Below are positions 1-64,000 of a stretch of DNA of 64,000 nucleotides, one piece after another. Position numbers and translations under genes: made by a program. Origin of the DNA: Hyunsoonleella aestuarii (GTDB taxonomy: Bacteria; Bacteroidota; Bacteroidia; Flavobacteriales; Flavobacteriaceae); assembly GCF_006148925.1 (NCBI RefSeq), contig NZ_VAWB01000001.1:648001-712000 (forward strand), written 5' to 3'. The notes beneath the pieces were generated by a model. The model worked only from the letters and a program-made list of their open reading frames with translations. It made no database searches and was not told the origin of the DNA. Position 1 is the first letter of the stretch. Every line of letters starts with the position of its first letter.

Positions 1-1919
1 TCGTTGAAAATCATAAATTACCGAGGGTGTCTTATAATTTAACGATTGATAACACCCCTTCTGTTGAAGGCGAAATCAAAGGTGTTTCTAATCTTTTAGC
101 TTCATTACTTGGTAACGGCACAACTTCAATTACAAAAGATGATTTTAATGAAGAAGTAGATTTTCTTGGTGCTAATTTAAGTTTTAGTGCTTCAGGCGCT
201 TTTGCTAGTGGCCTTTCAAAATATTCTGAACGGATTTTACAACTAATGGCTGATGCTGCAATAAATCCGTTATTTGATGATGCAGAATTTAATAAAAAGA
301 AAGATTTACAAATTGACGGTCTAAAAACTGGCGAGAAAAGTGTTGATGTTGTTGCCGGTCGTATGGCTTTAGCTTTAGCATATGGCACACATCACCCAAG
401 TGGAGAATTTATTACTGAAGAAAGTTTAAAGAATGTATCACTTGAAGATGTCAAAATATATTATCAGAATAGTTTTAATCCTAAAAATGGGTATTTAGTT
501 ATAATTGGTGATGTTGAATTAAACAAAATTAAGCAACAAGTACAAGATTATTTTGGTTCATGGATTACTGATAGCGCTTTTGAACTTAAAATGCCTGCCG
601 AAAGTCCAAATACACAATACACTCAAATTAATTTTGTTGATATGCCAAATGCAGTGCAATCAAACATATCGGTTATGAATAATACCAAATTAAAAATGAG
701 TGATCCAGATTTTCATGCCACATTAATTGCAAACCAAATTCTAGGTGGTGGTGCTACGGGATACTTATTTAAGAATTTAAGAGTTGCTCACGGCTATACT
801 TATGGTTCTTATTCTGGAATAAACCCAAGTAAATATGTGTCAAGATTTAGAGCAAATGCTAAAGTGAGAAATATGGTTACAGACAGTTCTATTACTGAAA
901 TTTTAAAAGAAATTAAACGTATAAGAACTGAAGATGTTGATGCTAAAGTTCTTGCAGATGTAAAAGCAAGTTATGTAGGGAGTTTTGTGAGAGCACTAGA
1001 AAGGCCACAAACTATGGCCCAATATGCTTTAAATATAAAAATAAACGATCTCCCAGAAGATTTCTATACTAATTACTTAGAAAAAATAAATAATGTTACT
1101 GTTGAAGATGTGAAGCGTGCTGCAAATAAACACTTTAAATTAAATAATTCACGTATAGTTGTAGTTGGAAACGGAAGTGATGTACTAGAGAACCTAGAAA
1201 AGATTGGAATCCCTATCAAATATTTCGACAAATATGCAAATCCTGTAGATAAACCAGAGTTTACAAAGCCTATTCCTGAAGGAGTAACGGCACAATCAGT
1301 TATAGAAAATTATATAACAGCAATTGGAGGTAAAGATAAAGCCATGGCAGTAAATACAATGCATTCAATATCTGATGTTACTATTGAAGGCGCTCCTTTT
1401 TCTCCAAAAGTTGTAATAAAACAAATGATGCCTAATAAAGAATCCTTAGAAATGAGCATTGAAGACATGGGTGTTATTATGAAGCAGAAATTTAATGGTG
1501 AATCAGGTTATATGGAACAGCAAGGACAAAGGAAAGAAACTGAAGGCGAAATGCTTACAGAACAAAAAAACAAAAAAGTAATGTTTCCAGAATTATATTA
1601 TGATGACACTTTTAATGTTTCTCTTGAGAGTTTAACAACTATTGACGGTAATGATGTTTATAAAATAAGAATAGAAAAAAATAGCAAGGAGACTTTTAAA
1701 TATTATAATGCTGAAACTGGTCTATTAACAAGAGTTGAAAAAACAGAGAAAAAGGGCGAAACCGAAACGACAACGTTAGTCGATTACTCAAAATACTCGC
1801 CTGTAGACGGTGTTAAATTTCCATATTATACAATGATTAAAACTGGGCCGCAAACAATTATTTTCAACACAACAAAGGTAACTGTTAATGAGGGCGTTAG
1901 TGACGCTGATTTTAATTGA
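1..1919 (+). CDS. M16 (insulinase-like) peptidase family protein, non-catalytic, 5' partial
   Basis: The reading frame is open through base 1 and encodes VENHKLPRVSYNLTIDN before the GTG at 27, so the gene starts outside the window and that GTG is not the start. The first ~420 visible residues match the M16 fold, with the second-domain motif GGGATGYLFKNLRVAHGYTY. At the place where active M16 enzymes carry HxxEH, this protein reads NLLAS in GVSNLLASLLGNGT, so the zinc-binding, catalytic residues are missing. The last ~200 residues (from about SVIENYITAIGGKDK) form a separate domain resembling the LolA/outer-membrane-lipoprotein-sorting type seen at the end of many Bacteroidota M16 proteins. 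Such inactive subunits normally pair with an active M16 protein encoded next door, here presumably just left of the window. Inferred periplasmic or envelope location. Confidence 0.85.
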   Translation, partial: VENHKLPRVSYNLTIDNTPSVEGEIKGVSNLLASLLGNGTTSITKDDFNEEVDFLGANLSFSASGAFASGLSKYSERILQLMADAAINPLFDDAEFNKKKDLQIDGLKTGEKSVDVVAGRMALALAYGTHHPSGEFITEESLKNVSLEDVKIYYQNSFNPKNGYLVIIGDVELNKIKQQVQDYFGSWITDSAFELKMPAESPNTQYTQINFVDMPNAVQSNISVMNNTKLKMSDPDFHATLIANQILGGGATGYLFKNLRVAHGYTYGSYSGINPSKYVSRFRANAKVRNMVTDSSITEILKEIKRIRTEDVDAKVLADVKASYVGSFVRALERPQTMAQYALNIKINDLPEDFYTNYLEKINNVTVEDVKRAANKHFKLNNSRIVVVGNGSDVLENLEKIGIPIKYFDKYANPVDKPEFTKPIPEGVTAQSVIENYITAIGGKDKAMAVNTMHSISDVTIEGAPFSPKVVIKQMMPNKESLEMSIEDMGVIMKQKFNGESGYMEQQGQRKETEGEMLTEQKNKKVMFPELYYDDTFNVSLESLTTIDGNDVYKIRIEKNSKETFKYYNAETGLLTRVEKTEKKGETETTTLVDYSKYSPVDGVKFPYYTMIKTGPQTIIFNTTKVTVNEGVSDADFN

Positions 1920-1943
1920 AAATAATTTTAACTTATTAAAGAG

Positions 1944-1977
1944 TCCTGAGGTATTTAATTATCTCAGGATTTTTTAT
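1944..1977 (+). terminator. Rho-independent terminator after the M16-like gene
   Basis: A 7-bp stem TCCTGAG/CTCAGGA (1944-1950 with 1963-1969) and a 12-base loop are followed by a run of six T. It overlaps the stop codon of the convergent EamA gene. Confidence 0.8.
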
Positions 1978-2852
1978 GATTGTCTTTTATGTGATAAATA
2001 AACCCCTATTAAAATAACAATACTCGCAATAACCTGCAACAAGCTGAGTGTTTCGCCATCCAAAATTCCCCAGAAAATAGCTGCTATTGGCATTAAGTAA
2101 GTTACAGAAGAAGCAAAAACCGGTGTCGCCACATGCACTAATTTATTAAACAAAACTTTAGCCATGGCGGTTCCAAAAAGAGATAAAATAACAAGATAAA
2201 ATAAAGAGACTTTAAGATTTGCAGAACTTAACACTTCTTCACTAAAAAAACCAGACCCGATAAGCACTCCAATAGCTGGTAAAATAATGACAGAAAAATT
2301 ACCAACAGCTATTGTAAGTGGGTGCATATTTTGCAGATTTCGCTTTAAAATATTAACACTTGCGGCATATGAAATGGTTGCCAAAAGTATAAAAACAGCA
2401 TATAAATAATTTTGATTTTCATTAAGTGTAGCTCCACTAGAAATTAACATAACTGCTCCTAATAATCCAACAATAACCCCTATAATCTGGCTTTTAGTAG
2501 ACATGATTTTAAAAATCACATACCCAATTATTATTGTGTTTAGTGGCACTAATGAGTTTAAAATTGAAGCAACAGAGCTATCAATCTCTGTTTGAGCATA
2601 GGCAAAAAAGAACACAGGAAAAAAAGTACCTAACAAACCTGTTAAAATAACCCATTTCCAATCTTTAACTTCAATAGTCTTTATTTTTTTAAATCCTACT
2701 ATAAAAAGAAATATTGCAGAAAATACAATTCGCAATGACCCTAATTGCATTGGTGTTAATCCTATCAATACTTTCTTCATAAGTATAAAGGAACTCCCCC
2801 AAATAATTGAAAGAGTAATTAAGTAAATCCATTTAGCATAATTGTCTTTCAT
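1974..2852 (-). CDS. EamA/DMT-family permease
   Basis: A 292-residue inner-membrane protein with about ten hydrophobic segments, arranged as two EamA repeats. The first begins with IIWGSSFILMKKVL and SLRIVFSAIFLF, typical of the drug/metabolite transporter superfamily. The C-terminus is short and basic. These transporters export or import amino acids, nucleosides or other small metabolites; the substrate cannot be read from sequence. The gene stands alone, converging with the M16-like gene and divergent from the metal-binding lipoprotein gene. Family assignment is firm, function is open. Confidence 0.9.
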   Translation of the reverse strand: MKDNYAKWIYLITLSIIWGSSFILMKKVLIGLTPMQLGSLRIVFSAIFLFIVGFKKIKTIEVKDWKWVILTGLLGTFFPVFFFAYAQTEIDSSVASILNSLVPLNTIIIGYVIFKIMSTKSQIIGVIVGLLGAVMLISSGATLNENQNYLYAVFILLATISYAASVNILKRNLQNMHPLTIAVGNFSVIILPAIGVLIGSGFFSEEVLSSANLKVSLFYLVILSLFGTAMAKVLFNKLVHVATPVFASSVTYLMPIAAIFWGILDGETLSLLQVIASIVILIGVYLSHKRQS

Positions 2853-2902
2853 AAAGTTTAATACAAACTGTTAAATTGAATGCAAGAAACACCTTTATTT
2901 AG

Positions 2903-2910
2903 TAATTTTG
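2903..2910 (+). promoter_or_regulatory. Predicted -7 box (TAATTTTG) for the metal-binding lipoprotein gene
   Basis: TAATTTTG fits the Bacteroidota -7 consensus TAnnTTTG and lies 18 bases upstream of the ATG at 2929. A TTG at 2876-2878 could serve as the -33 element although the spacing (24 bases) is slightly long. Confidence 0.5.
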
Positions 2911-2928
2911 CGACGAACCTAATACTTA

Positions 2929-3465
2929 ATGATAATGAAGACATTTATAAACATTATACCCTTTATAGTTTTAGCTTTATTTCTCACAAATTGTAAAAAT
3001 GAAGCCAAACCTGAAATTAAATCTGTTGAAGTTGAAACTAGTGCTGAAAAAAAATTAGACCCTAATGCTACCTATGCAAAAGCTGAATTTACCATTGACG
3101 GTATGACATGTGAAATAGGCTGCGCAAAAACGATTGAAAAGAAAATCTCAAAAATGGAGGGTGTTAAATCTGCTACTGTAGATTTTGGAAGAAAACTAGC
3201 CATGGTTGAATACAATGAAGCTAAGGTAACACCAGCATCGCTAGAAGGCACAGTAACTAAAGTTGCCGATATTTACAAAGTAAGTAACATGCAAACTGTT
3301 GAAGTTTTTTCTACAGTCAAATCTTGTGATAAAGAATGTTGCGCTGGAAAAACAGATGAAGAAAAATCAAATTGCAAAAAAGCTTGTTGTACTAATAAAA
3401 CTGAGGTTGAAAAGAAAGTGTGTGCCGCAGATTGTAAAAAAGAATGTTGTGCTAAAAAAGCGTAA
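2929..3465 (+). CDS. Lipoprotein with heavy-metal-associated (HMA) domain and cysteine-rich tail
   Basis: A 178-residue protein. A signal peptide ends in a lipobox (LTNC, Cys22), so it should be a lipidated envelope protein. Residues ~50-115 form an HMA domain (ferredoxin-like metal-binding fold) with GMTCEIGC; the two cysteines are three residues apart (C61, C65) rather than the usual CxxC. The last ~50 residues hold ten cysteines in three CxxxCC or related clusters (DKECC, KKACC, KKECC) separated by charged linkers, which looks like a metallothionein-type metal sponge. Copper or another soft metal is the likely ligand, but this is inference. Start could be Met1 or Met3 (2935). It stands alone and converges on gldD across a shared terminator. 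Confidence 0.85.
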   Translation: MIMKTFINIIPFIVLALFLTNCKNEAKPEIKSVEVETSAEKKLDPNATYAKAEFTIDGMTCEIGCAKTIEKKISKMEGVKSATVDFGRKLAMVEYNEAKVTPASLEGTVTKVADIYKVSNMQTVEVFSTVKSCDKECCAGKTDEEKSNCKKACCTNKTEVEKKVCAADCKKECCAKKA

Positions 3466-3492
3466 GACATTGGATTTTTAAAAATAAATAAG

Positions 3493-3519
3493 AGCTTCTC
3501 ATCAAGAGAAGCTTTTTTA
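3493..3519 (+). terminator. Terminator between the HMA lipoprotein gene and gldD
   Basis: An 8-bp stem AGCTTCTC/GAGAAGCT with a 5-base loop (3501-3505) is followed by six T at 3514-3519. It overlaps the gldD stop codon on the other strand. Confidence 0.8.
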
Positions 3520-4101
3520 TTTCCACTTAACAGTTTCCATTATATTTTGAATATCTTTCTTTAGATAATGAGCAGCAGGAAGAATTGAATCGTAATTAGG
3601 TTTAGCATAAAAATAAAGAGAGCCTGTTAAAAAATGATTAACACTATCTGTAATATAAAACTGCGATTGTGAAGCGGCATTACCTCCAACTTCATATAAC
3701 ATTCCATAAACCTTGTTTAAATCGTTACTATATTCTTTTTCTTTAATTTCATCGGCTTTAATGGTATGCTTCTGTGTGAAATTTTGAGCGTCCCGTAAAA
3801 AATCAATTAGATTTTTTTCGTCCTTTTCAATCGCTTTATAGGTTAAAAAAATAGTCCCTTTTAAAGATGGATACTCTATGTTAACTCCAAAACTTTCAGT
3901 AGTTGCTTTTACTTTTTTAAAACTTATTTTTGTTGCTAGTTTATTAATTTCAAACGTGAAAGGTAAATCGATATTAGATTTATAATAATCTGGCTTGGGA
4001 TAATCTAAACGTAAATAAGCTTTAGGTTTTGGCACAACATCATCACCACATGAAACACAAAGTGCAAGAATAAATACAACTAAATAGAGATTAGATTTCA
4101 T
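3517..4101 (-). CDS. gldD: Gliding motility lipoprotein GldD
   Basis: A 194-residue lipoprotein: signal peptide with Cys18 in LCVSC, then the GldD signature region PKAYLRLDYPKPDYY. GldD is required for gliding motility and is linked to the type IX secretion apparatus in Flavobacterium johnsoniae; its exact biochemical role is not established. The start codon overlaps the gldE stop codon (TAATG, base 4101 shared), so the two are translationally coupled. Length and context (gldE upstream, then ssb and mutY) match the conserved flavobacterial arrangement. Confidence 0.95.
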   Translation of the reverse strand: MKSNLYLVVFILALCVSCGDDVVPKPKAYLRLDYPKPDYYKSNIDLPFTFEINKLATKISFKKVKATTESFGVNIEYPSLKGTIFLTYKAIEKDEKNLIDFLRDAQNFTQKHTIKADEIKEKEYSNDLNKVYGMLYEVGGNAASQSQFYITDSVNHFLTGSLYFYAKPNYDSILPAAHYLKKDIQNIMETVKWK

Positions 4102-5405
4102 TAGGTTATAGTAAATTTTACAAGCTTAATACGCTTTTTATCCATAGCTTCAATTGTAAAAACGTAATTCTGAAAATTTATTTTACTGTTTAGCTTTGGA
4201 AAACTTCCAGATATTTCTAAAACAAACCCAGCAATTGTTTCAGCTTCTCCTTTATTGTCTTCAAAAATAGCTTCGTCTTCTGTTCTAACAACCTTATAAA
4301 AATCTTTTAAAGCTGTTTTTCCTTCAAAAACATAATTATTATCATCTAGTTTTGAGTACATGAGGTCTTCATCATCAAACTCATCACTTATATCACCTAC
4401 TATTTCTTCAATGATATCTTCCAATGAAATAAGACCAGATGTCCCCCCATATTCATCAACAACAACAGCCAAATGAACCTTCATTTCTTGAAATTCCGTC
4501 ATTAAATCATCTAACTTTTTATTCTCAGGCACAAAAAAAGGTTCGCGCAATAAACTTACCCAATCAAATTGTTTTCTATCAATATATGGAAGTAAATCTT
4601 TCACATAAAGAATACCTTTTATGGTATCAATATTATCTTCATAAACTGGAATTCGAGAATATCCGTTTGCAATAATATCTGGCATAATCTCGGTGTACTT
4701 TTGCTCTATATTTAAAGCAAAAATATCAATACGCGGGCGCATAACTTGTTTGGTGTCCGTATTTCCAAATGAGACTATTCCTTGTAAAATTTTATGCTCT
4801 TCTTTTGTTGTGTCTTCCTCACTAGTTAATTCTAATGCTTGTGATAATTGATCGACACTTATGTTGGATTTTTGCTTACCTAATTTATTATGGATACCCA
4901 AAGAAATACTGCGCATAGGCAAACTAATTGGAGATAAAACAACATCCAATATTCTTAAAGGAAATGCTAAAAACGAAACAAATTTGAGCTTATTTCTACT
5001 GGCGTAAATCTTTGGAAGAATCTCACCAAACAATAATATGAGAAAGGTTACGATTATAACCTCTATTAAAAATTTTAGAACTATGTTAGATATACCATCA
5101 AACAAATTAGTCGTTACATAAGCGAATAAAATTACAATAGCAATGTTTATAAAGTTGTTCGCTACTAATATGGTTGCAAGTAACTTTTTGGGACGTTCTA
5201 ATAACTTAGAAATTATTTCAATACGTCTTGGGTCTTCTTGCATGCCTTCATCAATGTCGGTTCTAGTTAGAGAAAATAAGGCGACCTCGGCACCAGAAAT
5301 TAATGCCGAACAAATCAATAATAAAAACAATAATGCAAAACCACCAGCAATTGTGACATCAACTGCCATGACTAAGAATAAAAAACTCGAAGGGTCAGGG
5401 TCCAA
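4101..5405 (-). CDS. gldE: Gliding motility-associated CBS/CorC-family membrane protein GldE
   Basis: A 434-residue protein of the CNNM/CorC (HlyC) family: a DUF21 transmembrane domain (~residues 15-200), a CBS pair (~215-340, with VMRPRIDIFALN and RIPVYEDNIDTIKG) and a C-terminal CorC_HlyC domain. GldE partners GldD in gliding. The start is TTG (base 5405); no in-frame ATG lies between it and an in-frame stop eight codons or fewer upstream, and MDPDPSS is the usual N-terminus, so TTG is probably genuine. It is the first gene of the gldE-gldD pair, 57 bases downstream of ssb. Confidence 0.95.
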   Translation of the reverse strand: MDPDPSSFLFLVMAVDVTIAGGFALLFLLLICSALISGAEVALFSLTRTDIDEGMQEDPRRIEIISKLLERPKKLLATILVANNFINIAIVILFAYVTTNLFDGISNIVLKFLIEVIIVTFLILLFGEILPKIYASRNKLKFVSFLAFPLRILDVVLSPISLPMRSISLGIHNKLGKQKSNISVDQLSQALELTSEEDTTKEEHKILQGIVSFGNTDTKQVMRPRIDIFALNIEQKYTEIMPDIIANGYSRIPVYEDNIDTIKGILYVKDLLPYIDRKQFDWVSLLREPFFVPENKKLDDLMTEFQEMKVHLAVVVDEYGGTSGLISLEDIIEEIVGDISDEFDDEDLMYSKLDDNNYVFEGKTALKDFYKVVRTEDEAIFEDNKGEAETIAGFVLEISGSFPKLNSKINFQNYVFTIEAMDKKRIKLVKFTIT

Positions 5406-5462
5406 ATAAATGGGTATTAATTAAACAAAAATAGATTTTCAAGCAGAAAACCACATTTTATA

Positions 5463-5909
5463 CTAGAATGGCAAATCATCATTATCTTCTACTACTGGCT
5501 CAATAGCTGCTTGCGGTTTCTCAACTACAGGAGTCTCGCTCCCTCTATTTGATGCATTTGCTTCACTCTCTTTTTTAGTTGAAAGAAAGGTGAAATCTGT
5601 ACATTGAACTTCTGTAGAATAGCGGTCATTACCTTTATCATCTTGCCACTTTCTTGTTTTCAAGCGACCTTCAACGTAAACTTTATCTCCTTTTGTTAAA
5701 TATTTTTCACAAATCTCAGCACCTTTATTTCTAACTACAATATTATGCCATTCTGTATTAGAAACACGTTCGTTGGTTTGCTTATTCGTATAGGTCTCAT
5801 TTGTAGCTAAAGGAAACCTTCCTACGCAACCTCCCCCTTCAAAATAATGCATCTTTACTTCGTCGCCCAAATGCCCAATTAGCATCACTTTATTTAATGT
5901 TCCAGACAT
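5463..5909 (-). CDS. ssb: Single-stranded DNA-binding protein (full length)
   Basis: A 148-residue SSB. Residues 1-~108 form the OB fold (NKVMLIGHLGDEVKMHYFE, WHNIVV, GDKVYVEGRLKTRKW). A flexible linker ends in the acidic partner-binding tip DNDDLPF, which recruits repair and replication proteins. This is the complete replicative type, unlike the shorter SSB at 38729-39061. It lies between mutY and gldE on the same strand, a conserved flavobacterial order. Confidence 0.95.
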   Translation of the reverse strand: MSGTLNKVMLIGHLGDEVKMHYFEGGGCVGRFPLATNETYTNKQTNERVSNTEWHNIVVRNKGAEICEKYLTKGDKVYVEGRLKTRKWQDDKGNDRYSTEVQCTDFTFLSTKKESEANASNRGSETPVVEKPQAAIEPVVEDNDDLPF

Positions 5910-5997
5910 AAATTTAATTTGTTTTAAAAAAGCAAAATTAACTAATTGCTTATCATTTTTTTAAAATTAATAAAAAAATATGACTGTAATAAGTAAA

Positions 5998-7047
5998 CTA
6001 CTCGAAATTAAAGTTTTCAATAAAATTGCCTATCAAAATTGGGACTGGTAAACTCTGAATTTCATCTACCGAAATAGCCTCATCAATAATTAGCTTTTGT
6101 ACTTTTAAAATCCAAAATTTAGTATAGAGATGCTGGTGTGATAACTTGTGAATAATTGGAGCATCATTATATAAGGACAAGTCATAGTCTATTTGCTTTA
6201 AGAAAGTATGGCTCTCAATTGTTTCTTTAAAACTATCAAAATCAACTTCTACTTTTGTTTCAACCAAAGGAAACTGATATAAATTTTGCCAAATACCTCG
6301 CCCCTCTCTTTTCTGCAAAAAAGTCTTTGAGTCTTCAGAAATTAATACCAAGAAGTTAAAATACTTCTTTTTTGCTTTAGCTGATTTAATTTTAACAGGA
6401 AGTTCATCAATTCTTTTATTATTAAAAGCAAGGCACCCCTTATTAAACGGACAAATATGACAATTAGGAGTTTTAGGTGTACATTGAATCGCACCAAACT
6501 CCATAATAGCTTGGTTAAATTCGGCGGGGCGCTCCTTATCTATGAGTTCCTGCGCTAACCCCTTAAACTCTTTTGCTCCCTTTGATGAGTTAATAGGCGT
6601 TTCAACTCCAAAATAGCGTGATAAAACTCTGTAAACATTCCCATCAACGACTGCTGCAGCTTCATTAAAACAAATTGATGCTATGGCGCTAGCTGTGTAA
6701 TCACCTACACCTTTTAATTTTATTAAGTCTTTATAATTATTTGGAAAATCACCTTTAAAATTAATTGCAATGCCTTTAGCAGTGCTATGTAAATTACGCG
6801 CCCTAGAGTAATACCCTAAACCCTGCCACAGTTTTAACACCTCACTTTCATCAGCATTTGCCAAATCAAAAACGGTTGGATATTTTTCGAGGAAAGCGTT
6901 GTAATAAGGCAACCCTTGTTTTACTTGTGTTTGTTGTAATATAATTTCAGACAACCAGATAGCATAAGGGTCTTTTGTATTCCTCCATGGCAAATCGCGC
7001 TTATTAATTGAGTACCAGTGAATTAAAATATTTGAAAATTGCATCAA
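5998..7047 (-). CDS. mutY: A/G-specific adenine DNA glycosylase MutY
   Basis: A 349-residue base-excision enzyme that removes adenine opposite 8-oxoguanine. Visible features: WLSEIILQQTQV with catalytic Glu34, the helix-hairpin-helix LKGVGDYTASAIASI (110-125), catalytic Asp135 in VVDGNVYR, and a 4Fe-4S cluster with C-x6-C-x2-C-x5-C (CTPKTPNCHICPFNKGC). The C-terminal ~120 residues are the NUDIX-like domain that recognises the 8-oxoG strand. All key residues are intact. ssb lies 88 bases downstream on the same strand; HU is divergent. Confidence 0.97.
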   Translation of the reverse strand: MMQFSNILIHWYSINKRDLPWRNTKDPYAIWLSEIILQQTQVKQGLPYYNAFLEKYPTVFDLANADESEVLKLWQGLGYYSRARNLHSTAKGIAINFKGDFPNNYKDLIKLKGVGDYTASAIASICFNEAAAVVDGNVYRVLSRYFGVETPINSSKGAKEFKGLAQELIDKERPAEFNQAIMEFGAIQCTPKTPNCHICPFNKGCLAFNNKRIDELPVKIKSAKAKKKYFNFLVLISEDSKTFLQKREGRGIWQNLYQFPLVETKVEVDFDSFKETIESHTFLKQIDYDLSLYNDAPIIHKLSHQHLYTKFWILKVQKLIIDEAISVDEIQSLPVPILIGNFIENFNFE

Positions 7048-7106
7048 TTCAAATTAATATGCGAGCAAAAATAAACCTTTATAATCTTAAATTTTAATGA
7101 ATTAGG

Positions 7107-7139
7107 TTTGAAATATTGAATTTTAAATTCCTATATTTG
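7107..7139 (+). promoter_or_regulatory. Predicted promoter of the HU gene (TTTG-N21-TATATTTG)
   Basis: TTTG at 7107-7110 and TATATTTG at 7132-7139 are 21 bases apart, matching the Bacteroidota -33/-7 consensus. The HU start codon follows 47 bases downstream. Confidence 0.7.
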
Positions 7140-7186
7140 CATCCCTTTAAAAAACTTTATAGTAACTAAAAAAACAAAATATAAAA

Positions 7187-7477
7187 ATGACGAAGGCTGA
7201 TTTAGTAGCAAAAATTTCTGAAAAATTAGGAATTGAAAAAGGTGATGTTCAAGCAACTGTTGAAACATTTATGGAAGAAGTAAAGACTTCTTTAGAAGGT
7301 GGAGATAATGTATACTTAAGAGGTTTTGGAAGCTTCATTATTAAAACTAGAGCTGAAAAAACAGGTAGAAATATTTCTAAAAACACTACTATTAAAATAC
7401 CTGCACATAATATCCCTGCATTTAAGCCTGCAAAAGTTTTTGTTGAGGGTGTAAAAACGAATGTAGACGTTAAATAA
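7187..7477 (+). CDS. HU/IHF-family DNA-binding protein
   Basis: A 96-residue nucleoid protein. It has the HU/IHF fold: N-terminal helices (MTKADLVAKISEKLG), the GDNVYLRGFGSFIIKTRAEKTGRN core and the beta-arm ending in IPAHNIPAFKPAK. It bends or compacts DNA. Because the family includes HU-alpha-like and IHF-like proteins, I leave the symbol blank. A near-consensus promoter lies upstream, and a small basic protein gene follows 37 bases downstream in the same direction. Confidence 0.93.
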   Translation: MTKADLVAKISEKLGIEKGDVQATVETFMEEVKTSLEGGDNVYLRGFGSFIIKTRAEKTGRNISKNTTIKIPAHNIPAFKPAKVFVEGVKTNVDVK

Positions 7478-7514
7478 GCATTAAAATAAATTATTAATTT
7501 AAAAGACACTATTT

Positions 7515-7607
7515 ATGCCAAGTGGTAAAAAACGTAAAAGACATAAGGTAGCGACGCATAAGCGTAAGAAACGTAGACGCGCTAATCGTCACAAAAAGAA
7601 AAAATAA
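7515..7607 (+). CDS. 30-residue highly basic microprotein
   Basis: ATG at 7515 opens a 30-codon frame ending in TAA at 7605-7607. The product starts MPSGKKRKRHKVATHKRKKR; 18 of its 30 residues are Lys or Arg and 3 are His, and it ends in four lysines. Such a protein should bind nucleic acid, most plausibly ribosomal RNA. From memory, a similar tiny basic protein is widespread between HU and the RNase G gene in Bacteroidota, which supports a real gene. It is followed at once by a strong terminator, so it probably shares the HU transcript. Whether it is a ribosomal protein I cannot decide from sequence. Confidence 0.8.
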   Translation: MPSGKKRKRHKVATHKRKKRRRANRHKKKK

Positions 7608-7611
7608 ATCG

Positions 7612-7639
7612 AAAAAGTAGTTAGATTAACTACTTTTTT
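7612..7639 (+). terminator. Terminator of the HU / basic microprotein transcript
   Basis: A 12-bp stem (core GTAGTTA/TAACTAC extended by five A-T pairs) with a 3-base loop at 7624-7626 is followed by TTTTT. It starts five bases after the microprotein stop codon. Confidence 0.85.
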
Positions 7640-7688
7640 AGGTTTTAAAAACAACAAGTTCTTTGAAATGAGTTCATTAATTTTTTAG

Positions 7689-7774
7689 CACCTATTTGGT
7701 GTATGTTGAACTCCACGGATTAAAATCCTGTGATAAAAAATAATGTATAATCCATCTGTTACACACTAGTGTAA
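7689..7774 (+). other. Structured leader upstream of the RNase G gene
   Basis: Three potential hairpins lie in the 185 bases before the start at 7793: CACC/GGTG (7689-7692 with 7698-7701), CACGGAT/ATCCTGTG with one bulged base (7714-7720 with 7725-7732), and TTACAC/GTGTAA (7759-7764 with 7769-7774), the last extended by TCCA/TGGA across a bulge. No clear TAnnTTTG box is visible here. In Escherichia coli the rne leader forms hairpins through which RNase E controls its own mRNA; a similar role here is inference. Confidence 0.35.
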
Positions 7775-7792
7775 TGGAATAAAATTAACTAA

Positions 7793-9337
7793 ATGGATAA
7801 AGAATTGATTATTCGATCTAGTTCCGAGCATGTTGATTTTGCCTTATTAAAAGATGGAAAACTTATTGAATTACAAAAGGATGAAGATGATAATAACTTT
7901 TCAGTTGGTGATGTGTTTATAGCCAAAATACGAAAAGCTGTTCCTGGACTAAATGCTGCATTTGTTAATGTAGGGTATGAAAAAGATGCGTTTTTGCATT
8001 ATCATGATTTAGGGCCAAAATTACCTTCACTTTTAAAATTCACAAAACGTGTAAGCACAGGTAAACTAAAAGATTTTTCTTTAAAAAACTTCCCATTTGA
8101 AAAAGATATTGAGAAAGACGGCAAAATTGTCGACGTCTTAAAATCTAATCAATCGCTATTAGTACAAATAGTAAAAGAACCAATATCAACTAAAGGTCCT
8201 AGAATAAGTTCAGAGCTTTCTATTGCCGGTAGATATATAGTTTTAGTTCCTTTTTCTAGTCGCATCTCTATTTCTCAAAAAATAGAAGACCGCGAAGAAA
8301 AAGATCGATTAAAACGATTGGTTAAAAGTATCACACCACAAGGTTTTGGTATTATTGTGCGTACTGTAGCTCAAGGCAAAAAAGTAGCAGAGCTAGATAA
8401 AGATTTACAAAATTTGCTTAGTCGTTGGACGGCAATGTGTAAAAAGCTACACAAAGCGCATCACCCAAGTAAAGTATTAGGAGAGATGAATAAGGCCTCG
8501 TCAATTTTGCGAGATATATTCAACGATACCTTTACTGGAATTACTGTCGATGATGAAGAGCTTTACTATCAAATTAAAGATTACGTGCAAGAGATTGCAC
8601 CCAAAAAAGAATCAATAGTTAAATTGTATCAGTCTAAAGTTCCGATTTTTGAAAAATTTGGAATTGAAAGACAAATAAAAACCTCTTTTGGCAAAACCGT
8701 TTCTATGGCTAAAGGTGCTTATTTGGTTATAGAACATACCGAAGCTCTTCATGTTATAGATGTAAACAGCGGCAACAGATCTAACAAAGCGAACAACCAA
8801 GAGGACACAGCATTAGAAGTTAATTTAATCGCGGCTACAGAAATGGCTCGCCAATTACGATTACGTGATATGGGCGGTATAATAGTAGTCGATTTTATTG
8901 ACATGACTAGTTCTGAAAATAGGCAGAAATTGTTTAATCATCTTCGTGACGAAATGAAAGATGATAGAGCAAAACATAAAATTTTGCCTCCAAGTAAATT
9001 TGGATTGATACAAATAACAAGACAACGTGTTCGTCCCGAAATGAATATTAAAACCAGAGAGGAGAATCCTAATGGTATTAATGGTTCTGAGGTTGAAGCA
9101 CCCATAGGATTGGTGCAAAAAATAAACCACGATCTTGAGAGACTATTAAAAAAAGACTATAAAAAGTTGACTTTAAACACACATCCTTTTATAGCGGCCT
9201 TTTTAACAAAAGGTTTTCCATCGATACGTTCTAAATGGTTTTTAGAACATAAAAAATGGGTGAAGATTTTACCGAGAGATGCTTACACATATCTAGAATA
9301 TCATTTTTTCGATAAAAATGGTAATCAAATTAAATAA
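7793..9337 (+). CDS. rng: Ribonuclease G/E family endoribonuclease
   Basis: A 514-residue enzyme that cleaves single-stranded RNA in rRNA maturation and mRNA decay. It carries an N-terminal S1 domain (~35-125, DVFIAKIRKAVPGLNAAFVN), the RNase H-like and DNase I-like catalytic region with the metal-binding aspartates in VIDVNSG and IIVVDFIDM, and the small C-terminal domain. The length matches RNase G; there is no long disordered degradosome scaffold as in E. coli RNase E. It may be transcribed from its own leader after the upstream terminator, and it has its own terminator. Confidence 0.95.
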   Translation: MDKELIIRSSSEHVDFALLKDGKLIELQKDEDDNNFSVGDVFIAKIRKAVPGLNAAFVNVGYEKDAFLHYHDLGPKLPSLLKFTKRVSTGKLKDFSLKNFPFEKDIEKDGKIVDVLKSNQSLLVQIVKEPISTKGPRISSELSIAGRYIVLVPFSSRISISQKIEDREEKDRLKRLVKSITPQGFGIIVRTVAQGKKVAELDKDLQNLLSRWTAMCKKLHKAHHPSKVLGEMNKASSILRDIFNDTFTGITVDDEELYYQIKDYVQEIAPKKESIVKLYQSKVPIFEKFGIERQIKTSFGKTVSMAKGAYLVIEHTEALHVIDVNSGNRSNKANNQEDTALEVNLIAATEMARQLRLRDMGGIIVVDFIDMTSSENRQKLFNHLRDEMKDDRAKHKILPPSKFGLIQITRQRVRPEMNIKTREENPNGINGSEVEAPIGLVQKINHDLERLLKKDYKKLTLNTHPFIAAFLTKGFPSIRSKWFLEHKKWVKILPRDAYTYLEYHFFDKNGNQIK

Positions 9338-9344
9338 TATAAAG

Positions 9345-9376
9345 AGCCCGAACTGTTAAAAGTTTGGGCTTTTTTA
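9345..9376 (+). terminator. Terminator of the RNase G gene
   Basis: A 10-bp stem AGCCCGAACT/AGTTTGGGCT (one G-U pair) with a 6-base loop is followed by TTTTT-A-TTTT. Confidence 0.85.
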
Positions 9377-9568
9377 TTTTATATTCGATTTGTTTTAAAC
9401 TAAATAAAAGTAACATTCTTTGTATACTTTTATCTTTTTAAATTTCAATTAAAACTTACTTCCTAGTAGATTGAATTAAGAAAATTCAAGGTGCTTCTTT
9501 AATAAACGTGAGGCTACAATTAATGCCTACTTCATACTAAATATGGGTTGCGCAATGATTTAAGATTT

Positions 9569-9603
9569 AAACATCATATCCATAACATTAAATCTTTAAC
9601 ATT
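9569..9603 (+). repeat. Three AACAT heptamers at 14-base spacing in the 540-base gap before the phosphate porin
   Basis: AAACATC (9569-9575), TAACATT (9583-9589) and TAACATT (9597-9603) recur exactly every 14 bases. The rest of 9380-9690 is very AT-rich and holds no convincing reading frame. A related pair (AAACATT, TAACATT) occurs at 9820-9837. These may be binding sites of one regulator; the idea rests only on the spacing and repetition. Confidence 0.35.
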
Positions 9604-9693
9604 CTATTAATCATTTTTTTAAAAATATTTAACTTTTAATGATTAATTAATATTGGGATTACATTTAGGTTAACTATATAGATGATATTTGTC

Positions 9694-9800
9694 TTTGTCT
9701 TAAGACAAAACAATTAGTATTTCATATAATTAATTAGTTTTTGTCGACTATATTATCATGATTTCTAATAGACTGCCTTGGCCAAGGCAGTCTTTTTTGT
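9694..9800 (+). ncRNA. Candidate small RNA ending in an orphan terminator
   Basis: A perfect 22-base palindrome at 9771-9792 (half-site GACTGCCTTGG) followed by TTTTTT is a textbook terminator shape, yet no gene precedes it: the RNase G transcript is already terminated at 9376. A second perfect 16-base palindrome, TTTGTCTTAAGACAAA, lies at 9694-9709. A near -7 match GATATTTG (9684-9691) sits just upstream. Together they could delimit a ~100-nt RNA. Alternatively the palindromes are protein-binding sites, or this is a leader attenuator of the downstream porin. No coding frame is seen. Confidence 0.35.
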
Positions 9801-9819
9801 TCGAAAATTAATCATTAGG

Positions 9820-9852
9820 AAACATTAAGTTAACATTGGTTTCAGTTCTTTG
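9820..9852 (+). promoter_or_regulatory. Pho-box-like direct repeat and promoter region of the phosphate porin
   Basis: AAACATT (9820-9826) and TAACATT (9831-9837) are 7-base direct repeats separated by 4 bases, an 11-base period. That is the architecture of the PhoB box in proteobacteria, although the bases differ. A weak -7-like GTTCTTTG follows at 9845-9852, 28 bases before the ATG. Placement just upstream of the -7 and in front of two phosphate-uptake genes suggests a phosphate-responsive site; this is inference. Confidence 0.35.
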
Positions 9853-9879
9853 CAATGACAAAAACTAATAAAAATACTA

Positions 9880-11082
9880 ATGAAATTTAAAATTATTATA
9901 GTAGCACTTTTTTTGTTTGCTATTAACGTTACTGCACAAGAAATTAGCGACACTTCTTTTGGTAAAGGCTTAATAAACTTTGTTGCAAAAGACAGTTCTT
10001 TTAGTATTAAATTTGCACCTCGTTTTCAAGTTCGATCTGTATCATCCTGGGATTATAATGGCAATCAGTATGGAAGTCCAGAACATAATTTTATTGTTCG
10101 TAGAGCAAGATTAAAGTTTGATGGTTTTGCTTATAGCTCCAAACTTAAATATAAAATAGAGTTGGGTTTATCGAATAGAGATATTTCAGGCGCAAATGAA
10201 TTTAACAGAAACACACCCCGCTATATACTAGATGCAGTTATTATGTGGAACTTTGCTGGTAACTGGGAGCTTTGGGCTGGTCAGACCAAATTACCAGGAA
10301 ACGTTGAACGTGTTGTATCTTCAGCTAACCTTCAACTAATAGATCGTTCTTTATTAAATAGCAGGTTTAACATAGACCGCGATTTAGGTATTCAATTGCG
10401 ACACAAAACTAAATTAGGCGGCGAATTTTTAATGCGAGAAAAGTTTTCTATTTCACAAGGTGAAGGTCGCAATGTTACCGAAGGAAATGAAGGAGGTTTG
10501 CAATATACTGCGCGTCTAGAACTTTTACCATTCGGGACTTTTAAGTCTAAAGGTGATTACAGTCAATCTGATTTAAAACGTGAGCTAAAGCCTAAATTAA
10601 TGTTTGGTATTACATATAACTACAATCAAGACGCCGTTAGGGAGAGAGGATTTGCAGGTGATTATATGATACGAGCAGATGGATCTATTTACGAAACAGA
10701 TCAAACAACTATTTTTGCAGATGCTATGTTTAAATACAATGGCTTTTCATTTATGGGTGAATATGCAATACGTACAGCGGATGATGAAATAGCAACAGAA
10801 ATAGATGGCTCAACACCAACTGGCGATATTGTTTTAACAGGTAACGCTCTAAACTTACAAGCAGGTTATTTATTTAAAAGCAACTACGAAATAGCTGCTC
10901 GCTTTACAACAGTAAATTATGAAAGTATTACTGGAGCTTTACCGACAGAACAATATACCATCGGTGTAAATAAATTCTTAGTGGGGCATAAACTAAAAGT
11001 ACAAAGTGATTTAAGTTATACAACCTTAGACGGTAATGACGATAACATTACCTTTAGACTAGGATTTGATATACATTTTTAA
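9880..11082 (+). CDS. Phosphate-selective porin (OprO/OprP family)
   Basis: A 400-residue outer-membrane beta-barrel. A signal peptide (MKFKIIIVALFLFAINVTAQ) precedes alternating strands such as FSIKFAPRFQVRSVSSWDYN and VRRARLKFDGFAYSSKLKYKIEL, typical of the phosphate-selective porin O/P family, and the chain ends in the aromatic RLGFDIHF. It should pass phosphate or polyphosphate across the outer membrane. A PiT phosphate permease follows 38 bases later on the same strand, which supports the substrate and suggests a two-gene operon. Confidence 0.88.
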   Translation: MKFKIIIVALFLFAINVTAQEISDTSFGKGLINFVAKDSSFSIKFAPRFQVRSVSSWDYNGNQYGSPEHNFIVRRARLKFDGFAYSSKLKYKIELGLSNRDISGANEFNRNTPRYILDAVIMWNFAGNWELWAGQTKLPGNVERVVSSANLQLIDRSLLNSRFNIDRDLGIQLRHKTKLGGEFLMREKFSISQGEGRNVTEGNEGGLQYTARLELLPFGTFKSKGDYSQSDLKRELKPKLMFGITYNYNQDAVRERGFAGDYMIRADGSIYETDQTTIFADAMFKYNGFSFMGEYAIRTADDEIATEIDGSTPTGDIVLTGNALNLQAGYLFKSNYEIAARFTTVNYESITGALPTEQYTIGVNKFLVGHKLKVQSDLSYTTLDGNDDNITFRLGFDIHF

Positions 11083-11120
11083 AACATAACAATTAAATAA
11101 CATTTTAATTATATATTGTA

Positions 11121-13463
11121 ATGATATTTGCAAACATTTTACAATTAAATCCTATGGATAATATTTATTTATTAATGTTGATTGCCATTACAGTTTTAGC
11201 TGTTGCTGATATTGTTGTTGGTGTTAGTAATGATGCTATTAACTTCTTAAATTCTGCTATTGGATCCAAAGCAATTTCTTTGAGAACTATAATGATCGTA
11301 GCCAGTTTAGGTATTTTTATTGGAGCTGTATTTTCTAGCGGAATGATGGAGGTTGCAAGAAAAGGTATTTTTGTTCCTGCTCAATTTCAATTTGGAGAGA
11401 TTATGCTCATTTTTATGGCTGTAATGATAACAGATATATTGTTATTAGATTTCTTTAACACACTTGGTTTACCAACATCTACAACTGTTTCTATTGTATT
11501 TAATTTATTAGGTGCGGCAGTAGTAATGTCATTGATTAAAATTAGTCATTCTGATTCTGAGACTTTCGCTGATTTAGCTACATACATAAATACAGAAAAG
11601 GCTTTAGAAATTATATCTGGTATTTTGCTGTCTGTAGTTATTGCCTTTTCGGTCGGTGCACTTGTGCAATGGGTGTCAAGACTTATCTTCACATTTAACT
11701 ATGAGAAAAAAGTTAAAAACTTTGGAATTGTTTTTGGAGGTGTTGCTTTAACGGCAATAACCTATTTTATCTTTTTAAAAGGCCTGAAAGGAACGCCTTA
11801 TTACAAAGATTTAAAAGGTTTATTAGAAGGGAATGAAATTTATATAATACTCGGAAGTTTTATTTTCTGGACCTTATTTTCATTCATATTTGAAAAACTA
11901 ACCAAAAAAACTGTTTTACTTGTTGTAATTGCAATTGGAACTTTTGGATTGGCATTGGCATTTTCTGGTAACGACTTAGTAAACTTTATTGGTGTTCCAA
12001 TGGCAGCCTATCATTCTTATGAAGCTTGGGTTGCCGGTGGAATGGACACTGCAATGTCAATGGCAGTATTAGAGAAAAAAGTACCTGCTGAGCCTTACTT
12101 ATTGTTTATAGCTGGTGCTATAATGGTATTGACACTATGGCTGTCTAAAAAAGCAAAAACCGTTGCAGAAACTGAAATAAGCTTATCTCGTCAAGGAGAA
12201 ACTCATGAAAAATTTGAACCAAACAGACTTTCAAGAACAATTGTAAAAAGAACAACCCAATTATCTAATTACTTTGCTATTATAGTACCTAGCTCGATTA
12301 CTGGAAAAATAGAAAAGAGTTTTGAAAAACCAGAGTTTACTTTGACAAAAGATCAAAGTATTGATGCTCCTGCATTCGACATGATTCGTGCCTCTGTTAA
12401 TTTAATGGTTGCAGGAGTGTTAATTGCAATTGCAACCTCAATGAAGTTGCCTTTATCAACAACATACGTTACGTTTATGGTAGCCATGGGTACTTCTTTG
12501 GCTGACCGCGCATGGGGAAGAGAAAGCGCTGTTTATCGTGTGGCTGGTGTATTGAACGTTATTGGCGGATGGTTTGGTACTGCTATTGGAGCATTTATTG
12601 CCGCTGGTGTTGTAGTATTTCTAATTAATTGGAATCCAGCTGTTATTACACCAATATTACTATTGTTAACTGCTATTTTATTATACAGAAACTATAAATC
12701 CCATAAAAACAAATCTTCAAAAGTGATTGATGAAGATAGCTTAAAAAAGGCAGAAAGCAGCTCTTTACAAGGTGTTATTCTTGAAAGCGCAAATAACATG
12801 TCCAATGTAGTGAAACGAACTAATAGAATCTATTCTAATGCAATTGTTGGACTCGCTAAACAAGATATAGATTTACTTAAAAAGAGCAAAAAACAAGTTA
12901 TAAAATTGACCGAAGAGGTTGATGACTTGCGCGATAATGTGTTCTATTTTATTAAAAATTTAGATGAGTCTAGTATTGGTGCAAGTGATTTTTATATTAA
13001 TATTTTAGGCTATCTTCAAGACATGACACAATCTTTAGAATATATTACTAAAGTAAGCCACAAGCACATTAATAATAATCATAAGAAACTTAGATTTAGT
13101 CAAATTAAAGAGTTAAAGGAAATAGATGATAAACTAGAAATTTTATTTGAGGATACTCGAGTTGCATTTAAATCGGAATCTTTTGAACAAATTGGTGCTA
13201 TTTTAGATGAAAGAACTGAAGTTTATAAACTTGTGAAAGATAAAATTAAGAAACAAATTTCTCGCACGAGGACAGAAGAATCTAGCCCTAAAAATACAAC
13301 GCTGTATTTTAGTTTATTATTAGAGACTAAAGATTTAATAAAATCAACAATGAGTTTATTAGAGGAGTATCATAACTCATTTGATAGTTCGGTTGAACCT
13401 GCAACAATTACAGTTGTAGATGAAGTTGTAGAAAATACAAAACCTTCACAAAAAGAAGAATAA
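11121..13463 (+). CDS. PiT-family inorganic phosphate permease with C-terminal PhoU-like domain
   Basis: A 780-residue inner-membrane protein. The first ~530 residues are the PiT transporter with the duplicated signature (VVGVSNDAINFLNSAIGSKA near the start; SGNDLVNFIGVPMAA in the second half) and about a dozen membrane helices. The last ~220 residues are hydrophilic and helical (from ESANNMSNVVKRTNRIY) and resemble the PhoU/DUF47 regulator fold, which in other bacteria is a separate pit-linked protein. Phosphate is taken up by cation symport. The start could be Met12 at 11154 (MDNIYLLM), which is the more usual N-terminus in relatives. It pairs with the upstream porin. Confidence 0.9.
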   Translation: MIFANILQLNPMDNIYLLMLIAITVLAVADIVVGVSNDAINFLNSAIGSKAISLRTIMIVASLGIFIGAVFSSGMMEVARKGIFVPAQFQFGEIMLIFMAVMITDILLLDFFNTLGLPTSTTVSIVFNLLGAAVVMSLIKISHSDSETFADLATYINTEKALEIISGILLSVVIAFSVGALVQWVSRLIFTFNYEKKVKNFGIVFGGVALTAITYFIFLKGLKGTPYYKDLKGLLEGNEIYIILGSFIFWTLFSFIFEKLTKKTVLLVVIAIGTFGLALAFSGNDLVNFIGVPMAAYHSYEAWVAGGMDTAMSMAVLEKKVPAEPYLLFIAGAIMVLTLWLSKKAKTVAETEISLSRQGETHEKFEPNRLSRTIVKRTTQLSNYFAIIVPSSITGKIEKSFEKPEFTLTKDQSIDAPAFDMIRASVNLMVAGVLIAIATSMKLPLSTTYVTFMVAMGTSLADRAWGRESAVYRVAGVLNVIGGWFGTAIGAFIAAGVVVFLINWNPAVITPILLLLTAILLYRNYKSHKNKSSKVIDEDSLKKAESSSLQGVILESANNMSNVVKRTNRIYSNAIVGLAKQDIDLLKKSKKQVIKLTEEVDDLRDNVFYFIKNLDESSIGASDFYINILGYLQDMTQSLEYITKVSHKHINNNHKKLRFSQIKELKEIDDKLEILFEDTRVAFKSESFEQIGAILDERTEVYKLVKDKIKKQISRTRTEESSPKNTTLYFSLLLETKDLIKSTMSLLEEYHNSFDSSVEPATITVVDEVVENTKPSQKEE

Positions 13464-13487
13464 AAACTATATTTATATCATAATTCT

Positions 13488-13526
13488 AAGCCATCATTTT
13501 AATTAAAAATGATGGCTTTTTTATTT
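13488..13526 (+). terminator. Bidirectional terminator between the PiT and chrA genes
   Basis: A 13-bp stem AAGCCATCATTTT/AAAATGATGGCTT with a 5-base loop (13501-13505) is followed by T-rich sequence. It overlaps the end of chrA and can serve both convergent genes. Confidence 0.8.
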
Positions 13527-14648
13527 TATAAAATCACTTAATATAAAACCTAAAAAAACTCCCATAATAATTGTCCATATAGGACCTATTTTGGTTCTAA
13601 AAATTAAAATCGTAGCAATTAAAGCAATTACAATACTTTGCCAATCTATAAGTGTGTCTCTTGCCATTACGAGCAATACAGCAAACATAACTGCAACTGC
13701 TGCAACATTTACAGAATCTAGAAAATAGCGCAGTATTGTCGACTTTCGCATTCTAGGTATAAACGGATTGAGTATTAAAACAAATAAAAATGATGGTAAA
13801 AATATCCCAGTAGTTGCCACCAATGCGCCTGTAAAACCATTAAGTTGATAACCAATAAAGGTTGATGTAGATAATACAGGACCTGGAGTAAACTGGCCCA
13901 TTGCGATTGCATCAATAAGTTCTGCTCTAGTTAACAACCCGCGAGTCACTAATTCTGCATCCAAATAAGCAAAAAGTACGTAGCCACTGCCGTATAGTAT
14001 TGCACCCACTTTTAAAAAAATTAAAAAGAGTTTTAACGTTGATATCTTAGCTATAGTTGTATTAATTCCAAGGAATAAAAGTAATGGTGAAAATGTATTG
14101 AGATTTGTTCTCGCTTTAGATTTCATGTAGAAATAAAGCATTCCTAAAATACCAGCTGCCAATAAAGCTACAATTTCATTGACTCCTAATAAACTGACAA
14201 CCAAAACCAATATCCCAAGGATAATAAGTTCGGTACTTTTTAATGCTTTTTTACTAAGTTTCAAAATTGCTGAGGCTATAATGGCCAAAACAGCAGGCTT
14301 TATACCGTACATAAAAGGCTCTACCTCTGGAAGTTTGCCATATTTTACATATAAATATGCTAAAATTGCTGTTATAATAGTTGCAGGAAAAATAAATGAA
14401 ATCCCAGCCACAAACAAACCTGCCTTACCTGCTCGTTCATAACCACAATGCATGGTCATTTCAGTAGAATTTGGCCCAGGGATTAAATTTGTAGTACCTA
14501 TGAGGTCGAGGAAATATTCTCTAGTCATCCATTTACGCTTTTCAATGATTTCATCCTCCATCATGGCAATGTGAGCCGCCGGACCACCAAAAGCAAAACA
14601 TCCTAATTTAAAAAACACTTGCGCTACTTCAATTAAATTTGGATTCAT
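13521..14648 (-). CDS. chrA: Chromate transporter family protein (ChrA/CHR, two-domain)
   Basis: A 375-residue membrane protein with two homologous CHR halves. The first holds FFKLGCFAFGGPAAHIAMM and LIGTTNLIPGPNSTEM, the second GYVLFAYLDAELV and AIAMGQFTPGPVLSTS, the paired GGP and PGP motifs of the family. Characterised members export chromate, but many CHR proteins have no tested substrate. It begins 24 bases after the Na/Pi cotransporter gene on the same strand and may be cotranscribed with it. That neighbour suggests a general oxyanion role, which is inference. Confidence 0.9.
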   Translation of the reverse strand: MNPNLIEVAQVFFKLGCFAFGGPAAHIAMMEDEIIEKRKWMTREYFLDLIGTTNLIPGPNSTEMTMHCGYERAGKAGLFVAGISFIFPATIITAILAYLYVKYGKLPEVEPFMYGIKPAVLAIIASAILKLSKKALKSTELIILGILVLVVSLLGVNEIVALLAAGILGMLYFYMKSKARTNLNTFSPLLLFLGINTTIAKISTLKLFLIFLKVGAILYGSGYVLFAYLDAELVTRGLLTRAELIDAIAMGQFTPGPVLSTSTFIGYQLNGFTGALVATTGIFLPSFLFVLILNPFIPRMRKSTILRYFLDSVNVAAVAVMFAVLLVMARDTLIDWQSIVIALIATILIFRTKIGPIWTIIMGVFLGFILSDFIK

Positions 14649-14672
14649 TATAATGGATAAAGGTTTTCAAAA

Positions 14673-16415
14673 TTAATCACTATCTAAAAGCATATCTTTT
14701 TTTCCATAAAGTAAATCTGCAACGTCTATTAAATTATCAATCATATCATTAACATTCTCAAAATCATTAAAAAGTGAAGATGCCATATCAACTGTTATTA
14801 AGTCCTTTCGAATCAATTCATCAATTTCAAGATTATCAGAATGAATATTTGTTTTCGCTTCTCTTTTTAACTTCACAAGTTTTTTATGAAAGACTTCATT
14901 TTCTTTTTCAGTTCTAAACAGGTGAATTGTTCGCAATACCTTAACTGCTTTGTTCCTTATCTTATCATATTCTTTCCGTATGTATTTATTATCTGAGTTT
15001 AAGTATAAGGTCACATTTCTACTCAACTCTTTAACATCTCGAATAATCTCTACCATTTTTCTGTTAGCTATTTTCAATTCAGATATTTGTTTATTTTGAG
15101 TTTCATTTAATGTCAAACTACTCTGTGCCTTGGTAGCATAATTAATTATTTGTCCATAAATATTTTTTACTTTAGTGCCATACAATTCTCTAACATTCGT
15201 ATCAAACAAAACTTTCGATTTCTTCACTATTTTTTTAACCTTAATATCTGATATAATATCAGCCCTATGAATGTTTAGCGCATGAGCTACAATTTCAAAA
15301 ATGGCATTTTTATATAAATATTTAGACTCTTTTACTAATGCTGCAATTGCCGTTTCAGGGTATTCTAAAACATGCTTTGTTAAAAATTTTGGTTCGTCTA
15401 TTGTTTTAACATCTTGAACTTTTACAGGCACCAAGTACTCAACTAATTTAGCGATTGGTTTTACAAACCATACCAATAAAAAGGTGTTTGTAATATTAAA
15501 TGTGGTATGAAACAAGGATATTGCTACAGGAATGGCTGCAGCACTAATATATGGCGATTCTGAACCGAGATACATTGATAACCAACTCACCATTTTTAAG
15601 AAGGGATAAAATAAAATCAACATCCAAAACACACCCATAAGGTTAAAAATTAAATGGGCACGAGCGGTTTGTTTCGCCTTAAAATTACCAATAATTGCAG
15701 CTAAATTAGCCGTAATAGTTGTCCCTACATTTTCACCCAAAACCATGGCTGCTGCCATTTCAAAAGGAATCCAACCTTGGGCTGTCATAATTAAAGTTAG
15801 TGCCATTGTAGCACTGGAAGACTGAATTATAACCGTTAAAAGTGTTCCTATAAGTAAGAATATTAGAATAGAGAGAAAGCCTAAATCGGTGTAGCGTGAT
15901 AAAAATTCTAATAGTTCTGGGTTGTTTTTTATATCTGGCATTGCCTCTTTAAGAAACTGAAGCCCAATAAATAATAAGGCAAAACCAATAATAAAGCTTC
16001 CTAAGTTTTTGAATTGTTCTTTTTTAAGAAAGGTAAATCCAAAACCAAAGCCAACCAAGGGTAAAGCAATAGTGCTCATACTTACTTTAAAGCCTAATAT
16101 TGTTATTAACCATGCTGTTATTGTAGTGCCAATATTTGCTCCCATTATAACACCTATAGACTCAACAAGGGTTAACAAACCAGCATTAGCAAAGCTAACC
16201 ACCATAAGAGTTGTTGCAGATGATGACTGTATAACCGAAGTAATTAAAAATCCAGTACTAATACCGAATACTCTGTTTGATGTCATTCTAGCTAATATCG
16301 AACGCATTTTATTACCGGCTAATAACAAAAGTGCGTCACTCATAACTTTCATCCCGAAAAGGAAGACACCTAATGCCCCAATAAGTTGTAATATTTCTGT
16401 AAATCCGTATTGCAT
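14673..16415 (-). CDS. Na/Pi cotransporter family protein (NptA/YjbB-like) with PhoU-like tail
   Basis: About 580 residues. The N-terminal ~330 residues contain two PNaS repeats with the signature VIQSSSATTLM and VIIQSSSATMAL plus glycine-rich helices. The C-terminal ~220 residues are helical and PhoU-like. It should move phosphate with sodium, in or out; the bacterial YjbB homologue is an exporter. I start at the ATG at 16415 (MQYGFTEILQLIGALGVFLFG). A frame extending to 16484 would add 23 residues that relatives lack. It is upstream of chrA on the same strand and divergent from the OmpA gene. It is the third phosphate-linked transporter gene within 7 kb. Confidence 0.88.
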   Translation of the reverse strand: MQYGFTEILQLIGALGVFLFGMKVMSDALLLLAGNKMRSILARMTSNRVFGISTGFLITSVIQSSSATTLMVVSFANAGLLTLVESIGVIMGANIGTTITAWLITILGFKVSMSTIALPLVGFGFGFTFLKKEQFKNLGSFIIGFALLFIGLQFLKEAMPDIKNNPELLEFLSRYTDLGFLSILIFLLIGTLLTVIIQSSSATMALTLIMTAQGWIPFEMAAAMVLGENVGTTITANLAAIIGNFKAKQTARAHLIFNLMGVFWMLILFYPFLKMVSWLSMYLGSESPYISAAAIPVAISLFHTTFNITNTFLLVWFVKPIAKLVEYLVPVKVQDVKTIDEPKFLTKHVLEYPETAIAALVKESKYLYKNAIFEIVAHALNIHRADIISDIKVKKIVKKSKVLFDTNVRELYGTKVKNIYGQIINYATKAQSSLTLNETQNKQISELKIANRKMVEIIRDVKELSRNVTLYLNSDNKYIRKEYDKIRNKAVKVLRTIHLFRTEKENEVFHKKLVKLKREAKTNIHSDNLEIDELIRKDLITVDMASSLFNDFENVNDMIDNLIDVADLLYGKKDMLLDSD

Positions 16416-16476
16416 GTGCTTTTGGAGTATATTTAAATACTTTTGATAACTAAGAAAAAGAATAAAATTAACTAAA

Positions 16477-16493
16477 ACAAACAAATTGTTTGT
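16477..16493. promoter_or_regulatory. Inverted repeat ACAAAC-N5-GTTTGT in the nptA-like/ompA intergenic region
   Basis: A 6-bp inverted repeat with a 5-base AT spacer lies between the divergent Na/Pi cotransporter and OmpA genes. It could be an operator. No convincing TAnnTTTG box is seen beside it, so the call is weak. Confidence 0.25.
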
Positions 16494-16565
16494 ATTTCAG
16501 CATCTAAAAACAAACCATGATCGTATATGTTGATGAACCTAACTAATTAACTTAAAGTCATAATT

Positions 16566-17417
16566 ATGAAAAAAATTTCTGTTTTGCTTTTACTAGCAAC
16601 CATCACTTTATCGTGCGTCTCAAAGAAAAAATATTTAGCACTGGAACATGAAAACGGTGAAATTAAAAGTGAACTACAAAAAACCAGAGTTGAAAAAGAA
16701 AATTTAGAAGCTAAATTCGCTAGAATTCAGACCAGAGTTGACGATTACAACAACAAAATAATGTCTTTAAAAGAAAATGTAGGAACCCTTACGGAAGAAA
16801 ACAACTCGAAGCTAGAAGTTCTTAAAGAAGGAGGTGTAATTTCTAACGATGCGAAAGTTAAAATGCGTGAGACACTTAAAAATGTAGATGCTGAAAAACT
16901 GAGTCAAGCAAAAACGTTAAAAGATTCCATGAATCTGGCTGTTGCTCACAATCTTGAAAAAACAATCAACGAGAGCAACATGAACGAAGATGAAGACTTC
17001 GCTGTTAATATCAATGAAACAGTTGTTATGATTTCTATTGCCGATAACATGTTGTTTAACACCGGTAGCTACAGATTAAGTTCAAAAGCGGATAAAGTAT
17101 TACAAAAATTAGCAGATGTTATTAATTCTGAACCTAGCTTGGATGTTATGGTTGAAGGCCATACGGATTCTAGAACTATTAACACAGCTAGCATATCTGA
17201 CAACTGGGATTTAAGTGTTTTAAGAGCGACATCGGTAGTTAGAAAATTACAGAATAAATTTAATGTGGCTCCAGAAAAAATGATTGCCGCAGGCAGAAGT
17301 AGCTACCAACCTTTAGTTGAAAATGATTCACGTAAAAATATGGCAAGAAACAGAAGAACACGAATTATAATTCTTCCAAATATTGATAAGTTTTTTGCTT
17401 TAATGGCAGACAATTAA
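16566..17417 (+). CDS. OmpA-family peptidoglycan-binding lipoprotein
   Basis: A 283-residue protein. The signal peptide ends with Cys17 (ATITLSC), giving a lipoprotein. Residues ~25-85 are a charged coiled coil (heptads around ELQKTRVEKENLEAKFARIQ). The C-terminal ~120 residues are an OmpA domain with MLFNTGSYRLSSKADKVL, VEGHTDSR and ARNRRTRIIILPN, which binds peptidoglycan diaminopimelate. It probably tethers the outer membrane to the wall. It is monocistronic, with its own terminator. Confidence 0.92.
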   Translation: MKKISVLLLLATITLSCVSKKKYLALEHENGEIKSELQKTRVEKENLEAKFARIQTRVDDYNNKIMSLKENVGTLTEENNSKLEVLKEGGVISNDAKVKMRETLKNVDAEKLSQAKTLKDSMNLAVAHNLEKTINESNMNEDEDFAVNINETVVMISIADNMLFNTGSYRLSSKADKVLQKLADVINSEPSLDVMVEGHTDSRTINTASISDNWDLSVLRATSVVRKLQNKFNVAPEKMIAAGRSSYQPLVENDSRKNMARNRRTRIIILPNIDKFFALMADN

Positions 17418-17450
17418 TTTTAACGATTGTTAAAATTAAGTTTAATGAAC

Positions 17451-17482
17451 AAAAAATGCGAATCTTAAGGTTCGCATTTTTT
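17451..17482 (+). terminator. Bidirectional terminator between ompA-like and sulP genes
   Basis: A 12-bp stem AAAAAATGCGAA/TTCGCATTTTTT with an 8-base loop. The symmetric A and T runs let it end both convergent transcripts. Confidence 0.85.
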
Positions 17483-17484
17483 GT

Positions 17485-19350
17485 TTAAACTGTATCTCGA
17501 ATATTCTCCTTAATCCATTTTATACAATCTTTAAAACTATCAAAAATGTGCTCTGGAGGAATTAAATCGGGGATAATATCAATACGCTCCATCATATAGC
17601 GAGGTTGTTTTAATAAGCCTACTAACAAAACAGATATTCCAGATTTTTCCAAATCGACTAACACATCCTCCATAGCATATAATCCAGATTGATCCATATA
17701 TTGCATCCTACCCATTCTAATAATTACAGCTTTGGCGGTATCTGGTATCTGTTTAGCCAATTGCTGAAATTCACTTGTTGACCCAAAAAACAAAGGGCCT
17801 TTAATGTGCTTTATAAATACTTCTTCTTTTAAATTTACTGGAAAGTTCAACTCATCTGCCCATGCTTTTTCTTTTAGCAATGATTTTACGTCAGATCGTT
17901 CTGCTGTTAAATCGCCTATTTTCTTCATAAACATAAGAGAGGCAATAACCAATCCTATACCAACCGCGTATACTAAATTCCAAAATGTAGAAAGAAATAA
18001 CACAACAAGCATTATTAATACTTCCATGCTAAATTTAATAGGCCCAAATTTTACATCTTTTGGCAAACTTGGTATAGCCCTTAAACCTTTATAATCCATA
18101 ACACCAATACCAACAGTTATTAATATTCCTGCCAAAACTGCTGCTGGAATTTGCGATGCAATAGGACCTAAACCTAATAAGATAATTAAAAGCATAATTC
18201 CCGCAATCATTCCGGAAAGTTTTGTTTTTCCTCCAGAAGTAATATTCACAACAGTTCTAATAGTTGCGCCGGCTCCAGGTATACCCCCAAAAACAGCAGC
18301 GATACTATTACCTATACCTTGGCCAACCAATTCTTTATTGGGTTTATGTTTTGTTTTCGTCATATTATCAGCAACTACACTCGTTAGTAACGAATCAATA
18401 GCTCCTAACAGAGATAACGTTAATGCCGTAAAAATATATGGTGTGATGCTACTTAACTTGAAGTTTGTAAATATTTCCAAATTAGGTAATGGAAGTCCAC
18501 TTGGGATTTCTTCAATTGGTCTATAGTTTAATCCGAAACCAACTGCGATACCAGACATAACAATAAGCGCCACCAATGTACTAGGAACTGCTTTTGTAAT
18601 TCTTTTGAAACCATAAATAATAAAAATTGTTCCTAAGGCTAAAATTAACTCTAACCAATTAATACTTTTCAACGCTCGTGGTAACACTTTAATAGCACCA
18701 TAAGCCCCAGATGCATCTTTTGCTGCTAATGTCTGTGACTCTTTTAAAATATCTGCTTGCGAAATCGCCTCAGCGCGTCGTATTGTTTCTTTAAAATCCT
18801 CGAGTACTAATATACCTTCGCCAGCTTCGTCTTTTAATATATTATCAAGTATGACTTCTTCGGCTTGAGGTTTAAACTGCTCAACAAAAGCCTCATCTTC
18901 CTTTGGATAATATCCTAAAGACGGCAAAATTTGTGTTATTAAAATAATGACACCAATTGCAGTCATAAAACCTGATACCACGGGATATGGTATGTATCTG
19001 ATATACTTTCCTAGCCCTAAAATACCTAAGCCAATTTGCATTAGACCTGCCAGCAAAAAAACTGTAAGAATAACTGGAAGTGCCTTTTCAATATCGCCAT
19101 CATTAGTTGCAATAATTCCTGCGATTATCACCATACTTACAGCTGTCATAGGAGCTGTAGGTCCAGAAATTTGAGTGCTTGTCCCTCCAAAAAGTGCTGC
19201 AAAAAAACTAATAAATATAGCTCCGTACAATCCAGCTGTTGGGCCTAAGCCAGAAGACACCCCAAAAGCAAGAGCCAATGGTAATGCTACAATTCCTGCT
19301 GTGATACCTCCAAAAGCATCTCCCTTTATATTTACAAACAAATTTTTCAT
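17485..19350 (-). CDS. SulP-family anion permease with STAS domain (first copy)
   Basis: A 621-residue SLC26/SulP transporter. The N-terminal core reads DAFGGITAGIVALPLALAFGVSSG and GTSTQISGPTAPMTAV, followed by about ten to twelve membrane segments. A hydrophilic insert of about 75 residues (~150-225, rich in Glu and Lys) interrupts the membrane domain. A STAS domain occupies ~510-610. Family members move bicarbonate, sulfate or other anions. Nearby carbonic anhydrase and a second SulP make bicarbonate plausible but not shown. A terminator at 19392-19423 separates it from the carbonic anhydrase operon, so it has its own transcript. Confidence 0.9.
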   Translation of the reverse strand: MKNLFVNIKGDAFGGITAGIVALPLALAFGVSSGLGPTAGLYGAIFISFFAALFGGTSTQISGPTAPMTAVSMVIIAGIIATNDGDIEKALPVILTVFLLAGLMQIGLGILGLGKYIRYIPYPVVSGFMTAIGVIILITQILPSLGYYPKEDEAFVEQFKPQAEEVILDNILKDEAGEGILVLEDFKETIRRAEAISQADILKESQTLAAKDASGAYGAIKVLPRALKSINWLELILALGTIFIIYGFKRITKAVPSTLVALIVMSGIAVGFGLNYRPIEEIPSGLPLPNLEIFTNFKLSSITPYIFTALTLSLLGAIDSLLTSVVADNMTKTKHKPNKELVGQGIGNSIAAVFGGIPGAGATIRTVVNITSGGKTKLSGMIAGIMLLIILLGLGPIASQIPAAVLAGILITVGIGVMDYKGLRAIPSLPKDVKFGPIKFSMEVLIMLVVLFLSTFWNLVYAVGIGLVIASLMFMKKIGDLTAERSDVKSLLKEKAWADELNFPVNLKEEVFIKHIKGPLFFGSTSEFQQLAKQIPDTAKAVIIRMGRMQYMDQSGLYAMEDVLVDLEKSGISVLLVGLLKQPRYMMERIDIIPDLIPPEHIFDSFKDCIKWIKENIRDTV

Positions 19351-19391
19351 CGAGATTCTTAGTTATGAGTCTAATTTAGTCGATAAATATC

Positions 19392-19423
19392 AAATAAAAA
19401 AGCCTATTATAACTAATAGGCTT
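19392..19423 (-). terminator. Terminator of the sulP2-usp-carbonic anhydrase-DUF2490 operon
   Basis: A 10-bp stem AAGCCTATTA/TAATAGGCTT with loop TAAC. On the minus strand it is followed by TTTTATTTG, so it ends the operon that comes from the right. Confidence 0.75.
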
Positions 19424-19448
19424 TTCAATTTAACATTTTCTTGTGTTT

Positions 19449-20111
19449 TCAAAGATTCACGAAAGCAATGATATTTAATTGATCCCTACCAGAGGTTTCA
19501 AAAAATTGATTCATATATCCTGCTTCTAAACGTATCTTACTAGTTAGATGATAACCTAAGCCTGCATAAAGTCTATTTCTATCAAACACATTACTTTCTG
19601 TGTTTAAAAAAATCTCATCATAGATCGAAAAATACAATTTTTTCGATTTGAAAAAAGGGATATTGATTGCTAAAAAATACCTGAAACGCATTTTAAAATC
19701 TTCTTCTACAAACCGTTGTTCAAAACGATATCGATGCGTCAATTTAGTGCGTCCAATTTTTTGCTTTGAAATAAATTGCTGGAATATCCTATGTTCATTA
19801 ACAGATATTTTATCATCACTGTCATCAAAATAGTTTTCAGAAAGAATATAGCCGTAGCCAAATAAAACATTGTTTTTACCTTCATTAAAAGTATACCCCA
19901 AACCAGTACGCAGCAATAGCTGTTCTAAATCGCCTGCAGCATCATAGTTTCTATATTGAACTTCATTATGGAAATCCCAATTATTCTTGAGTTTTACATT
20001 TCCTATGTAAATCAACCAATTACCAAAATTACTATCCTGTGAAGTACCCTTATAAGGCATTAACAGAACGAATAGAAAAAGTGAAAATATTATTATTTTA
20101 AGGTTCGCCAT
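19449..20111 (-). CDS. DUF2490 outer-membrane beta-barrel protein
   Basis: A 220-residue protein with a signal peptide ending near GTSQ and a DUF2490 barrel: FGNWLIYIGNVKLKNNWDFH, then repeated amphipathic strands (LLLRTGLGYTFNEGKNNVLF, RLEAGYMNQFFETSGRDQLN). The C-terminus ends in FVNL. Function of DUF2490 is not known; the predicted barrel is small. It is the last gene of the operon, three bases after the carbonic anhydrase gene, so cotranslation and a linked role in inorganic carbon or anion passage are likely but unproven. Confidence 0.85.
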   Translation of the reverse strand: MANLKIIIFSLFLFVLLMPYKGTSQDSNFGNWLIYIGNVKLKNNWDFHNEVQYRNYDAAGDLEQLLLRTGLGYTFNEGKNNVLFGYGYILSENYFDDSDDKISVNEHRIFQQFISKQKIGRTKLTHRYRFEQRFVEEDFKMRFRYFLAINIPFFKSKKLYFSIYDEIFLNTESNVFDRNRLYAGLGYHLTSKIRLEAGYMNQFFETSGRDQLNIIAFVNL

Positions 20112-20114
20112 ACC

Positions 20115-20744
20115 TTACTCATAAAACGTTACAGCACCAGTTTTGATATCGTACATACCACCAATTATGTCAATCTCACCATTTTCATGCATTTCGGCTA
20201 ACACACTACTATCTTCCAAGATTTTTTGAATTGTTAAGTTTACATTTTTCTCTGCAATATTGTTTACAAATTCAATATTAGAAGAATTTCTAAGACTAAC
20301 ATCTGCTGGTTCCTTTATTGCATTAACTGCTGGTTTAATTTTAGCTAACATGGAAGTTAAGTTACCAAGTTCGGCATTATCACAAGCCCCTTTAACAGCA
20401 CCACAACTGGTGTGACCTAAAACAACAATCAATTTTGTTCCTGCCAATTTACACGCGAATTCCATACTGCCTAAAATATCCTGATTAACAAAATTTCCAG
20501 CTATACGCACACTGAAAATGTCACCTATACCCTGATCAAAAATTAATTCTGAAGACACCCTTGAGTCGATACAACTTAAAATTGTAGCAAAGGGATATTG
20601 CCCTGTGCTAGTATCTGTAACCTGCCCAAGAAGATTTCTATCTGCTTTAAGGCTTTTTTGAAATCTCTCATTCCCAACTTTCAATTCATCCAATGCAGAA
20701 GCAGGTGTCATTGCAGCTTGCGTTTCTTTAGTATGTGCTTTCAT
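20115..20744 (-). CDS. Beta-class carbonic anhydrase
   Basis: A 209-residue enzyme interconverting CO2 and bicarbonate. Zinc ligands and catalytic dyad are intact: Cys58, Asp60 and Arg62 in LSCIDSRVSSELIF, and His111 with Cys114 in VLGHTSCGAVKGAC. There is no signal peptide, so it should be cytosolic, although the first ~15 residues are Ala/Thr-rich. It sits in an operon after a SulP permease and a Usp protein and directly before a DUF2490 barrel. The likely role is supplying bicarbonate for carboxylases such as PEP carboxylase (35902-38493). Confidence 0.95.
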   Translation of the reverse strand: MKAHTKETQAAMTPASALDELKVGNERFQKSLKADRNLLGQVTDTSTGQYPFATILSCIDSRVSSELIFDQGIGDIFSVRIAGNFVNQDILGSMEFACKLAGTKLIVVLGHTSCGAVKGACDNAELGNLTSMLAKIKPAVNAIKEPADVSLRNSSNIEFVNNIAEKNVNLTIQKILEDSSVLAEMHENGEIDIIGGMYDIKTGAVTFYE

Positions 20745-20777
20745 ATATTATGATATTTTAATTAATGATTTTAAAAA

Positions 20778-21581
20778 TTATATTGCTGGTTGAGCAGATA
20801 AAAGCATGGGGACTTTCAGTTTACTAATATAACTATTTAAGTTTTTTCTCTTTTTACTTTTGAAATTCCCCCTATTAAGATACAATAAATTAATACCATT
20901 CTTTTCTAAGTAATTAGAAAGGTTCTTTACTGAAGAATCATTCTGATCGAAAACAAATTCTACTGCATCCTCAATATCCGATTGTTTAGTGCCTTCTTCG
21001 CTGTTTTTCGAGTCTATTATTTTAAACATTTTAACAGGCTTATTGGTGTGTGGTAATAACTCTCCAAAAATACTTCTGGAAGAGGTTTTATCAATACCGT
21101 TCAGAACCCCAAGTGCCAATGATTTATCATGCTTAAATGTGCTTTCCTCGTCTGTCACCAAAATAGGACCAGAAAAGGTTTTTAAAACAAAATCGGTAAG
21201 TGTATCACCAACTAAGTTTAATATTTTTTGTTTTCTTCTTTTAACAACAATAACGTCTGGTTGATAATCTTTAATGTAAGTACTTATTTCATCATTTACG
21301 CGCCCGATTACAAATGTTGAGTTAATGTTTACACCAAATTTTTCCGATGCAGATTTTGCCAATCTTTTTAGGCTATTATTTGTAAAAGTGAATTGATGAT
21401 TTATTTCTCTCATTGCCGAAAGTTGATTGGTTTCTTTAACAACTTTCAATGGATCCTTAACCCCCAAAAGCATTATTTCTCCATCAATCATTTTGGCTAA
21501 ACTTATTGTGTTTTCTAACGTAGTGCTTGTTGCGTTATTATTATTTGAAAGCACTAATATTTTATATTTATTTGTCTTCAT
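20778..21581 (-). CDS. Tandem universal stress protein (Usp)-like protein
   Basis: A 267-residue cytosolic protein. The first ~145 residues fit one Usp fold (KILVLSNNNNATSTTLENTISLA, VIGRVNDEISTYIKDYQPDVIVVKRRK, then FSGPILVTDE). The second half is a diverged repeat (LALGVLNGIDKTSSR to SKLKVPMLLSAQPAI). The canonical ATP-binding GxxG-x9-GS motif is not recognisable, so nucleotide binding is doubtful. It starts seven bases after sulP2 and precedes the carbonic anhydrase gene by 33 bases. A regulatory role on the SulP STAS domain is possible but speculative. Confidence 0.75.
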   Translation of the reverse strand: MKTNKYKILVLSNNNNATSTTLENTISLAKMIDGEIMLLGVKDPLKVVKETNQLSAMREINHQFTFTNNSLKRLAKSASEKFGVNINSTFVIGRVNDEISTYIKDYQPDVIVVKRRKQKILNLVGDTLTDFVLKTFSGPILVTDEESTFKHDKSLALGVLNGIDKTSSRSIFGELLPHTNKPVKMFKIIDSKNSEEGTKQSDIEDAVEFVFDQNDSSVKNLSNYLEKNGINLLYLNRGNFKSKKRKNLNSYISKLKVPMLLSAQPAI

Positions 21582-21588
21582 AATTTTT

Positions 21589-23181
21589 TTAATTTAAACT
21601 TAAATTCGATTGTGGTCTTTCGTTGAAAAATTTGATAAAACTTTCGGGGTTTTCTACAATTCCTCGTTTAGAGACAAGTTTTATGTCTATATCCCTTTCT
21701 TTAGCTTTAAATAAAAAGTCCTCTAATATTTCTATAATGTCGTTATCAAGATATCGTGTTTTAATAAGGTCTATTTCCAAATAGGTGTCTCTTGGCAAGT
21801 TGTCCAATTCTTTTAAAATAGCTCCTTTATTAAAAAAGGTTACTTCTTCTGCTAAAGACATTTTTATCTTGTGTTTTCCGTTACTCTTATCTTCGATATG
21901 CAAGAAATGAGAGTTCTGATAGCTTTTTAGTAAGATAACAACTATTCCAACGGCTAACCCGAGTCCAATACCATAGAGCAGATCAATAAATACAATCCCT
22001 AATACCGTAACAACAAAGGGAATAAACTGTTTCCAACCCAATTCATACATTTTTTTAAATAATTGAGGTTTCGCTAATTTGTATCCAACTACTAATAAAA
22101 TAGCTGCTAAAACAGATAAAGGAATCATATTAAGCAATGTTGGAATTATAATTATTGAAATCAATAAGAAAAACCCATGGATTATGGCAGACATTTTCGA
22201 AACACCCCCTGACTGTATATTAGCAGAACTTCTAACAATTACTTGTGTTATGGGTAAACCTCCAATAAGTCCTGAAAGGATATTACCCGTCCCTTGAGCT
22301 AATAATTCTCTATTGGTAGGTGTTACATTCTTATGAGGATCTAGTCTATCCGTTGCTTCTACACAAAGTAAAGTTTCTAAACTAGCTACTAAAGCAATTG
22401 TGAAAGCAACAATCCATACTTCAGAGTTTGTAATCATACTGAAATTAGGAAAACTAAACTGAGCTAAAAAAGAAGCTGTATCCTCTGGAACAGGAACACT
22501 TACCAAATGAGATTGAGAAATAGATAACGTTTCATGGGATCTTGTAACGGCAAAGAATATAATACCAACAACCACCGCAACCAACGGCCCTTGAACCAAT
22601 TTGAATACCTTGTGTTTCTTCGATAAAACTTTTTCCCAAAGTATTAAAATACCTAAACCGACAACACCAACAATCATAGATCCTAGTATGATATTGTCAA
22701 AAATATTAAAGATATTGGTAAGTGTATTTTCGCTTGATGAGCTAAAAAAGCTATCTGCTCCTTCGGGCTCGGCATCATAACCGAAAAAATGCGGTATTTG
22801 TTTTAGTATAATTATAATTCCTATTCCGGTTAACATCCCTTTAATAACAGACGACGGAAAGTAATAACCAATTACACCAGCCTTAAGAACACCAAAAAGA
22901 AGCTGAATTACACCACCTAAAACTACGGCAACCAAGAAGTTTTGATACCCGCCTAACGTGCCTATAGCAGATAAAACTATTGCAGCCAGACCAGCTGCAG
23001 GACCACTAACTCCAATATTAGAGCCACTAAGACTCCCTACCACAATTCCTCCAACAATACCAGCAATTAATCCAGAAAATAGTGGTGCACCACTGGCTAA
23101 TGCAATACCTAAACATAAAGGCAATGCGACAAAAAATACAACGATACTTGCAGGCAAGTCGTTTTTTAAAGTTTTAAACAT
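21589..23181 (-). CDS. SulP-family anion permease with STAS domain (second copy)
   Basis: A 530-residue SulP transporter, shorter than the copy at 17485. The core begins NDLPASIVVFFVALPLCLGIAL and GSNIGVSGPAAGLAAIV; the C-terminal ~100 residues are a compact STAS domain (ATIL-type sheet with DLIKTRYLDNDIIEILED). It belongs to a different SulP subgroup from the first copy and lacks its long insert. It heads an operon with usp, carbonic anhydrase and DUF2490. This linkage to carbonic anhydrase argues for bicarbonate transport; sulfate cannot be excluded. Confidence 0.9.
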   Translation of the reverse strand: MFKTLKNDLPASIVVFFVALPLCLGIALASGAPLFSGLIAGIVGGIVVGSLSGSNIGVSGPAAGLAAIVLSAIGTLGGYQNFLVAVVLGGVIQLLFGVLKAGVIGYYFPSSVIKGMLTGIGIIIILKQIPHFFGYDAEPEGADSFFSSSSENTLTNIFNIFDNIILGSMIVGVVGLGILILWEKVLSKKHKVFKLVQGPLVAVVVGIIFFAVTRSHETLSISQSHLVSVPVPEDTASFLAQFSFPNFSMITNSEVWIVAFTIALVASLETLLCVEATDRLDPHKNVTPTNRELLAQGTGNILSGLIGGLPITQVIVRSSANIQSGGVSKMSAIIHGFFLLISIIIIPTLLNMIPLSVLAAILLVVGYKLAKPQLFKKMYELGWKQFIPFVVTVLGIVFIDLLYGIGLGLAVGIVVILLKSYQNSHFLHIEDKSNGKHKIKMSLAEEVTFFNKGAILKELDNLPRDTYLEIDLIKTRYLDNDIIEILEDFLFKAKERDIDIKLVSKRGIVENPESFIKFFNERPQSNLSLN

Positions 23182-23212
23182 ATTAAAAAATGAATTTGTA
23201 GTCTAAGTTTAA

Positions 23213-23220
23213 CAAACCTA
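23213..23220 (-). promoter_or_regulatory. Predicted -7 box (TAGGTTTG) for the sulP2 operon
   Basis: Read on the minus strand, TAGGTTTG fits TAnnTTTG and lies 32 bases upstream of the sulP2 start. No clear -33 TTG is present. Confidence 0.5.
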
Positions 23221-23266
23221 AACTAAATTAATACTTGAGTGGCTTAATAATGAAGCCTGAAAAACA

Positions 23267-23572
23267 TTATGATAATATGCCTAATTCCGGAGGTGGTGAA
23301 ATTAAATTTAGGTGCGGTTTAGGGTAATTTTTGAAGTAATACCCTAAGCAATTATTAGTTTCGTTTAAATTAAAATCTGACTCACTAATATCGAATTCAA
23401 AAAATAAAATTTCTTTATCCTTATTTTTTTCACTTCCCTTTTCTTCTTCTTCTGAAGAAGCATAAAATATAGAAACATCAATCGAATTATCAACAGCAAC
23501 TAAAATTGTAGGCGCTGCTAAAAACACCAAAAAAATTGTTGATAAAAGTAATGATACAATGCTTCTTGCCAT
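23267..23572 (-). CDS. Small single-membrane-segment protein of unknown function
   Basis: A 101-residue protein. A hydrophobic N-terminal segment (SLLLSTIFLVFLAAPTILVAVD) could be a signal peptide or anchor, then an acidic, lysine-rich middle (ASSEEEEKGSEKNKDKE) and a C-terminus with HLNLISPPPELGILS. I recall similar short proteins ending in a PPPE-like motif in other flavobacteria, often beside transporter genes, but I know no function. It has its own -7 box and lies between gltD and sulP2. Confidence 0.65.
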   Translation of the reverse strand: MARSIVSLLLSTIFLVFLAAPTILVAVDNSIDVSIFYASSEEEEKGSEKNKDKEILFFEFDISESDFNLNETNNCLGYYFKNYPKPHLNLISPPPELGILS

Positions 23573-23595
23573 CTATTTTTTAAAATGAGTGAACA

Positions 23596-23603
23596 CAAAT
23601 ATA
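23596..23603 (-). promoter_or_regulatory. Predicted -7 box (TATATTTG) for the 101-residue protein gene
   Basis: On the minus strand TATATTTG is a perfect TAnnTTTG match 24 bases upstream of the ATG at 23572. A -33 element is not evident. Confidence 0.5.
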
Positions 23604-23680
23604 GTGTTTTAATTAAATAGTGTTTTATTATTTTTAATAAATGTTCAACAGAACGCTATTTTATTAAAATAAAACTATTC

Positions 23681-25144
23681 TTACATAGCAACCAAATCAC
23701 CAGCAATATCCTTTGAAGGTAAATCTGATTTACCCATTAAATAAATATCTACTTGACGTGCAGCTTCTCTTCCTTCTGAAATTGCCCAAACAATTAAAGA
23801 TTGTCCACGGCGCATATCTCCCGCAGTAAAAATGTTTGAAATATTTGTTTGATATTTACCGTATTCGGCTTTATAATTTGAACGCGCATCTGTTTTAATA
23901 CCTAACTTCTCAGCAAGTGTGCTTTCTGGACCAGTAAAACCAAGCGCTAACAATGCTAAATCACATGGCCAAGTTTTTTCTGTTCCTTCAACTTCAATAA
24001 GCTGAGGTCTTTGACCAGGTACCATTTTCCATTCTACATTAACCGTTTTTAAGCCTGTTAATTTTCCGTTTTTATCCTTAATAAATTCCTTTGTATTTAT
24101 AAGCCAGTTTCTTTCAACACCTTCTTCATGCGAAGAAGACGTTTTTAACTGTAATGGCCAAAACGGCCACGGTGTTTGTGGCGAACGGTGACCTGGAGGC
24201 TTCGGCATAATTTCGAAATTAACAACCGACTTTGCTCCGTGTCTATTGGAAGTTCCAATACAGTCTGACCCTGTATCTCCACCTCCTATAACGATAACAT
24301 TTTTATCGGTAGCCATCACTTGGTTTTCAACTTTCTTACCAAACAAAACTTTAGTTTGTTGTGTTAAGAAATCCATTGCCTGCACAACGCCTTCTGCATC
24401 AATACCTGGTGTTGGCAAACTTCTTCTTTCTGTTGCACCACCACATAAAACTACAGCATCAAAGCCTTTCAATTCTTCAACATCATAATTAATACCAACA
24501 TTTACATTTGTTTGGAAAGTTATACCCTCTGCTTCAAGAATCGCTAAACGGCGATCAATAATTTCCTTTTCCATTTTAAAATTAGGAATTCCATAACGAA
24601 GCAATCCTCCTATTTCATCATCTCTTTCAAAAACTGTTACAGAATGTCCCGCTCTATTTAGCTGTTGAGCTGCTGCTAATCCTGCAGGACCAGAACCTAC
24701 AATAGCAATGGTTCTACCAGTACGTATTTTTGGAGGTTGTGGTTTAATCCAACCTTCCTGAAAGGCTCGTTCTACAATATTTTTTTCAATATTCTCGATA
24801 GATACTGGGTCTTCAATTATTCCTAATACACATGATTTTTCACATGGTGCTGGACATAACCTTCCAGTAAATTCAGGAAAATTATTTGTAGAATGTAAAA
24901 TCCATGAAGCCTTTTGCCATTCTCCTTGGTGAACCATGTGGTTAAAATCTGGTATTAAATTCCCTAGTGGGCAACCACTATGGCAAAATGGAATACCACA
25001 ATCCATGCAACGTGACCCTTGCTTAGTAAGTTCAGACTCACTTAATGGTACAGTAAATTCTTTATAATGTTTTACACGCTCTTCTACAGGCGTATATTTT
25101 TCATCTTGTCTTTCAAATTCTTTAAATCCTGTTACTTTTCCCAT
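23681..25144 (-). CDS. gltD: Glutamate synthase small subunit
   Basis: A 487-residue FAD-dependent subunit that passes NADPH electrons to GltB. The N-terminal cysteine region CMDCGIPFCHSGCPLGN and CPAPCEKSCVLG binds two 4Fe-4S clusters. Two Rossmann motifs follow: VGSGPAGLAAAQQL (FAD) and VIVIGGGDTGSDCIGT-like (NADPH). Length is normal. The start codon lies four bases after the gltB stop, so gltB-gltD form one operon. Confidence 0.96.
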   Translation of the reverse strand: MGKVTGFKEFERQDEKYTPVEERVKHYKEFTVPLSESELTKQGSRCMDCGIPFCHSGCPLGNLIPDFNHMVHQGEWQKASWILHSTNNFPEFTGRLCPAPCEKSCVLGIIEDPVSIENIEKNIVERAFQEGWIKPQPPKIRTGRTIAIVGSGPAGLAAAQQLNRAGHSVTVFERDDEIGGLLRYGIPNFKMEKEIIDRRLAILEAEGITFQTNVNVGINYDVEELKGFDAVVLCGGATERRSLPTPGIDAEGVVQAMDFLTQQTKVLFGKKVENQVMATDKNVIVIGGGDTGSDCIGTSNRHGAKSVVNFEIMPKPPGHRSPQTPWPFWPLQLKTSSSHEEGVERNWLINTKEFIKDKNGKLTGLKTVNVEWKMVPGQRPQLIEVEGTEKTWPCDLALLALGFTGPESTLAEKLGIKTDARSNYKAEYGKYQTNISNIFTAGDMRRGQSLIVWAISEGREAARQVDIYLMGKSDLPSKDIAGDLVAM

Positions 25145-25148
25145 AACA

Positions 25149-28100
25149 CTATGCTGTTGTTAATTCTTCTACCATCGGCTCTTCCGTCTCTAAACGTTTT
25201 AATGCACGCTTATACTCGATAGGCATCACTTTTATAAAGTTACCCAAACTTGATTCCCAAGCCGATAATAACTCTTGTCCTTTCTTACTATTAGTATAAA
25301 GCACATGCTTTTCAATGAATCCTTTTAATTCCGATGCATCTTCTGTAGATATATCTTCAAATTCTATGGTTTCTGTATTACATAATCCGTTTACAAATTT
25401 ATTTGCTGGATCATATACATAAGCAATACCTCCACTCATACCTGCAGCAAAATTTCTTCCAGTTTTTCCGAGAACTACTACGCGTCCACCAGTCATGTAC
25501 TCACAACAATGATCTCCAACACCTTCCACAACTGTAGTTGCCCCCGAATTACGAACGGCAAACCGTTCTCCAGCAATTCCATTGATATAAGCTTCACCAT
25601 GAACTGCTCCAAATAAGCAAACATTACCAACAATAATATTATCCTCTGCAATAAAATCTGCCTTTGCTGGTTTCTTAACAATTAGTTTTGCCCCAGAAAG
25701 ACCTTTCCCTAAGTAATCATTCGTATTTCCTTCCAATGTAAATGTTAAACCATGTGCTCCAAATGCTCCAAAACTTTGACCTGCAGAACCATTAAAATTT
25801 ATATTTAAAGTGTCCTCTGGCAGACCTAAATGCCCATAAATTTTGGAAATTTCATTACTAACTATAGCTCCAACTGTTCTATTTACATTCTTAATAGGAT
25901 ACTCTAAAGTCATTTTTTCTTTCCTATATAAGGCTCTATGCGAGTCTTTTAAAATTGTAAAGTCGAGAACATTTTCTAAGTTATGGTCTTGTTTTTCAGT
26001 ATTCTTAACTATTAAGTTATTATAAGCACTTGGTCTATGCAGTATACTTGATAAGTCTAATCCTTTTGCTTTATAATGTGTTATAGCTTTATTAGCATTT
26101 ATTTTATGTGTTTGACCAACCATTTCACCAAGCGTTCTAAACCCTAACTGTGCCATGATACCTCTTAACTCTTCTGCTATATAAAAGAAGAAATTAATAA
26201 CGTGCTCTGGTGTTCCTTTAAAGTTTTTACGCAGCTCCTTGTCTTGAGTTGCAACTCCAACTGGACAAGTGTTTAAGTGACATTTACGCATCATAATACA
26301 TCCTGAAGCCACTAATGGTGCTGTTGCAAAACCAAATTCTTCTGCTCCTAAAAGTGCAGCAATCGCTACATCACGACCAGTTTTTAACTGTCCATCGCAT
26401 TCTACAACAATTCTACTTCTTAAGTTATTTAAAACTAATGTCTGTTGTGCTTCTGAAAGACCGAGCTCCCATGGTAATCCGGCATGCTTTAAGGAAGTTA
26501 ATGGAGATGCACCTGTTCCTCCATCGTATCCAGAAATAAGTACGACATCTGCTTTTGCTTTTGCAACACCAGCAGCAATAGTTCCTACACCAACTTCTGA
26601 TACTAATTTAACATTAACTCGTGCATCTCGATTTGCATTTTTTAAATCGAAAATTAACTGAGCTAAATCCTCAATTGAATAAATATCATGATGTGGCGGT
26701 GGTGAAATTAATCCCACAAATGGTGTTGAGTTACGTGCCGCTGCAATCCAAGGTAAAACTTTCTCACCTGGTAATTGGCCACCTTCTCCAGGTTTTGCTC
26801 CTTGAGCCATTTTAATTTGTATCTCCTTTGCATTCGTTAAATAGTGTGAGGTAACACCAAAACGGCCAGAAGCTACTTGCTTAATTGCAGAATTTCTGCT
26901 ATCTCCATTTACATCTGGATGAAAACGGTTTCTATCTTCTCCTCCTTCACCTGAATTAGATTTACCACCAATTCGGTTCATGGCTATGGCTAAATTCTCA
27001 TGTGCTTCACGAGAGATGGAACCATAAGACATCGCTCCAGTTTTAAATCGCTTAACAATTTCTGTCCATGGCTCAACTTCATCTAATGGAATTGGATCTA
27101 AATTATCAAATTCAAACAACCCACGAATGGTCATTAAGTTCTCAGACTGCTCGTTAATAGTTTTTGAATAAACATCGTAACTCGCTTGATCACTTAATCG
27201 AACCGCTTGCTGCAATTTGGCAACCGTCGTTGGATTAAATAAATGGCGTTCGCCATTACGTCTCCATCTGTAATCACCTCCAATATTTAAACCTAATCGT
27301 TTATCAATTAAATTATCTGGATAAGCATATTTATAACGCTCATTTATTTCTTTTTCAATTTCGTATAATCCTATACCTTCAATTCTTGAAGCCGTGTATG
27401 GGAAGTATTTTTCAACAAATTGCGAGTTGAAACCAACGATTTCGAAAATCTGAGAACCTCTGTATGAATGCAAGGTAGAGATTCCTATTTTATTCATAAT
27501 TTTCAATATCCCTTTCCCTATGGCTTCGTTGAAATTATCGACAGCTTTTTGTTCATCCATTCCTGTAATGAAACCTTCCTTTACCTGCATTCTAATAATT
27601 TCATTAACCATGTAAGGATTAATGGCACTTGCACCATAACCAAATAGTGTCGCAAAATGATGTGGTTCACGAGGTTCTGCAGATTCAATAATAATATCGA
27701 AATATGAACGCTTACGTAAACGATTTAATTGATGATTTACATAAGAACATGCCAATAATGCTGGTATTGGTGCAAATTCTTGATTAACCCCTCTATCTGA
27801 AAGAATAATAATATTTGTTTTTCTTTCAATAGCTTTCTCTACTTGCTTTATAATATCCTCTAAAGCATCTTCAAGACCATTAAGACCTTTTGCTTTAGGA
27901 TAAAGTATTTCAATAGTTTCAGCTTTAAAGCTTTCAATTGAAATCGATCTAATTTTTTCTAAATCGGCATTTGATATTACAGGGTTTTGAATTCTTAATT
28001 TTCTACACTGTCTATCTGTAATACTAAAGATGTTTCTATCCTTACCAAGATTTAAACTAATATCGGTTACAATTTTTTCACGAATGCCATCCAAAGGTGG

Positions 28101-29663
28101 ATTAGTTACTTGGGCAAATAATTGTTTGAAATAATTTGAAATAAGTTGTGGTCTATCGGATAATACAGCTAATGGGGTGTCTATACCCATTGAACCTAAA
28201 GCTTCCTTACCTACAACAGCCATAGGTGTGATAACTTCTTGAATATCTTCAAAAGTATAATTAAATAAACGTTGTCTAGTTTTTATATCGATAGTTTCAA
28301 TAGGGCAGGTTTCGTTGGTATAAGGCACGTCTCTAAGATGCAAACGCGTTTTATCCAACCACTCTTTATATGGTCTTTCTGAAACAATTTTACTCTTAAT
28401 TTCTTCATCTTCAATAATGCGCCCCTTATTCATGTCAACCAAGAACATTTTTCCTGGCTCTAAACGACCATGACTCTCAATATCTTCTGGATCTATATCA
28501 ACAACACCTATTTCTGAAGACATAATAAGTTTACCACTTTTGGTAACTGTATATCTTGAAGGTCTTAAGCCGTTTCTGTCTAAAAGTGCACCAATATAAT
28601 CACCATCTGTAAATGGCACAGATGCAGGGCCATCCCAAGGTTCCATAATGCAACCGTTGTATTCGTAGAATGCTTTTTTATCATCAGACATGGTCTTATG
28701 TTTTTCCCATGCCTCAGGAATCATCATCATCATAATTTCTGGTAATGACCTATCCGTATGCGTAAGTAATTCAACCACCATATCCATGGATGCAGAATCT
28801 GATTTCCCTGGCAAGATTATTGGAAATAACTTCTCTATTTGAGGACCAAACACATCACTTCGCATAATCTCTTCACGAATACGCATTCTACTCACATTAC
28901 CACGAAGTGTATTTATTTCACCATTTTGACACATAAAACGGAATGGTTGCGCCAATTCCCATGTAGGCATTGTGTTTGTTGAGAAACGCTGATGCACCAA
29001 GGCTAGTCTTGTCACTAAATCTATTTCCTGTAAATCCGTATAATATGGCCCAATATCTTCAGGCATAATAATACCTTTATATATAATAGTTGTTGTGGAC
29101 AAACTAGGTACGTAAAAATAGGTGCTTTCAGAAATTTTAGAGTTACTAATCTCGTGCTCTGTAATTTTACGAGCAGCATACAATTTAGCCTTAAATGTGG
29201 CTTCAGATATATCTTCGCCTTTACCTATAAAAAGTTGCTCAATATTAGGTTCCGATGACTTAGCAATTTCCCCCAATTGTGTAGAGTCTACAGGTACTTT
29301 TCTCCAACCTATAACAGTTAAACCTTGCGCCTTAACTTCTCTTTCAAAAGTGTCCTTACAAAACTTATATTGATTTCTAACTTTAGGCAAAAAAACCATA
29401 CCTACTGCATACTCTCTTGGAGCTGGAATAGGCAAACCACTAACACGCCTAAAATAATCATGTGGAATATCTATTAATAAGCCCGCACCATCGCCTGTTT
29501 TACCATCAGCACTTACCCCTCCTCGATGCTCTAATTTTACAAGAATTTCTAGTGCATCATGAATAATTTGATTTGTTTTTTCTCCCTTTAGATTACATAT
29601 AAATCCTGCTCCGCAATTTTCATGTTCAAATTCAGGCAAATACAGTCCTTGTTTCTTCAGCAT
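25149..29663 (-). CDS. gltB: Glutamate synthase large subunit
   Basis: About 1504 residues. It transfers glutamine amide nitrogen to 2-oxoglutarate. Cys17 (in HENCGAGF, counting from the ATG at 29663) is the Ntn amidotransferase nucleophile, so a short propeptide is removed. The middle and FMN domains include [15 protein letters not shown]-type sequence ([19 protein letters not shown]) and the 3Fe-4S motif C-x5-C-x4-C ([12 protein letters not shown]). A C-terminal GXGXG beta-helix follows. An ATG three codons further upstream (29672) is possible. Divergent from the porin-amt operon across a 500-base regulatory region. Confidence 0.97.
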
Positions 29664-29985
29664 AATCAACAAAATTTAGTTTAAAAACTTGAGTTGAAGA
29701 GCTAAGATACTCACTAACAATTGAATTACAATAGAGGTAAATTCATTATTTCGATTTTACGAGATAACCGAATAAAAAAATAGGTATATATCAATAATAG
29801 CAGGATTTTTTAATAAATATTCAAAGGCTTAAAATTCGTAATAATTTGAGGAAATGTGAATTTAAAATATGGAATTATAATTTTTTTAAAATAAATATCA
29901 TGAAAAGCTAGAAAATACTGACAATAATTCAATCCAAACGTTTGTCAAAATGCTAAAAAATCTATTTATTTTAACAATACCATTA

Positions 29986-30051
29986 AAAAAATAGGGTTAA
30001 AATTAAAATATTAATAAAAGTATGCATCATACCCCTATTTTTTATGGGGGT
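29986..30051 (+). promoter_or_regulatory. Inverted-repeat operator candidate upstream of the porin-amt operon
   Basis: ACCCC-N11-GGGGGT at 30031-30051 stands out in a region that is otherwise almost all A and T. A further half-site ATAGGGTTAA (29991-30000) repeats ATGGGGGTTAA (30044-30053) about 53 bases, five helical turns, upstream. The inverted repeat is centred about 40 bases before the predicted transcription start, the usual place for an activator that replaces a -33 box. The rest of 29673-30167 holds no gene or clear element for gltB. Confidence 0.4.
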
Positions 30052-30066
30052 TAATTCTTTTTCTCA

Positions 30067-30074
30067 TAGTTTTG
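30067..30074 (+). promoter_or_regulatory. Predicted -7 box (TAGTTTTG) of the porin-amt-glnK-amt region
   Basis: TAGTTTTG matches TAnnTTTG. Transcription would start near 30081, giving a leader of roughly 87 bases before the porin ATG. No TTG stands at -33; the inverted repeat at 30031-30051 occupies that position. Confidence 0.5.
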
Positions 30075-30167
30075 ACCCGTTCATTAAGAAAATTTAGGTC
30101 TAATTCTAATAACTTAAAAACAAAAACTAATTAAAATTATTTAGATCTAAAAAATTAACAACTTAAA

Positions 30168-31187
30168 ATGAAAACAATTATGAAAAAAATTATTACACTT
30201 TCAATGCTTTTTGCAGCAACAGCGTTATTTGCTCAGGAAGAAGCTCCAGAAAAGAAACTTTCAATTAGTGGTAGTATTGATGCCTATTATCAAACTTACC
30301 TTACAGCTCCAGACAACGAAGAAGTATCGTTTGGAACTGCCTTTGCTGGACAATCAGGTTTTGCTTTAGGGATGGGAAATATTATTGCTTCTTATGAAGG
30401 CGGAAAAGTAGGTGCTGTCCTTGATTTAGTTACTGGACCGAGAGGAGAAGGTGCTACATTTAATAGTGATATTGTGGACGGTATCGTAAACCAAGCATAT
30501 GTTTATTGGAATGTATCTGAAGGTACAACATTAACATTTGGTAGATGGAATACTTTTTTAGGGTATGAGGTAATTGCTCCTGCAGCAAACTTTAACTACA
30601 GTTGCTCTTATTTATTTTCAAGTGGTCCTTTTTCACACATGGGTTTAAAGGCTGATTTTACTTTATCCGAAGATTGGAGTTTAATGTTAGCTATTACTAA
30701 CCCTTGGGATACTAATGATGTTTCTGGAACTGGTGAATATGCACTTGGAGCTCAATTAGGTTTTTACGGTCAATATCTTAATTTATATTATGATAGCGGC
30801 GAACACGATGGTTTAGGTTTCGAAATTGACTATACAGGTGGTTTTGATTTATCAGATTCTTTCTTTTTAGGAATTAACGCTGCTTATAATGACAATGACG
30901 GTTCTGGATTCTACGGTGCTGCTTTATACCCACAGTTAGCGACATCTGATAGTTTCTCAATAGGATTAAGAGGTGAGTATTTTGCATTGCATTCAGATGC
31001 ACCAAATGCTGTTGAACCAAGTGTATTCGCTACGACTTTAACAGGTAGCTACACTGTAGAAAACTTAATTATTAAACCAGAAATTAGATTAGATTCTTGG
31101 AGCGATAGTATGCCTTATATTGATTCTGATGGCATGGCTTCAGATAATCTTGCTGCTTTTACTTTAGCTGCAATTGTAACATTCTAA
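30168..31187 (+). CDS. Outer-membrane beta-barrel porin (BBP2/OmpL-like)
   Basis: A 339-residue barrel with signal peptide ending in ALFAQ (start Met1 or Met5 at 30180). Strand-rich sequence such as KLSISGSIDAYYQTYL, TLTFGRWNTFLGYEVIAPAANFNYS and SIGLRGEYFALHSD fits the putative beta-barrel porin-2 family. It ends FTLAAIVTF, a typical barrel C-terminus. Acidic residues are frequent and basic ones rare, which would favour cations. Placement directly before amt suggests passage of ammonium or small nitrogen compounds across the outer membrane; this is inference. Confidence 0.85.
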   Translation: MKTIMKKIITLSMLFAATALFAQEEAPEKKLSISGSIDAYYQTYLTAPDNEEVSFGTAFAGQSGFALGMGNIIASYEGGKVGAVLDLVTGPRGEGATFNSDIVDGIVNQAYVYWNVSEGTTLTFGRWNTFLGYEVIAPAANFNYSCSYLFSSGPFSHMGLKADFTLSEDWSLMLAITNPWDTNDVSGTGEYALGAQLGFYGQYLNLYYDSGEHDGLGFEIDYTGGFDLSDSFFLGINAAYNDNDGSGFYGAALYPQLATSDSFSIGLRGEYFALHSDAPNAVEPSVFATTLTGSYTVENLIIKPEIRLDSWSDSMPYIDSDGMASDNLAAFTLAAIVTF

Positions 31188-31227
31188 ACAGTAATACTGT
31201 TTAAAAAATAATATTATAAAAAGAATA

Positions 31228-31264
31228 AAAGCAAGTGCTTTTTTATTAAATAAGTACTTGCTTT
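31228..31264 (+). terminator. Hairpin between porin and amt1
   Basis: A 13-bp stem (left arm AAAGCAAGTGCTT, one G-U pair) encloses an 11-base T/A-rich loop. It is not followed by a T run, so it more likely stabilises or tapers the porin transcript than fully stops it. Confidence 0.5.
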
Positions 31265-31306
31265 ATTCTCCTTAAAATTAATTACTAACCATTAAAATTA
31301 TAAAAT

Positions 31307-32584
31307 ATGTCGTTATTAAACATACCCCTTATAATTCAAGACACCGCCGCAATTGAAGGCGACATGGGAATGTTATGGATGCTTATTTCTGGTATCTTGG
31401 TATTCTTAATGCAGGCTGGATTCACATTAGTGGAATCTGGAATGACACGTTCTAAAAACGTAGTTAACATAGCAATGAAAAATGTTTTAGACATTGCTGT
31501 TGGATCAATAGTATTCTGGTTTGTAGGTTACTCATTAATGTATGGATCTACAGGCGGATGGATTGGATGGGATGGATTTATGTGGTACGGCGGAGAAGAT
31601 TCTTCACCTGCAGATTTATTCTTTCAAACCGTATTCTGCGCTACTGCTGCTACAATCGTTTCTGGAGCTGTTGCAGGTAGAACCAAGTATAGTACATACA
31701 TTATTTTTTCAGTTGTAATGACTGCTATAATTTATCCTATTGCTGGTGGATGGCAATGGAACGGTGATGGTTGGTTAGCTCAAATGGGCTTTATTGATTT
31801 CGCTGGTTCTTCAATTGTTCATGCTGTTGGTGGTTGGGCTGCTTTAGTTGCAGCTGCCTTAGTAGGACCACGTTTAGGGAAGTATATAGACGGTAAAGCC
31901 GTTAATATCCCAGGTCACAATAAGCTATTGGCTGCTCTTGGTGTATTCATCCTTTGGTTCGGATGGTTCGGATTTAACGGTGGTTCTCAATTAGCTTGGG
32001 GTGGTGATGATGCGACTGGAGCTTCAATGGTAGTTCTAGTGACTAACTTAGCTGCATCCGCTGGTGCTTTAGGTGCGTTATTCTTGTCATGGGTTAAGTA
32101 TAAGAAACCTAATATAGATATGACGCTTAATGGTGCTTTAGCAGGATTGGTTGCCATAACTGCTGGTTGTGGTAATATGAGTGAGGTTGGTGCGTTGGCC
32201 GCTGGTTTCGTAGGCGGTATTATTGTAGTATTCGCCATGGAGTTTGTTGAGCAAAAGCTTAAGATTGATGATGCTGTAGGTGCATTTTCTGTGCATGGTG
32301 TAGCTGGTTTCTGGGGAACTATTGTAATAGGTCTTTGGGGAATTGATGGTGATACTGGAATTGGATTATTAAACGGTGGTGGATCTGACCAATTTGTTAC
32401 TCAATTAATTGGAGCATTAGCATATGCCGCTTGGGCTGCTGGTACATCATTCGTATTCTTATTCATACTTAAGAAAGCTATTGGATTAAGAGTTTCGGAA
32501 AAAGTTGAAATTGAAGGTCTTGATTTATCGGAGCACGGTGCTTTAGCATACCCTGGTAAAAGACAAAGAGAAATTCAAGATTAA
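31307..32584 (+). CDS. amt: Ammonium transporter Amt (first copy)
   Basis: A 425-residue trimeric ammonium channel. Conserved pore residues are present: the twin histidines in SIVHAVGGWAALVAA and AFSVHGVAGFWGT, the aspartate in FIDFAGSS, and WFGWFGFNGGS. The N-terminus carries a short cytosolic or periplasmic stretch before the first helix and no obvious cleaved signal. It lies between the porin and glnK; hairpins on both sides suggest graded expression from one promoter. Confidence 0.96.
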   Translation: MSLLNIPLIIQDTAAIEGDMGMLWMLISGILVFLMQAGFTLVESGMTRSKNVVNIAMKNVLDIAVGSIVFWFVGYSLMYGSTGGWIGWDGFMWYGGEDSSPADLFFQTVFCATAATIVSGAVAGRTKYSTYIIFSVVMTAIIYPIAGGWQWNGDGWLAQMGFIDFAGSSIVHAVGGWAALVAAALVGPRLGKYIDGKAVNIPGHNKLLAALGVFILWFGWFGFNGGSQLAWGGDDATGASMVVLVTNLAASAGALGALFLSWVKYKKPNIDMTLNGALAGLVAITAGCGNMSEVGALAAGFVGGIIVVFAMEFVEQKLKIDDAVGAFSVHGVAGFWGTIVIGLWGIDGDTGIGLLNGGGSDQFVTQLIGALAYAAWAAGTSFVFLFILKKAIGLRVSEKVEIEGLDLSEHGALAYPGKRQREIQD

Positions 32585-32625
32585 AATGTAACTAAATATA
32601 GTTTAAGGTTTACTTCAAGTAAAAC

Positions 32626-32665
32626 AAAATGAATGCCTTGCTTATAAACCCAAGGCATTCATTTT
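32626..32665 (+). terminator. Strong hairpin after amt1
   Basis: A 15-bp perfect stem (left arm AAAATGAATGCCTTG, 32626-32640) with a 10-base loop ends in a short TTTT. It probably ends most amt1 transcripts, with partial read-through into glnK. Confidence 0.65.
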
Positions 32666-32681
32666 ATGTAAAGCACCTAAA

Positions 32682-32707
32682 CTACTAAAATTTGTTACTT
32701 TTAGTAG
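32682..32707 (+). promoter_or_regulatory. Inverted repeat CTACTAAAA-N8-TTTTAGTAG before glnK
   Basis: A perfect 9-bp inverted repeat with 8-base spacer ends 23 bases before the glnK ATG. It may be an operator of a separate glnK-amt2 promoter or an RNA hairpin in the leader. No exact TAnnTTTG box accompanies it. Confidence 0.4.
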
Positions 32708-32730
32708 CAAATTATTAAAACTAAAATATT

Positions 32731-33069
32731 ATGAAAAAAATTGAAGCAATTATTAGAAAATCAAAATATCGCGTTGTAAAAGAAGCGTTGCATGATGTTG
32801 GGGTTAATTTCTTCTCTTACTGGGACGTAACTGGTTTAGGGAATGAAAAAGAAGGACATGTATACCGAGGTGTCTCATATAGCACAAGTGATATACAACG
32901 TAGGTATTTATCGATTGTGGTAAATAACGATTTTGAAGCCGTAACTATTAAAGCCATTTTAGAGTCTGCTGCCACGGGTGAAGTCGGAGATGGTAAAATA
33001 TTCGTTTCAGATATCAGCGAGTGTTACAGAATAAGAACAGGAGAAAAAGGTGGAGACACTTTAAAATAA
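32731..33069 (+). CDS. glnK: PII-family nitrogen regulator
   Basis: A 112-residue PII signal protein that senses 2-oxoglutarate and ATP/ADP and gates Amt. It opens with MKKIEAIIRKSKYRVVKEAL and carries the signatures EGHVYRGVSY (T-loop with the modifiable Tyr) and GEVGDGKIFVSDISECYRIRTGEKG. Compared with E. coli GlnK the T-loop is one residue shorter before Tyr-Arg-Gly and lacks the usual GRQKG sequence. It lies between two amt genes, so GlnK-type channel control is very likely; the symbol follows that linkage. Confidence 0.93.
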   Translation: MKKIEAIIRKSKYRVVKEALHDVGVNFFSYWDVTGLGNEKEGHVYRGVSYSTSDIQRRYLSIVVNNDFEAVTIKAILESAATGEVGDGKIFVSDISECYRIRTGEKGGDTLK

Positions 33070-33088
33070 TAATATATAATAAAATTTA

Positions 33089-34312
33089 ATGATGGAAGGA
33101 TTATTTACAGCTAATAATGTATGGATGATGGTCTGTACAGCACTCGTTTTCTTTATGCATACAGGTTTTGCATTCTTAGAGATTGGGTTAACAAGACAAA
33201 AAAACACGATAAATATTTTATTCAAAAATATTTTCATTATCACCGTTGGGTTACTATTATACTACCTAATTGGATTTAATTTAATGTACCCCGGAGATTT
33301 TAACGGGTACATAGGATCTATTGTTCCTGGGATTGGAGCTCCTGAAAACGGCATGACACCTGATTATGCAGATGGAGGCTATACTTGGTGGACAGATTTC
33401 TTGTTTCAAGGCATGTTTGCTGCTACCGCCGCTACAATTGTATCTGGAGCTGTTGCTGAGCGTATGAAAATTGGAGCATTTATGATTTTTACAGTAATAT
33501 ACGTAGGAATAGTATATCCTATTGCTGGTTCATGGAAATGGGGTGGCGGATTTTTAGATGAATTAGGATTTTACGATTTTGCTGGTTCAACATTAGTTCA
33601 TTCCGTTGGTGGCTGGGCAGCTTTAGTTGCTGTTTATTTATTAGGTTCTAGAATTGGTAAATTTAAAGATGGTAAACCACAAGCAATTCCTGGCCATAAT
33701 ATTCCATTAGCAACTGCAGGCGTTTTAATTCTTTGGTTAGGATGGTTTGGATTTAACGGCGGTTCAGTACTTTCGGCAGATCCAGAATTAACTTCATTAA
33801 CGTTAGTTACAACATGTTTGGCCGCTGCGGCAGGAGGTGTAGTTGCTTCTTTAGTTTCTTTCTTAAGATATAAGAATTTAGATTTAACTATGTTCTTAAA
33901 TGGTATCTTAGGTGGTTTAGTAGGTATCACAGCTGGAGCAGATGTTATGACACCTGAAAGCGCTATTATTATTGGTGCTATTGCAGGTGCATTAATTGTT
34001 TTTGCCGTTTCTTTTATTGATGCTATTAAATTAGACGATCCTGTTGGCGCTATTGCCGTTCACTTAATTTGTGGTATTTGGGGAACACTTGCTGTTGGTA
34101 TTTTTTCTACTAACCCAGATCATACTTTCGTTGCACAATTAATAGGTGTAGCATGTTACGCAGCTTTTTGTATTGTAACATCATTCCTAATAATTTTTAC
34201 ACTTAAGAAGACTATTGGAATTAGAGTTTCTGAAAAAGAAGAATTAGAAGGATTAGATGGTCATGAACACGGTATGGATGCTTACGCAGATTTCCGTATG
34301 AATGAACACTAG
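33089..34312 (+). CDS. amt: Ammonium transporter Amt (second copy)
   Basis: A 407-residue paralogue of the first Amt, starting 19 bases after glnK. The pore twin histidines (TLVHSVGGWAALVAV, AIAVHLICGIWGT), aspartate (FYDFAGST) and WFGFNGG are conserved. It differs in the loop PGDFNGYIGSIVPGIGAPENGMTPD, which is longer than in copy one. Two Amt proteins served by one PII imply channels of differing affinity or regulation. Confidence 0.96.
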   Translation: MMEGLFTANNVWMMVCTALVFFMHTGFAFLEIGLTRQKNTINILFKNIFIITVGLLLYYLIGFNLMYPGDFNGYIGSIVPGIGAPENGMTPDYADGGYTWWTDFLFQGMFAATAATIVSGAVAERMKIGAFMIFTVIYVGIVYPIAGSWKWGGGFLDELGFYDFAGSTLVHSVGGWAALVAVYLLGSRIGKFKDGKPQAIPGHNIPLATAGVLILWLGWFGFNGGSVLSADPELTSLTLVTTCLAAAAGGVVASLVSFLRYKNLDLTMFLNGILGGLVGITAGADVMTPESAIIIGAIAGALIVFAVSFIDAIKLDDPVGAIAVHLICGIWGTLAVGIFSTNPDHTFVAQLIGVACYAAFCIVTSFLIIFTLKKTIGIRVSEKEELEGLDGHEHGMDAYADFRMNEH

Positions 34313-34334
34313 CCATATTAAATATATAGTTTAG

Positions 34335-34366
34335 AAAAGGGTTTCTTAAAAGAAACCCTTTTTTTA
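34335..34366 (+). terminator. Terminator of the glnK-amt2 transcript
   Basis: A 12-bp stem AAAAGGGTTTCT/AGAAACCCTTTT with loop TAAA is followed by more T. It lies between amt2 and the convergent amidohydrolase gene. Confidence 0.85.
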
Positions 34367-34412
34367 TTCCTGTAATAATAGACACTAAATAACTTTTAAT
34401 ATGGGGGAAAAA

Positions 34413-35831
34413 CTATCTAATTCCTACTATGCCTTCTGCAGCCTTAAATAACTTCTTCGAACTATATCCAATACCATTTTTAAAAACAATTTCAGCACTT
34501 CTTATCGCATTGATATTCTTACTAATGTCTTCATTTAGAATAACAATATCGGCGATTTTTGAATTTTCTATGGTTCCAATTGCCTTTTCTTGATCCAAAT
34601 ATTTTGCTCCATTAAGTGTACAAATCTTTATTGCTTCAGAAATATTAAAACCCATTTCAACAAAAAGCTCAACTAATCGCATATTAGCATAACCTGCAAC
34701 AATTCTACCATCATAAGTAGGATCTGTTCCCGCTACTAAAAGTCCTCCTGCATCATAATATGCTTTTTCCCATATTTTAGACTTATTAAAAAGTTCATAG
34801 TCTAAAGAATCTCTTCCTTGTTTACTTGCCCATCTTTTATAAACTTTCTCTTTTGCTTTAGGAAACAAAGCAATCAAACCACCTCCTGGCACAACCTCTC
34901 TTTTTGTGTAGGGTTCGAAAACATTAATCGTAGAGGTTAAAGCTACGTTTTTTTCTACCAAGTGTTTAATGAGATCCGTCATGTTATTTGAGTCTACAGG
35001 CAAATTTAAAAGTGATTTGCTTTGCTTAAATGGCTCACACACATCAGGCTCTTTGTTAGCTATAAAATCACTGCTTGCAAAAAAACCATGTTCTAAATTA
35101 TCTATTCCTAGGTCTGCAGCTTCCTTATAAGTAATGGAACACAAATGTCCTGTTACCTTCATCCCTCTAGCATGAGCAGCATCACAAATAGCTTTTAAGT
35201 CATCCCTAGTAATAAAATTATAAACTTTAAAAGAGGTAACGCCTATATCAGCGTAAAAATTTACCATTTTTACGGCTTGTTCTGTCGAATCGAAGGGTCC
35301 TAATTCAACAAGGCCAGTGCCTTCTCTATCCAAGTGCGGACTAGTAACATCCATTTTGGGTCCTGGTAGCTCACCTCTTAAAATTGCATTTTTTATGTTA
35401 ACATCGGCTTGAGGCATAATACTTCCTGCCGTACGCATTGTGGTAACACCTCCCGCTAAATATAATTTAGGGAATGAATATGTCATTTGGTCGACTCCGT
35501 ATTTCTTGTCCGGAGTTGTTTTAGGATAAAACAAATGTTCATGAAGCATTACCAAACCAGGAATAGCACTTTTGCCTTCCATATTAATAGCCAAAGCTCC
35601 AAATGGCACCTTTAAATCAGCCCCAACCGATTCAATTTTGTCTCCATTAATAATAACATCTTGATTGTACTTTGCTGAATCACCAGTTCCATCAAGAATG
35701 GTTAAATTTTGAAGTACATAATACCCCTTTTCATGAATGACAAAGGATTTGGTTTCTTCTGAAAGATTGTCTTGCGCAGTTAAAAAACCAAAAGACAAAA
35801 GGAATAATACTGAAAAAAGAAGTGGTTTCAT
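34413..35831 (-). CDS. Exported amidohydrolase-superfamily protein
   Basis: A 472-residue metal-dependent hydrolase. A signal peptide ends near FLTAQ, so it is exported to the periplasm. It has the HxH motif (VMLHEHLFYP), a metal-bridging region (SFKVYNF), further histidines in KVTGHLCS and NLEHGFF, and the late aspartate in VAGTDPTYDG. The layout is that of imidazolonepropionase-like amidohydrolases, some of which cleave dipeptides or cyclic amides. Substrate unknown. Its leader contains a 21-bp hairpin that ends seven bases before the ATG. Confidence 0.87.
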   Translation of the reverse strand: MKPLLFSVLFLLSFGFLTAQDNLSEETKSFVIHEKGYYVLQNLTILDGTGDSAKYNQDVIINGDKIESVGADLKVPFGALAINMEGKSAIPGLVMLHEHLFYPKTTPDKKYGVDQMTYSFPKLYLAGGVTTMRTAGSIMPQADVNIKNAILRGELPGPKMDVTSPHLDREGTGLVELGPFDSTEQAVKMVNFYADIGVTSFKVYNFITRDDLKAICDAAHARGMKVTGHLCSITYKEAADLGIDNLEHGFFASSDFIANKEPDVCEPFKQSKSLLNLPVDSNNMTDLIKHLVEKNVALTSTINVFEPYTKREVVPGGGLIALFPKAKEKVYKRWASKQGRDSLDYELFNKSKIWEKAYYDAGGLLVAGTDPTYDGRIVAGYANMRLVELFVEMGFNISEAIKICTLNGAKYLDQEKAIGTIENSKIADIVILNEDISKNINAIRSAEIVFKNGIGYSSKKLFKAAEGIVGIR

Positions 35832-35837
35832 TATAAA

Positions 35838-35890
35838 CTAAATTGATTAATTAATTCTCACATAATATAAGAATTAATTAATCAAATTAG
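35838..35890 (-). repeat. 21-bp inverted repeat abutting the amidohydrolase start codon
   Basis: The arms 35838-35858 and 35870-35890 are reverse complements at 20 of 21 positions, with an 11-base loop. The arm core is TTGATTAATTAATTCT. There is no T run after it in either direction, so it is a poor terminator for ppc. As RNA it would fold within the amidohydrolase leader next to the ATG at 35831; as DNA it may be a regulator site. Confidence 0.7.
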
Positions 35891-35901
35891 TTCATGAAGT
35901 T

Positions 35902-38493
35902 TTAGGCCGAATTTCTACTCGCGTTTATATTACCAAATAATGAACGCGTTACAATTTTTTCAAAAATCAACTTTTCAGGATCATCATTTGGAACACCAGC
36001 CTTCTCAAATTCTTGCACCTTTTTAAGCGCGTATTGTTGTATGGTCAATAATGGTAAAACTATGGACTCTCTAACTTGAATTGAAGCCTTACCAGCTGGT
36101 TCATTCTCCATTAATTCAGAATAACCAGTTAGTTTTAACAATAATCGTTTTGTAATGAGATATTCTTCAAAAATAATAGTCCAAAATTCTCCAAACTCTT
36201 CATCTTTCGACATATATTTTGTTAAGTCAAAGAATGATTTAGTTAAAGACATCATACTATTTTCTAAAAGTGTCTTGAAAAATTTAGAGTTATTATATAG
36301 GTGCTGTACTTTTTCCCACTCACCATTATCTTCATAAACCTTTAATGCAGTACCAACTCCATAAAAGCCTGGAACATTTTGTTTTAACTGACTCCAAGAC
36401 CCCACAAATGGAATAGCTCTTAAATCTGAAAACACTAATTTATCTGATTTGCCACGTTTTGATGGTCTACTCCCAATATTAGTTTTGGCGTAATATTTTA
36501 AAGTACTCATACGTTCCAAATAAGGTATAAACATTGCATGACTTTTAAAATCTTTATAAGTTTGATAGCTGGTTTCTGCCAAATCATTCATTACTAATCT
36601 GTCTTTATGAGACAAACGATTTTTTTCACCATCAATTCTATTCTTAATTCCAGAACTAATTAGTTGTTCTAGATTGTATTGAGCAGAATCATTTGTACCA
36701 AAATTAGAGCTTACTGTTTGTCCTTGTATGGTTATCTGTACTTCTTTATCTTCAATAGTCGGCCCTAAAGATGAGTAGAAATTATGTGTTTTTCCACCGC
36801 CACGTGCTGGTGGCCCTCCTCTACCATCAAAAAATATTACTGTAATTCCATATTTTCTAGACATCTCTGTAAGTAATTCTTTTGCTTTATAAATCCCCCA
36901 ATTCGCCATGAGGTATCCACCATCTTTTGTACCATCAGAAAAGCCTAACATAATATGTTGTTTGCTTCCTCTAGCTCTTAAATGTGCTATATATTCTGGG
37001 TTTTGGTACAGTTGTTCCATAACACCAGGAGCATTTTCTAAATCGGGAATTGTTTCAAATAAAGGGGCTACATCCACAGTTAAATTATCCTTAAAAGCAA
37101 CCATTTTTAACATAGCAAATAACTGCATCACATTTAATGCCGTTTGATTGTTACTAATTATATATCTGTTAGCGCCACGCTCGCCGTTACTTTCTTGAAT
37201 ATCTTTTATAATGGCAATAGTTTTTAAAGTATTTCTAACCATTTCATCCTCAAAAGCATCTAAATCTCCAACATCGTCGGTTGCTTTTGATAAGATTTCA
37301 ATTTGCTCTGGTTCAGATAAATCGTGATAATTTTTAGGAAATGATGAGCTTCCTGTTGAGATTAAATGGTCTATCACTGTGGTAAATACACTATGGTGAA
37401 TTCTACTATCTTGCCTAATATCTAGTGAAGCAAACCTGTAATCAAAAAGATGAACTCTATTTATAAGATTGTTAATTTCACTTACATAAAGCGATTGATG
37501 TTGCTCAACGATAATATCTCTAATATCTAAAAGCTCTTTTCTAAGTTCTTTAGGGGTAATTGCCTTTTTGGTTTTTAAGTTGATACTGTACTCATACATG
37601 ATGGTTTCAAGTCGAATAATGCGTTCTTCAACACCTCTAAAGGTTAGTTTCTTTCTTAGGTCTTTTAAATCTAGATAATATTTTTTGAGAATAGATTTTT
37701 TAAGCTTTTTAGCAACTTTAAGAGTAGTTTCTGGTTTTACAAATGGGTTTCCATCACGATCTCCACCTGGCCAAAATCCAATATTTATGATGTCATTATG
37801 TTTTTTACCGTCATCATAAATGTTTGTCTGGATGTAGTTATAGATATCTCCAAATGTTTTATAAAACACATTCTCAAGATACCACATTAAGCTCTTAGCT
37901 TCTTGATAAGGCGTTGGTTTTTTATGTTTAAAAAAAGGTGTTTTACCTAACTGACCAAACAAATTATTTATTTCATTTAGGTCATTATTCTTAATAGCTT
38001 CAGTAAGGTTTGTAATTATACCTAGAACTGACCCAGGATAAAATTGAGTTGGGTGAGCAGTTAATACTATACGCACTTTAAATTCTTCTAGAAACGCTTT
38101 TAATTCTTCCAATTTACCTTCTGAATTTGCAGAACCCTTTAGGTTTCTTAGTGTACCAACCCCTTCCATATTGTTTACAACAGGAAAAGCCGCATCTTCA
38201 ATAGCATCAAACAATACAACTTGTCGTTCTATATATTGTATAAATCTAAATAAAAGATTAATTTGACTTTGTTTATTTCTTCTTGCTTGATATTTTTCGA
38301 AGAACATATTAACAATAGTCGTTGGATCATCACCATTGTTAAATCCTTTTTTACATGTTTCATGAAACAACGGAAGTAAAACTCCTGTTTTAGTAACAGC
38401 ATCAAAAGGTAATGTCATGAATATACTATTGTAAATCTGATATTTTGATAAAACACTTTGATTGAATCTAGTTAATTTTGGCTCTACAGACAT
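35902..38493 (-). CDS. ppc: Phosphoenolpyruvate carboxylase
   Basis: An 863-residue enzyme that carboxylates PEP with bicarbonate to oxaloacetate. Catalytic motifs are present: VLTAHPTQ (His near residue 145), GGDRDGNPF, MLGFSDGTKDGGY, and FFDGRGGPPARGGG, the mobile-loop region. The C-terminus SRNSA corresponds to the usual MRNTG end. A Phe replaces the usual His before the FFDGRGG loop aspartate position (FHGRGG in many). With carbonic anhydrase and SulP genes in the same region it gives an anaplerotic CO2-fixing route. Confidence 0.95.
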   Translation of the reverse strand: MSVEPKLTRFNQSVLSKYQIYNSIFMTLPFDAVTKTGVLLPLFHETCKKGFNNGDDPTTIVNMFFEKYQARRNKQSQINLLFRFIQYIERQVVLFDAIEDAAFPVVNNMEGVGTLRNLKGSANSEGKLEELKAFLEEFKVRIVLTAHPTQFYPGSVLGIITNLTEAIKNNDLNEINNLFGQLGKTPFFKHKKPTPYQEAKSLMWYLENVFYKTFGDIYNYIQTNIYDDGKKHNDIINIGFWPGGDRDGNPFVKPETTLKVAKKLKKSILKKYYLDLKDLRKKLTFRGVEERIIRLETIMYEYSINLKTKKAITPKELRKELLDIRDIIVEQHQSLYVSEINNLINRVHLFDYRFASLDIRQDSRIHHSVFTTVIDHLISTGSSSFPKNYHDLSEPEQIEILSKATDDVGDLDAFEDEMVRNTLKTIAIIKDIQESNGERGANRYIISNNQTALNVMQLFAMLKMVAFKDNLTVDVAPLFETIPDLENAPGVMEQLYQNPEYIAHLRARGSKQHIMLGFSDGTKDGGYLMANWGIYKAKELLTEMSRKYGITVIFFDGRGGPPARGGGKTHNFYSSLGPTIEDKEVQITIQGQTVSSNFGTNDSAQYNLEQLISSGIKNRIDGEKNRLSHKDRLVMNDLAETSYQTYKDFKSHAMFIPYLERMSTLKYYAKTNIGSRPSKRGKSDKLVFSDLRAIPFVGSWSQLKQNVPGFYGVGTALKVYEDNGEWEKVQHLYNNSKFFKTLLENSMMSLTKSFFDLTKYMSKDEEFGEFWTIIFEEYLITKRLLLKLTGYSELMENEPAGKASIQVRESIVLPLLTIQQYALKKVQEFEKAGVPNDDPEKLIFEKIVTRSLFGNINASRNSA

Positions 38494-38677
38494 CTTCTAG
38501 TTTAATGAAATTAGCCCTAAAAATACTAAAGCTTAGACTAAGGATAGCAAGCTTGAGAAAGTTTTATTGATTTTTAGAGTAAGTGGAATTCTAATTATGA
38601 ATAATTAAATAAAATAGGGCTTATAAGCGAATCTTTTTAATTGAAAACTTTTAATATTAATCTCATCTATGTAAATT

Positions 38678-38716
38678 AAAAAACAATAGGCGCGATTTGG
38701 ATAAATCGCGCCTATT
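38678..38716 (-). terminator. Terminator of the second ssb gene
   Basis: A perfect 14-bp GC-rich stem (38685-38698 with 38703-38716, core GGCGCGATTT) and loop GGAT. On the minus strand it is followed by GTTTTTTAATTT. Confidence 0.88.
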
Positions 38717-38728
38717 AAAAGAATCTGT

Positions 38729-39061
38729 TTATTTTCCTAACATAAGTAATTCGCTGCATACAACTTCTGTAATGTAACGCTTGTTCCCTTCTTTATCATC
38801 ATAACTTCTTGAAGTCAATTTACCTTCTATAGCGACCTCTTTTCCCTTGGCAACATACTTCTCAATTATTTGAGCTGTTTTACCCCAAGCCACAACATTG
38901 TGCCATTGCGTATCAGTAATCTTCTCGCCTTTGTTATTGGTGTAACTTTCATTTGTAGCAATGTTAAATTTGGCTAATGTTTTGCCTGATTCTAGATTGA
39001 TGATTTCTGGATCGTTTCCTAAGTTACCAATCAACTGTACTTTGTTTCTAAGTGTGTTCAT
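38729..39061 (-). CDS. Short single-stranded DNA-binding protein lacking the acidic tail
   Basis: A 110-residue SSB consisting of one OB fold only (NKVQLIGNLGNDPEIINLESG, WHNVVAWGKTAQIIEKYV, KEVAIEGKLTSRSYDD). It ends at SELLMLGK, with no linker and no DDxPF partner-binding tip. It therefore should bind ssDNA but not recruit SSB partners. Such short paralogues are common in Bacteroidota; roles in competence or stress are possible. It has its own strong terminator and shares a promoter region with the divergent DinB gene. Confidence 0.9.
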   Translation of the reverse strand: MNTLRNKVQLIGNLGNDPEIINLESGKTLAKFNIATNESYTNNKGEKITDTQWHNVVAWGKTAQIIEKYVAKGKEVAIEGKLTSRSYDDKEGNKRYITEVVCSELLMLGK

Positions 39062-39119
39062 AATTTTAAATTTTATCGTTAAACAGTTAATACTATCGAG
39101 TTTGTATGTCTCGACACTG

Positions 39120-39127
39120 CAAATATG
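39120..39127 (-). promoter_or_regulatory. Possible -7 box (CATATTTG) of the second ssb gene
   Basis: On the minus strand CATATTTG matches TAnnTTTG at seven of eight positions and would give a leader of about 50 bases. No -33 box is clear. Confidence 0.3.
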
Positions 39128-39170
39128 TGATCTGATTTAAATTATATTCGGTTGTTACTTATTTAAAATC

Positions 39171-39200
39171 GTTTGTAAATGTTTGTAGTCGTTTGTAAAC
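39171..39200 (+). repeat. Three tandem 10-bp repeats GTTTGTAnnn between ssb2 and the DinB gene
   Basis: GTTTGTAAAT, GTTTGTAGTC and GTTTGTAAAC follow one another without gaps at 39171, 39181 and 39191. The 10-base period is close to one helical turn, so three protein copies could bind one face of the DNA. They lie about 45-75 bases upstream of the possible ssb2 -7 box and about 45 bases before the DinB ATG. Confidence 0.6.
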
Positions 39201-39242
39201 GAATAAAATTCTTTATATATTGAGAGCTCTATTAAAACTTTT

Positions 39243-39752
39243 ATGACAGTTCAATCTATTATAGCTCAACTTGAATCCAATCGCTCTATATTCAAAAATC
39301 TTCTCGAAACAAAAATTGAAGAAGAATTACTATGGCGTCCAAAACCAGAAAAATGGTGCTTACTCGAAATTGTTGCCCATTTATTAGATGAGGAAGTTGA
39401 AGATTTTCGCTCGAGAACTCAACACGTGTTAGAAACACCTTCAGAAGAAATGAGTCCTATAGACCCCGAGGGTTGGGTTTTACAACGTGATTATATATCT
39501 AAAAACTATAATAAGTCTCTCAACTCTTTTTTAAGCGAACGAGACAAATCTATTACATGGTTAAAAGGTTTACAACAAGCCAAATGGGCGAACACATTTA
39601 AGCACTCTAAATTTGGTGATATGTCTGCCAAATTATTTCTAACCAATTGGCTAGCTCATGATTATTTACACATACGGCAAATTTTAAGATATCAATATTT
39701 ATACTTACAAGAAAAATCGCAAATAGATTTAAAATATGCCGGTAAATGGTAA
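39243..39752 (+). CDS. DinB/YfiT-like putative metal-dependent hydrolase
   Basis: A 169-residue four-helix DinB-superfamily protein with the expected histidines: one in LEIVAHLLDEEVEDF and another in LAHDYLHIRQILRYQ, which would bind a divalent metal. Related proteins are thiol transferases (bacillithiol type) or stress-induced proteins of unknown activity. It ends overlapping the region just before a serine hydrolase gene, suggesting cotranscription of 39243-41791. Confidence 0.85.
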   Translation: MTVQSIIAQLESNRSIFKNLLETKIEEELLWRPKPEKWCLLEIVAHLLDEEVEDFRSRTQHVLETPSEEMSPIDPEGWVLQRDYISKNYNKSLNSFLSERDKSITWLKGLQQAKWANTFKHSKFGDMSAKLFLTNWLAHDYLHIRQILRYQYLYLQEKSQIDLKYAGKW

Positions 39753-39766
39753 TCAAAATATTACTT

Positions 39767-40912
39767 ATGAAAAATTTAAACTATTGCTCACTTGGAATTT
39801 TATTATGTTTATTCATAAACACATCAATATTTGCGCAAAAGACAAAACGACACAAACAACTTCTTGAAACACTTAACAAAACACTTGCTGAAAACAATAT
39901 CCCTGGGCTGTGCTTTTCCATAATTTATGAAAATGGCACTTCAGAAGATTATGCAGCAGGGTTTTCGGATATTGAGAATAAAATTCCCCTTTCTAAAACC
40001 AATACCCTATTTTCTGGTAGTATTGGAAAAACTTATGCCGCTGCCCTTATAATGCAATTGGTGGATAAAGGCACCGTAAATTTAAAAGAAAAATATACTT
40101 CTTATTTTCCAGAGGTGGTTTGGTTACATAAACTGCCTAACATGAAGGACATTACTGTAGAAATGTTACTTCAACACACAAGTGGTCTACCAAGATATGT
40201 ATTGAAAACAGAAGTGTGGAAAACATTACACAAAAACCCTAACAAAATATGGACCTACAAAGACAGACTATCCTTTATTTTCGGCGATGACCCTGTTCAT
40301 GAAGCTGGAAAGTCTTGGTCGTATTCAGACACAAATTACATCCTGCTAGGCATGCTCATTGAAAAGGTAACATCAAATAACTATTACGATATGGTGAAAT
40401 CTAAATTGTTAAATCCGCATGAGCTCTCTAACACTCATCCTTCATTAACAAGATCAATTCCAAATTTAGCAACGGGATATTCCAAATTACCTGAAACATT
40501 TTATGCTCCAAGAAAAACAGTCGAGAATGGCGAATATTTTATTAATCCTCAATTGGAATGGACTGGGGGTGGTATGGCTTCAACAACTTCAGATTTGGCA
40601 AAGTGGGTAAAATTATATTACGAGGGTAGCCTTTTTTCAAAATCTACTTTAAAGCATATAACCACTCCAAATCCAAATGGCACTAACGTTGAAAATAAAA
40701 GCTCCTATGGCATGGGGAGTTTTATTTATGAATCCAAATTAGGGCAAGCTTATGGTCATACAGGATTTATGCCTGGTTTTAATTCCATATTTATCTACTA
40801 TCCTGGCAAAAAAATTGCAGCTGCATTACAGTTTAATTGCGATTATGCCTCCTCAGTTTTAAGCATGAATGATTTAATTGACAATTTGGTTTTAATAACA
40901 ATAAAAGAATGA
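39767..40912 (+). CDS. Exported beta-lactamase-fold serine hydrolase
   Basis: About 381 residues from the ATG at 39767; an upstream ATG at 39746 overlaps the DinB stop and would bury the signal peptide. The signal (NYCSLGILLCLFINTSIFAQ) ends before KTKRHKQ. The class C/penicillin-binding-protein fold has SxxK in FSGSIGKTYAA, Tyr-x-x in WSYSDTNYILLG and the HxG-type motif in YGHTGFMPG. Members include esterases, D-aminopeptidases and true AmpC; resistance should not be assumed. It overlaps the next gene by four bases (ATGA). Confidence 0.87.
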   Translation: MKNLNYCSLGILLCLFINTSIFAQKTKRHKQLLETLNKTLAENNIPGLCFSIIYENGTSEDYAAGFSDIENKIPLSKTNTLFSGSIGKTYAAALIMQLVDKGTVNLKEKYTSYFPEVVWLHKLPNMKDITVEMLLQHTSGLPRYVLKTEVWKTLHKNPNKIWTYKDRLSFIFGDDPVHEAGKSWSYSDTNYILLGMLIEKVTSNNYYDMVKSKLLNPHELSNTHPSLTRSIPNLATGYSKLPETFYAPRKTVENGEYFINPQLEWTGGGMASTTSDLAKWVKLYYEGSLFSKSTLKHITTPNPNGTNVENKSSYGMGSFIYESKLGQAYGHTGFMPGFNSIFIYYPGKKIAAALQFNCDYASSVLSMNDLIDNLVLITIKE

Positions 40913-41448
40913 CATTTTATATTGAAACAGAACGTCTTATTTTGAGAGAATTACGCTTATCGGATTTAGATGGGATGTTCGAACTAGACTCTAACCCAGA
41001 AGTTCATGCTTACTTGGGCAAAAAACCTGTGAAAACTTTAGAGGAGTCGGTTAAGATTCTCGAAAGTGTCATTAGTCAATACCAAGAAAGAGGTATCGGT
41101 CGTTTTGCAGCCATAGAAAAACCTTCTGGAGAGTTCATTGGTTGGTCTGGTATTAAATTTAATACTGGAGACATGGAAACTTTAGGAGACAAAAGAGACT
41201 TTTATGATATTGGTTATCGATTTATCCCAAGATACTGGGGAAAAGGTTATGCTACAGAATCTTCAAAAGCAGTTTTAGATTTTGGGTTTAAAGATTTAGA
41301 CATTAAAACCATTTGTGGTGCAGCCGAAATTGACAATATTGCTTCTAATAAAGTCTTGCAAAAAATAGGTCTAAAGTATATGGAGCAGTTTCCTTATGAA
41401 AATGAAATGATTAATTGGTATGAATTAAAACAACAAAATTATGGATAA
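40909..41448 (+). CDS. GNAT N-acetyltransferase (RimJ/RimL-like)
   Basis: A 179-residue acetyltransferase: TERLILRELRLSDLDGMFEL at the start, GYRFIPRYWGKGYATESSKA (acetyl-CoA-binding motif A), and NIASNKVLQKIGLKYM near the end. The family acetylates protein N-termini, antibiotics or small amines; the target here is unknown. It overlaps the serine hydrolase gene by ATGA and the zinc-ribbon gene by eight bases, so translation is coupled. Confidence 0.9.
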   Translation: MTFYIETERLILRELRLSDLDGMFELDSNPEVHAYLGKKPVKTLEESVKILESVISQYQERGIGRFAAIEKPSGEFIGWSGIKFNTGDMETLGDKRDFYDIGYRFIPRYWGKGYATESSKAVLDFGFKDLDIKTICGAAEIDNIASNKVLQKIGLKYMEQFPYENEMINWYELKQQNYG

Positions 41449-41791
41449 ACAATGTTTAGAATGTGGCGATAAAATTGTGGGTAGAATTGATAAAAAATTC
41501 TGTAGCGATGGTTGCCGAAATGCATATAACAATAAAGTTAATAAGGATAGTAAAAACCTTATACGAAATACAAATAATAGGTTACGTAAAAATTATAGAA
41601 TTCTAGAAATATTAAATCCAAATCAAAAAACTAAAATTTCAAGAGCAAGACTTATCGAAGCGGGTTTCGACTTTAATTATTTTACCAGCATTTACAGAAC
41701 TAAAGCTGGTACAATCTATTACTTTGTTTACGATCAAGGATACCTCCCTTTAGATGGAGATTATTACGCCTTGGTGAAACGCGAAAGTTAA
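41441..41791 (+). CDS. Small zinc-ribbon protein (DUF2116-like)
   Basis: A 116-residue cytosolic protein. The N-terminus has a treble-cleft zinc ribbon: CLECGDKIVGRIDKKFCSDGC (CxxC then CxxxC). A basic linker (VNKDSKNLIRNTNNRLRKN) leads into a C-terminal domain (ISRARLIEAGFDFNYFTSIY) that looks like a small helix-turn-helix or SAP-type fold with a final beta-hairpin. DNA or RNA binding is plausible. I do not recognise a known function. Confidence 0.78.
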   Translation: MDKQCLECGDKIVGRIDKKFCSDGCRNAYNNKVNKDSKNLIRNTNNRLRKNYRILEILNPNQKTKISRARLIEAGFDFNYFTSIYRTKAGTIYYFVYDQGYLPLDGDYYALVKRES

Positions 41792-41806
41792 AAAACTAAC
41801 TACAAA

Positions 41807-42274
41807 TTATTTCCAGGTCTGACCCTTTAATTTCATTGCCGCTTTAAGCACATCTTTCTGGCTTATTTGCCCTACCAATTTACCATTTTCAACAATGGGA
41901 AATCGCCGCCGTTTTGCTTGAATAAATTTACTGGCGGCATCAAAAATATTCATATTACCATCAATAGTTTCTACATTAGTGGCCATATGTTTCTCAATGG
42001 TTTTATCTTGCATAGGCATATTATAATAACGGCTTTCACTAATTTGTTTAATGCAATCGCCTTCAGAAATAATACCAATTAATTCATTTTTTTCATTTAC
42101 TACAGGACCACCAGAAATTCTATTCTTAATAAGCTTTTGCATGACGCTCTCAATAGTTTGATCTGGTGTAAAGGTTATTAAAGTAGTTGTCATATAATCA
42201 CTAACCTTTAAAGGCGTATCATCACTCGTGTTTGCTTGCTGCCGTCTTGAACCTTGAAAACTTTTTATACCCAT
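41807..42274 (-). CDS. CBS-pair protein
   Basis: A 155-residue cytosolic protein made of two CBS motifs (~25-80 and ~90-150): VSDYMTTTLITFTPDQTIESV and NRISGGPVVNEKNELIGIIS, then a second copy with AKRRRFPIVENGKLVGQIS. CBS pairs bind adenosine nucleotides and act as energy or stress sensors. There is no attached enzyme domain. The ~24-residue N-terminus is basic and disordered. Divergent from the tetratrico-like gene across ~210 bases that include a 12-T run. Confidence 0.9.
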   Translation of the reverse strand: MGIKSFQGSRRQQANTSDDTPLKVSDYMTTTLITFTPDQTIESVMQKLIKNRISGGPVVNEKNELIGIISEGDCIKQISESRYYNMPMQDKTIEKHMATNVETIDGNMNIFDAASKFIQAKRRRFPIVENGKLVGQISQKDVLKAAMKLKGQTWK

Positions 42275-42487
42275 GTCTAAAAATTTAGTTATCTTAAATA
42301 TAGTTTTTTTTTTTTAGATTTCCTAAAAGGAAAACAATTTCAGCAAACCATTATCCTGACATACAAATACTTAAAAGCAATAGAATACTATTGAATACAC
42401 TAAAAACGACTTAAAAAATATTAGCATTCTTTTAAGAGTTAAACTGCTATTTTTTTTTAGTTTTAGCAAAATTTTAAAATAATAAAA

Positions 42488-43201
42488 ATGAAACGAATTT
42501 TGACGCTGATATTATTAGTAGTTGGCTTGCAACTAAATGCACAAAGCAATGATGGTCTTTTAAAACACTTCGAGGCTTATTACAAGGAAATGAAAGCTCA
42601 AGGTGATGTGCAAGGTATAATAAACGCCATGACACATTTAAACGTAATTGCCCCTTCCCAAGCTAGAAAAGACACTTTAGCATATATTTATATGAGCGAA
42701 GGTTTAAATTTACAAGCCTTAAATACGATAGGTATAGATAGAATTATTGATGATTCTGATATTGCAGTAGAGGTTAAAGCTGTGGCACTTAAAGCCGTTA
42801 ATCAACCTAAATTGGCCGTTTTACAGTTTGAAGAAATGTTTAAAAGAAAACCTAATGCCCTTATAGCTTATGAATTAGCGGAAATTAATTTACAACTAAA
42901 AAAATTAGACGAAGCTAATAAACATATTACTTATGGTTTAGCAAATGCAAATGCGGAAGAAAAGAAAGCTTTTTATGAGACGCAAACTCCTTATCAAGTA
43001 CCGTTAAAATCTGCTTTCATGTATTTAAATGCCCTTTTAGAATATAACAAGGACCCAAAAGTTAATATTGATGCAGCTGTAGATATATTGGATGCTACAC
43101 TAAAAACTGCTCCTAATTTTAACTTAGTTAACATTAGTAAAAATGAGCTTTTAAGACAAAAACAAGCGTTACAAAATCAGGAAGCTGAACCTAAAAACTA
43201 G
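42488..43201 (+). CDS. Exported TPR-like protein of unknown function
   Basis: A 237-residue protein with a signal peptide ending near LQLNAQ. The mature part is alpha-helical with TPR-like pairs (LAYIYMSEGLNLQALNTIG; PNALIAYELAEINLQLKKLD). It is probably periplasmic and mediates protein contacts. No catalytic motif is seen. A strong terminator follows it, so it is monocistronic. Confidence 0.8.
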   Translation: MKRILTLILLVVGLQLNAQSNDGLLKHFEAYYKEMKAQGDVQGIINAMTHLNVIAPSQARKDTLAYIYMSEGLNLQALNTIGIDRIIDDSDIAVEVKAVALKAVNQPKLAVLQFEEMFKRKPNALIAYELAEINLQLKKLDEANKHITYGLANANAEEKKAFYETQTPYQVPLKSAFMYLNALLEYNKDPKVNIDAAVDILDATLKTAPNFNLVNISKNELLRQKQALQNQEAEPKN

Positions 43202-43256
43202 CAAAATCTTGTTCGATTGTTGTAATGAACAACCTCTTTAACATAGACAATAAAAG

Positions 43257-43287
43257 AAAAGTGTTCAATTAATGAACACTTTTTTTA
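43257..43287 (+). terminator. Terminator of the TPR-like gene
   Basis: An 11-bp stem AAAAGTGTTCA/TGAACACTTTT with a 5-base loop is followed by T4. Confidence 0.85.
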
Positions 43288-43292
43288 TGCCT

Positions 43293-43300
43293 TAATTTTG
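43293..43300 (+). promoter_or_regulatory. Predicted -7 box (TAATTTTG) for the DUF255 gene
   Basis: A perfect TAnnTTTG match 13 bases before the ATG at 43314. A second match, TAACTTTG at 43302-43309, is too close to the start codon unless the message is leaderless. Either way the leader is very short. Confidence 0.5.
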
Positions 43301-43313
43301 CTAACTTTGATTT

Positions 43314-45419
43314 ATGAAGTATCTACAATTATTAGTATTTGTTATTTTAATAATGGGCTGTAAAGGTCAGAATAATGAACCTATGGAGCATAAATACACG
43401 AACGCATTAATAAATGAAACAAGTCCTTATTTATTACAGCATGCGCATAATCCAGTAGATTGGAACCCTTGGAATAAAAGCACCTTAGACAAAGCAAAAA
43501 CAGAAAATAAATTGATTCTTATAAGTGTTGGTTATTCGGCATGCCATTGGTGTCACGTTATGGAACATGAAAGTTTTGAAGATAGCTTAGTAGCCCAAAT
43601 AATGAACAAAAACTTTATAAATATTAAAGTCGACAGAGAAGAGCGTCCAGATGTGGATCAAGTTTACATGAATGCTGTTCAGCTGATGAACGGAAGTGGT
43701 GGTTGGCCATTAAACGTTGTGGCACTACCAGATGGACGTCCGGTTTGGGGAGGTACTTATTTTAAGAAAGAACAATGGTTAAGCGCTCTAGAACAGATTT
43801 CAAAATTATACAATGAAAAACCTGAAAAACTCCGTGAATATGCACAAAAATTAGAACAAGGTATAAAAGCACTCGATGTGGTTCAATTAAACACAAATGA
43901 ACCCGTTTTTGAGAAAGACTATATAGATGAAGCTATAAAAAATTGGTCTAAACAATTCGATAATCGTGATGGTGGCTTAAATAGAGCCCCTAAGTTTATG
44001 ATGCCAAATAACTACCATTTCTTGTTGCGATATGCATATCAAACCAATGATAAAAAACTTCAAGAGTTTGTTAACTTAACGCTAAAGAAAATGGCATATG
44101 GTGGTATTTTCGATCAAGTTGGAGGCGGATTTTCGAGATACTCTGTAGATCCTGTTTGGCACATCCCTCATTTCGAAAAAATGCTTTACGATAATGGTCA
44201 GTTAGTTAGTCTATATGCGGATGCTTACCTAATCACAAAAAACGAATTATATAAAAATGTTATAACCGAGACCCTTGAGTACATTAAAAATGAAATGACT
44301 CTAGCAAATGGCGCATTTTTCTCATCGCTTGATGCCGACAGTAACTCACCAGAAGGAGAATTAGAAGAAGGCGCTTACTATGTTTGGAATAAAGAGGAAC
44401 TCCAGCTAGTTATAGGTGATGATTTTTATTTGTTTTCAGATTATTTCAATATTAACAACTATGGGCTTTGGGAAAAAGGCCATTATGTTTTAATTAGAAA
44501 AGATGATGATGAATCCATTATCAAAAAACATGATATAACTCTTGAAACACTAACCGAAAAAGTCTCTAAATGGAAAAACATGCTTTTAAAAGAGCGTGAT
44601 AAAAAAGACAAACCAAGGTTAGATGATAAAACCCTAACTTCATGGAATGCCCTTATGCTAAAAGGCTATAATGATGCTTACAGAGTTTTAGAAAATAAAA
44701 ATTATTTGAATTCGGCAATACAAAATGCTGAATTTATAATTGGCAATCAGTTAAGAGAAGATGGTGGACTCTACCACACCTATAAAAATGGTAAAAGCAC
44801 TATTAATGGCTACTTAGAAGACTACGCAGCCACAATTGACGCTTTTATTAGTCTTTATGAAACTACTTTAAATGAAAAGTGGTTAAATACGGCCAGAGAC
44901 TTAGCGAATTACACCTTTGATCATTTCTATGATGAAAGCAGCAAAATGTTTTTCTTTACCTCTAATGAAGATGACTCGTTAGTATCTAGAAGCATCGAGT
45001 ATCGCGATAATGTTATTCCAGCGAGTAATTCCATTATGGCAAAAAACTTATTCAAACTATCACATTATTTTGATAATTCTCATTTCAGTAAAACTGCTAT
45101 GACCATGCTTAATAATGTAAAACCAGAAATGCAGGAATATCCATCTGGGTATTCTAATTGGTTAGACCTTATGCTAAACTATGCCCAGCCCTATTACGAA
45201 GTAGCCATTGTAGGCGAAAAAGCCAAGGATAAAATTGAAACTTTAAATAAAACCTATATCCCTAATAAGCTTATTGCTGGTAGCACCAATGAAAACAATA
45301 TGCCGCTTTTAGAAAACAGATATAATCCAGAAAGTACCCTTATTTATGTATGTGTCAATAAAGCCTGTAAGCTCCCCGTTTCAGAAGTTGGTAAAGCTAT
45401 AAAACTATTATTAGAATGA
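43314..45419 (+). CDS. DUF255 thioredoxin-domain lipoprotein (YyaL/SPATA20 family)
   Basis: A 701-residue protein. The signal peptide ends in MGC (Cys16), so it should be lipidated and outside the cytosol. Residues ~28-190 are the thioredoxin-like DUF255 domain ([28 protein letters not shown] with Cys77/Cys80). The remainder is an (alpha/alpha)6 barrel resembling N-acylglucosamine 2-epimerases or glycosidases. Enzyme activity is not known for the family. Translationally coupled to the following DUF1304 gene by an ATGA overlap. Confidence 0.9.
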
Positions 45420-45769
45420 GTTCTTTAACAATAATCTTAATAGCTCTTGTAGCTCTGGAACACTTTTACTTTCTAATATTAGAAATGTTCCTTTGGACTA
45501 AACCGAAGGGTATAAAAACTTTTAGTCTAAAATCTAAAGAATTTGCAGAGGAAACTAAAGTAATTGCAGCTAATCAAGGGCTATATAATGGTTTTTTAGC
45601 TGCTGGACTAATCTTTTCAATAGTTCAAAATGACATGAAAACTACAATATTTTTTCTTATTTGTGTGACTTTAGCAGGCATTTATGGGTCTTACTCAACA
45701 AAGCAAATTAAACTATTCTATGTGCAAGCAGTTCCTGCTATTGTAGCTTTAATTATTTGCTTTTTGTAA
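45416..45769 (+). CDS. DUF1304 integral membrane protein
   Basis: A 117-residue protein with four hydrophobic segments. Its N-terminus ([18 protein letters not shown]) and [14 protein letters not shown] match DUF1304. The start overlaps the DUF255 stop by ATGA. No function is established. Confidence 0.87.
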
Positions 45770-45857
45770 AAAATTGATGATAGATTATTATCATTTTAAT
45801 AATTTAAATTTAATATTTACTCTTTAATTTTACTTAACTAATTAATTCAAAAAAATT

Positions 45858-46673
45858 ATGAATTGGGAAAACATTGACACAGAAAAATGGATTGGCTTAG
45901 CCACAGAATATGGTCTTAAAATTATTGGAGCCATTATTATCTGGATTATTGGTTCTTGGGTAATTAAAAAATTACTTAATGGCACAAAACGTATTATGAC
46001 TAAAGCCGAATACGATGAAAGTTTACAAAAGTTTTTATTAAACTTACTTGGTTGGATTTTAAAAATATTATTAATCCTAGCCATTCTTGCCAAACTTGGC
46101 GTGGAAACCACCTCTTTTGCCGCCATACTTGCAGCAGCTGGTTTAGCTATAGGTTTAGCTCTACAAGGTTCTTTGGGAAATTTTGCAGGAGGCGTTTTAA
46201 TTATGATTTTCAAGCCGTTTAAAATTGGTGACTTAATTGAAGCTCAGGGTGAAGTAGGAGTTGTAAAAGAAATTGAAATCTTTACTACAAAACTAACAGG
46301 ATTATCTAATAGAGAAATAATTATTCCTAATGGTTCGTTATCAAACGGAAATATAATTAACTATACTACTGAAGGAACACGTCGTGTTGATTTGGTTTTT
46401 GGTGTAGGTTATGATTCAGACATTAAGAAAACAAAAGAAGTTTTAATGAATGTACTGACCGCTCATCCAAAAGTGCTAAGGGAACCAGCTCCAACAGTAA
46501 ATGTATCTGAACTAGCTGATAGCTCAATAAATTTTGCGGTTAGACCATGGAGTACTGCAGGCGATTATTGGGATGTTTACTTCGGAATAACGGAAGACGT
46601 GAAAGAAGCTCTTGACAAGGCTGGTATTGAAATCCCTTACCCACATCAAGTTGAAATTCAAAAGAAAGGTTAA
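45858..46673 (+). CDS. Small-conductance mechanosensitive channel (MscS family)
   Basis: A 271-residue protein of normal minimal MscS length: three N-terminal helices, pore helix with LAAAGLAIGLALQGSLGNFAGGV, the beta domain (FKIGDLIEAQGEVGVVKEIE, IIIPNGSLSNGNIINYT) and an alpha/beta C-terminal domain. It releases solutes under hypo-osmotic stress. Its stop codon overlaps the tsaB stop on the other strand by four bases; no terminator is visible between them. Confidence 0.95.
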   Translation: MNWENIDTEKWIGLATEYGLKIIGAIIIWIIGSWVIKKLLNGTKRIMTKAEYDESLQKFLLNLLGWILKILLILAILAKLGVETTSFAAILAAAGLAIGLALQGSLGNFAGGVLIMIFKPFKIGDLIEAQGEVGVVKEIEIFTTKLTGLSNREIIIPNGSLSNGNIINYTTEGTRRVDLVFGVGYDSDIKKTKEVLMNVLTAHPKVLREPAPTVNVSELADSSINFAVRPWSTAGDYWDVYFGITEDVKEALDKAGIEIPYPHQVEIQKKG

Positions 46674-47344
46674 GAAGTTTTCGGCTTTATAGCCACAAAA
46701 TCTTTCAAATAATAAGGTTCAAAATAGGCGACATCTTCGGTGTCGCTTATTTTATATTTACTAAATCCTAAACTACACATCTCCTTGGCAGATGGTAATT
46801 TGTTTTCAATAAATATAGCATTTGAATGATTAATTAATTCTTTAGTTTTTTCGACGCCGTTACCAATAAAATAGACCTTGCCTTGGTCTAAATAATGCTT
46901 AAAAGCATCTTCATCTAAAACTTGTGCTTGTGTCTCTCTAATTTGATTGTGTTTTGCATCAAACACCGCCGAATACACTTCCATTCTCCTTGCATCTAAC
47001 ATAGAAACAATAGTTCCATCTTCACAATCAACCTGATAAGCTAAAGCTTCTAAAGTAGAAACAGAAATTAAAGGAATATTAAGTGCAAAACAAAGTCCTT
47101 TGGCTGCTGAAACTCCTATTCTTAAACCTGTATAAGACCCTGGACCTTTACTTACTGCTATGGCATCTAAATCTTGGGAGTTAAGATTGGCTTCTTTTAA
47201 AACATCATCAACATACACATGTAAACGCTCTGCATGAGAATATTTTTTATCATAATCCTCTTTTAAAGCTATACATTCACCATTTCTAGATATCGATACC
47301 GAACAATTGGTCGTTGCTGTTTCTATATTAAGTATATGTGCCAC
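46670..47344 (-). CDS. tsaB: tRNA threonylcarbamoyladenosine biosynthesis protein TsaB
   Basis: A 224-residue ASKHA-fold partner of TsaD in t6A tRNA modification. It shows ILNIETATTNCSVSISRNG at the N-terminus, KYSHAERLHVYVDDVL and the signature SKGPGSYTGLRIGVSAAKG. Length is normal. It lies 14 bases after the tolC-like gene and may be the last gene of the efflux transcript. Confidence 0.95.
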   Translation of the reverse strand: MAHILNIETATTNCSVSISRNGECIALKEDYDKKYSHAERLHVYVDDVLKEANLNSQDLDAIAVSKGPGSYTGLRIGVSAAKGLCFALNIPLISVSTLEALAYQVDCEDGTIVSMLDARRMEVYSAVFDAKHNQIRETQAQVLDEDAFKHYLDQGKVYFIGNGVEKTKELINHSNAIFIENKLPSAKEMCSLGFSKYKISDTEDVAYFEPYYLKDFVAIKPKTS

Positions 47345-47358
47345 AATAATTTGTTTAT

Positions 47359-48708
47359 TTAATTGAATGTTGAGACTCCGAAATAAAACTCCAAAACCTT
47401 TAGACTGAAAAGATAGTCAAACTTTGTTCTAATTACATCGGATTGTGCATTATCTAATTGTCCACGCGATTGGTTTAAGTCGAAGGCATTTGAAAGTCCC
47501 ACATCATAACGATCTTGCGCATAATTAAACGCCAATTCTCTAGCTTCAACAACTTTTAATGCTGCTTCATAAGATTTCTTTGCATTTTTAGCGTCATTAT
47601 ATGCTTGATATACTGTAGATTCTAAATCGAGTTCAGCCTGTTTTTTATCAAACTCCAACCTTTGAATGTTTATATTACTTCGTCTTACACTATTCCGTGT
47701 ATTAAACCTATTAAATATTGGGACATTCAATTGTAATCCAATTGCGGTACCATCAAACAAATAAAGTTGATCGATAAAATTAATTTCTTCTCCAGTAAAA
47801 GGATTGGTCTGTGAACTCGACCATCTTGTGTTATAACTTAAAAAACCAGACAAAGTAGGATAATAATCTGCCTTTGTTACTTCTAAGTCCTTAACAGCTA
47901 AATCTAAATTAGCCTGAGCTATCTTAATATCGTTAACCTCTTCTTTGGCTTTATTTGCAATTTCTGTTGGAGACTTTTCCAAAATAGTTTCAGCAATTAA
48001 ATTATAATCTACATCAACCACATCAAAGGTTTCATACTCTTGTAACTGTAAGGTTTGAGCCAACCCTAATTGCGAAATAAACAAGTCGTTTTCGGCTTGG
48101 ATAATTTGTTGAAGCTGAGAGGCGTTAGTTGCATTTAGCTCTAAAAGATCGCCTTCGGGTAATACTCCAGACTCCACTAGCGTTTTTGTATTTTCAATAT
48201 TCAAGGCTGTAATGTAGTTTTGAGTTTTTAAAACCTTAATACGCTCTTTATTCGCCAAAATCTGTAAAAAAGAATTCGCAACAAATAGTGAGATATCATC
48301 TTTAATTTTATCTAATCTATATTGAGCTGCCACTTTATTTAACCTAGCGCGTTGTAAAACCTTCCAATTTTTAAGTCCTGAAAAAATATTAACTCCAGAA
48401 CTTATACCGCCAGAAGCAGATTCGAATGTAGAATTTTCAAACTGATTGGTTGCAGGGTTAATATTTGCACCTGTATTTATGTTAAAAGAAGAATTTGCAT
48501 TTAAATTTGGTAAGAAATTATATAATGCTTGATCTTCATCTATATCAGCTAAGTTTTGGTCTAATATAGATTGTTGTACGGAGATGTTATGCTCTAAAGC
48601 ATAATCTACACACTCTCTAAGCGTCCATTTTTTTTGCTGTGAAAACGATACTATTGTTGTAAAGCATGCAAAAAGAATTAAATATTTTTTTAGTTCTTTG
48701 GTAGTCAT
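47359..48708 (-). CDS. TolC-family outer-membrane efflux protein
   Basis: A 449-residue protein with a signal peptide (to FSQQ) and two OEP repeats rich in long coiled-coil helices. The first repeat starts WTLRECVDYALEHNISVQQ; the second ends in AFDLNQSRGQLDNAQSDVIRTKF. It forms the trimeric exit duct. The operon below supplies its adaptor and ABC pump. Six bases separate it from the adaptor gene. Confidence 0.93.
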   Translation of the reverse strand: MTTKELKKYLILFACFTTIVSFSQQKKWTLRECVDYALEHNISVQQSILDQNLADIDEDQALYNFLPNLNANSSFNINTGANINPATNQFENSTFESASGGISSGVNIFSGLKNWKVLQRARLNKVAAQYRLDKIKDDISLFVANSFLQILANKERIKVLKTQNYITALNIENTKTLVESGVLPEGDLLELNATNASQLQQIIQAENDLFISQLGLAQTLQLQEYETFDVVDVDYNLIAETILEKSPTEIANKAKEEVNDIKIAQANLDLAVKDLEVTKADYYPTLSGFLSYNTRWSSSQTNPFTGEEINFIDQLYLFDGTAIGLQLNVPIFNRFNTRNSVRRSNINIQRLEFDKKQAELDLESTVYQAYNDAKNAKKSYEAALKVVEARELAFNYAQDRYDVGLSNAFDLNQSRGQLDNAQSDVIRTKFDYLFSLKVLEFYFGVSTFN

Positions 48709-48714
48709 TGCTAT

Positions 48715-49818
48715 CTAATTTTCTTTTGACACTTTATTCCAAACTTTAATTTTATCGCCTTCATTAATGCCTTCAAGAATTTCAACATTAATTCCATCTG
48801 ACAGACCAAGAGTAACATCCTGTTTTTTAAAAGTGTTGTTTTCTTCTTGAATTTCTACATAAGGCTTCTCGGTAATACGATCAAAGCGCACAAGAGATTC
48901 TTTAATACAAAAAAGATCATCTTTACTTTCTATATCAATTTCGGCATTAGCACTGTAACCCGCTCTAATATTTGTATTAACCTCTACTTTTACATCTGCC
49001 TTTATAGTAAACTGAACTGCACCGGCATTATCGGAAATCCCCTTTGGGGCAATAAACACTAATTTTGAGGGAAGCTTTTTTTCGTCTAGCGCACCTATAA
49101 CGACATCTATTGAATCTCCTTCAATGAGTTTACCTACCTCCGATTCGTCTACAGTCCCTTCAAAAATCATTTTACTCATGTTGGCAATTGTCGCTATGGT
49201 GGTTCCAGCGTTAAAATTATTACTCTGAATAACTTGATCTCCCTCTCTAATAGGAATCTCCAAAACTGTTCCTGATATCTGAGCCGTAATACTTGTATTG
49301 GCTGAATTACCACCAGATAAAGATCCTTTCTTGATTATTTGATAATCATTTTGAGCTTGCCTTAATGATTCTTTCGCTTGATTAAAAGAGAGCTCACTGT
49401 TTTCAAAATCTTGTTTCGAAATAACGCCTTTATCGAAAAGCACCTTGTTTCTTTTATACAATGTATTGGCATTATCATAAGATAATCTAGCAGCATTTAA
49501 TCTACTATTAGCACTAGCTAATGATTGTTCGTTAGGCACAACCCTAATCTTAGCAATTAAGTCTCCTTTTTCAACTAAATCTCCTTCTTCAACAGTAATC
49601 TCATCGACAATTCCAGAAATTTGAGGTTTTAATTCAATTTCCTCTTCAGGCTTCAAACTACCTGTAGCAATTATTTTAGTATTTATTGAAGTTCGAAAAG
49701 GCTCTTCAACATCATAATCTACAACTGATTTAATATTTGAATCGTAGAAATACTTAAGTACCATTAAAAATAATACCACAACAACAACGATAAAACTGAT
49801 TTTTAAAAATTTCTTCAT
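48715..49818 (-). CDS. Periplasmic adaptor (HlyD/MacA-like)
   Basis: A 367-residue membrane-fusion protein: one N-terminal membrane anchor (LKISFIVVVVVLFLMVLKYF), a biotinyl-lipoyl half (PQISGIVDEITVEEGDLVEKG), a helical hairpin (~100-160) and the second lipoyl half (AQISGTVLEIPIREGDQV) followed by beta-barrel and membrane-proximal domains. It bridges the ABC permeases and TolC. Operon partner of 47359-53008. Confidence 0.93.
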   Translation of the reverse strand: MKKFLKISFIVVVVVLFLMVLKYFYDSNIKSVVDYDVEEPFRTSINTKIIATGSLKPEEEIELKPQISGIVDEITVEEGDLVEKGDLIAKIRVVPNEQSLASANSRLNAARLSYDNANTLYKRNKVLFDKGVISKQDFENSELSFNQAKESLRQAQNDYQIIKKGSLSGGNSANTSITAQISGTVLEIPIREGDQVIQSNNFNAGTTIATIANMSKMIFEGTVDESEVGKLIEGDSIDVVIGALDEKKLPSKLVFIAPKGISDNAGAVQFTIKADVKVEVNTNIRAGYSANAEIDIESKDDLFCIKESLVRFDRITEKPYVEIQEENNTFKKQDVTLGLSDGINVEILEGINEGDKIKVWNKVSKEN

Positions 49819-49839
49819 TTTATATACTACTTACTTTAT

Positions 49840-51081
49840 TTATTCTTCACGTAATGCATCAATTGGCTTTACACTCGTAGCCTTAAATGCTGGAATTAGT
49901 CCTATTAATGTGCCTAGCGATGTTACAATTAATAAGGCGAAAAACACAATCCCTATAGATACAGATGGATTTCGCATAAAGGCATCTTCACCAATACCTG
50001 CAAGTTTATTAACCAACATTAATATTATTCCGCCACTTATTATACCTAAAACCCCTGCAATTAGCGAAATGGCTACCGACTCAATAATGATTTGACGTTT
50101 AATTAAGAACGGCGTAGCGCCTAATGCACGTCTAACACCAATTTCTTTTGTGCGTTCTTTAACTGATATTAATAATATACCACCAATAGCAAACACCCCT
50201 GCTATTAAGGTTGCTATACCTACAAACCAAGTTAAAAACTGCATGCCAGTTAAAAAGCCCGTAAGTTGTTCAAATTGATCGCCAAGATTAAAGCCGTTTA
50301 GGGCTCTATTGTCATCAGGATGAATATTATGAATATTTTTTAGCAGGAGTTTTACATCGGCATTTATCTGATTAATTTCGAAACTAGGATCTCCAGTAAT
50401 CATCATTAAATCGATTTTATTTCCTCGATTATAAATCTGTTGCGACGTTGTGAAAGGTATATCAATATCTATTGGAGGGCCTCCAAATCTTACTACTTTA
50501 TAAACGCCAATTACAGTAAAACTTACATTTTCCCCATAAATCATTTCACCAATGGGATATTCATCTTTTTCAAATAATTGTTTGTAGGCGTCCTCAGATA
50601 TCACCGCCACCTTTTTGCGTTCATCAATATCATTTTGATTAATGTATCTTCCCCACAATAAATCTTTTTTTGCTAGTACATCTATTAAAGGGAATTCGCC
50701 TCTTCCACCAAAACTTGCAGCTAAAGATTTTCTATTTAGAGTAATATTGAAAAAATGACTTGGGAGAACTTCTTCAACACCTTTAATATTCTCTTTAATT
50801 TTTTCTACATCATTTAAACTTAGAGGTACTGGTCTGCCTTCTTGATAACCTTTAAATGGCATTGTAGTTCTACCGCTAAAAATAAATAAACTATTGGTGG
50901 CGAAATTTTCAAACATTCTATTAAAATTGTTTTCAATCCCTTTTGCAGATCCTAGCAAGCTAATTAGTAAAAGAATACCCCACCAAACGCCAACCATAGT
51001 TAAAATAGACCGGAGTTTATTTTTACTAAGGCTATCGAAAACTTCTTGCCAGGTATCTTTTTCTAATAAAAACTTTATCAT
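49840..51081 (-). CDS. MacB-like ABC permease (second of pair)
   Basis: A 413-residue FtsX/MacB-type permease: N-terminal helix (RSILTMVGVWWGILLLISLLG), a large periplasmic domain (~45-275), then three helices (FLTWFVGIATLIAGVFAIGG, GVRRALGATPFLIKRQ, LLIVTSLGTLIGLIPAF). It ends IDALREE. It lacks an ATPase domain. The stop adjoins the start of the upstream permease gene with no gap (51081/51082). Confidence 0.92.
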   Translation of the reverse strand: MIKFLLEKDTWQEVFDSLSKNKLRSILTMVGVWWGILLLISLLGSAKGIENNFNRMFENFATNSLFIFSGRTTMPFKGYQEGRPVPLSLNDVEKIKENIKGVEEVLPSHFFNITLNRKSLAASFGGRGEFPLIDVLAKKDLLWGRYINQNDIDERKKVAVISEDAYKQLFEKDEYPIGEMIYGENVSFTVIGVYKVVRFGGPPIDIDIPFTTSQQIYNRGNKIDLMMITGDPSFEINQINADVKLLLKNIHNIHPDDNRALNGFNLGDQFEQLTGFLTGMQFLTWFVGIATLIAGVFAIGGILLISVKERTKEIGVRRALGATPFLIKRQIIIESVAISLIAGVLGIISGGIILMLVNKLAGIGEDAFMRNPSVSIGIVFFALLIVTSLGTLIGLIPAFKATSVKPIDALREE

Positions 51082-52314
51082 TTACCCATTTCTTAATGCC
51101 ACAATAGGTTTAATTTTTGATGCCTTTTTTGCTGGTAAAAATCCTGCAATAGCTCCAGCAATTACTAAAACAATTGTCGCTGTATAAACAATTGAGGGTT
51201 TAACACTTGGATTGGTAATCCAGTAACGTTCTATACTAGAACCTATAGCTTCTAAAACACCAACACCAATAAGCAAACCAACATAACCTGCAAAGGCTGT
51301 AATTAAGATAGATTCTAATAAAATAATAGAAACTATCGATCTAGGTGAAGCACCTAAAGCTTTACGAATACCAATTTCTTTTGTTCTTTCCTTTACAATA
51401 AAAATCATGATATTACTTATACCTAAAATACCAGCTATAAGTGTACCAAAACCAATAATGGGAATTAATATTCCAAGTCCGGTAGTCATGTTATCTAAGC
51501 GCTTTTTTTCTTGTAAAATCCTATTTCCTATTCTTACTGCTCGTTGGTCATTAGGAGCAACATCGTATCTGCTTTTTAACTTTGCAGTAATCTCTTGGAC
51601 TAAAACCAATGCTTGATCTGCACTCATGTTCGGATTATAACCAATGGTGATACTTCCTATCTCGTCTGTAGCTAAATACAACCTTTGTATAGTTGTATAA
51701 CCTGTATAAATGGTACGCTCTTGCTCGTCGCCTCCATTATCTGAAAACACACCAACAACTTTATAAACCACACCTTCTAAATCTATATATTTACCTAGAG
51801 CAGATTCTTTAACAAACAAATCTTTCTCTACAAGGCGACCAATAGCAATAACTTTATCTTTATTTTTTACATCTCGCTCGTTTATAAAGCGTCCTTTAAT
51901 AATAACTGCTTTTTCTAAATATTGATGATCTGGAGACACACCAGTAATGGTATACTCTCCTTTTCTCTTTTTATATTTTAGTTGATAGGTTCTAGATAAT
52001 TTAGGCGTTATATATTGAATTTTATCACCAAACTCTTTTTTTAAATAATCTAAATCTTTATTAGCGTATGTTATTAGTCGGCCTATTTGAAGGCCTTTAT
52101 ATGGTTTTGAAGTTGTTCCAGATCTTATAGTCAAGGCATTGTCGGCCGTAGTTAAAAAAAACTTTTCAAAAGTATTTTCTAGTCCATTGGCAATTCCAAA
52201 AAGTATGGTAAACAACATAATGGCAAATGCCACCGTAAAACCAGAAAGCGCAGCTCTTGTTTTGTTCTTATTAATACTTTGAAATATTTCTCGCCAAAGG
52301 TCTAGATCAAACAT
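51082..52314 (-). CDS. MacB-like ABC permease (first of pair)
   Basis: A 410-residue permease with the same plan: first helix FTVAFAIMLFTILFGIANG, periplasmic domain, then LIPIIGFGTLIAGILGISN, GIRKALGASPRSIVSIILLES and a final pair ending PIVALRNG. It diverges strongly from the second permease in the periplasmic part, pointing to a heterodimer. It overlaps the ATPase gene by eight bases. Confidence 0.92.
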   Translation of the reverse strand: MFDLDLWREIFQSINKNKTRAALSGFTVAFAIMLFTILFGIANGLENTFEKFFLTTADNALTIRSGTTSKPYKGLQIGRLITYANKDLDYLKKEFGDKIQYITPKLSRTYQLKYKKRKGEYTITGVSPDHQYLEKAVIIKGRFINERDVKNKDKVIAIGRLVEKDLFVKESALGKYIDLEGVVYKVVGVFSDNGGDEQERTIYTGYTTIQRLYLATDEIGSITIGYNPNMSADQALVLVQEITAKLKSRYDVAPNDQRAVRIGNRILQEKKRLDNMTTGLGILIPIIGFGTLIAGILGISNIMIFIVKERTKEIGIRKALGASPRSIVSIILLESILITAFAGYVGLLIGVGVLEAIGSSIERYWITNPSVKPSIVYTATIVLVIAGAIAGFLPAKKASKIKPIVALRNG

Positions 52315-53008
52315 ATTGGTCTGCTCGTACTTGAATTACTTTTGTATCTTCCATTATTACCCCATCTTTCAATCTTACAATACGCTTGCACATATTGGCA
52401 ATATCTTCTTCGTGAGTTACCATTAAAATTGTTTTTCCTTCATCATTCAATTGTTGTATGAATGCCATTATCTCATATGATGTAGTTGTATCTAGAGCAC
52501 CAGTCGGCTCATCAGCCAACAATAATTTAGGATTTGCCGCTAAAGCTCTGGCAATAGCAACACGTTGATTTTGTCCTCCAGAAAGTTCTTTTGGTAAATG
52601 CTTCGCCCAATCTGCTAAACCAACCTTCCCTAAATGAAATAGTGCTTTTTCTTGACGGTCTTTACGGCTCATTCCTTGATAATACAAAGGAAGTGCTACA
52701 TTCTCCAGAGCATTCTTATAATTTATAAGATTGAAAGATTGAAAGATAAATCCAAGAAATTTATTTCGGTATAGAGCAGCCTTCTTCTCTGTAAGGTTTT
52801 TAATAGGTAGCCCGTCAAGTATATATTCTCCAGAATCTAACTCGTCTAACATTCCTATAATGTTTAATAAAGTGGATTTTCCAGAACCAGAAGACCCCAT
52901 AATCGCAACCATTTCTCCATCTTTAATAGATAAATTGATTCCTTTTAAAACATGTAGGCTTGTTCCTCCAATTGGATAAGACTTTTGCAAATCACGAATT
53001 TCTAACAT
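52307..53008 (-). CDS. ABC transporter ATPase (MacB/LolD type)
   Basis: A 233-residue ATPase with Walker A GSSGSGKSTLLN, Q-loop in FLGFIFQSFNLI, signature LSGGQNQRVAIARAL and Walker B LLLADEPTGALDTTT. It powers the two permeases. It is the first gene of a five-gene efflux operon that runs to the TolC-like gene. A promoter and a palindromic operator candidate lie just upstream. Substrate (antibiotic, peptide or lipoprotein-like) cannot be told. Confidence 0.95.
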   Translation of the reverse strand: MLEIRDLQKSYPIGGTSLHVLKGINLSIKDGEMVAIMGSSGSGKSTLLNIIGMLDELDSGEYILDGLPIKNLTEKKAALYRNKFLGFIFQSFNLINYKNALENVALPLYYQGMSRKDRQEKALFHLGKVGLADWAKHLPKELSGGQNQRVAIARALAANPKLLLADEPTGALDTTTSYEIMAFIQQLNDEGKTILMVTHEEDIANMCKRIVRLKDGVIMEDTKVIQVRADQYV

Positions 53009-53033
53009 GGCTGTTTTAATTAATAAATTCCTG

Positions 53034-53078
53034 GTCTTATTAATAAGACATTAAACACTCTAGAAAGTTACAAAAGTA
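53034..53078 (-). promoter_or_regulatory. Promoter and 16-bp palindromic operator candidate of the efflux operon
   Basis: On the minus strand TACTTTTG at 53071-53078 is a perfect TAnnTTTG box. The palindrome GTCTTATTAATAAGAC at 53034-53049 lies 15-30 bases downstream of the predicted start of transcription, where a repressor would block it. It is 25 bases upstream of the ATPase ATG and has no T run, so it is not a terminator. Confidence 0.5.
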
Positions 53079-53080
53079 AT

Positions 53081-53308
53081 CTAGCTTTTTTTCTTATTGA
53101 ACTTACTATATTTTTTATAAATAATAAACCCAATACCACCAACAAGAAGATATGGTATGAACATAAGATAAACTATACCATCGTTTATGCCTTCCGCCGC
53201 AGTTTCATTACCCTCACTCTCTAAAACTGCTCGACACATAGCGCATTGAGCATTAGTCTCTAATATAAAGAGATAAAAGCATAGAAATAAGATTATCTTA
53301 AGTTTCAT
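53081..53308 (-). CDS. Small CxxC membrane protein in the oxidase assembly cluster
   Basis: A 75-residue protein starting at the ATG at 53308, which overlaps the upstream DUF420 stop (TAATG). A signal peptide ends before QCAMCRAVLESE, so Cys22 and Cys25 face the periplasm; a single helix near the C-terminus (LMFIPYLLVGGIGFIIYKKY) anchors it. A frame extending to 53368 is only overlap with DUF420. The CxxC pair next to SCO suggests a redox or copper-handling role in oxidase assembly, which is inference. Confidence 0.8.
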   Translation of the reverse strand: MKLKIILFLCFYLFILETNAQCAMCRAVLESEGNETAAEGINDGIVYLMFIPYLLVGGIGFIIYKKYSKFNKKKS

Positions 53309-53841
53309 TAATAATAAGGTGAAATCATAATATAAACAATAACACCTGTAACCGCCACATAAAGCCAAAGCGGAAAAGTGATTTTTGCTATTTTTTTATG
53401 CTTTTCAATATTGTTCGTGATAGCTCTAACATAAGTAATCAAGACAAAGGGTATTACCGCTATGGACAACGCAATATGTGTTAGTAATATGAAGTAATAA
53501 ATATATTTTACAGCACCCTCTCCACCAAACTTTGTAGAATCACTCGTCATGTGATAAGCAACATACATAATTAAAAACAAGGCGGAACACCAAATGGCAG
53601 TGGTCATTAAATTCTCATGCAATACAATTTTTTTGTTCTTAATAGCTATGAAGGCAAGAACCAAAATAACAGCTGTTAAGCCATTTATTGTTGCATAAAT
53701 TGGTGGCAAAAAGCTTAGAGGCTCAACATTTGGAATTTTTATTCCAAATAAGGCCGCTACAACAATAGGTATAACTACAGATAAAACAACAATTAATTTG
53801 TTATACTTCTTTTCGTTTAGTATTTGTTTAGAATCACTCAT
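53308..53841 (-). CDS. DUF420 membrane protein
   Basis: A 177-residue protein with about five hydrophobic segments, matching DUF420 (MTTAIWCSALFLIMYVAYHM, YFILLTHIALSIAVIPFVL). Histidines within the helices recall the heme-binding CtaG/COX15-type folds, and the family is often beside oxidase genes. It overlaps the SCO gene by eight bases. Function unproven. Confidence 0.87.
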   Translation of the reverse strand: MSDSKQILNEKKYNKLIVVLSVVIPIVVAALFGIKIPNVEPLSFLPPIYATINGLTAVILVLAFIAIKNKKIVLHENLMTTAIWCSALFLIMYVAYHMTSDSTKFGGEGAVKYIYYFILLTHIALSIAVIPFVLITYVRAITNNIEKHKKIAKITFPLWLYVAVTGVIVYIMISPYY

Positions 53842-54580
53842 TAAGCAATATTTTAATATCCTCTTTTAAGGCCGATATTTGTTCTTTCACTCCCTCGTCC
53901 GTCACACGTTCTTCTTCAGAAACAATACCTCTGTAATATATTATCGGGTTTCCGAATTCATCCTTTCTTGAACGAATAAAGCCATTTTTATCTATTAAAG
54001 CGAAATTTCCAGAATGCTCAAAACCGCCTTCCACATCTTTATTTTCTGCTGTATAAATATAAAACCCTTCGTTTGCTAGTTTATATATATCCTCTTGTTC
54101 ACCAGTTAAAAAATGCCAATTAGGATTTGAAATTCCGTAGTGTTCTGCATAATTTTTTAGAATTTCTGGAGTGTCGTACTCTGGATTTATAGTAAAAGAT
54201 GCCACCCCAAAATTATCTAAACCCTGAAACGTACTTTCAATTTGAACCAAGTTAGCATTCATTTTTGGGCAGATAGTTGGGCAGGTGGTAAAAAAGAATT
54301 CTACGAGATAAACTTTACCTATATAATCCTGATTAGTTATAGTTTTACCATCTTGATTTGTAAAGCTGAAAGTTGGAACTTTTCGTTTTTCACCGTTATT
54401 TTCTATAAAAATTAAATCAGTGGATTCAGTTTTATTATTATCAGCAAAATCGGTTCTACTCTCTTGACGAGAAATATCATCATTAGATATCCTATCTATA
54501 ATTCTTGGAATGAAAATGATTCCAAAAACTAAAATTATGAATGATACACCGATATATGAATAATTCGTTTTCTTACTCAT
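53834..54580 (-). CDS. SCO1/SenC copper chaperone
   Basis: A 248-residue membrane-anchored thioredoxin-fold protein. The CuA-loading site is intact: Cys100 and Cys104 in TTCPTICPKM and His189 in FEHSGNF. An N-terminal anchor spans ~10-26. It delivers copper to oxidase subunit II or protects its thiols. It overlaps the upstream gene by eight bases and shares fold landmarks with it. Confidence 0.93.
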   Translation of the reverse strand: MSKKTNYSYIGVSFIILVFGIIFIPRIIDRISNDDISRQESRTDFADNNKTESTDLIFIENNGEKRKVPTFSFTNQDGKTITNQDYIGKVYLVEFFFTTCPTICPKMNANLVQIESTFQGLDNFGVASFTINPEYDTPEILKNYAEHYGISNPNWHFLTGEQEDIYKLANEGFYIYTAENKDVEGGFEHSGNFALIDKNGFIRSRKDEFGNPIIYYRGIVSEEERVTDEGVKEQISALKEDIKILLNE

Positions 54581-55292
54581 TACTTTCAGATTTTAAATCG
54601 CTAGCTCTTCTAATGTCAGAATTAAACTCCCCTTTACGTTTTTGACGATACTCCGTAAAAATTATGCGTAAGTCGTCACTCATTTTATTTTTAATTTCCG
54701 AAACTTCAATACAATTATAACTTAATAAAGGATATATTGGTTTATTCTTTTCAATTTCATTGTCTGTTCTATCATCAATTCGACCTCTTTGATTCAAGTC
54801 TTTATCAATAATAAAAACCATATCCGAGCTTAAATCCTCTGCTAAACTATTTTTACTTTTTAAGCTGTAAAAGACCCTTTTTACTTCTTTATCTGTTCCG
54901 AAAACAAAGTGCCAAAATCTAATATCTTCGTATGAGCTAATTTCACCTTTAAGTTCTCCTACAGCTTCTTCCGTCCCTTGTGGCATAACAATAACAATTT
55001 GAAAACGTTTAAAGCCTTTAAATTTATCGTAAATCAGCTCCTTTAAATTTAAGGCAGTGATAGATTTGGAAATTGGGTTTTTACCAAAAAAACCAACAAC
55101 AGAAATGTGTTCTTTTAATAGAATCTTGTCTTTAGAAGCCGAATTAAAAGTATCAATTTCTTTAACCTTGTCATTGACTATATCCAAAGGCTCATAATTG
55201 TGTGTGGCAGGATATAAAAACAATAAAAAAGTGACTGGAAGAAAGAATAAAATCCCTAAAACAATATATCTACTTACTTTCTTATAATTCAT
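54573..55292 (-). CDS. SCO-like membrane-anchored protein lacking all copper ligands
   Basis: A 239-residue protein with an N-terminal anchor (YIVLGILFFLPVTFLLFLYP). By eye it aligns with the SCO protein encoded next: FFGKNPISKS stands where SCO has FFTTCPTICP, with Pro73 aligned to Pro101, but Asn72 and Lys76 replacing the two cysteines. Exactly 54 residues after that proline both have WHF (Trp127; SCO Trp155), then FIIDK against ALIDK. The SCO His189 position is Ser155. A single unrelated cysteine remains. It may be an assembly factor that no longer binds copper. First gene of the SCO operon. Confidence 0.8.
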   Translation of the reverse strand: MNYKKVSRYIVLGILFFLPVTFLLFLYPATHNYEPLDIVNDKVKEIDTFNSASKDKILLKEHISVVGFFGKNPISKSITALNLKELIYDKFKGFKRFQIVIVMPQGTEEAVGELKGEISSYEDIRFWHFVFGTDKEVKRVFYSLKSKNSLAEDLSSDMVFIIDKDLNQRGRIDDRTDNEIEKNKPIYPLLSYNCIEVSEIKNKMSDDLRIIFTEYRQKRKGEFNSDIRRASDLKSESNE

Positions 55293-55330
55293 TCAAAAGG
55301 TGCGTTTCTTTTCAAATTTAATATGACGCA

Positions 55331-55361
55331 AAATTAAAAAAAGGCGGTTTAATAACCGCCT
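55331..55361 (-). terminator. Terminator of the oxidase subunit operon
   Basis: An 8-bp stem AGGCGGTT/AACCGCCT with loop TAAT. On the minus strand it is followed by TTTTTTAATTT. It separates subunit IV from the SCO operon. Confidence 0.82.
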
Positions 55362-55415
55362 AATCGTATCTATTTAACAAATCATTCAGCTTATAAAGCT
55401 ACCTCTGAAAATTTA

Positions 55416-55796
55416 TTAAAAATCTCTTTTTACAAACCCGTCTTTATAAACATCAAAAACGTATCCGCCTTCTTGTAACAATATAAATATCAAATAAAGA
55501 ATTAAGAATATAGCCGTCCAGACAACCATACGTCTTAACGCTTTTGTTTCATCTCGCATGTGCATGAAATCCCAAGTAATGTAATAGGCCTTAACAATTG
55601 TAAGAATAATAAATATCCAGTTTAAGATTTTCATGCCTAAAAACTTAGCCAATAAACCTTCTGGTTTATAAATACCTAAAACTACCTCGATAGCTGTTAC
55701 AATAGTAAGAAAGATTAAAACCCCCCAAATTTTTTGAGTATTTGATTTAAATTTTACTAAACCTCTAAATATTTCTAATTTATGTGCGTGTGCCAT
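55416..55796 (-). CDS. Cytochrome c oxidase subunit IV
   Basis: A 126-residue protein with three hydrophobic segments (IWGVLIFLTIVTAIEVVLGIY, ILNWIFIILTIVKAYYITWDFMHM, WTAIFLILYLIFILLQ), typical of the bacterial prokaryotic subunit IV/COX4 family. It is 21 bases after the longer subunit III gene. Length is normal. Confidence 0.9.
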   Translation of the reverse strand: MAHAHKLEIFRGLVKFKSNTQKIWGVLIFLTIVTAIEVVLGIYKPEGLLAKFLGMKILNWIFIILTIVKAYYITWDFMHMRDETKALRRMVVWTAIFLILYLIFILLQEGGYVFDVYKDGFVKRDF

Positions 55797-55817
55797 TTTA
55801 TAAATATAATTATCTTA

Positions 55818-56801
55818 TTAAACTAGGTAGAAGAATGTAAATACAAATACCCAAACCAAATCTACAAAGTGCCAGTATAAACCGACTTTTTCAACCATTT
55901 CGTAACTTTTACGTCTTTCATAGGTCCCTAAAATAACATTAAAGAAAATAATGATATTAATAACTACACCTGAAAATACGTGAAAACCGTGAAAACCAGT
56001 TATAAAGAAAAAGAAGTCTGCAAATAATGGTGAACCATATTCATTTACTTGTAAATTAGCACCTTCTACAACCAGTTTCCCGTTTTCTTTAATTTGTTTT
56101 AAAGACTCTTGTCTCGATAATACTGTTTTCTCTCCTTCTTCAGTTAATGTTTGTGTTCTAACCAAAACATTTTCATGAGATTCTAAACCATGAACCACCT
56201 CGTCTATGGTGTAAGTTGGTAATGTGCCTTCTGAAACAAACCATAAACCACTTTTACGCTGGTGTTGTGTTCTATCTGCATGAGCATCAGCAGTAACAAA
56301 ATCTCTTAACGCCACTCTATGACCTTCATTATCAACAAATTGCAAAATATTGCCACCTTTGGTTTGTACAGCTCCAAAATCACCTTTTATAAATGTAGCC
56401 CATTCCCATGCTTGAGATCCAACGAAAATTAAGCCTCCAATAATGGTTAAAAACATATACAAGGTAACTTTAGCTTTGTTTAAGTGATGTCCAGCATCAA
56501 CCGCTAATACCATAGTAACCGACGACATAATAAGTATAAATGTCATAAAAGCTACATAAATCATTGGTAGCTCCTGTCCATGTAAAAAAGGTACGTGTGT
56601 AAATACCTCATCTGCAATTGGCCATGAATCTATAAACTTAAATCTTGAAAAGCCATAGGCTGCTAAAAACCCTGAGAAAGTTAAAGCATCCGATACGATG
56701 AAAAACCACATCATCATTTTACCATAACTTGCATTAAGAGGTTTATTTCCCCCTCCCCAAGTTTTTCCTTCTGTTCCAGTATTTACAACTGTTGTACTCA
56801 T
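55818..56801 (-). CDS. Heme-copper oxidase subunit III with a large hydrophilic insert
   Basis: A 327-residue subunit III. Membrane helices with MMMWFFIVSDALTFSGFLAAY, GSQAWEWATFIKGDF, FFFFITGFHGFHVFSG and LYWHFVDLVWVFVF are present. Between the WEWATF and the FFITGFHG helices lies a charged stretch of about 110 residues (~142-255) that ordinary subunit III lacks. It should lie on one membrane face. It may be the variant used with a cbb3-like or alternative complex in this family; I cannot tell which oxidase. Confidence 0.9.
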   Translation of the reverse strand: MSTTVVNTGTEGKTWGGGNKPLNASYGKMMMWFFIVSDALTFSGFLAAYGFSRFKFIDSWPIADEVFTHVPFLHGQELPMIYVAFMTFILIMSSVTMVLAVDAGHHLNKAKVTLYMFLTIIGGLIFVGSQAWEWATFIKGDFGAVQTKGGNILQFVDNEGHRVALRDFVTADAHADRTQHQRKSGLWFVSEGTLPTYTIDEVVHGLESHENVLVRTQTLTEEGEKTVLSRQESLKQIKENGKLVVEGANLQVNEYGSPLFADFFFFITGFHGFHVFSGVVINIIIFFNVILGTYERRKSYEMVEKVGLYWHFVDLVWVFVFTFFYLV

Positions 56802-56938
56802 ATATAATGGTTGTTATTTAAAAGTTGCACAAAAATAATCATTTTATTTATCTAAAGAAACATCCTGCTGTAAATTATAGAGACTCTAAATAAAAGTGCA
56901 TTAAGATGTTACTTCAGACGTATAAAAAACAATAAAAA

Positions 56939-57520
56939 CTATCTAAAAAAATATAAAAATAAAAAGAGTAATACCCAAAGGGCATCTAGAAAATGCCAAA
57001 AGGTAGCTGCCAGTTCAAACCCCAGCATACTAGAAGGTGTATACTTTTGTTTAAAATGATTATAAATTACTACCAATAAACAAATTAAGCCCACTGCAAC
57101 ATGCAGAATATGCATAAATGCGATTACAAATATAAAAGTCATCGTTATATTACTAGTCGGTCCAGTAAAATGATAACCATCACCAATTATTTCATTAAAT
57201 CCTAAAAACTGATTATAAATAAATGCTAATCCTAATAAAAGTGTTACTAATAAAAAGGCTGAAGCCTGACTTCTATTATTGTTTTTCAAAGCTTTTCCAG
57301 CAAGTATAAATGTAAAACTACTTATTACTATAATTAATAGGCTAATCAAAAATGCGTTAGGTAAATCAAAATCCTTTAACCAATCTGGTCTCGATTTACT
57401 TACGATATACGCACTAGTCCATCCTGCAAACGACATTATTAATGAAATAATCCCGAACCAAAGCATCATCTTTTTTGCTCTGCTATTCTTTTCCTCTGAT
57501 GTACCTTGAGTTAAATCCAT
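56939..57520 (-). CDS. Heme-copper oxidase subunit III (short copy)
   Basis: A 193-residue subunit III with five hydrophobic segments, ending AATFWHFLDALWVLLFLFLYFF. It lacks the insert of the 327-residue copy. Two subunit III genes in tandem are common in Flavobacteriaceae. It starts six bases after ctaB. Confidence 0.92.
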   Translation of the reverse strand: MDLTQGTSEEKNSRAKKMMLWFGIISLIMSFAGWTSAYIVSKSRPDWLKDFDLPNAFLISLLIIVISSFTFILAGKALKNNNRSQASAFLLVTLLLGLAFIYNQFLGFNEIIGDGYHFTGPTSNITMTFIFVIAFMHILHVAVGLICLLVVIYNHFKQKYTPSSMLGFELAATFWHFLDALWVLLFLFLYFFR

Positions 57521-57526
57521 AAACTA

Positions 57527-58459
57527 TTACCTAATAAATTTATCTATTACATATACGATTTGAACTAGTGAAATATAGGACACACTCACCAGCATTAATT
57601 GCTTTGCCGCTTTTTCGGTCATTAACCTAAATAATCTTATGGCATAATACAACATCCACAACCCTAAAAGTAAAACAACAACCCCTGATACAATCGATAA
57701 CTCTAACTTTCCAGTAAAACCAAAAACTGGAATTACAGAAACGATTAACGTCCAAATAGTATACATAATGGTTTGAACAGCTGTTCCTTTATCTTGCTTT
57801 CCAGTAGGTAGCATAAAGAATCCGCCTTTTTTGTAATCTTCAAATAAAAACCAACCAATGGCCCAAAAATGAGGAAATTGCCAAAAGAATTGCAATGCAA
57901 ACAGAGTTCCAGGCTCAATGCCAAAATCATCAGTTGCAGCTACCCAACCAAGCATAAAGGGAATGGCTCCAGGAATGGCTCCAACAAAAACAGCCAGCGG
58001 TGTTTTTGTTTTTAACGGGGTATAAACGCAAGTGTAAAGGAATATTGAAATAGCACCAAACATAGCGGTTTGCTTATTGATGTTGTAAAGAATAATAATC
58101 CCTAAAAGCGTAAATACTGTTGCAATAATAAATGCCGTTTTAATAGACATACGACCTGCAGGAATTGGCCTGTTCTTAGTGCGACTCATCAATGCATCTA
58201 AATCTTTTTCAATAATCTGGTTAAAAGCATTTGACGCTCCTACCATAAAATAACCTCCAAGACCTAGCAACAATAGTGTTTTAAAATCTATGGTTTCTAC
58301 GCCCAATAAATATCCTGCTAATGATGAAAAAACAACACTAAGAGCGAGTCGCATTTTAGTGATTTCCTTAAAATCTGAAATCACTGATGGTATTGCTAAT
58401 GAAGATTTTGAATAACTCAATGTTCTATTTGCTTGATCGCTTTCCAATTGCGAGTGCAA
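57527..58459 (-). CDS. ctaB: Protoheme IX farnesyltransferase
   Basis: A 310-residue UbiA-family enzyme making heme O. The aspartate-rich motifs NAFNQIIEKDLDALMSRTKNRP and the second QFPHFWAIGWFLFEDYKKGGFFMLP are intact, with about eight membrane segments. The frame opens with TTG at 58459, but a -7 box overlaps that codon, so the true start is probably further in (TTG at 58420 would give a typical N-terminus). First gene of the oxidase operon. Confidence 0.94.
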   Translation of the reverse strand: MHSQLESDQANRTLSYSKSSLAIPSVISDFKEITKMRLALSVVFSSLAGYLLGVETIDFKTLLLLGLGGYFMVGASNAFNQIIEKDLDALMSRTKNRPIPAGRMSIKTAFIIATVFTLLGIIILYNINKQTAMFGAISIFLYTCVYTPLKTKTPLAVFVGAIPGAIPFMLGWVAATDDFGIEPGTLFALQFFWQFPHFWAIGWFLFEDYKKGGFFMLPTGKQDKGTAVQTIMYTIWTLIVSVIPVFGFTGKLELSIVSGVVVLLLGLWMLYYAIRLFRLMTEKAAKQLMLVSVSYISLVQIVYVIDKFIR

Positions 58460-58464
58460 AGATA
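58457..58464 (-). promoter_or_regulatory. Predicted -7 box (TATCTTTG) overlapping the ctaB 5' end
   Basis: On the minus strand TATCTTTG matches TAnnTTTG. It covers the most upstream possible start codon, which implies that transcription starts near 58450 and translation begins downstream. Confidence 0.5.
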
Positions 58465-58569
58465 CTTTATTACAGCATTTTGAGCAATGGTTTTCAGGTG
58501 TAATTTTATTCTAGATTCTGAAATAAAAAGTCGTATTTTTATTAAATATAACCTTGAATACCATTCGTT

Positions 58570-59433
58570 ATGCAATGCCATAAAACACTTTCACTGTTTC
58601 TAACATTAGGTTTAATAATCTCAAGCTGTGCTCAAAAAAATGAGGTAATTATAAAAACACATCAACTTACTGAAACAATTTTTATGCTAGAAGGTAGAGG
58701 TGGTAACATAGGCATATCGATTGGCAGAGATGGGGTGTTTATGATTGACAGCCAATTTGCACCATTAATTCCCAAAATACATGATGCCATAAAAGCACTA
58801 AGCGATAAACCCATATCTTTTTTAGCGAACACCCATCACCATGGAGACCATACTGGTGGTAATGAAAATATTTCAAACCTTGGGGCCAATATTATTGCAC
58901 ACGATAATGTATATAACCGCATAAAAAACAATGCAAAGCAGGGTAATAATGCTTTACCTACTATCACTTTTAATGATAAATTAAGTCTCTACATTAACGG
59001 TGAGCAGGTTATGGCCATACATTTCGATAATGCCCATACAGATGGTGATATTATGCTCTATTTTACAGAAAGTAATGTATTGCATACAGGAGATGTTTTC
59101 TTCCATAACCGTTATCCTTACATCGATTTAAATTCTGGTGGAAGTATTGATGGCTACATAGGTGCTGTAAAAAAGATATTAATGTTAATTGACGAAGAAA
59201 CTAAAATTATACCGGGACACGGAAATATTTCAAATAAAAAAGAATACTTAACTTTTTTAACAATGCTTCAAGATTTGAGAGGGAAGGTATTAACTGAAAT
59301 TAAAAAAGGTAAAACTGAAGATGAAGTAGCCGCTGATACATCCCTATCAAAAACTTATGATGATTTGGGTTACAGTTGGGGTTTTATTAATTCTGAAAAA
59401 TTTAGAAGAACGGTTTATAAGAGTTTGAATTAA
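58570..59433 (+). CDS. Metallo-beta-lactamase-fold lipoprotein
   Basis: A 287-residue protein with a lipobox at Cys20 (ISSC). The metal site motif reads NTHHHGDHTGG, followed by a His in HFDNAHTDGD and the C-terminal IPGHGN. This places it in the B3-like/quorum or alkylsulfatase-type MBL branch. Beta-lactam resistance should not be assumed. It is exported, lipidated and transcribed divergently from ctaB, with its own terminator. Confidence 0.87.
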   Translation: MQCHKTLSLFLTLGLIISSCAQKNEVIIKTHQLTETIFMLEGRGGNIGISIGRDGVFMIDSQFAPLIPKIHDAIKALSDKPISFLANTHHHGDHTGGNENISNLGANIIAHDNVYNRIKNNAKQGNNALPTITFNDKLSLYINGEQVMAIHFDNAHTDGDIMLYFTESNVLHTGDVFFHNRYPYIDLNSGGSIDGYIGAVKKILMLIDEETKIIPGHGNISNKKEYLTFLTMLQDLRGKVLTEIKKGKTEDEVAADTSLSKTYDDLGYSWGFINSEKFRRTVYKSLN

Positions 59434-59445
59434 AGTAATTAAGAA

Positions 59446-59484
59446 AGTGTTAGATGCTGAAACGAGTTCAGCATACGCTTTTTG
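59446..59484 (+). terminator. Terminator of the metallo-beta-lactamase gene
   Basis: An 8-bp stem ATGCTGAA/TTCAGCAT with a 5-base loop, extended by AGTGT/ACGCT beyond a three-base bulge, is followed by TTTT. Confidence 0.75.
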
Positions 59485-59487
59485 TTA

Positions 59488-61587
59488 TCAAAAGTCAAAA
59501 TACCAATTAAATAAGTCGGTTCTAATGCCAAAATTAAACCATAAAGTATCACTTTTAAACGTTGAAGCTGATGTAACATCTGGGTTAAAATTTCTAAATG
59601 TAATGTCGGTAAATATTTTAAGGTTGGATGCAGGGTTAATTAAATAACCTGCTTGTAAATTCCCATAAAAAGTATTTGTCTTAATCCCTTGCGCTACCTC
59701 TACACCGGTATCAAAAGGTCTTTCATTATAATTTCGGTATATATCACCACCATAACTAAAATTATCAGTGCCGTTATTAAAATCTAACCCGCGCGTTCCA
59801 AAAATAATTCTAGCATCTGCAAACCATCGGTTATAATGATATCTTCCTATCAACACCACTTCACTAAAATTAGCACCCCATAAATGCGCCATAGATTGGT
59901 TGTTATGCGCATAATTTAATACAATGGTATTGTGAGAATAGGTATAAGGACGCACACGATTATACTCCAATTGCAATAAAAGGTTATTTACTTTAAACGC
60001 ATTATAATATTTTACTCCTAATTGATAACCATATTTATTTTTCCAACTTTTTTCACCCCCTTTAATATCATTAAGTGAAAATTCGTCCAAAATAAATTGA
60101 CTGTAGGCATATATATTATCTTTGAATTTATATTTAGCCGAAGCTCCCAAAATAGCATTTCCTGCTCCTTGGCCTGTTTCAAATTCAATTGCTCGATAAA
60201 AAATAACTGGGTTTAAATAGTTAATATCGAAACCACGCTCGTTAGAGTTGGTCCACAAAACAGATTCAAAGAATCCTAAATTTAATCGTTTCGATACATT
60301 CCAACTTAAATAATGATTCGCCATGTACTTCGTTAAAAAGGCGCCATCTTCAGTTACCTCTGGTCTAACATCTCTAAGCCACATCCAAGTATTGGTATAT
60401 TTTATTTTCCAAAACTTCGTATTTAACTTTAAAAACGGTCTCGGACTAGACACATCACTCAAGAATAAAGAACGATAACCATCTCCAATAAAGTTTTTAC
60501 CATGCCCAAACTGAATGTTTATAAACTTTGCAGGACTATACGATAAATAAGCCTCTGCTACTGGATAATCGTAAGAATCACTTTTAAAACGTTTTGCAAT
60601 ACCGCGTCCTGGAATAATGGCCGGATCTGGCCCAAAAGCTTTTAAGCTTTCGGCATATTGATTAACATATTGTGCAAATCGACCTTGACTCTCAAAAACC
60701 GAGGTATAAAAATTAAAATTTTTACCTAGACCTCCTTGAACCAAAAAACCTCTTGTATTATTGTATGTAGAGTTGAATTCTGCTTCGGTATCTTTCCCTA
60801 CTTGTAAATCGAAAATAGGATCTATGGTGAACCAATAATCCTTTCCTTGTAATTGCACTAAATGTTCATTCCAAAGTTTTTTTCCAGCCCAAGTATTGGT
60901 TTCTCGTTTTAGCTTTTCCTTTTCAGCCTTAAAATCGTAATATTTTGATACGTCTTCATATACAAAGGGTTTAGATGCTGTATGGGTATTGGTTCCAATT
61001 AGGTTAATATTCCTATCGAATCGCGCATAATCACCATGCGTGAAAGGAATATTTAATTGACTAGAATATCTTTTATTATCAAACGGAACCAAAGTAGTAT
61101 TAACACTATCGAATTCTTGTTTTGCTTTTTGTTCTAGCTTTGAAATTTCGTTCTCCTTCACTAAATCTTGAGAAACCGCTTCCTGATTAACCAATGGTAT
61201 TTTAATTGGCATGGAATATTGCTTATACGTAGATCGTCCATTATAAGTGGCAGGTTTTACTTTTGGAAATATTGAAAATACACGTTTTGTTTCTTCTTTT
61301 AATTCGTTATAAATAGCATCCACATAAATTACCCGAAAAATACCTGCTGTATCTACTTCAAATAGCACTACAACCTCTCCTTTGTAACTTTCATCTAAAG
61401 CTTTTTGAGGCACTTTAAAGTTTTCATAGATACGCTTAAACACATTTTTATCAAAGCATTTTTGCAGTGAATCTATAGCTGTATTTTCGCAATCTGAAAA
61501 AACTGGAGGTTTTTCATTAAACGAAGAAGTTTGTGAGGAGGTTGTGTATTGAACTAAAAGTAGGAGTAGAACAATTAATCGCTTCAT
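59488..61587 (-). CDS. remB: RemB-like gliding outer-membrane protein with N-terminal TonB-type domain
   Basis: A 699-residue exported protein. After the signal peptide (VQYTTSSQ) residues ~28-135 look like a TonB C-terminal domain: PPVFSDCEN, LQKCFDKNVFKRIYENF, GEVVVLFEVDTAGIFRVIYV, FPKVKPATYNGRS. The remaining ~560 residues are a strand-rich barrel-like region (capsule-assembly/RemB type, e.g. SPAKFINIQFGHGKNFIGDGYRS). Gene order beside gcvH agrees with the flavobacterial sprA-gcvH-remB region as I recall it. RemB is needed for gliding on agar; the fused TonB-like domain is discussed as a finding. Confidence 0.72.
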   Translation of the reverse strand: MKRLIVLLLLLVQYTTSSQTSSFNEKPPVFSDCENTAIDSLQKCFDKNVFKRIYENFKVPQKALDESYKGEVVVLFEVDTAGIFRVIYVDAIYNELKEETKRVFSIFPKVKPATYNGRSTYKQYSMPIKIPLVNQEAVSQDLVKENEISKLEQKAKQEFDSVNTTLVPFDNKRYSSQLNIPFTHGDYARFDRNINLIGTNTHTASKPFVYEDVSKYYDFKAEKEKLKRETNTWAGKKLWNEHLVQLQGKDYWFTIDPIFDLQVGKDTEAEFNSTYNNTRGFLVQGGLGKNFNFYTSVFESQGRFAQYVNQYAESLKAFGPDPAIIPGRGIAKRFKSDSYDYPVAEAYLSYSPAKFINIQFGHGKNFIGDGYRSLFLSDVSSPRPFLKLNTKFWKIKYTNTWMWLRDVRPEVTEDGAFLTKYMANHYLSWNVSKRLNLGFFESVLWTNSNERGFDINYLNPVIFYRAIEFETGQGAGNAILGASAKYKFKDNIYAYSQFILDEFSLNDIKGGEKSWKNKYGYQLGVKYYNAFKVNNLLLQLEYNRVRPYTYSHNTIVLNYAHNNQSMAHLWGANFSEVVLIGRYHYNRWFADARIIFGTRGLDFNNGTDNFSYGGDIYRNYNERPFDTGVEVAQGIKTNTFYGNLQAGYLINPASNLKIFTDITFRNFNPDVTSASTFKSDTLWFNFGIRTDLFNWYFDF

Positions 61588-61647
61588 GTTATTTTGTTAG
61601 GCGTTGATTTTAAGGCGAAAGATACTATATTTTAGCAAAGTTACCAT

Positions 61648-61684
61648 TAAAAAAACCGCTATCGTTTTATTTCAATAACGGTTT
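61648..61684 (-). terminator. Terminator of the 261-residue tonB gene
   Basis: An AAACCG/CGGTTT stem with further internal pairs is followed on the minus strand by TTTTTTT (plus-strand AAAAAAA at 61648). Confidence 0.6.
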
Positions 61685-61709
61685 CTATGACTAAATAGTT
61701 TACTTAATT

Positions 61710-62495
61710 TTAATAATCAACTTGAAAAACAATGGGCAATGTATAAATTACACCTACGTTTTTATCGTGTTGCTTTCCTGGAGTCATTTTGGGTATTTTA
61801 TTGACAACACGTTCTGCCTCGTCATCTAACTTAGGATGTGGTGAACGTGATTTAATGTTTGTAACCTCTCCTGTCTTGTCAATTTCAAACTGAACGTCAA
61901 TTCTTTGCCTCCCGCTCAATCCATAGTCGCTTCCAATACTTGTATCGAATTTTCTTAAAATAAGCTTAGAAATTTTTTCAGACATACATTTTTTTCTATC
62001 ATCGTTATCCTTGTATTTTTCACAACCAGGATAAATTGGTGCATCTTGAATACTTATAAATGGCACTGGTGCATCGTCAGGAACATCAATCACTACAATA
62101 TCATCTGGATCAATTGGTGGGTTATCATCTATCACAGGATCATCAATTGTTGGTAATACAGGATTAAGCTCGGTGTCATTCGGAACAACTTCAAAATCCT
62201 TAGACTCTTTACTCTTTTTTTGTTCTATCGACTCTTCAAAAGTGGGTTTAATGGGTTTAATATTTAGAACATCAACATATTCGGGTTCAATTAATGGTGG
62301 TAACTCCATGTACTTTGGAATAGTCGTTGCAAAATTCATCTCAAATAACCCATAGATAAACAACAAACAGACAATTAAGCCGATTTGAAAATACAGGGTT
62401 GAGTTTTTTTGTAAATTCGCATCATGCTTTTGTGGCTTTTTCGCGATTTGCTCATTTTGGCGAATGAGTTCGCGAGACTTCTTAGAAGTGCTCAT
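61710..62495 (-). CDS. Energy transducer TonB (first copy)
   Basis: A 261-residue TonB. Basic cytosolic N-terminus, one anchor (TLYFQIGLIVCLLFIYGLFEM), an acidic and proline-containing linker, and a C-terminal TonB domain (~155-261) with IYPGCEKYKDNDDRKKCMSEKI and LSGRQRIDVQFEIDKTGEV ending LPIVFQVDY. The cysteine pair is typical of the Bacteroidota branch. It transfers proton-motive force to outer-membrane receptors. Confidence 0.9.
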   Translation of the reverse strand: MSTSKKSRELIRQNEQIAKKPQKHDANLQKNSTLYFQIGLIVCLLFIYGLFEMNFATTIPKYMELPPLIEPEYVDVLNIKPIKPTFEESIEQKKSKESKDFEVVPNDTELNPVLPTIDDPVIDDNPPIDPDDIVVIDVPDDAPVPFISIQDAPIYPGCEKYKDNDDRKKCMSEKISKLILRKFDTSIGSDYGLSGRQRIDVQFEIDKTGEVTNIKSRSPHPKLDDEAERVVNKIPKMTPGKQHDKNVGVIYTLPIVFQVDY

Positions 62496-62546
62496 AATAA
62501 TTATAGTTTAAATGTTAATATTTTGATAAAATCACAATAAGCATAC

Positions 62547-62584
62547 CAAAAAGAAATCCCGTTACAAATATTGTAACGGGATTT
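62547..62584 (-). terminator. Terminator of the 240-residue tonB gene
   Basis: A 13-bp stem (arm AAATCCCGTTACA) with a 5-base loop; the minus strand continues CTTTTTGG. Confidence 0.78.
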
Positions 62585-62622
62585 TAAATTATTAGAGTTC
62601 TCCTTATTAAAAAGGTTACTGC

Positions 62623-63345
62623 TTAATCTTGTACTTGGAAAATAATAGGTAATGAATATGGCACAGTTACTGCTTTACCACGTTGCTTTCCTGGTTTCAT
62701 TTTTGGCAACAAGTTAATTACTCTAGCTGCTTCTTTTTCCAGTCCAGGGTGTGGTGCTCTAGCACGAACGCCTGTTATATCTCCATTTTTATTAATCTTA
62801 AAGATTACGTTTATACGCTGTCTTCCTGATAATCCTAAATCACTTGCTAGTTCTGTATTAAATTTTTTATTAACAAACTTCGAAATCTTTTCAGACATAC
62901 AAGCTTTTTTTGCATTGTTACCACTTTTATTTTCACATCCTGGGAAAATTGGTACATTTTCAATTACTGCGAAAGGAACTTCTATATCTTCCTCTACTTC
63001 TTCTACTTCTACTTCTTCAACCTCAACAATTTCTTCTTCTTGATCAGTCTCAGTCGATTCAATTACGGTTTCTTCTACTTCTTCTTCATCTTCTACAATC
63101 TCAATAACTTCTGGAGCTGCAGGTGGAGGCGGAGGAGGCGGAGGTGTTTGAATTTGTTCTGTGATTGGAATTTCTTCATCATCTAATTCATCTAAATTCA
63201 ACTGTCCAATATCTATATTTGACTTATCATAAGTTTTGTAATTGATCGCATAATTTGTTAAAAACAACATTAAAGCTAAACCAATTGCGAAATAGAGTGA
63301 ACTATTACGTCCAACATTAGCTTGAGAATTTTTCTTCGGTTCCAT
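62623..63345 (-). CDS. Energy transducer TonB (second copy, polyproline/acidic linker)
   Basis: A 240-residue TonB. Anchor at ~14-32, a run of eight prolines (~66-73), then a long stretch of Glu and Val (EEVEETVIESTETDQEEE and VEVEEVEVEEVEE) and the C-terminal domain (~135-240) with PIFPGCENKSGNNAKKACMSEKI and LSGRQRINVIFKINKNGDI. The linker differs completely from the first copy, whereas the C-terminal domains align closely, so the pair likely arose by duplication. Confidence 0.92.
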   Translation of the reverse strand: MEPKKNSQANVGRNSSLYFAIGLALMLFLTNYAINYKTYDKSNIDIGQLNLDELDDEEIPITEQIQTPPPPPPPPAAPEVIEIVEDEEEVEETVIESTETDQEEEIVEVEEVEVEEVEEDIEVPFAVIENVPIFPGCENKSGNNAKKACMSEKISKFVNKKFNTELASDLGLSGRQRINVIFKINKNGDITGVRARAPHPGLEKEAARVINLLPKMKPGKQRGKAVTVPYSLPIIFQVQD

Positions 63346-63405
63346 AATCTTATTGTTTTATCAGGATTGCTAAAATAACCATTTATTTGTCAAAAAAGCA
63401 AGTGA

Positions 63406-63786
63406 TTATATTAATTTAACGTCTTTTATTTTATAAATTACTAATACAATTACAGCAACAATAATACCAATTGTGTTAGCACCAACATCATAAATATCTG
63501 AAACTCTTGTGTCTGTAAGATTGCCTTGAATAAATTCAATGATTACACCAATTACAAAAGAAACCAATCCAGCACAAACAATAGCCTTCGTTTTTGTAAA
63601 TTTAAATCGATTAAAAAGTGCATTGAACCATAATAATGGTAAAACAAAATAAGCTAAAAAATGAAATATTTTATCACCAAAAGATGTCCCTAAATCTGGT
63701 AATTCACCTAATTCAATTAAACTTAGGCAAGCTAAAGCAATCGTATAAAAAACGGAAATAAATAAGGCATATTTTTTAAACACCAA
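63406..63786 (-). CDS. VanZ-family membrane protein
   Basis: A 126-residue protein with four hydrophobic segments and the VanZ motifs DKIFHFLAYFVLPLLW and IEFIQGNLTDTRVSDIYDVGANTIG. The start is TTG at 63786 or, more likely, GTG at 63783; both overlap the end of gcvH. VanZ proteins can confer teicoplanin or lipoprotein-related phenotypes in Gram-positives, but the role here is unknown. No resistance is implied. Confidence 0.87.
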   Translation of the reverse strand: MVFKKYALFISVFYTIALACLSLIELGELPDLGTSFGDKIFHFLAYFVLPLLWFNALFNRFKFTKTKAIVCAGLVSFVIGVIIEFIQGNLTDTRVSDIYDVGANTIGIIVAVIVLVIYKIKDVKLI

Positions 63787-64000
63787 CTAGTGCTTTATAA
63801 TCATCGGCAGACAAAAGGGTTTCTACCTGAGATAAATCTGAACATTTAAGTTTTATCATCCAACCATCTCCATAAGGATCTGTGTTTACCTTTTCTGGTT
63901 CATCTTCTAAAGATTCATTGAATTCGATAATTTCTCCTGACATTGGTAAAAATAAATCGGACACTGTTTTTACTGCCTCAACCGTACCAAATATTTCTTC
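63776..64000 (-). CDS. gcvH: Glycine cleavage system H protein, 5' partial
   Basis: Only the C-terminal ~75 residues are in the window. The lipoyl-lysine region is at the edge: GTVEAVKTVSDLFLP, with the modified Lys at about 63968-63970. The rest reads MSGEIIEFNESLEDEPEKVN and ends YKALVGV. The frame is open to base 64000, so the GTG at 63964 is internal. GcvH shuttles the aminomethyl group between GcvP and GcvT. It overlaps vanZ by 11 bases. Confidence 0.93.
   Translation of the reverse strand, partial: EEIFGTVEAVKTVSDLFLPMSGEIIEFNESLEDEPEKVNTDPYGDGWMIKLKCSDLSQVETLLSADDYKALVGV

Follow-up and report, generated by a model that had tools for sequence, protein, structure and literature searches.

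A TonB C-terminal-type domain at the N-terminus of RemB, a predicted outer-membrane barrel protein of Flavobacteriaceae

Within a 64,000-nucleotide stretch of the Hyunsoonleella aestuarii genome (hereafter, the window), we examined a locus of marine flavobacteria in which remB neighbours gliding and secretion genes, with the gene order ruvA-sprA-gcvH-vanZ-tonB-tonB-remB-cyoE. Three open frames occupy positions 59488-63345, all on the minus strand and as called in the initial annotation: a second, more distant tonB (62623..63345; 240 aa; TonB_C match, E 4.6e-9, with the domain at 62626..62958), the tonB adjoining remB (61710..62495; 261 aa; E 7.6e-10, domain at 61713..62045), and a 699-aa protein (59488..61587). 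We provisionally call the latter RemB from gene order and from a table of PMC4891872, which gives remB as Fjoh_1657 and sprA as Fjoh_1653. The open frame and its homologues suggest a layout of signal peptide, TonB C-terminal-type domain, linker, and Wzi-like outer-membrane barrel. Between the two tonB genes lies a minus-strand terminator-like hairpin (62554..62584; 14 pairs followed by a T-run) at which the transcript of the distant tonB may end, although the evidence for it is weak because the stretch holds two such sites against 2.2 expected from shuffles. A Bacteroidetes-type promoter pattern occurred five times in the window, against 7.2 expected by chance, and never near remB; nor did any polysaccharide gene lie beside remB in the window.

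The TonB C-terminal domain is the usual end of the energy-transfer protein TonB. Its profile (PF03544, TonB_C) scored 41.7 and 39.4 bits against the two tonB genes in a search of the window genome, and 57.4 bits against a third tonB located away from the locus. The N-terminus of RemB reached 23.4 bits (E 2.2e-4) in the same search, just missing the cut-off of 24.6 bits, and 18.9 bits (E 0.0021) when the protein was scanned with hmmscan, so that the domain is overlooked by routine annotation; at E<=0.01, PF03544 matched 22 of the 58 RemBs scanned. A TonB-only HMM, built from 44 TonB domains and zero RemB sequences (one of the 44 being a spurious 1.8-bit piece from locus L040), matched residues 26-133 of the window RemB at 43.2 bits and all 23 Flavobacteriaceae RemB N-termini at 26.9-73.9 bits, while 600 shuffled proteins scored <=3.0 bits and none of seven RemBs from other families matched. 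The initial annotation had proposed such a domain, preceded by a signal peptide and leading into the barrel. These scores bear the domain out, with its limits of ~28-135 corrected to about 26-133 (61189..61512, including Cys33 and Cys44).

The domain begins at residue 26, straight after a signal-peptide-like stretch (whose cleavage was judged by eye), and neither sequence nor model has a spacer there. In our alignment, the cysteine pair is present in 22/22 RemBs and 42/42 TonBs, as had been noted for the local proteins. The GKQ of the local TonBs, claimed earlier as a second shared feature, did not hold up—its G and Q are kept in 40/42 and 41/42 TonBs, whereas RemB has A (17/22) and Y (18/22) instead. 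RemB-specific conserved residues include E77, Y88, D90, Y93, K97, F104, N116, Q123, and P131, and the domain is under purifying selection (dN/dS 0.055 against the nearest relative). Sequence searches of the PDB with the whole RemB, a diverse RemB alignment, and a domain alignment gave no usable match: alignment A2 brought up TonB entries at no better than E 0.63-0.72, and with alignment A3 the top rows were unrelated proteins at E 0.0013 and up (dereplication had removed 23 of the 80 named loci from alignment A1).

The domain was modelled with a pLDDT of 91.7. All of the best 13 Foldseek matches in the PDB were TonB or its homologue FusB. The closest PDB structure was FoxA-bound TonB (Z 8.4), whereas outside TonB/TolA folds the top scores were 4.3 (DUF5043) and then 3.4; a VIA-align comparison also supported the TonB fold. 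By homology and predicted fold, then, RemB residues 26-133 are a TonB C-terminal-type domain. Sequence and model alike point to a protein with neither the N-terminal inner-membrane helix nor the spacer of a TonB energy transducer, a class to which RemB would thus not belong. No description of a TonB-type domain in RemB was found in a literature search conducted mostly outside subscription journals.

The idea that this arrangement is special to the one protein is not supported: 119/121 RemB homologues of Flavobacteriaceae span the domain, ruling it out as an oddity of one genome; the two exceptions are a 548-aa RemB encoded away from sprA that does not have the domain (G151) and a fragment (G209). 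Outside the family, among the matches listed, every RemB begins downstream of the domain. The domain is old within Flavobacteriaceae, and the N-terminus of the window RemB recurs throughout the family while being absent from the listed RemBs beyond it. Nor is the row of three TonB domains, as initially noted, a fixed unit. A tonB lies upstream of remB in 22/22 Flavobacteriaceae loci and directly adjacent in 19. Other genes intervene in L050, L052, and L053. In the large genus g146, no tonB was detected between vanZ and remB in 4/5 genomes, all of which keep the RemB domain, and in L167-L169 the tonBs remain and remB is gone. Domain trees ruled out a recent copy of the neighbouring tonB. RemB domains stood apart from all correctly assigned TonBs in the first tree (branch 100/100), which included one misassigned L040 row, and formed one weakly supported group (63) in the second, from which that row was omitted. 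With only 113 columns, the deeper origin of the domain is beyond the reach of these trees, which excluded the partial RemB of L023 and, in the second, TonB_C pieces <95 residues.

Between the domain and the barrel, a linker at residues 136-176 (61060..61182) shows the lowest conservation anywhere in mature RemB: over 136-173 the mean entropy is 2.46, compared with 1.57 for the domain and 0.95-1.00 for the barrel. It joins the domain to a separate helical stretch. The remainder (residues 177-699; 59491..61059) was predicted by AlphaFold2 as several helices followed by ~18 strands, in a whole-protein model with a mean pLDDT of 63.7 and many barrel stretches <50; RemB ends in Phe. For this low-confidence barrel model, the closest structure was Wzi (2ynk; Z 20.0, rmsd 4.2, 341 aligned, residues 177-692), with runner-up structures at Z 17.0 and other barrels, including OccD3 and AlgE, only 3 Z lower. 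Sequence profiles did not reflect this likeness: at E<=1, PF14052 (Wzi) matched nothing in the window genome; across 60 genomes it gave a single sub-threshold hit (14.6 bits) inside a RemB, and it gave none in the 12 domain-less RemBs scanned directly. PMC3791409 describes Wzi as a capsule lectin plugged on the periplasmic side. The initial annotation suggested that the TonB-type domain might itself serve as a plug, which is unlikely given that so variable a linker connects it to a separate helical stretch and that the Wzi match, with its own helical plug, begins past the linker at residue 177. Domain-less RemBs have a family-1 glycosyltransferase <=10 kb away in 8/12 genomes, against 1.13 expected; in L059, a run of flippase, sulfotransferase, Wzy, epimerase, and glycosyltransferase genes ends with remB, and the next gene is cyoE, the neighbour that remB also has in the window.

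Drawing on the domain and its predicted fold, its conservation and spread, the Wzi-like model, and the association of polysaccharide genes with domain-less RemBs, we tentatively favor a reading in which RemB is a Wzi-like surface-polysaccharide barrel that acquired a passive, periplasm-facing tethering domain of TonB type with no motor anchor. RemB would represent, in flavobacteria, a type of Wzi-like outer-membrane barrel that is found across Bacteroidia and binds or organises surface polysaccharide, and near the base of Flavobacteriaceae it would have gained the domain between signal peptide and barrel. Since mature RemB would have no inner-membrane anchor, the domain—probably on the periplasmic side of the outer membrane—would hang in the periplasm below the barrel on its flexible linker. 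There it would most likely act passively, its edge strand pairing with a short segment of a candidate periplasmic partner, like TonB/TolA domains, and in this way fastening the barrel, with the polysaccharide it holds, to some other component of the envelope. If so, RemB becomes a testable polysaccharide anchor, where lists of gliding genes have only an adhesin-like protein without a mechanism, and a TonB domain is in use at the outer membrane without a motor anchor of its own; sister families differ in whether this barrel carries the domain, which offers a clean natural comparison.

In an active role, RemB would instead receive force. Its domain would pair with the C-terminal domain of a TonB that is driven by a motor, such as one of the two encoded alongside, and the proton gradient would thereby move or open the barrel; gliding and polysaccharide export are possible settings. 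The tonB upstream in all 22 loci, the position in the sprA cluster, and a fold that is the working end of a force transducer favor this; we nonetheless consider it rather unlikely, given the undetected tonB in g146, the intervening genes, and the tonBs that outlast remB in the loci named above. Furthermore, of the 14 Flavobacteriaceae genomes that lack RemB, 11 retain sprA and gldG together. Energy coupling in gliding, as originally envisaged, may take place, although RemB itself lacks an inner-membrane anchor. A variant in which a Wzi-like lectin barrel and the TonB-type domain couple the surface polysaccharide layer of gliding flavobacteria to proton-driven TonB/ExbBD, which would actively pull on or release slime or capsule where it is attached to the outer membrane, seems decidedly improbable.

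Other alternatives concern what the barrel or the domain does without a motor. RemB could be a polysaccharide export pore of the AlgE/EpsX type rather than a lectin, with the domain recruiting periplasmic export parts: AlgE entries scored Z 15.3-17.0 against the model, Wzx/Wzy-type genes lie near the remB of relatives, and composite OPX/barrel translocons are known (PMC9601211). We regard this as unlikely, as Wzi scores above AlgE and aligns from residue 177 with the helices included, and the same paper places short OPX proteins with a C-terminal helix and no coupled barrel mostly in Bacteroidetes. It is distinctly unlikely that the domain puts a TonB fold to an OmpA-like use, as a passive anchor to peptidoglycan or a spacer of structural kind. 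TonB has peptidoglycan affinity, and relatives encode stand-alone secreted and lipoprotein TonB_C proteins, in which the fold is therefore used without a motor; the RemB-specific conserved residues, however, fit a specific protein partner equally well. Finally, the table of PMC4891872 lists remB among gliding genes as adhesin-like and RemA/RemB as secreted by the type IX system (T9SS). That RemB is such a secreted surface adhesin is highly improbable, since no NCBIfam model matched it at E<=1, and hence no T9SS sorting-domain model, and the protein is modelled as a barrel with a terminal Phe.

Compared with known systems, the RemB domain resembles the TonB C-terminal domain (PF03544; structures from E. 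coli, P. aeruginosa, and H. pylori) in profile and in its alpha-beta-beta-alpha-beta fold, and shares its cysteine pair with the TonBs next door. It differs from TonB in that it precedes an outer-membrane barrel in the same chain and has no membrane anchor or spacer, and from the local TonBs in the replaced GKQ. Other Flavobacteriales TonB_C proteins—secreted single or tandem domains, lipoproteins, and M56 fusions—likewise do without the usual TonB anchor; RemB domains nevertheless form their own, weakly supported group apart from these, and no RemB-like barrel was seen among the TonB_C proteins of 20 fetched regions. Flavobacterium johnsoniae RemB, compared by locus numbers and table and with an N-terminus that we infer, is separated from sprA by three genes (Fjoh_1653 to Fjoh_1657), as in g146. 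Unlike Wzi, RemB has no PF14052 sequence match and carries the additional TonB_C domain, but its low-confidence model, with ~18 strands and helices ahead of the first, is like Wzi, as are the polysaccharide-gene neighbours of its domain-less relatives.

The gene of the 699-residue protein, remB (59488-61587, minus strand), comes last in transcription order after two tonB genes on the same strand, tonB_far (62623-63345), which is first and lies farther from remB, and tonB_near (61710-62495), which is second. Upstream of tonB_far stand vanZ and then, outside the window, sprA (identified by a TIGR04189 match) between the genes that we take to be gcvH and ruvA. This gene order is also found in relatives and, together with the locus numbers that a table in PMC4891872 gives for sprA (Fjoh_1653) and remB (Fjoh_1657), supports identifying the protein as RemB; an uncultured Algibacter encodes a RemB 89% identical to it, which places the window close to Algibacter within the Flavobacteriaceae. 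A terminator-like hairpin at 62554-62584 separates tonB_far from tonB_near, and tonB_near and remB may thus have a transcript of their own.

The TonB C-terminal domain (TonB_C) that the initial annotation placed at the N-terminus of RemB is borne out, though at a level beyond the reach of Pfam thresholds, where it scored only borderline (18.9-23.4 bits against a cut-off of 24.6). A profile built solely from 44 TonB domains of sprA-linked loci, with RemB left out, matched the N-termini of all 23 Flavobacteriaceae RemBs (26.9-73.9 bits) and none of 7 RemBs from other families, and 600 shuffled control proteins reached at most 3.0 bits. The isolated domain was modelled with a pLDDT of 91.7; its best 13 PDB matches in Foldseek (E 0.001-0.07) were all either domains of TonB or its homologue FusB, and VIA-align gave Z 8.4 against the FoxA-bound TonB domain and mostly Z 5-7.8 against other TonB/TolA domains. 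The cysteine pair is invariant across 22 RemBs and 42 TonBs, within a common core comprising P28, F76, G82, L96, E99, P108, and P112; RemB domains also carry a conserved residue set of their own, apart from TonBs, and a dN/dS of 0.055 indicates purifying selection.

As to whether other RemBs share this N-terminus, those of the family do, and outside it matches begin after the domain. Among 60 relatives, own genome included, RemB occurred in 23 of 37 family genomes, always with the domain spanned. Elsewhere in the order, 12 of 23 genomes had a RemB, and all 12 matched only from query residue 171 onward, or from 165 in a second alignment. A wider family sample yielded RemB in 121/199 genomes (198 genera), 119 of them spanning the domain; class-wide, 263 of 295 genomes had matches, and among those listed from outside the family every one begins at residue 140 or later. 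The Cys-pair motif was present in 80/80 named loci. TonB_C on RemB is therefore an ordinary feature of its family, and, judged from sequence, its presence in family RemBs and absence from the listed RemBs outside are most simply explained by a gain near the base of the Flavobacteriaceae. One family genome, G151, encodes a RemB without the domain, distant from sprA (L166:7865-9508); under such a gain it would most simply be an early branch or a loss. In the trees, too, the RemB domain does not look like a recent copy of the neighbouring tonB.

The framing of three such domains in a row is not supported. Two tonBs lie upstream of remB in 20 of 22 family loci, including one (L037:4221-5075) with the near tonB in two frames and remB and the far tonB intact, and a single tonB in the other two (L047, L049). 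In L050, L052, and L053, other genes, each time including a hexapeptide-transferase gene, intervene between tonB and remB. RemB keeps its domain without an adjoining tonB in genus g146 (probably Flavobacterium, to judge from how frequently it was sampled), where domain scores are 38.4-54.4 bits in five genomes and no tonB is detected between vanZ and remB in four of them; the two read directly have a single, presumably deoC-like gene there, and a similar protein in L053 has a sub-threshold Pfam DeoC match. Three remB-less genomes, in turn, retain tonB between gcvH or sprA and cyoE. By these cases, tonB often stands next to remB without the two forming a constant unit.

TonB_C domains also occur elsewhere in relatives: singly or in pairs, behind a signal-peptide-like start, in small secreted proteins of ~135-290 residues (L151, L156-L161), and in lipoprotein-like proteins (L154:3754-4260, L155:3727-4248, L162:3669-4139, L164:2076-2588) whose genes lie near those of what we take to be M56-type proteins with several TonB_C repeats.

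For the rest of RemB, the proposed barrel-like region after the domain was recovered by AlphaFold2 (helices within 150-239, ~18 long strands across 251-689), with weak confidence: mean pLDDT was 63.7, and the barrel fell partly below 50. With that caveat on the barrel, the closest structure was Wzi (2ynk; Z 20.0, rmsd 4.2, 341 residues, span 177-692), followed by OccD3 and AlgE (Z 17.0). Genomic context lends independent support to the Wzi-like reading: in 8 of 12 cases, a RemB lacking the domain is encoded less than 10 kb from a family-1 glycosyltransferase, where uniform placement would predict 1.13 (P 1.6e-6, with no account taken of clustering among such genes), and two of the remaining four are on short contigs or where a contig ends. 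In L059, the order is sprA-gcvH-tonB, flippase, sulfotransferase, Wzy-type, epimerase, glycosyltransferase, remB, cyoE; the locus of the Flavobacteriaceae can be read as the same order minus the polysaccharide genes.

Wzi is described in PMC3791409 as a capsule-binding barrel with a plug of periplasmic helices. By analogy, the RemB barrel would hold surface polysaccharide, and the TonB-type domain would sit below it on the linker joining the two, the least conserved stretch of mature RemB. The domain would passively tether RemB to a periplasmic partner, the simplest mechanism given that TonB and TolA domains bind targets by strand addition (PMC12204202). Energy coupling in gliding, as initially suggested, is not supported: RemB has no motor anchor of its own, energy transfer would require a motor-bound partner, and none is evident here; moreover, 11 of the 14 family genomes without RemB have both sprA and gldG, which places RemB outside the fixed gliding set.

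The TonB_C domain in RemB is apparently undescribed in the open literature searched. Whereas PF14052 matches neither the window's RemB nor the 12 domain-less RemBs, with a genome search giving one sub-threshold match (14.6 bits, within the RemB of genome G055), the RemB model resembles the Wzi structure, and RemB with its TonB_C domain is a novel combination of known parts.
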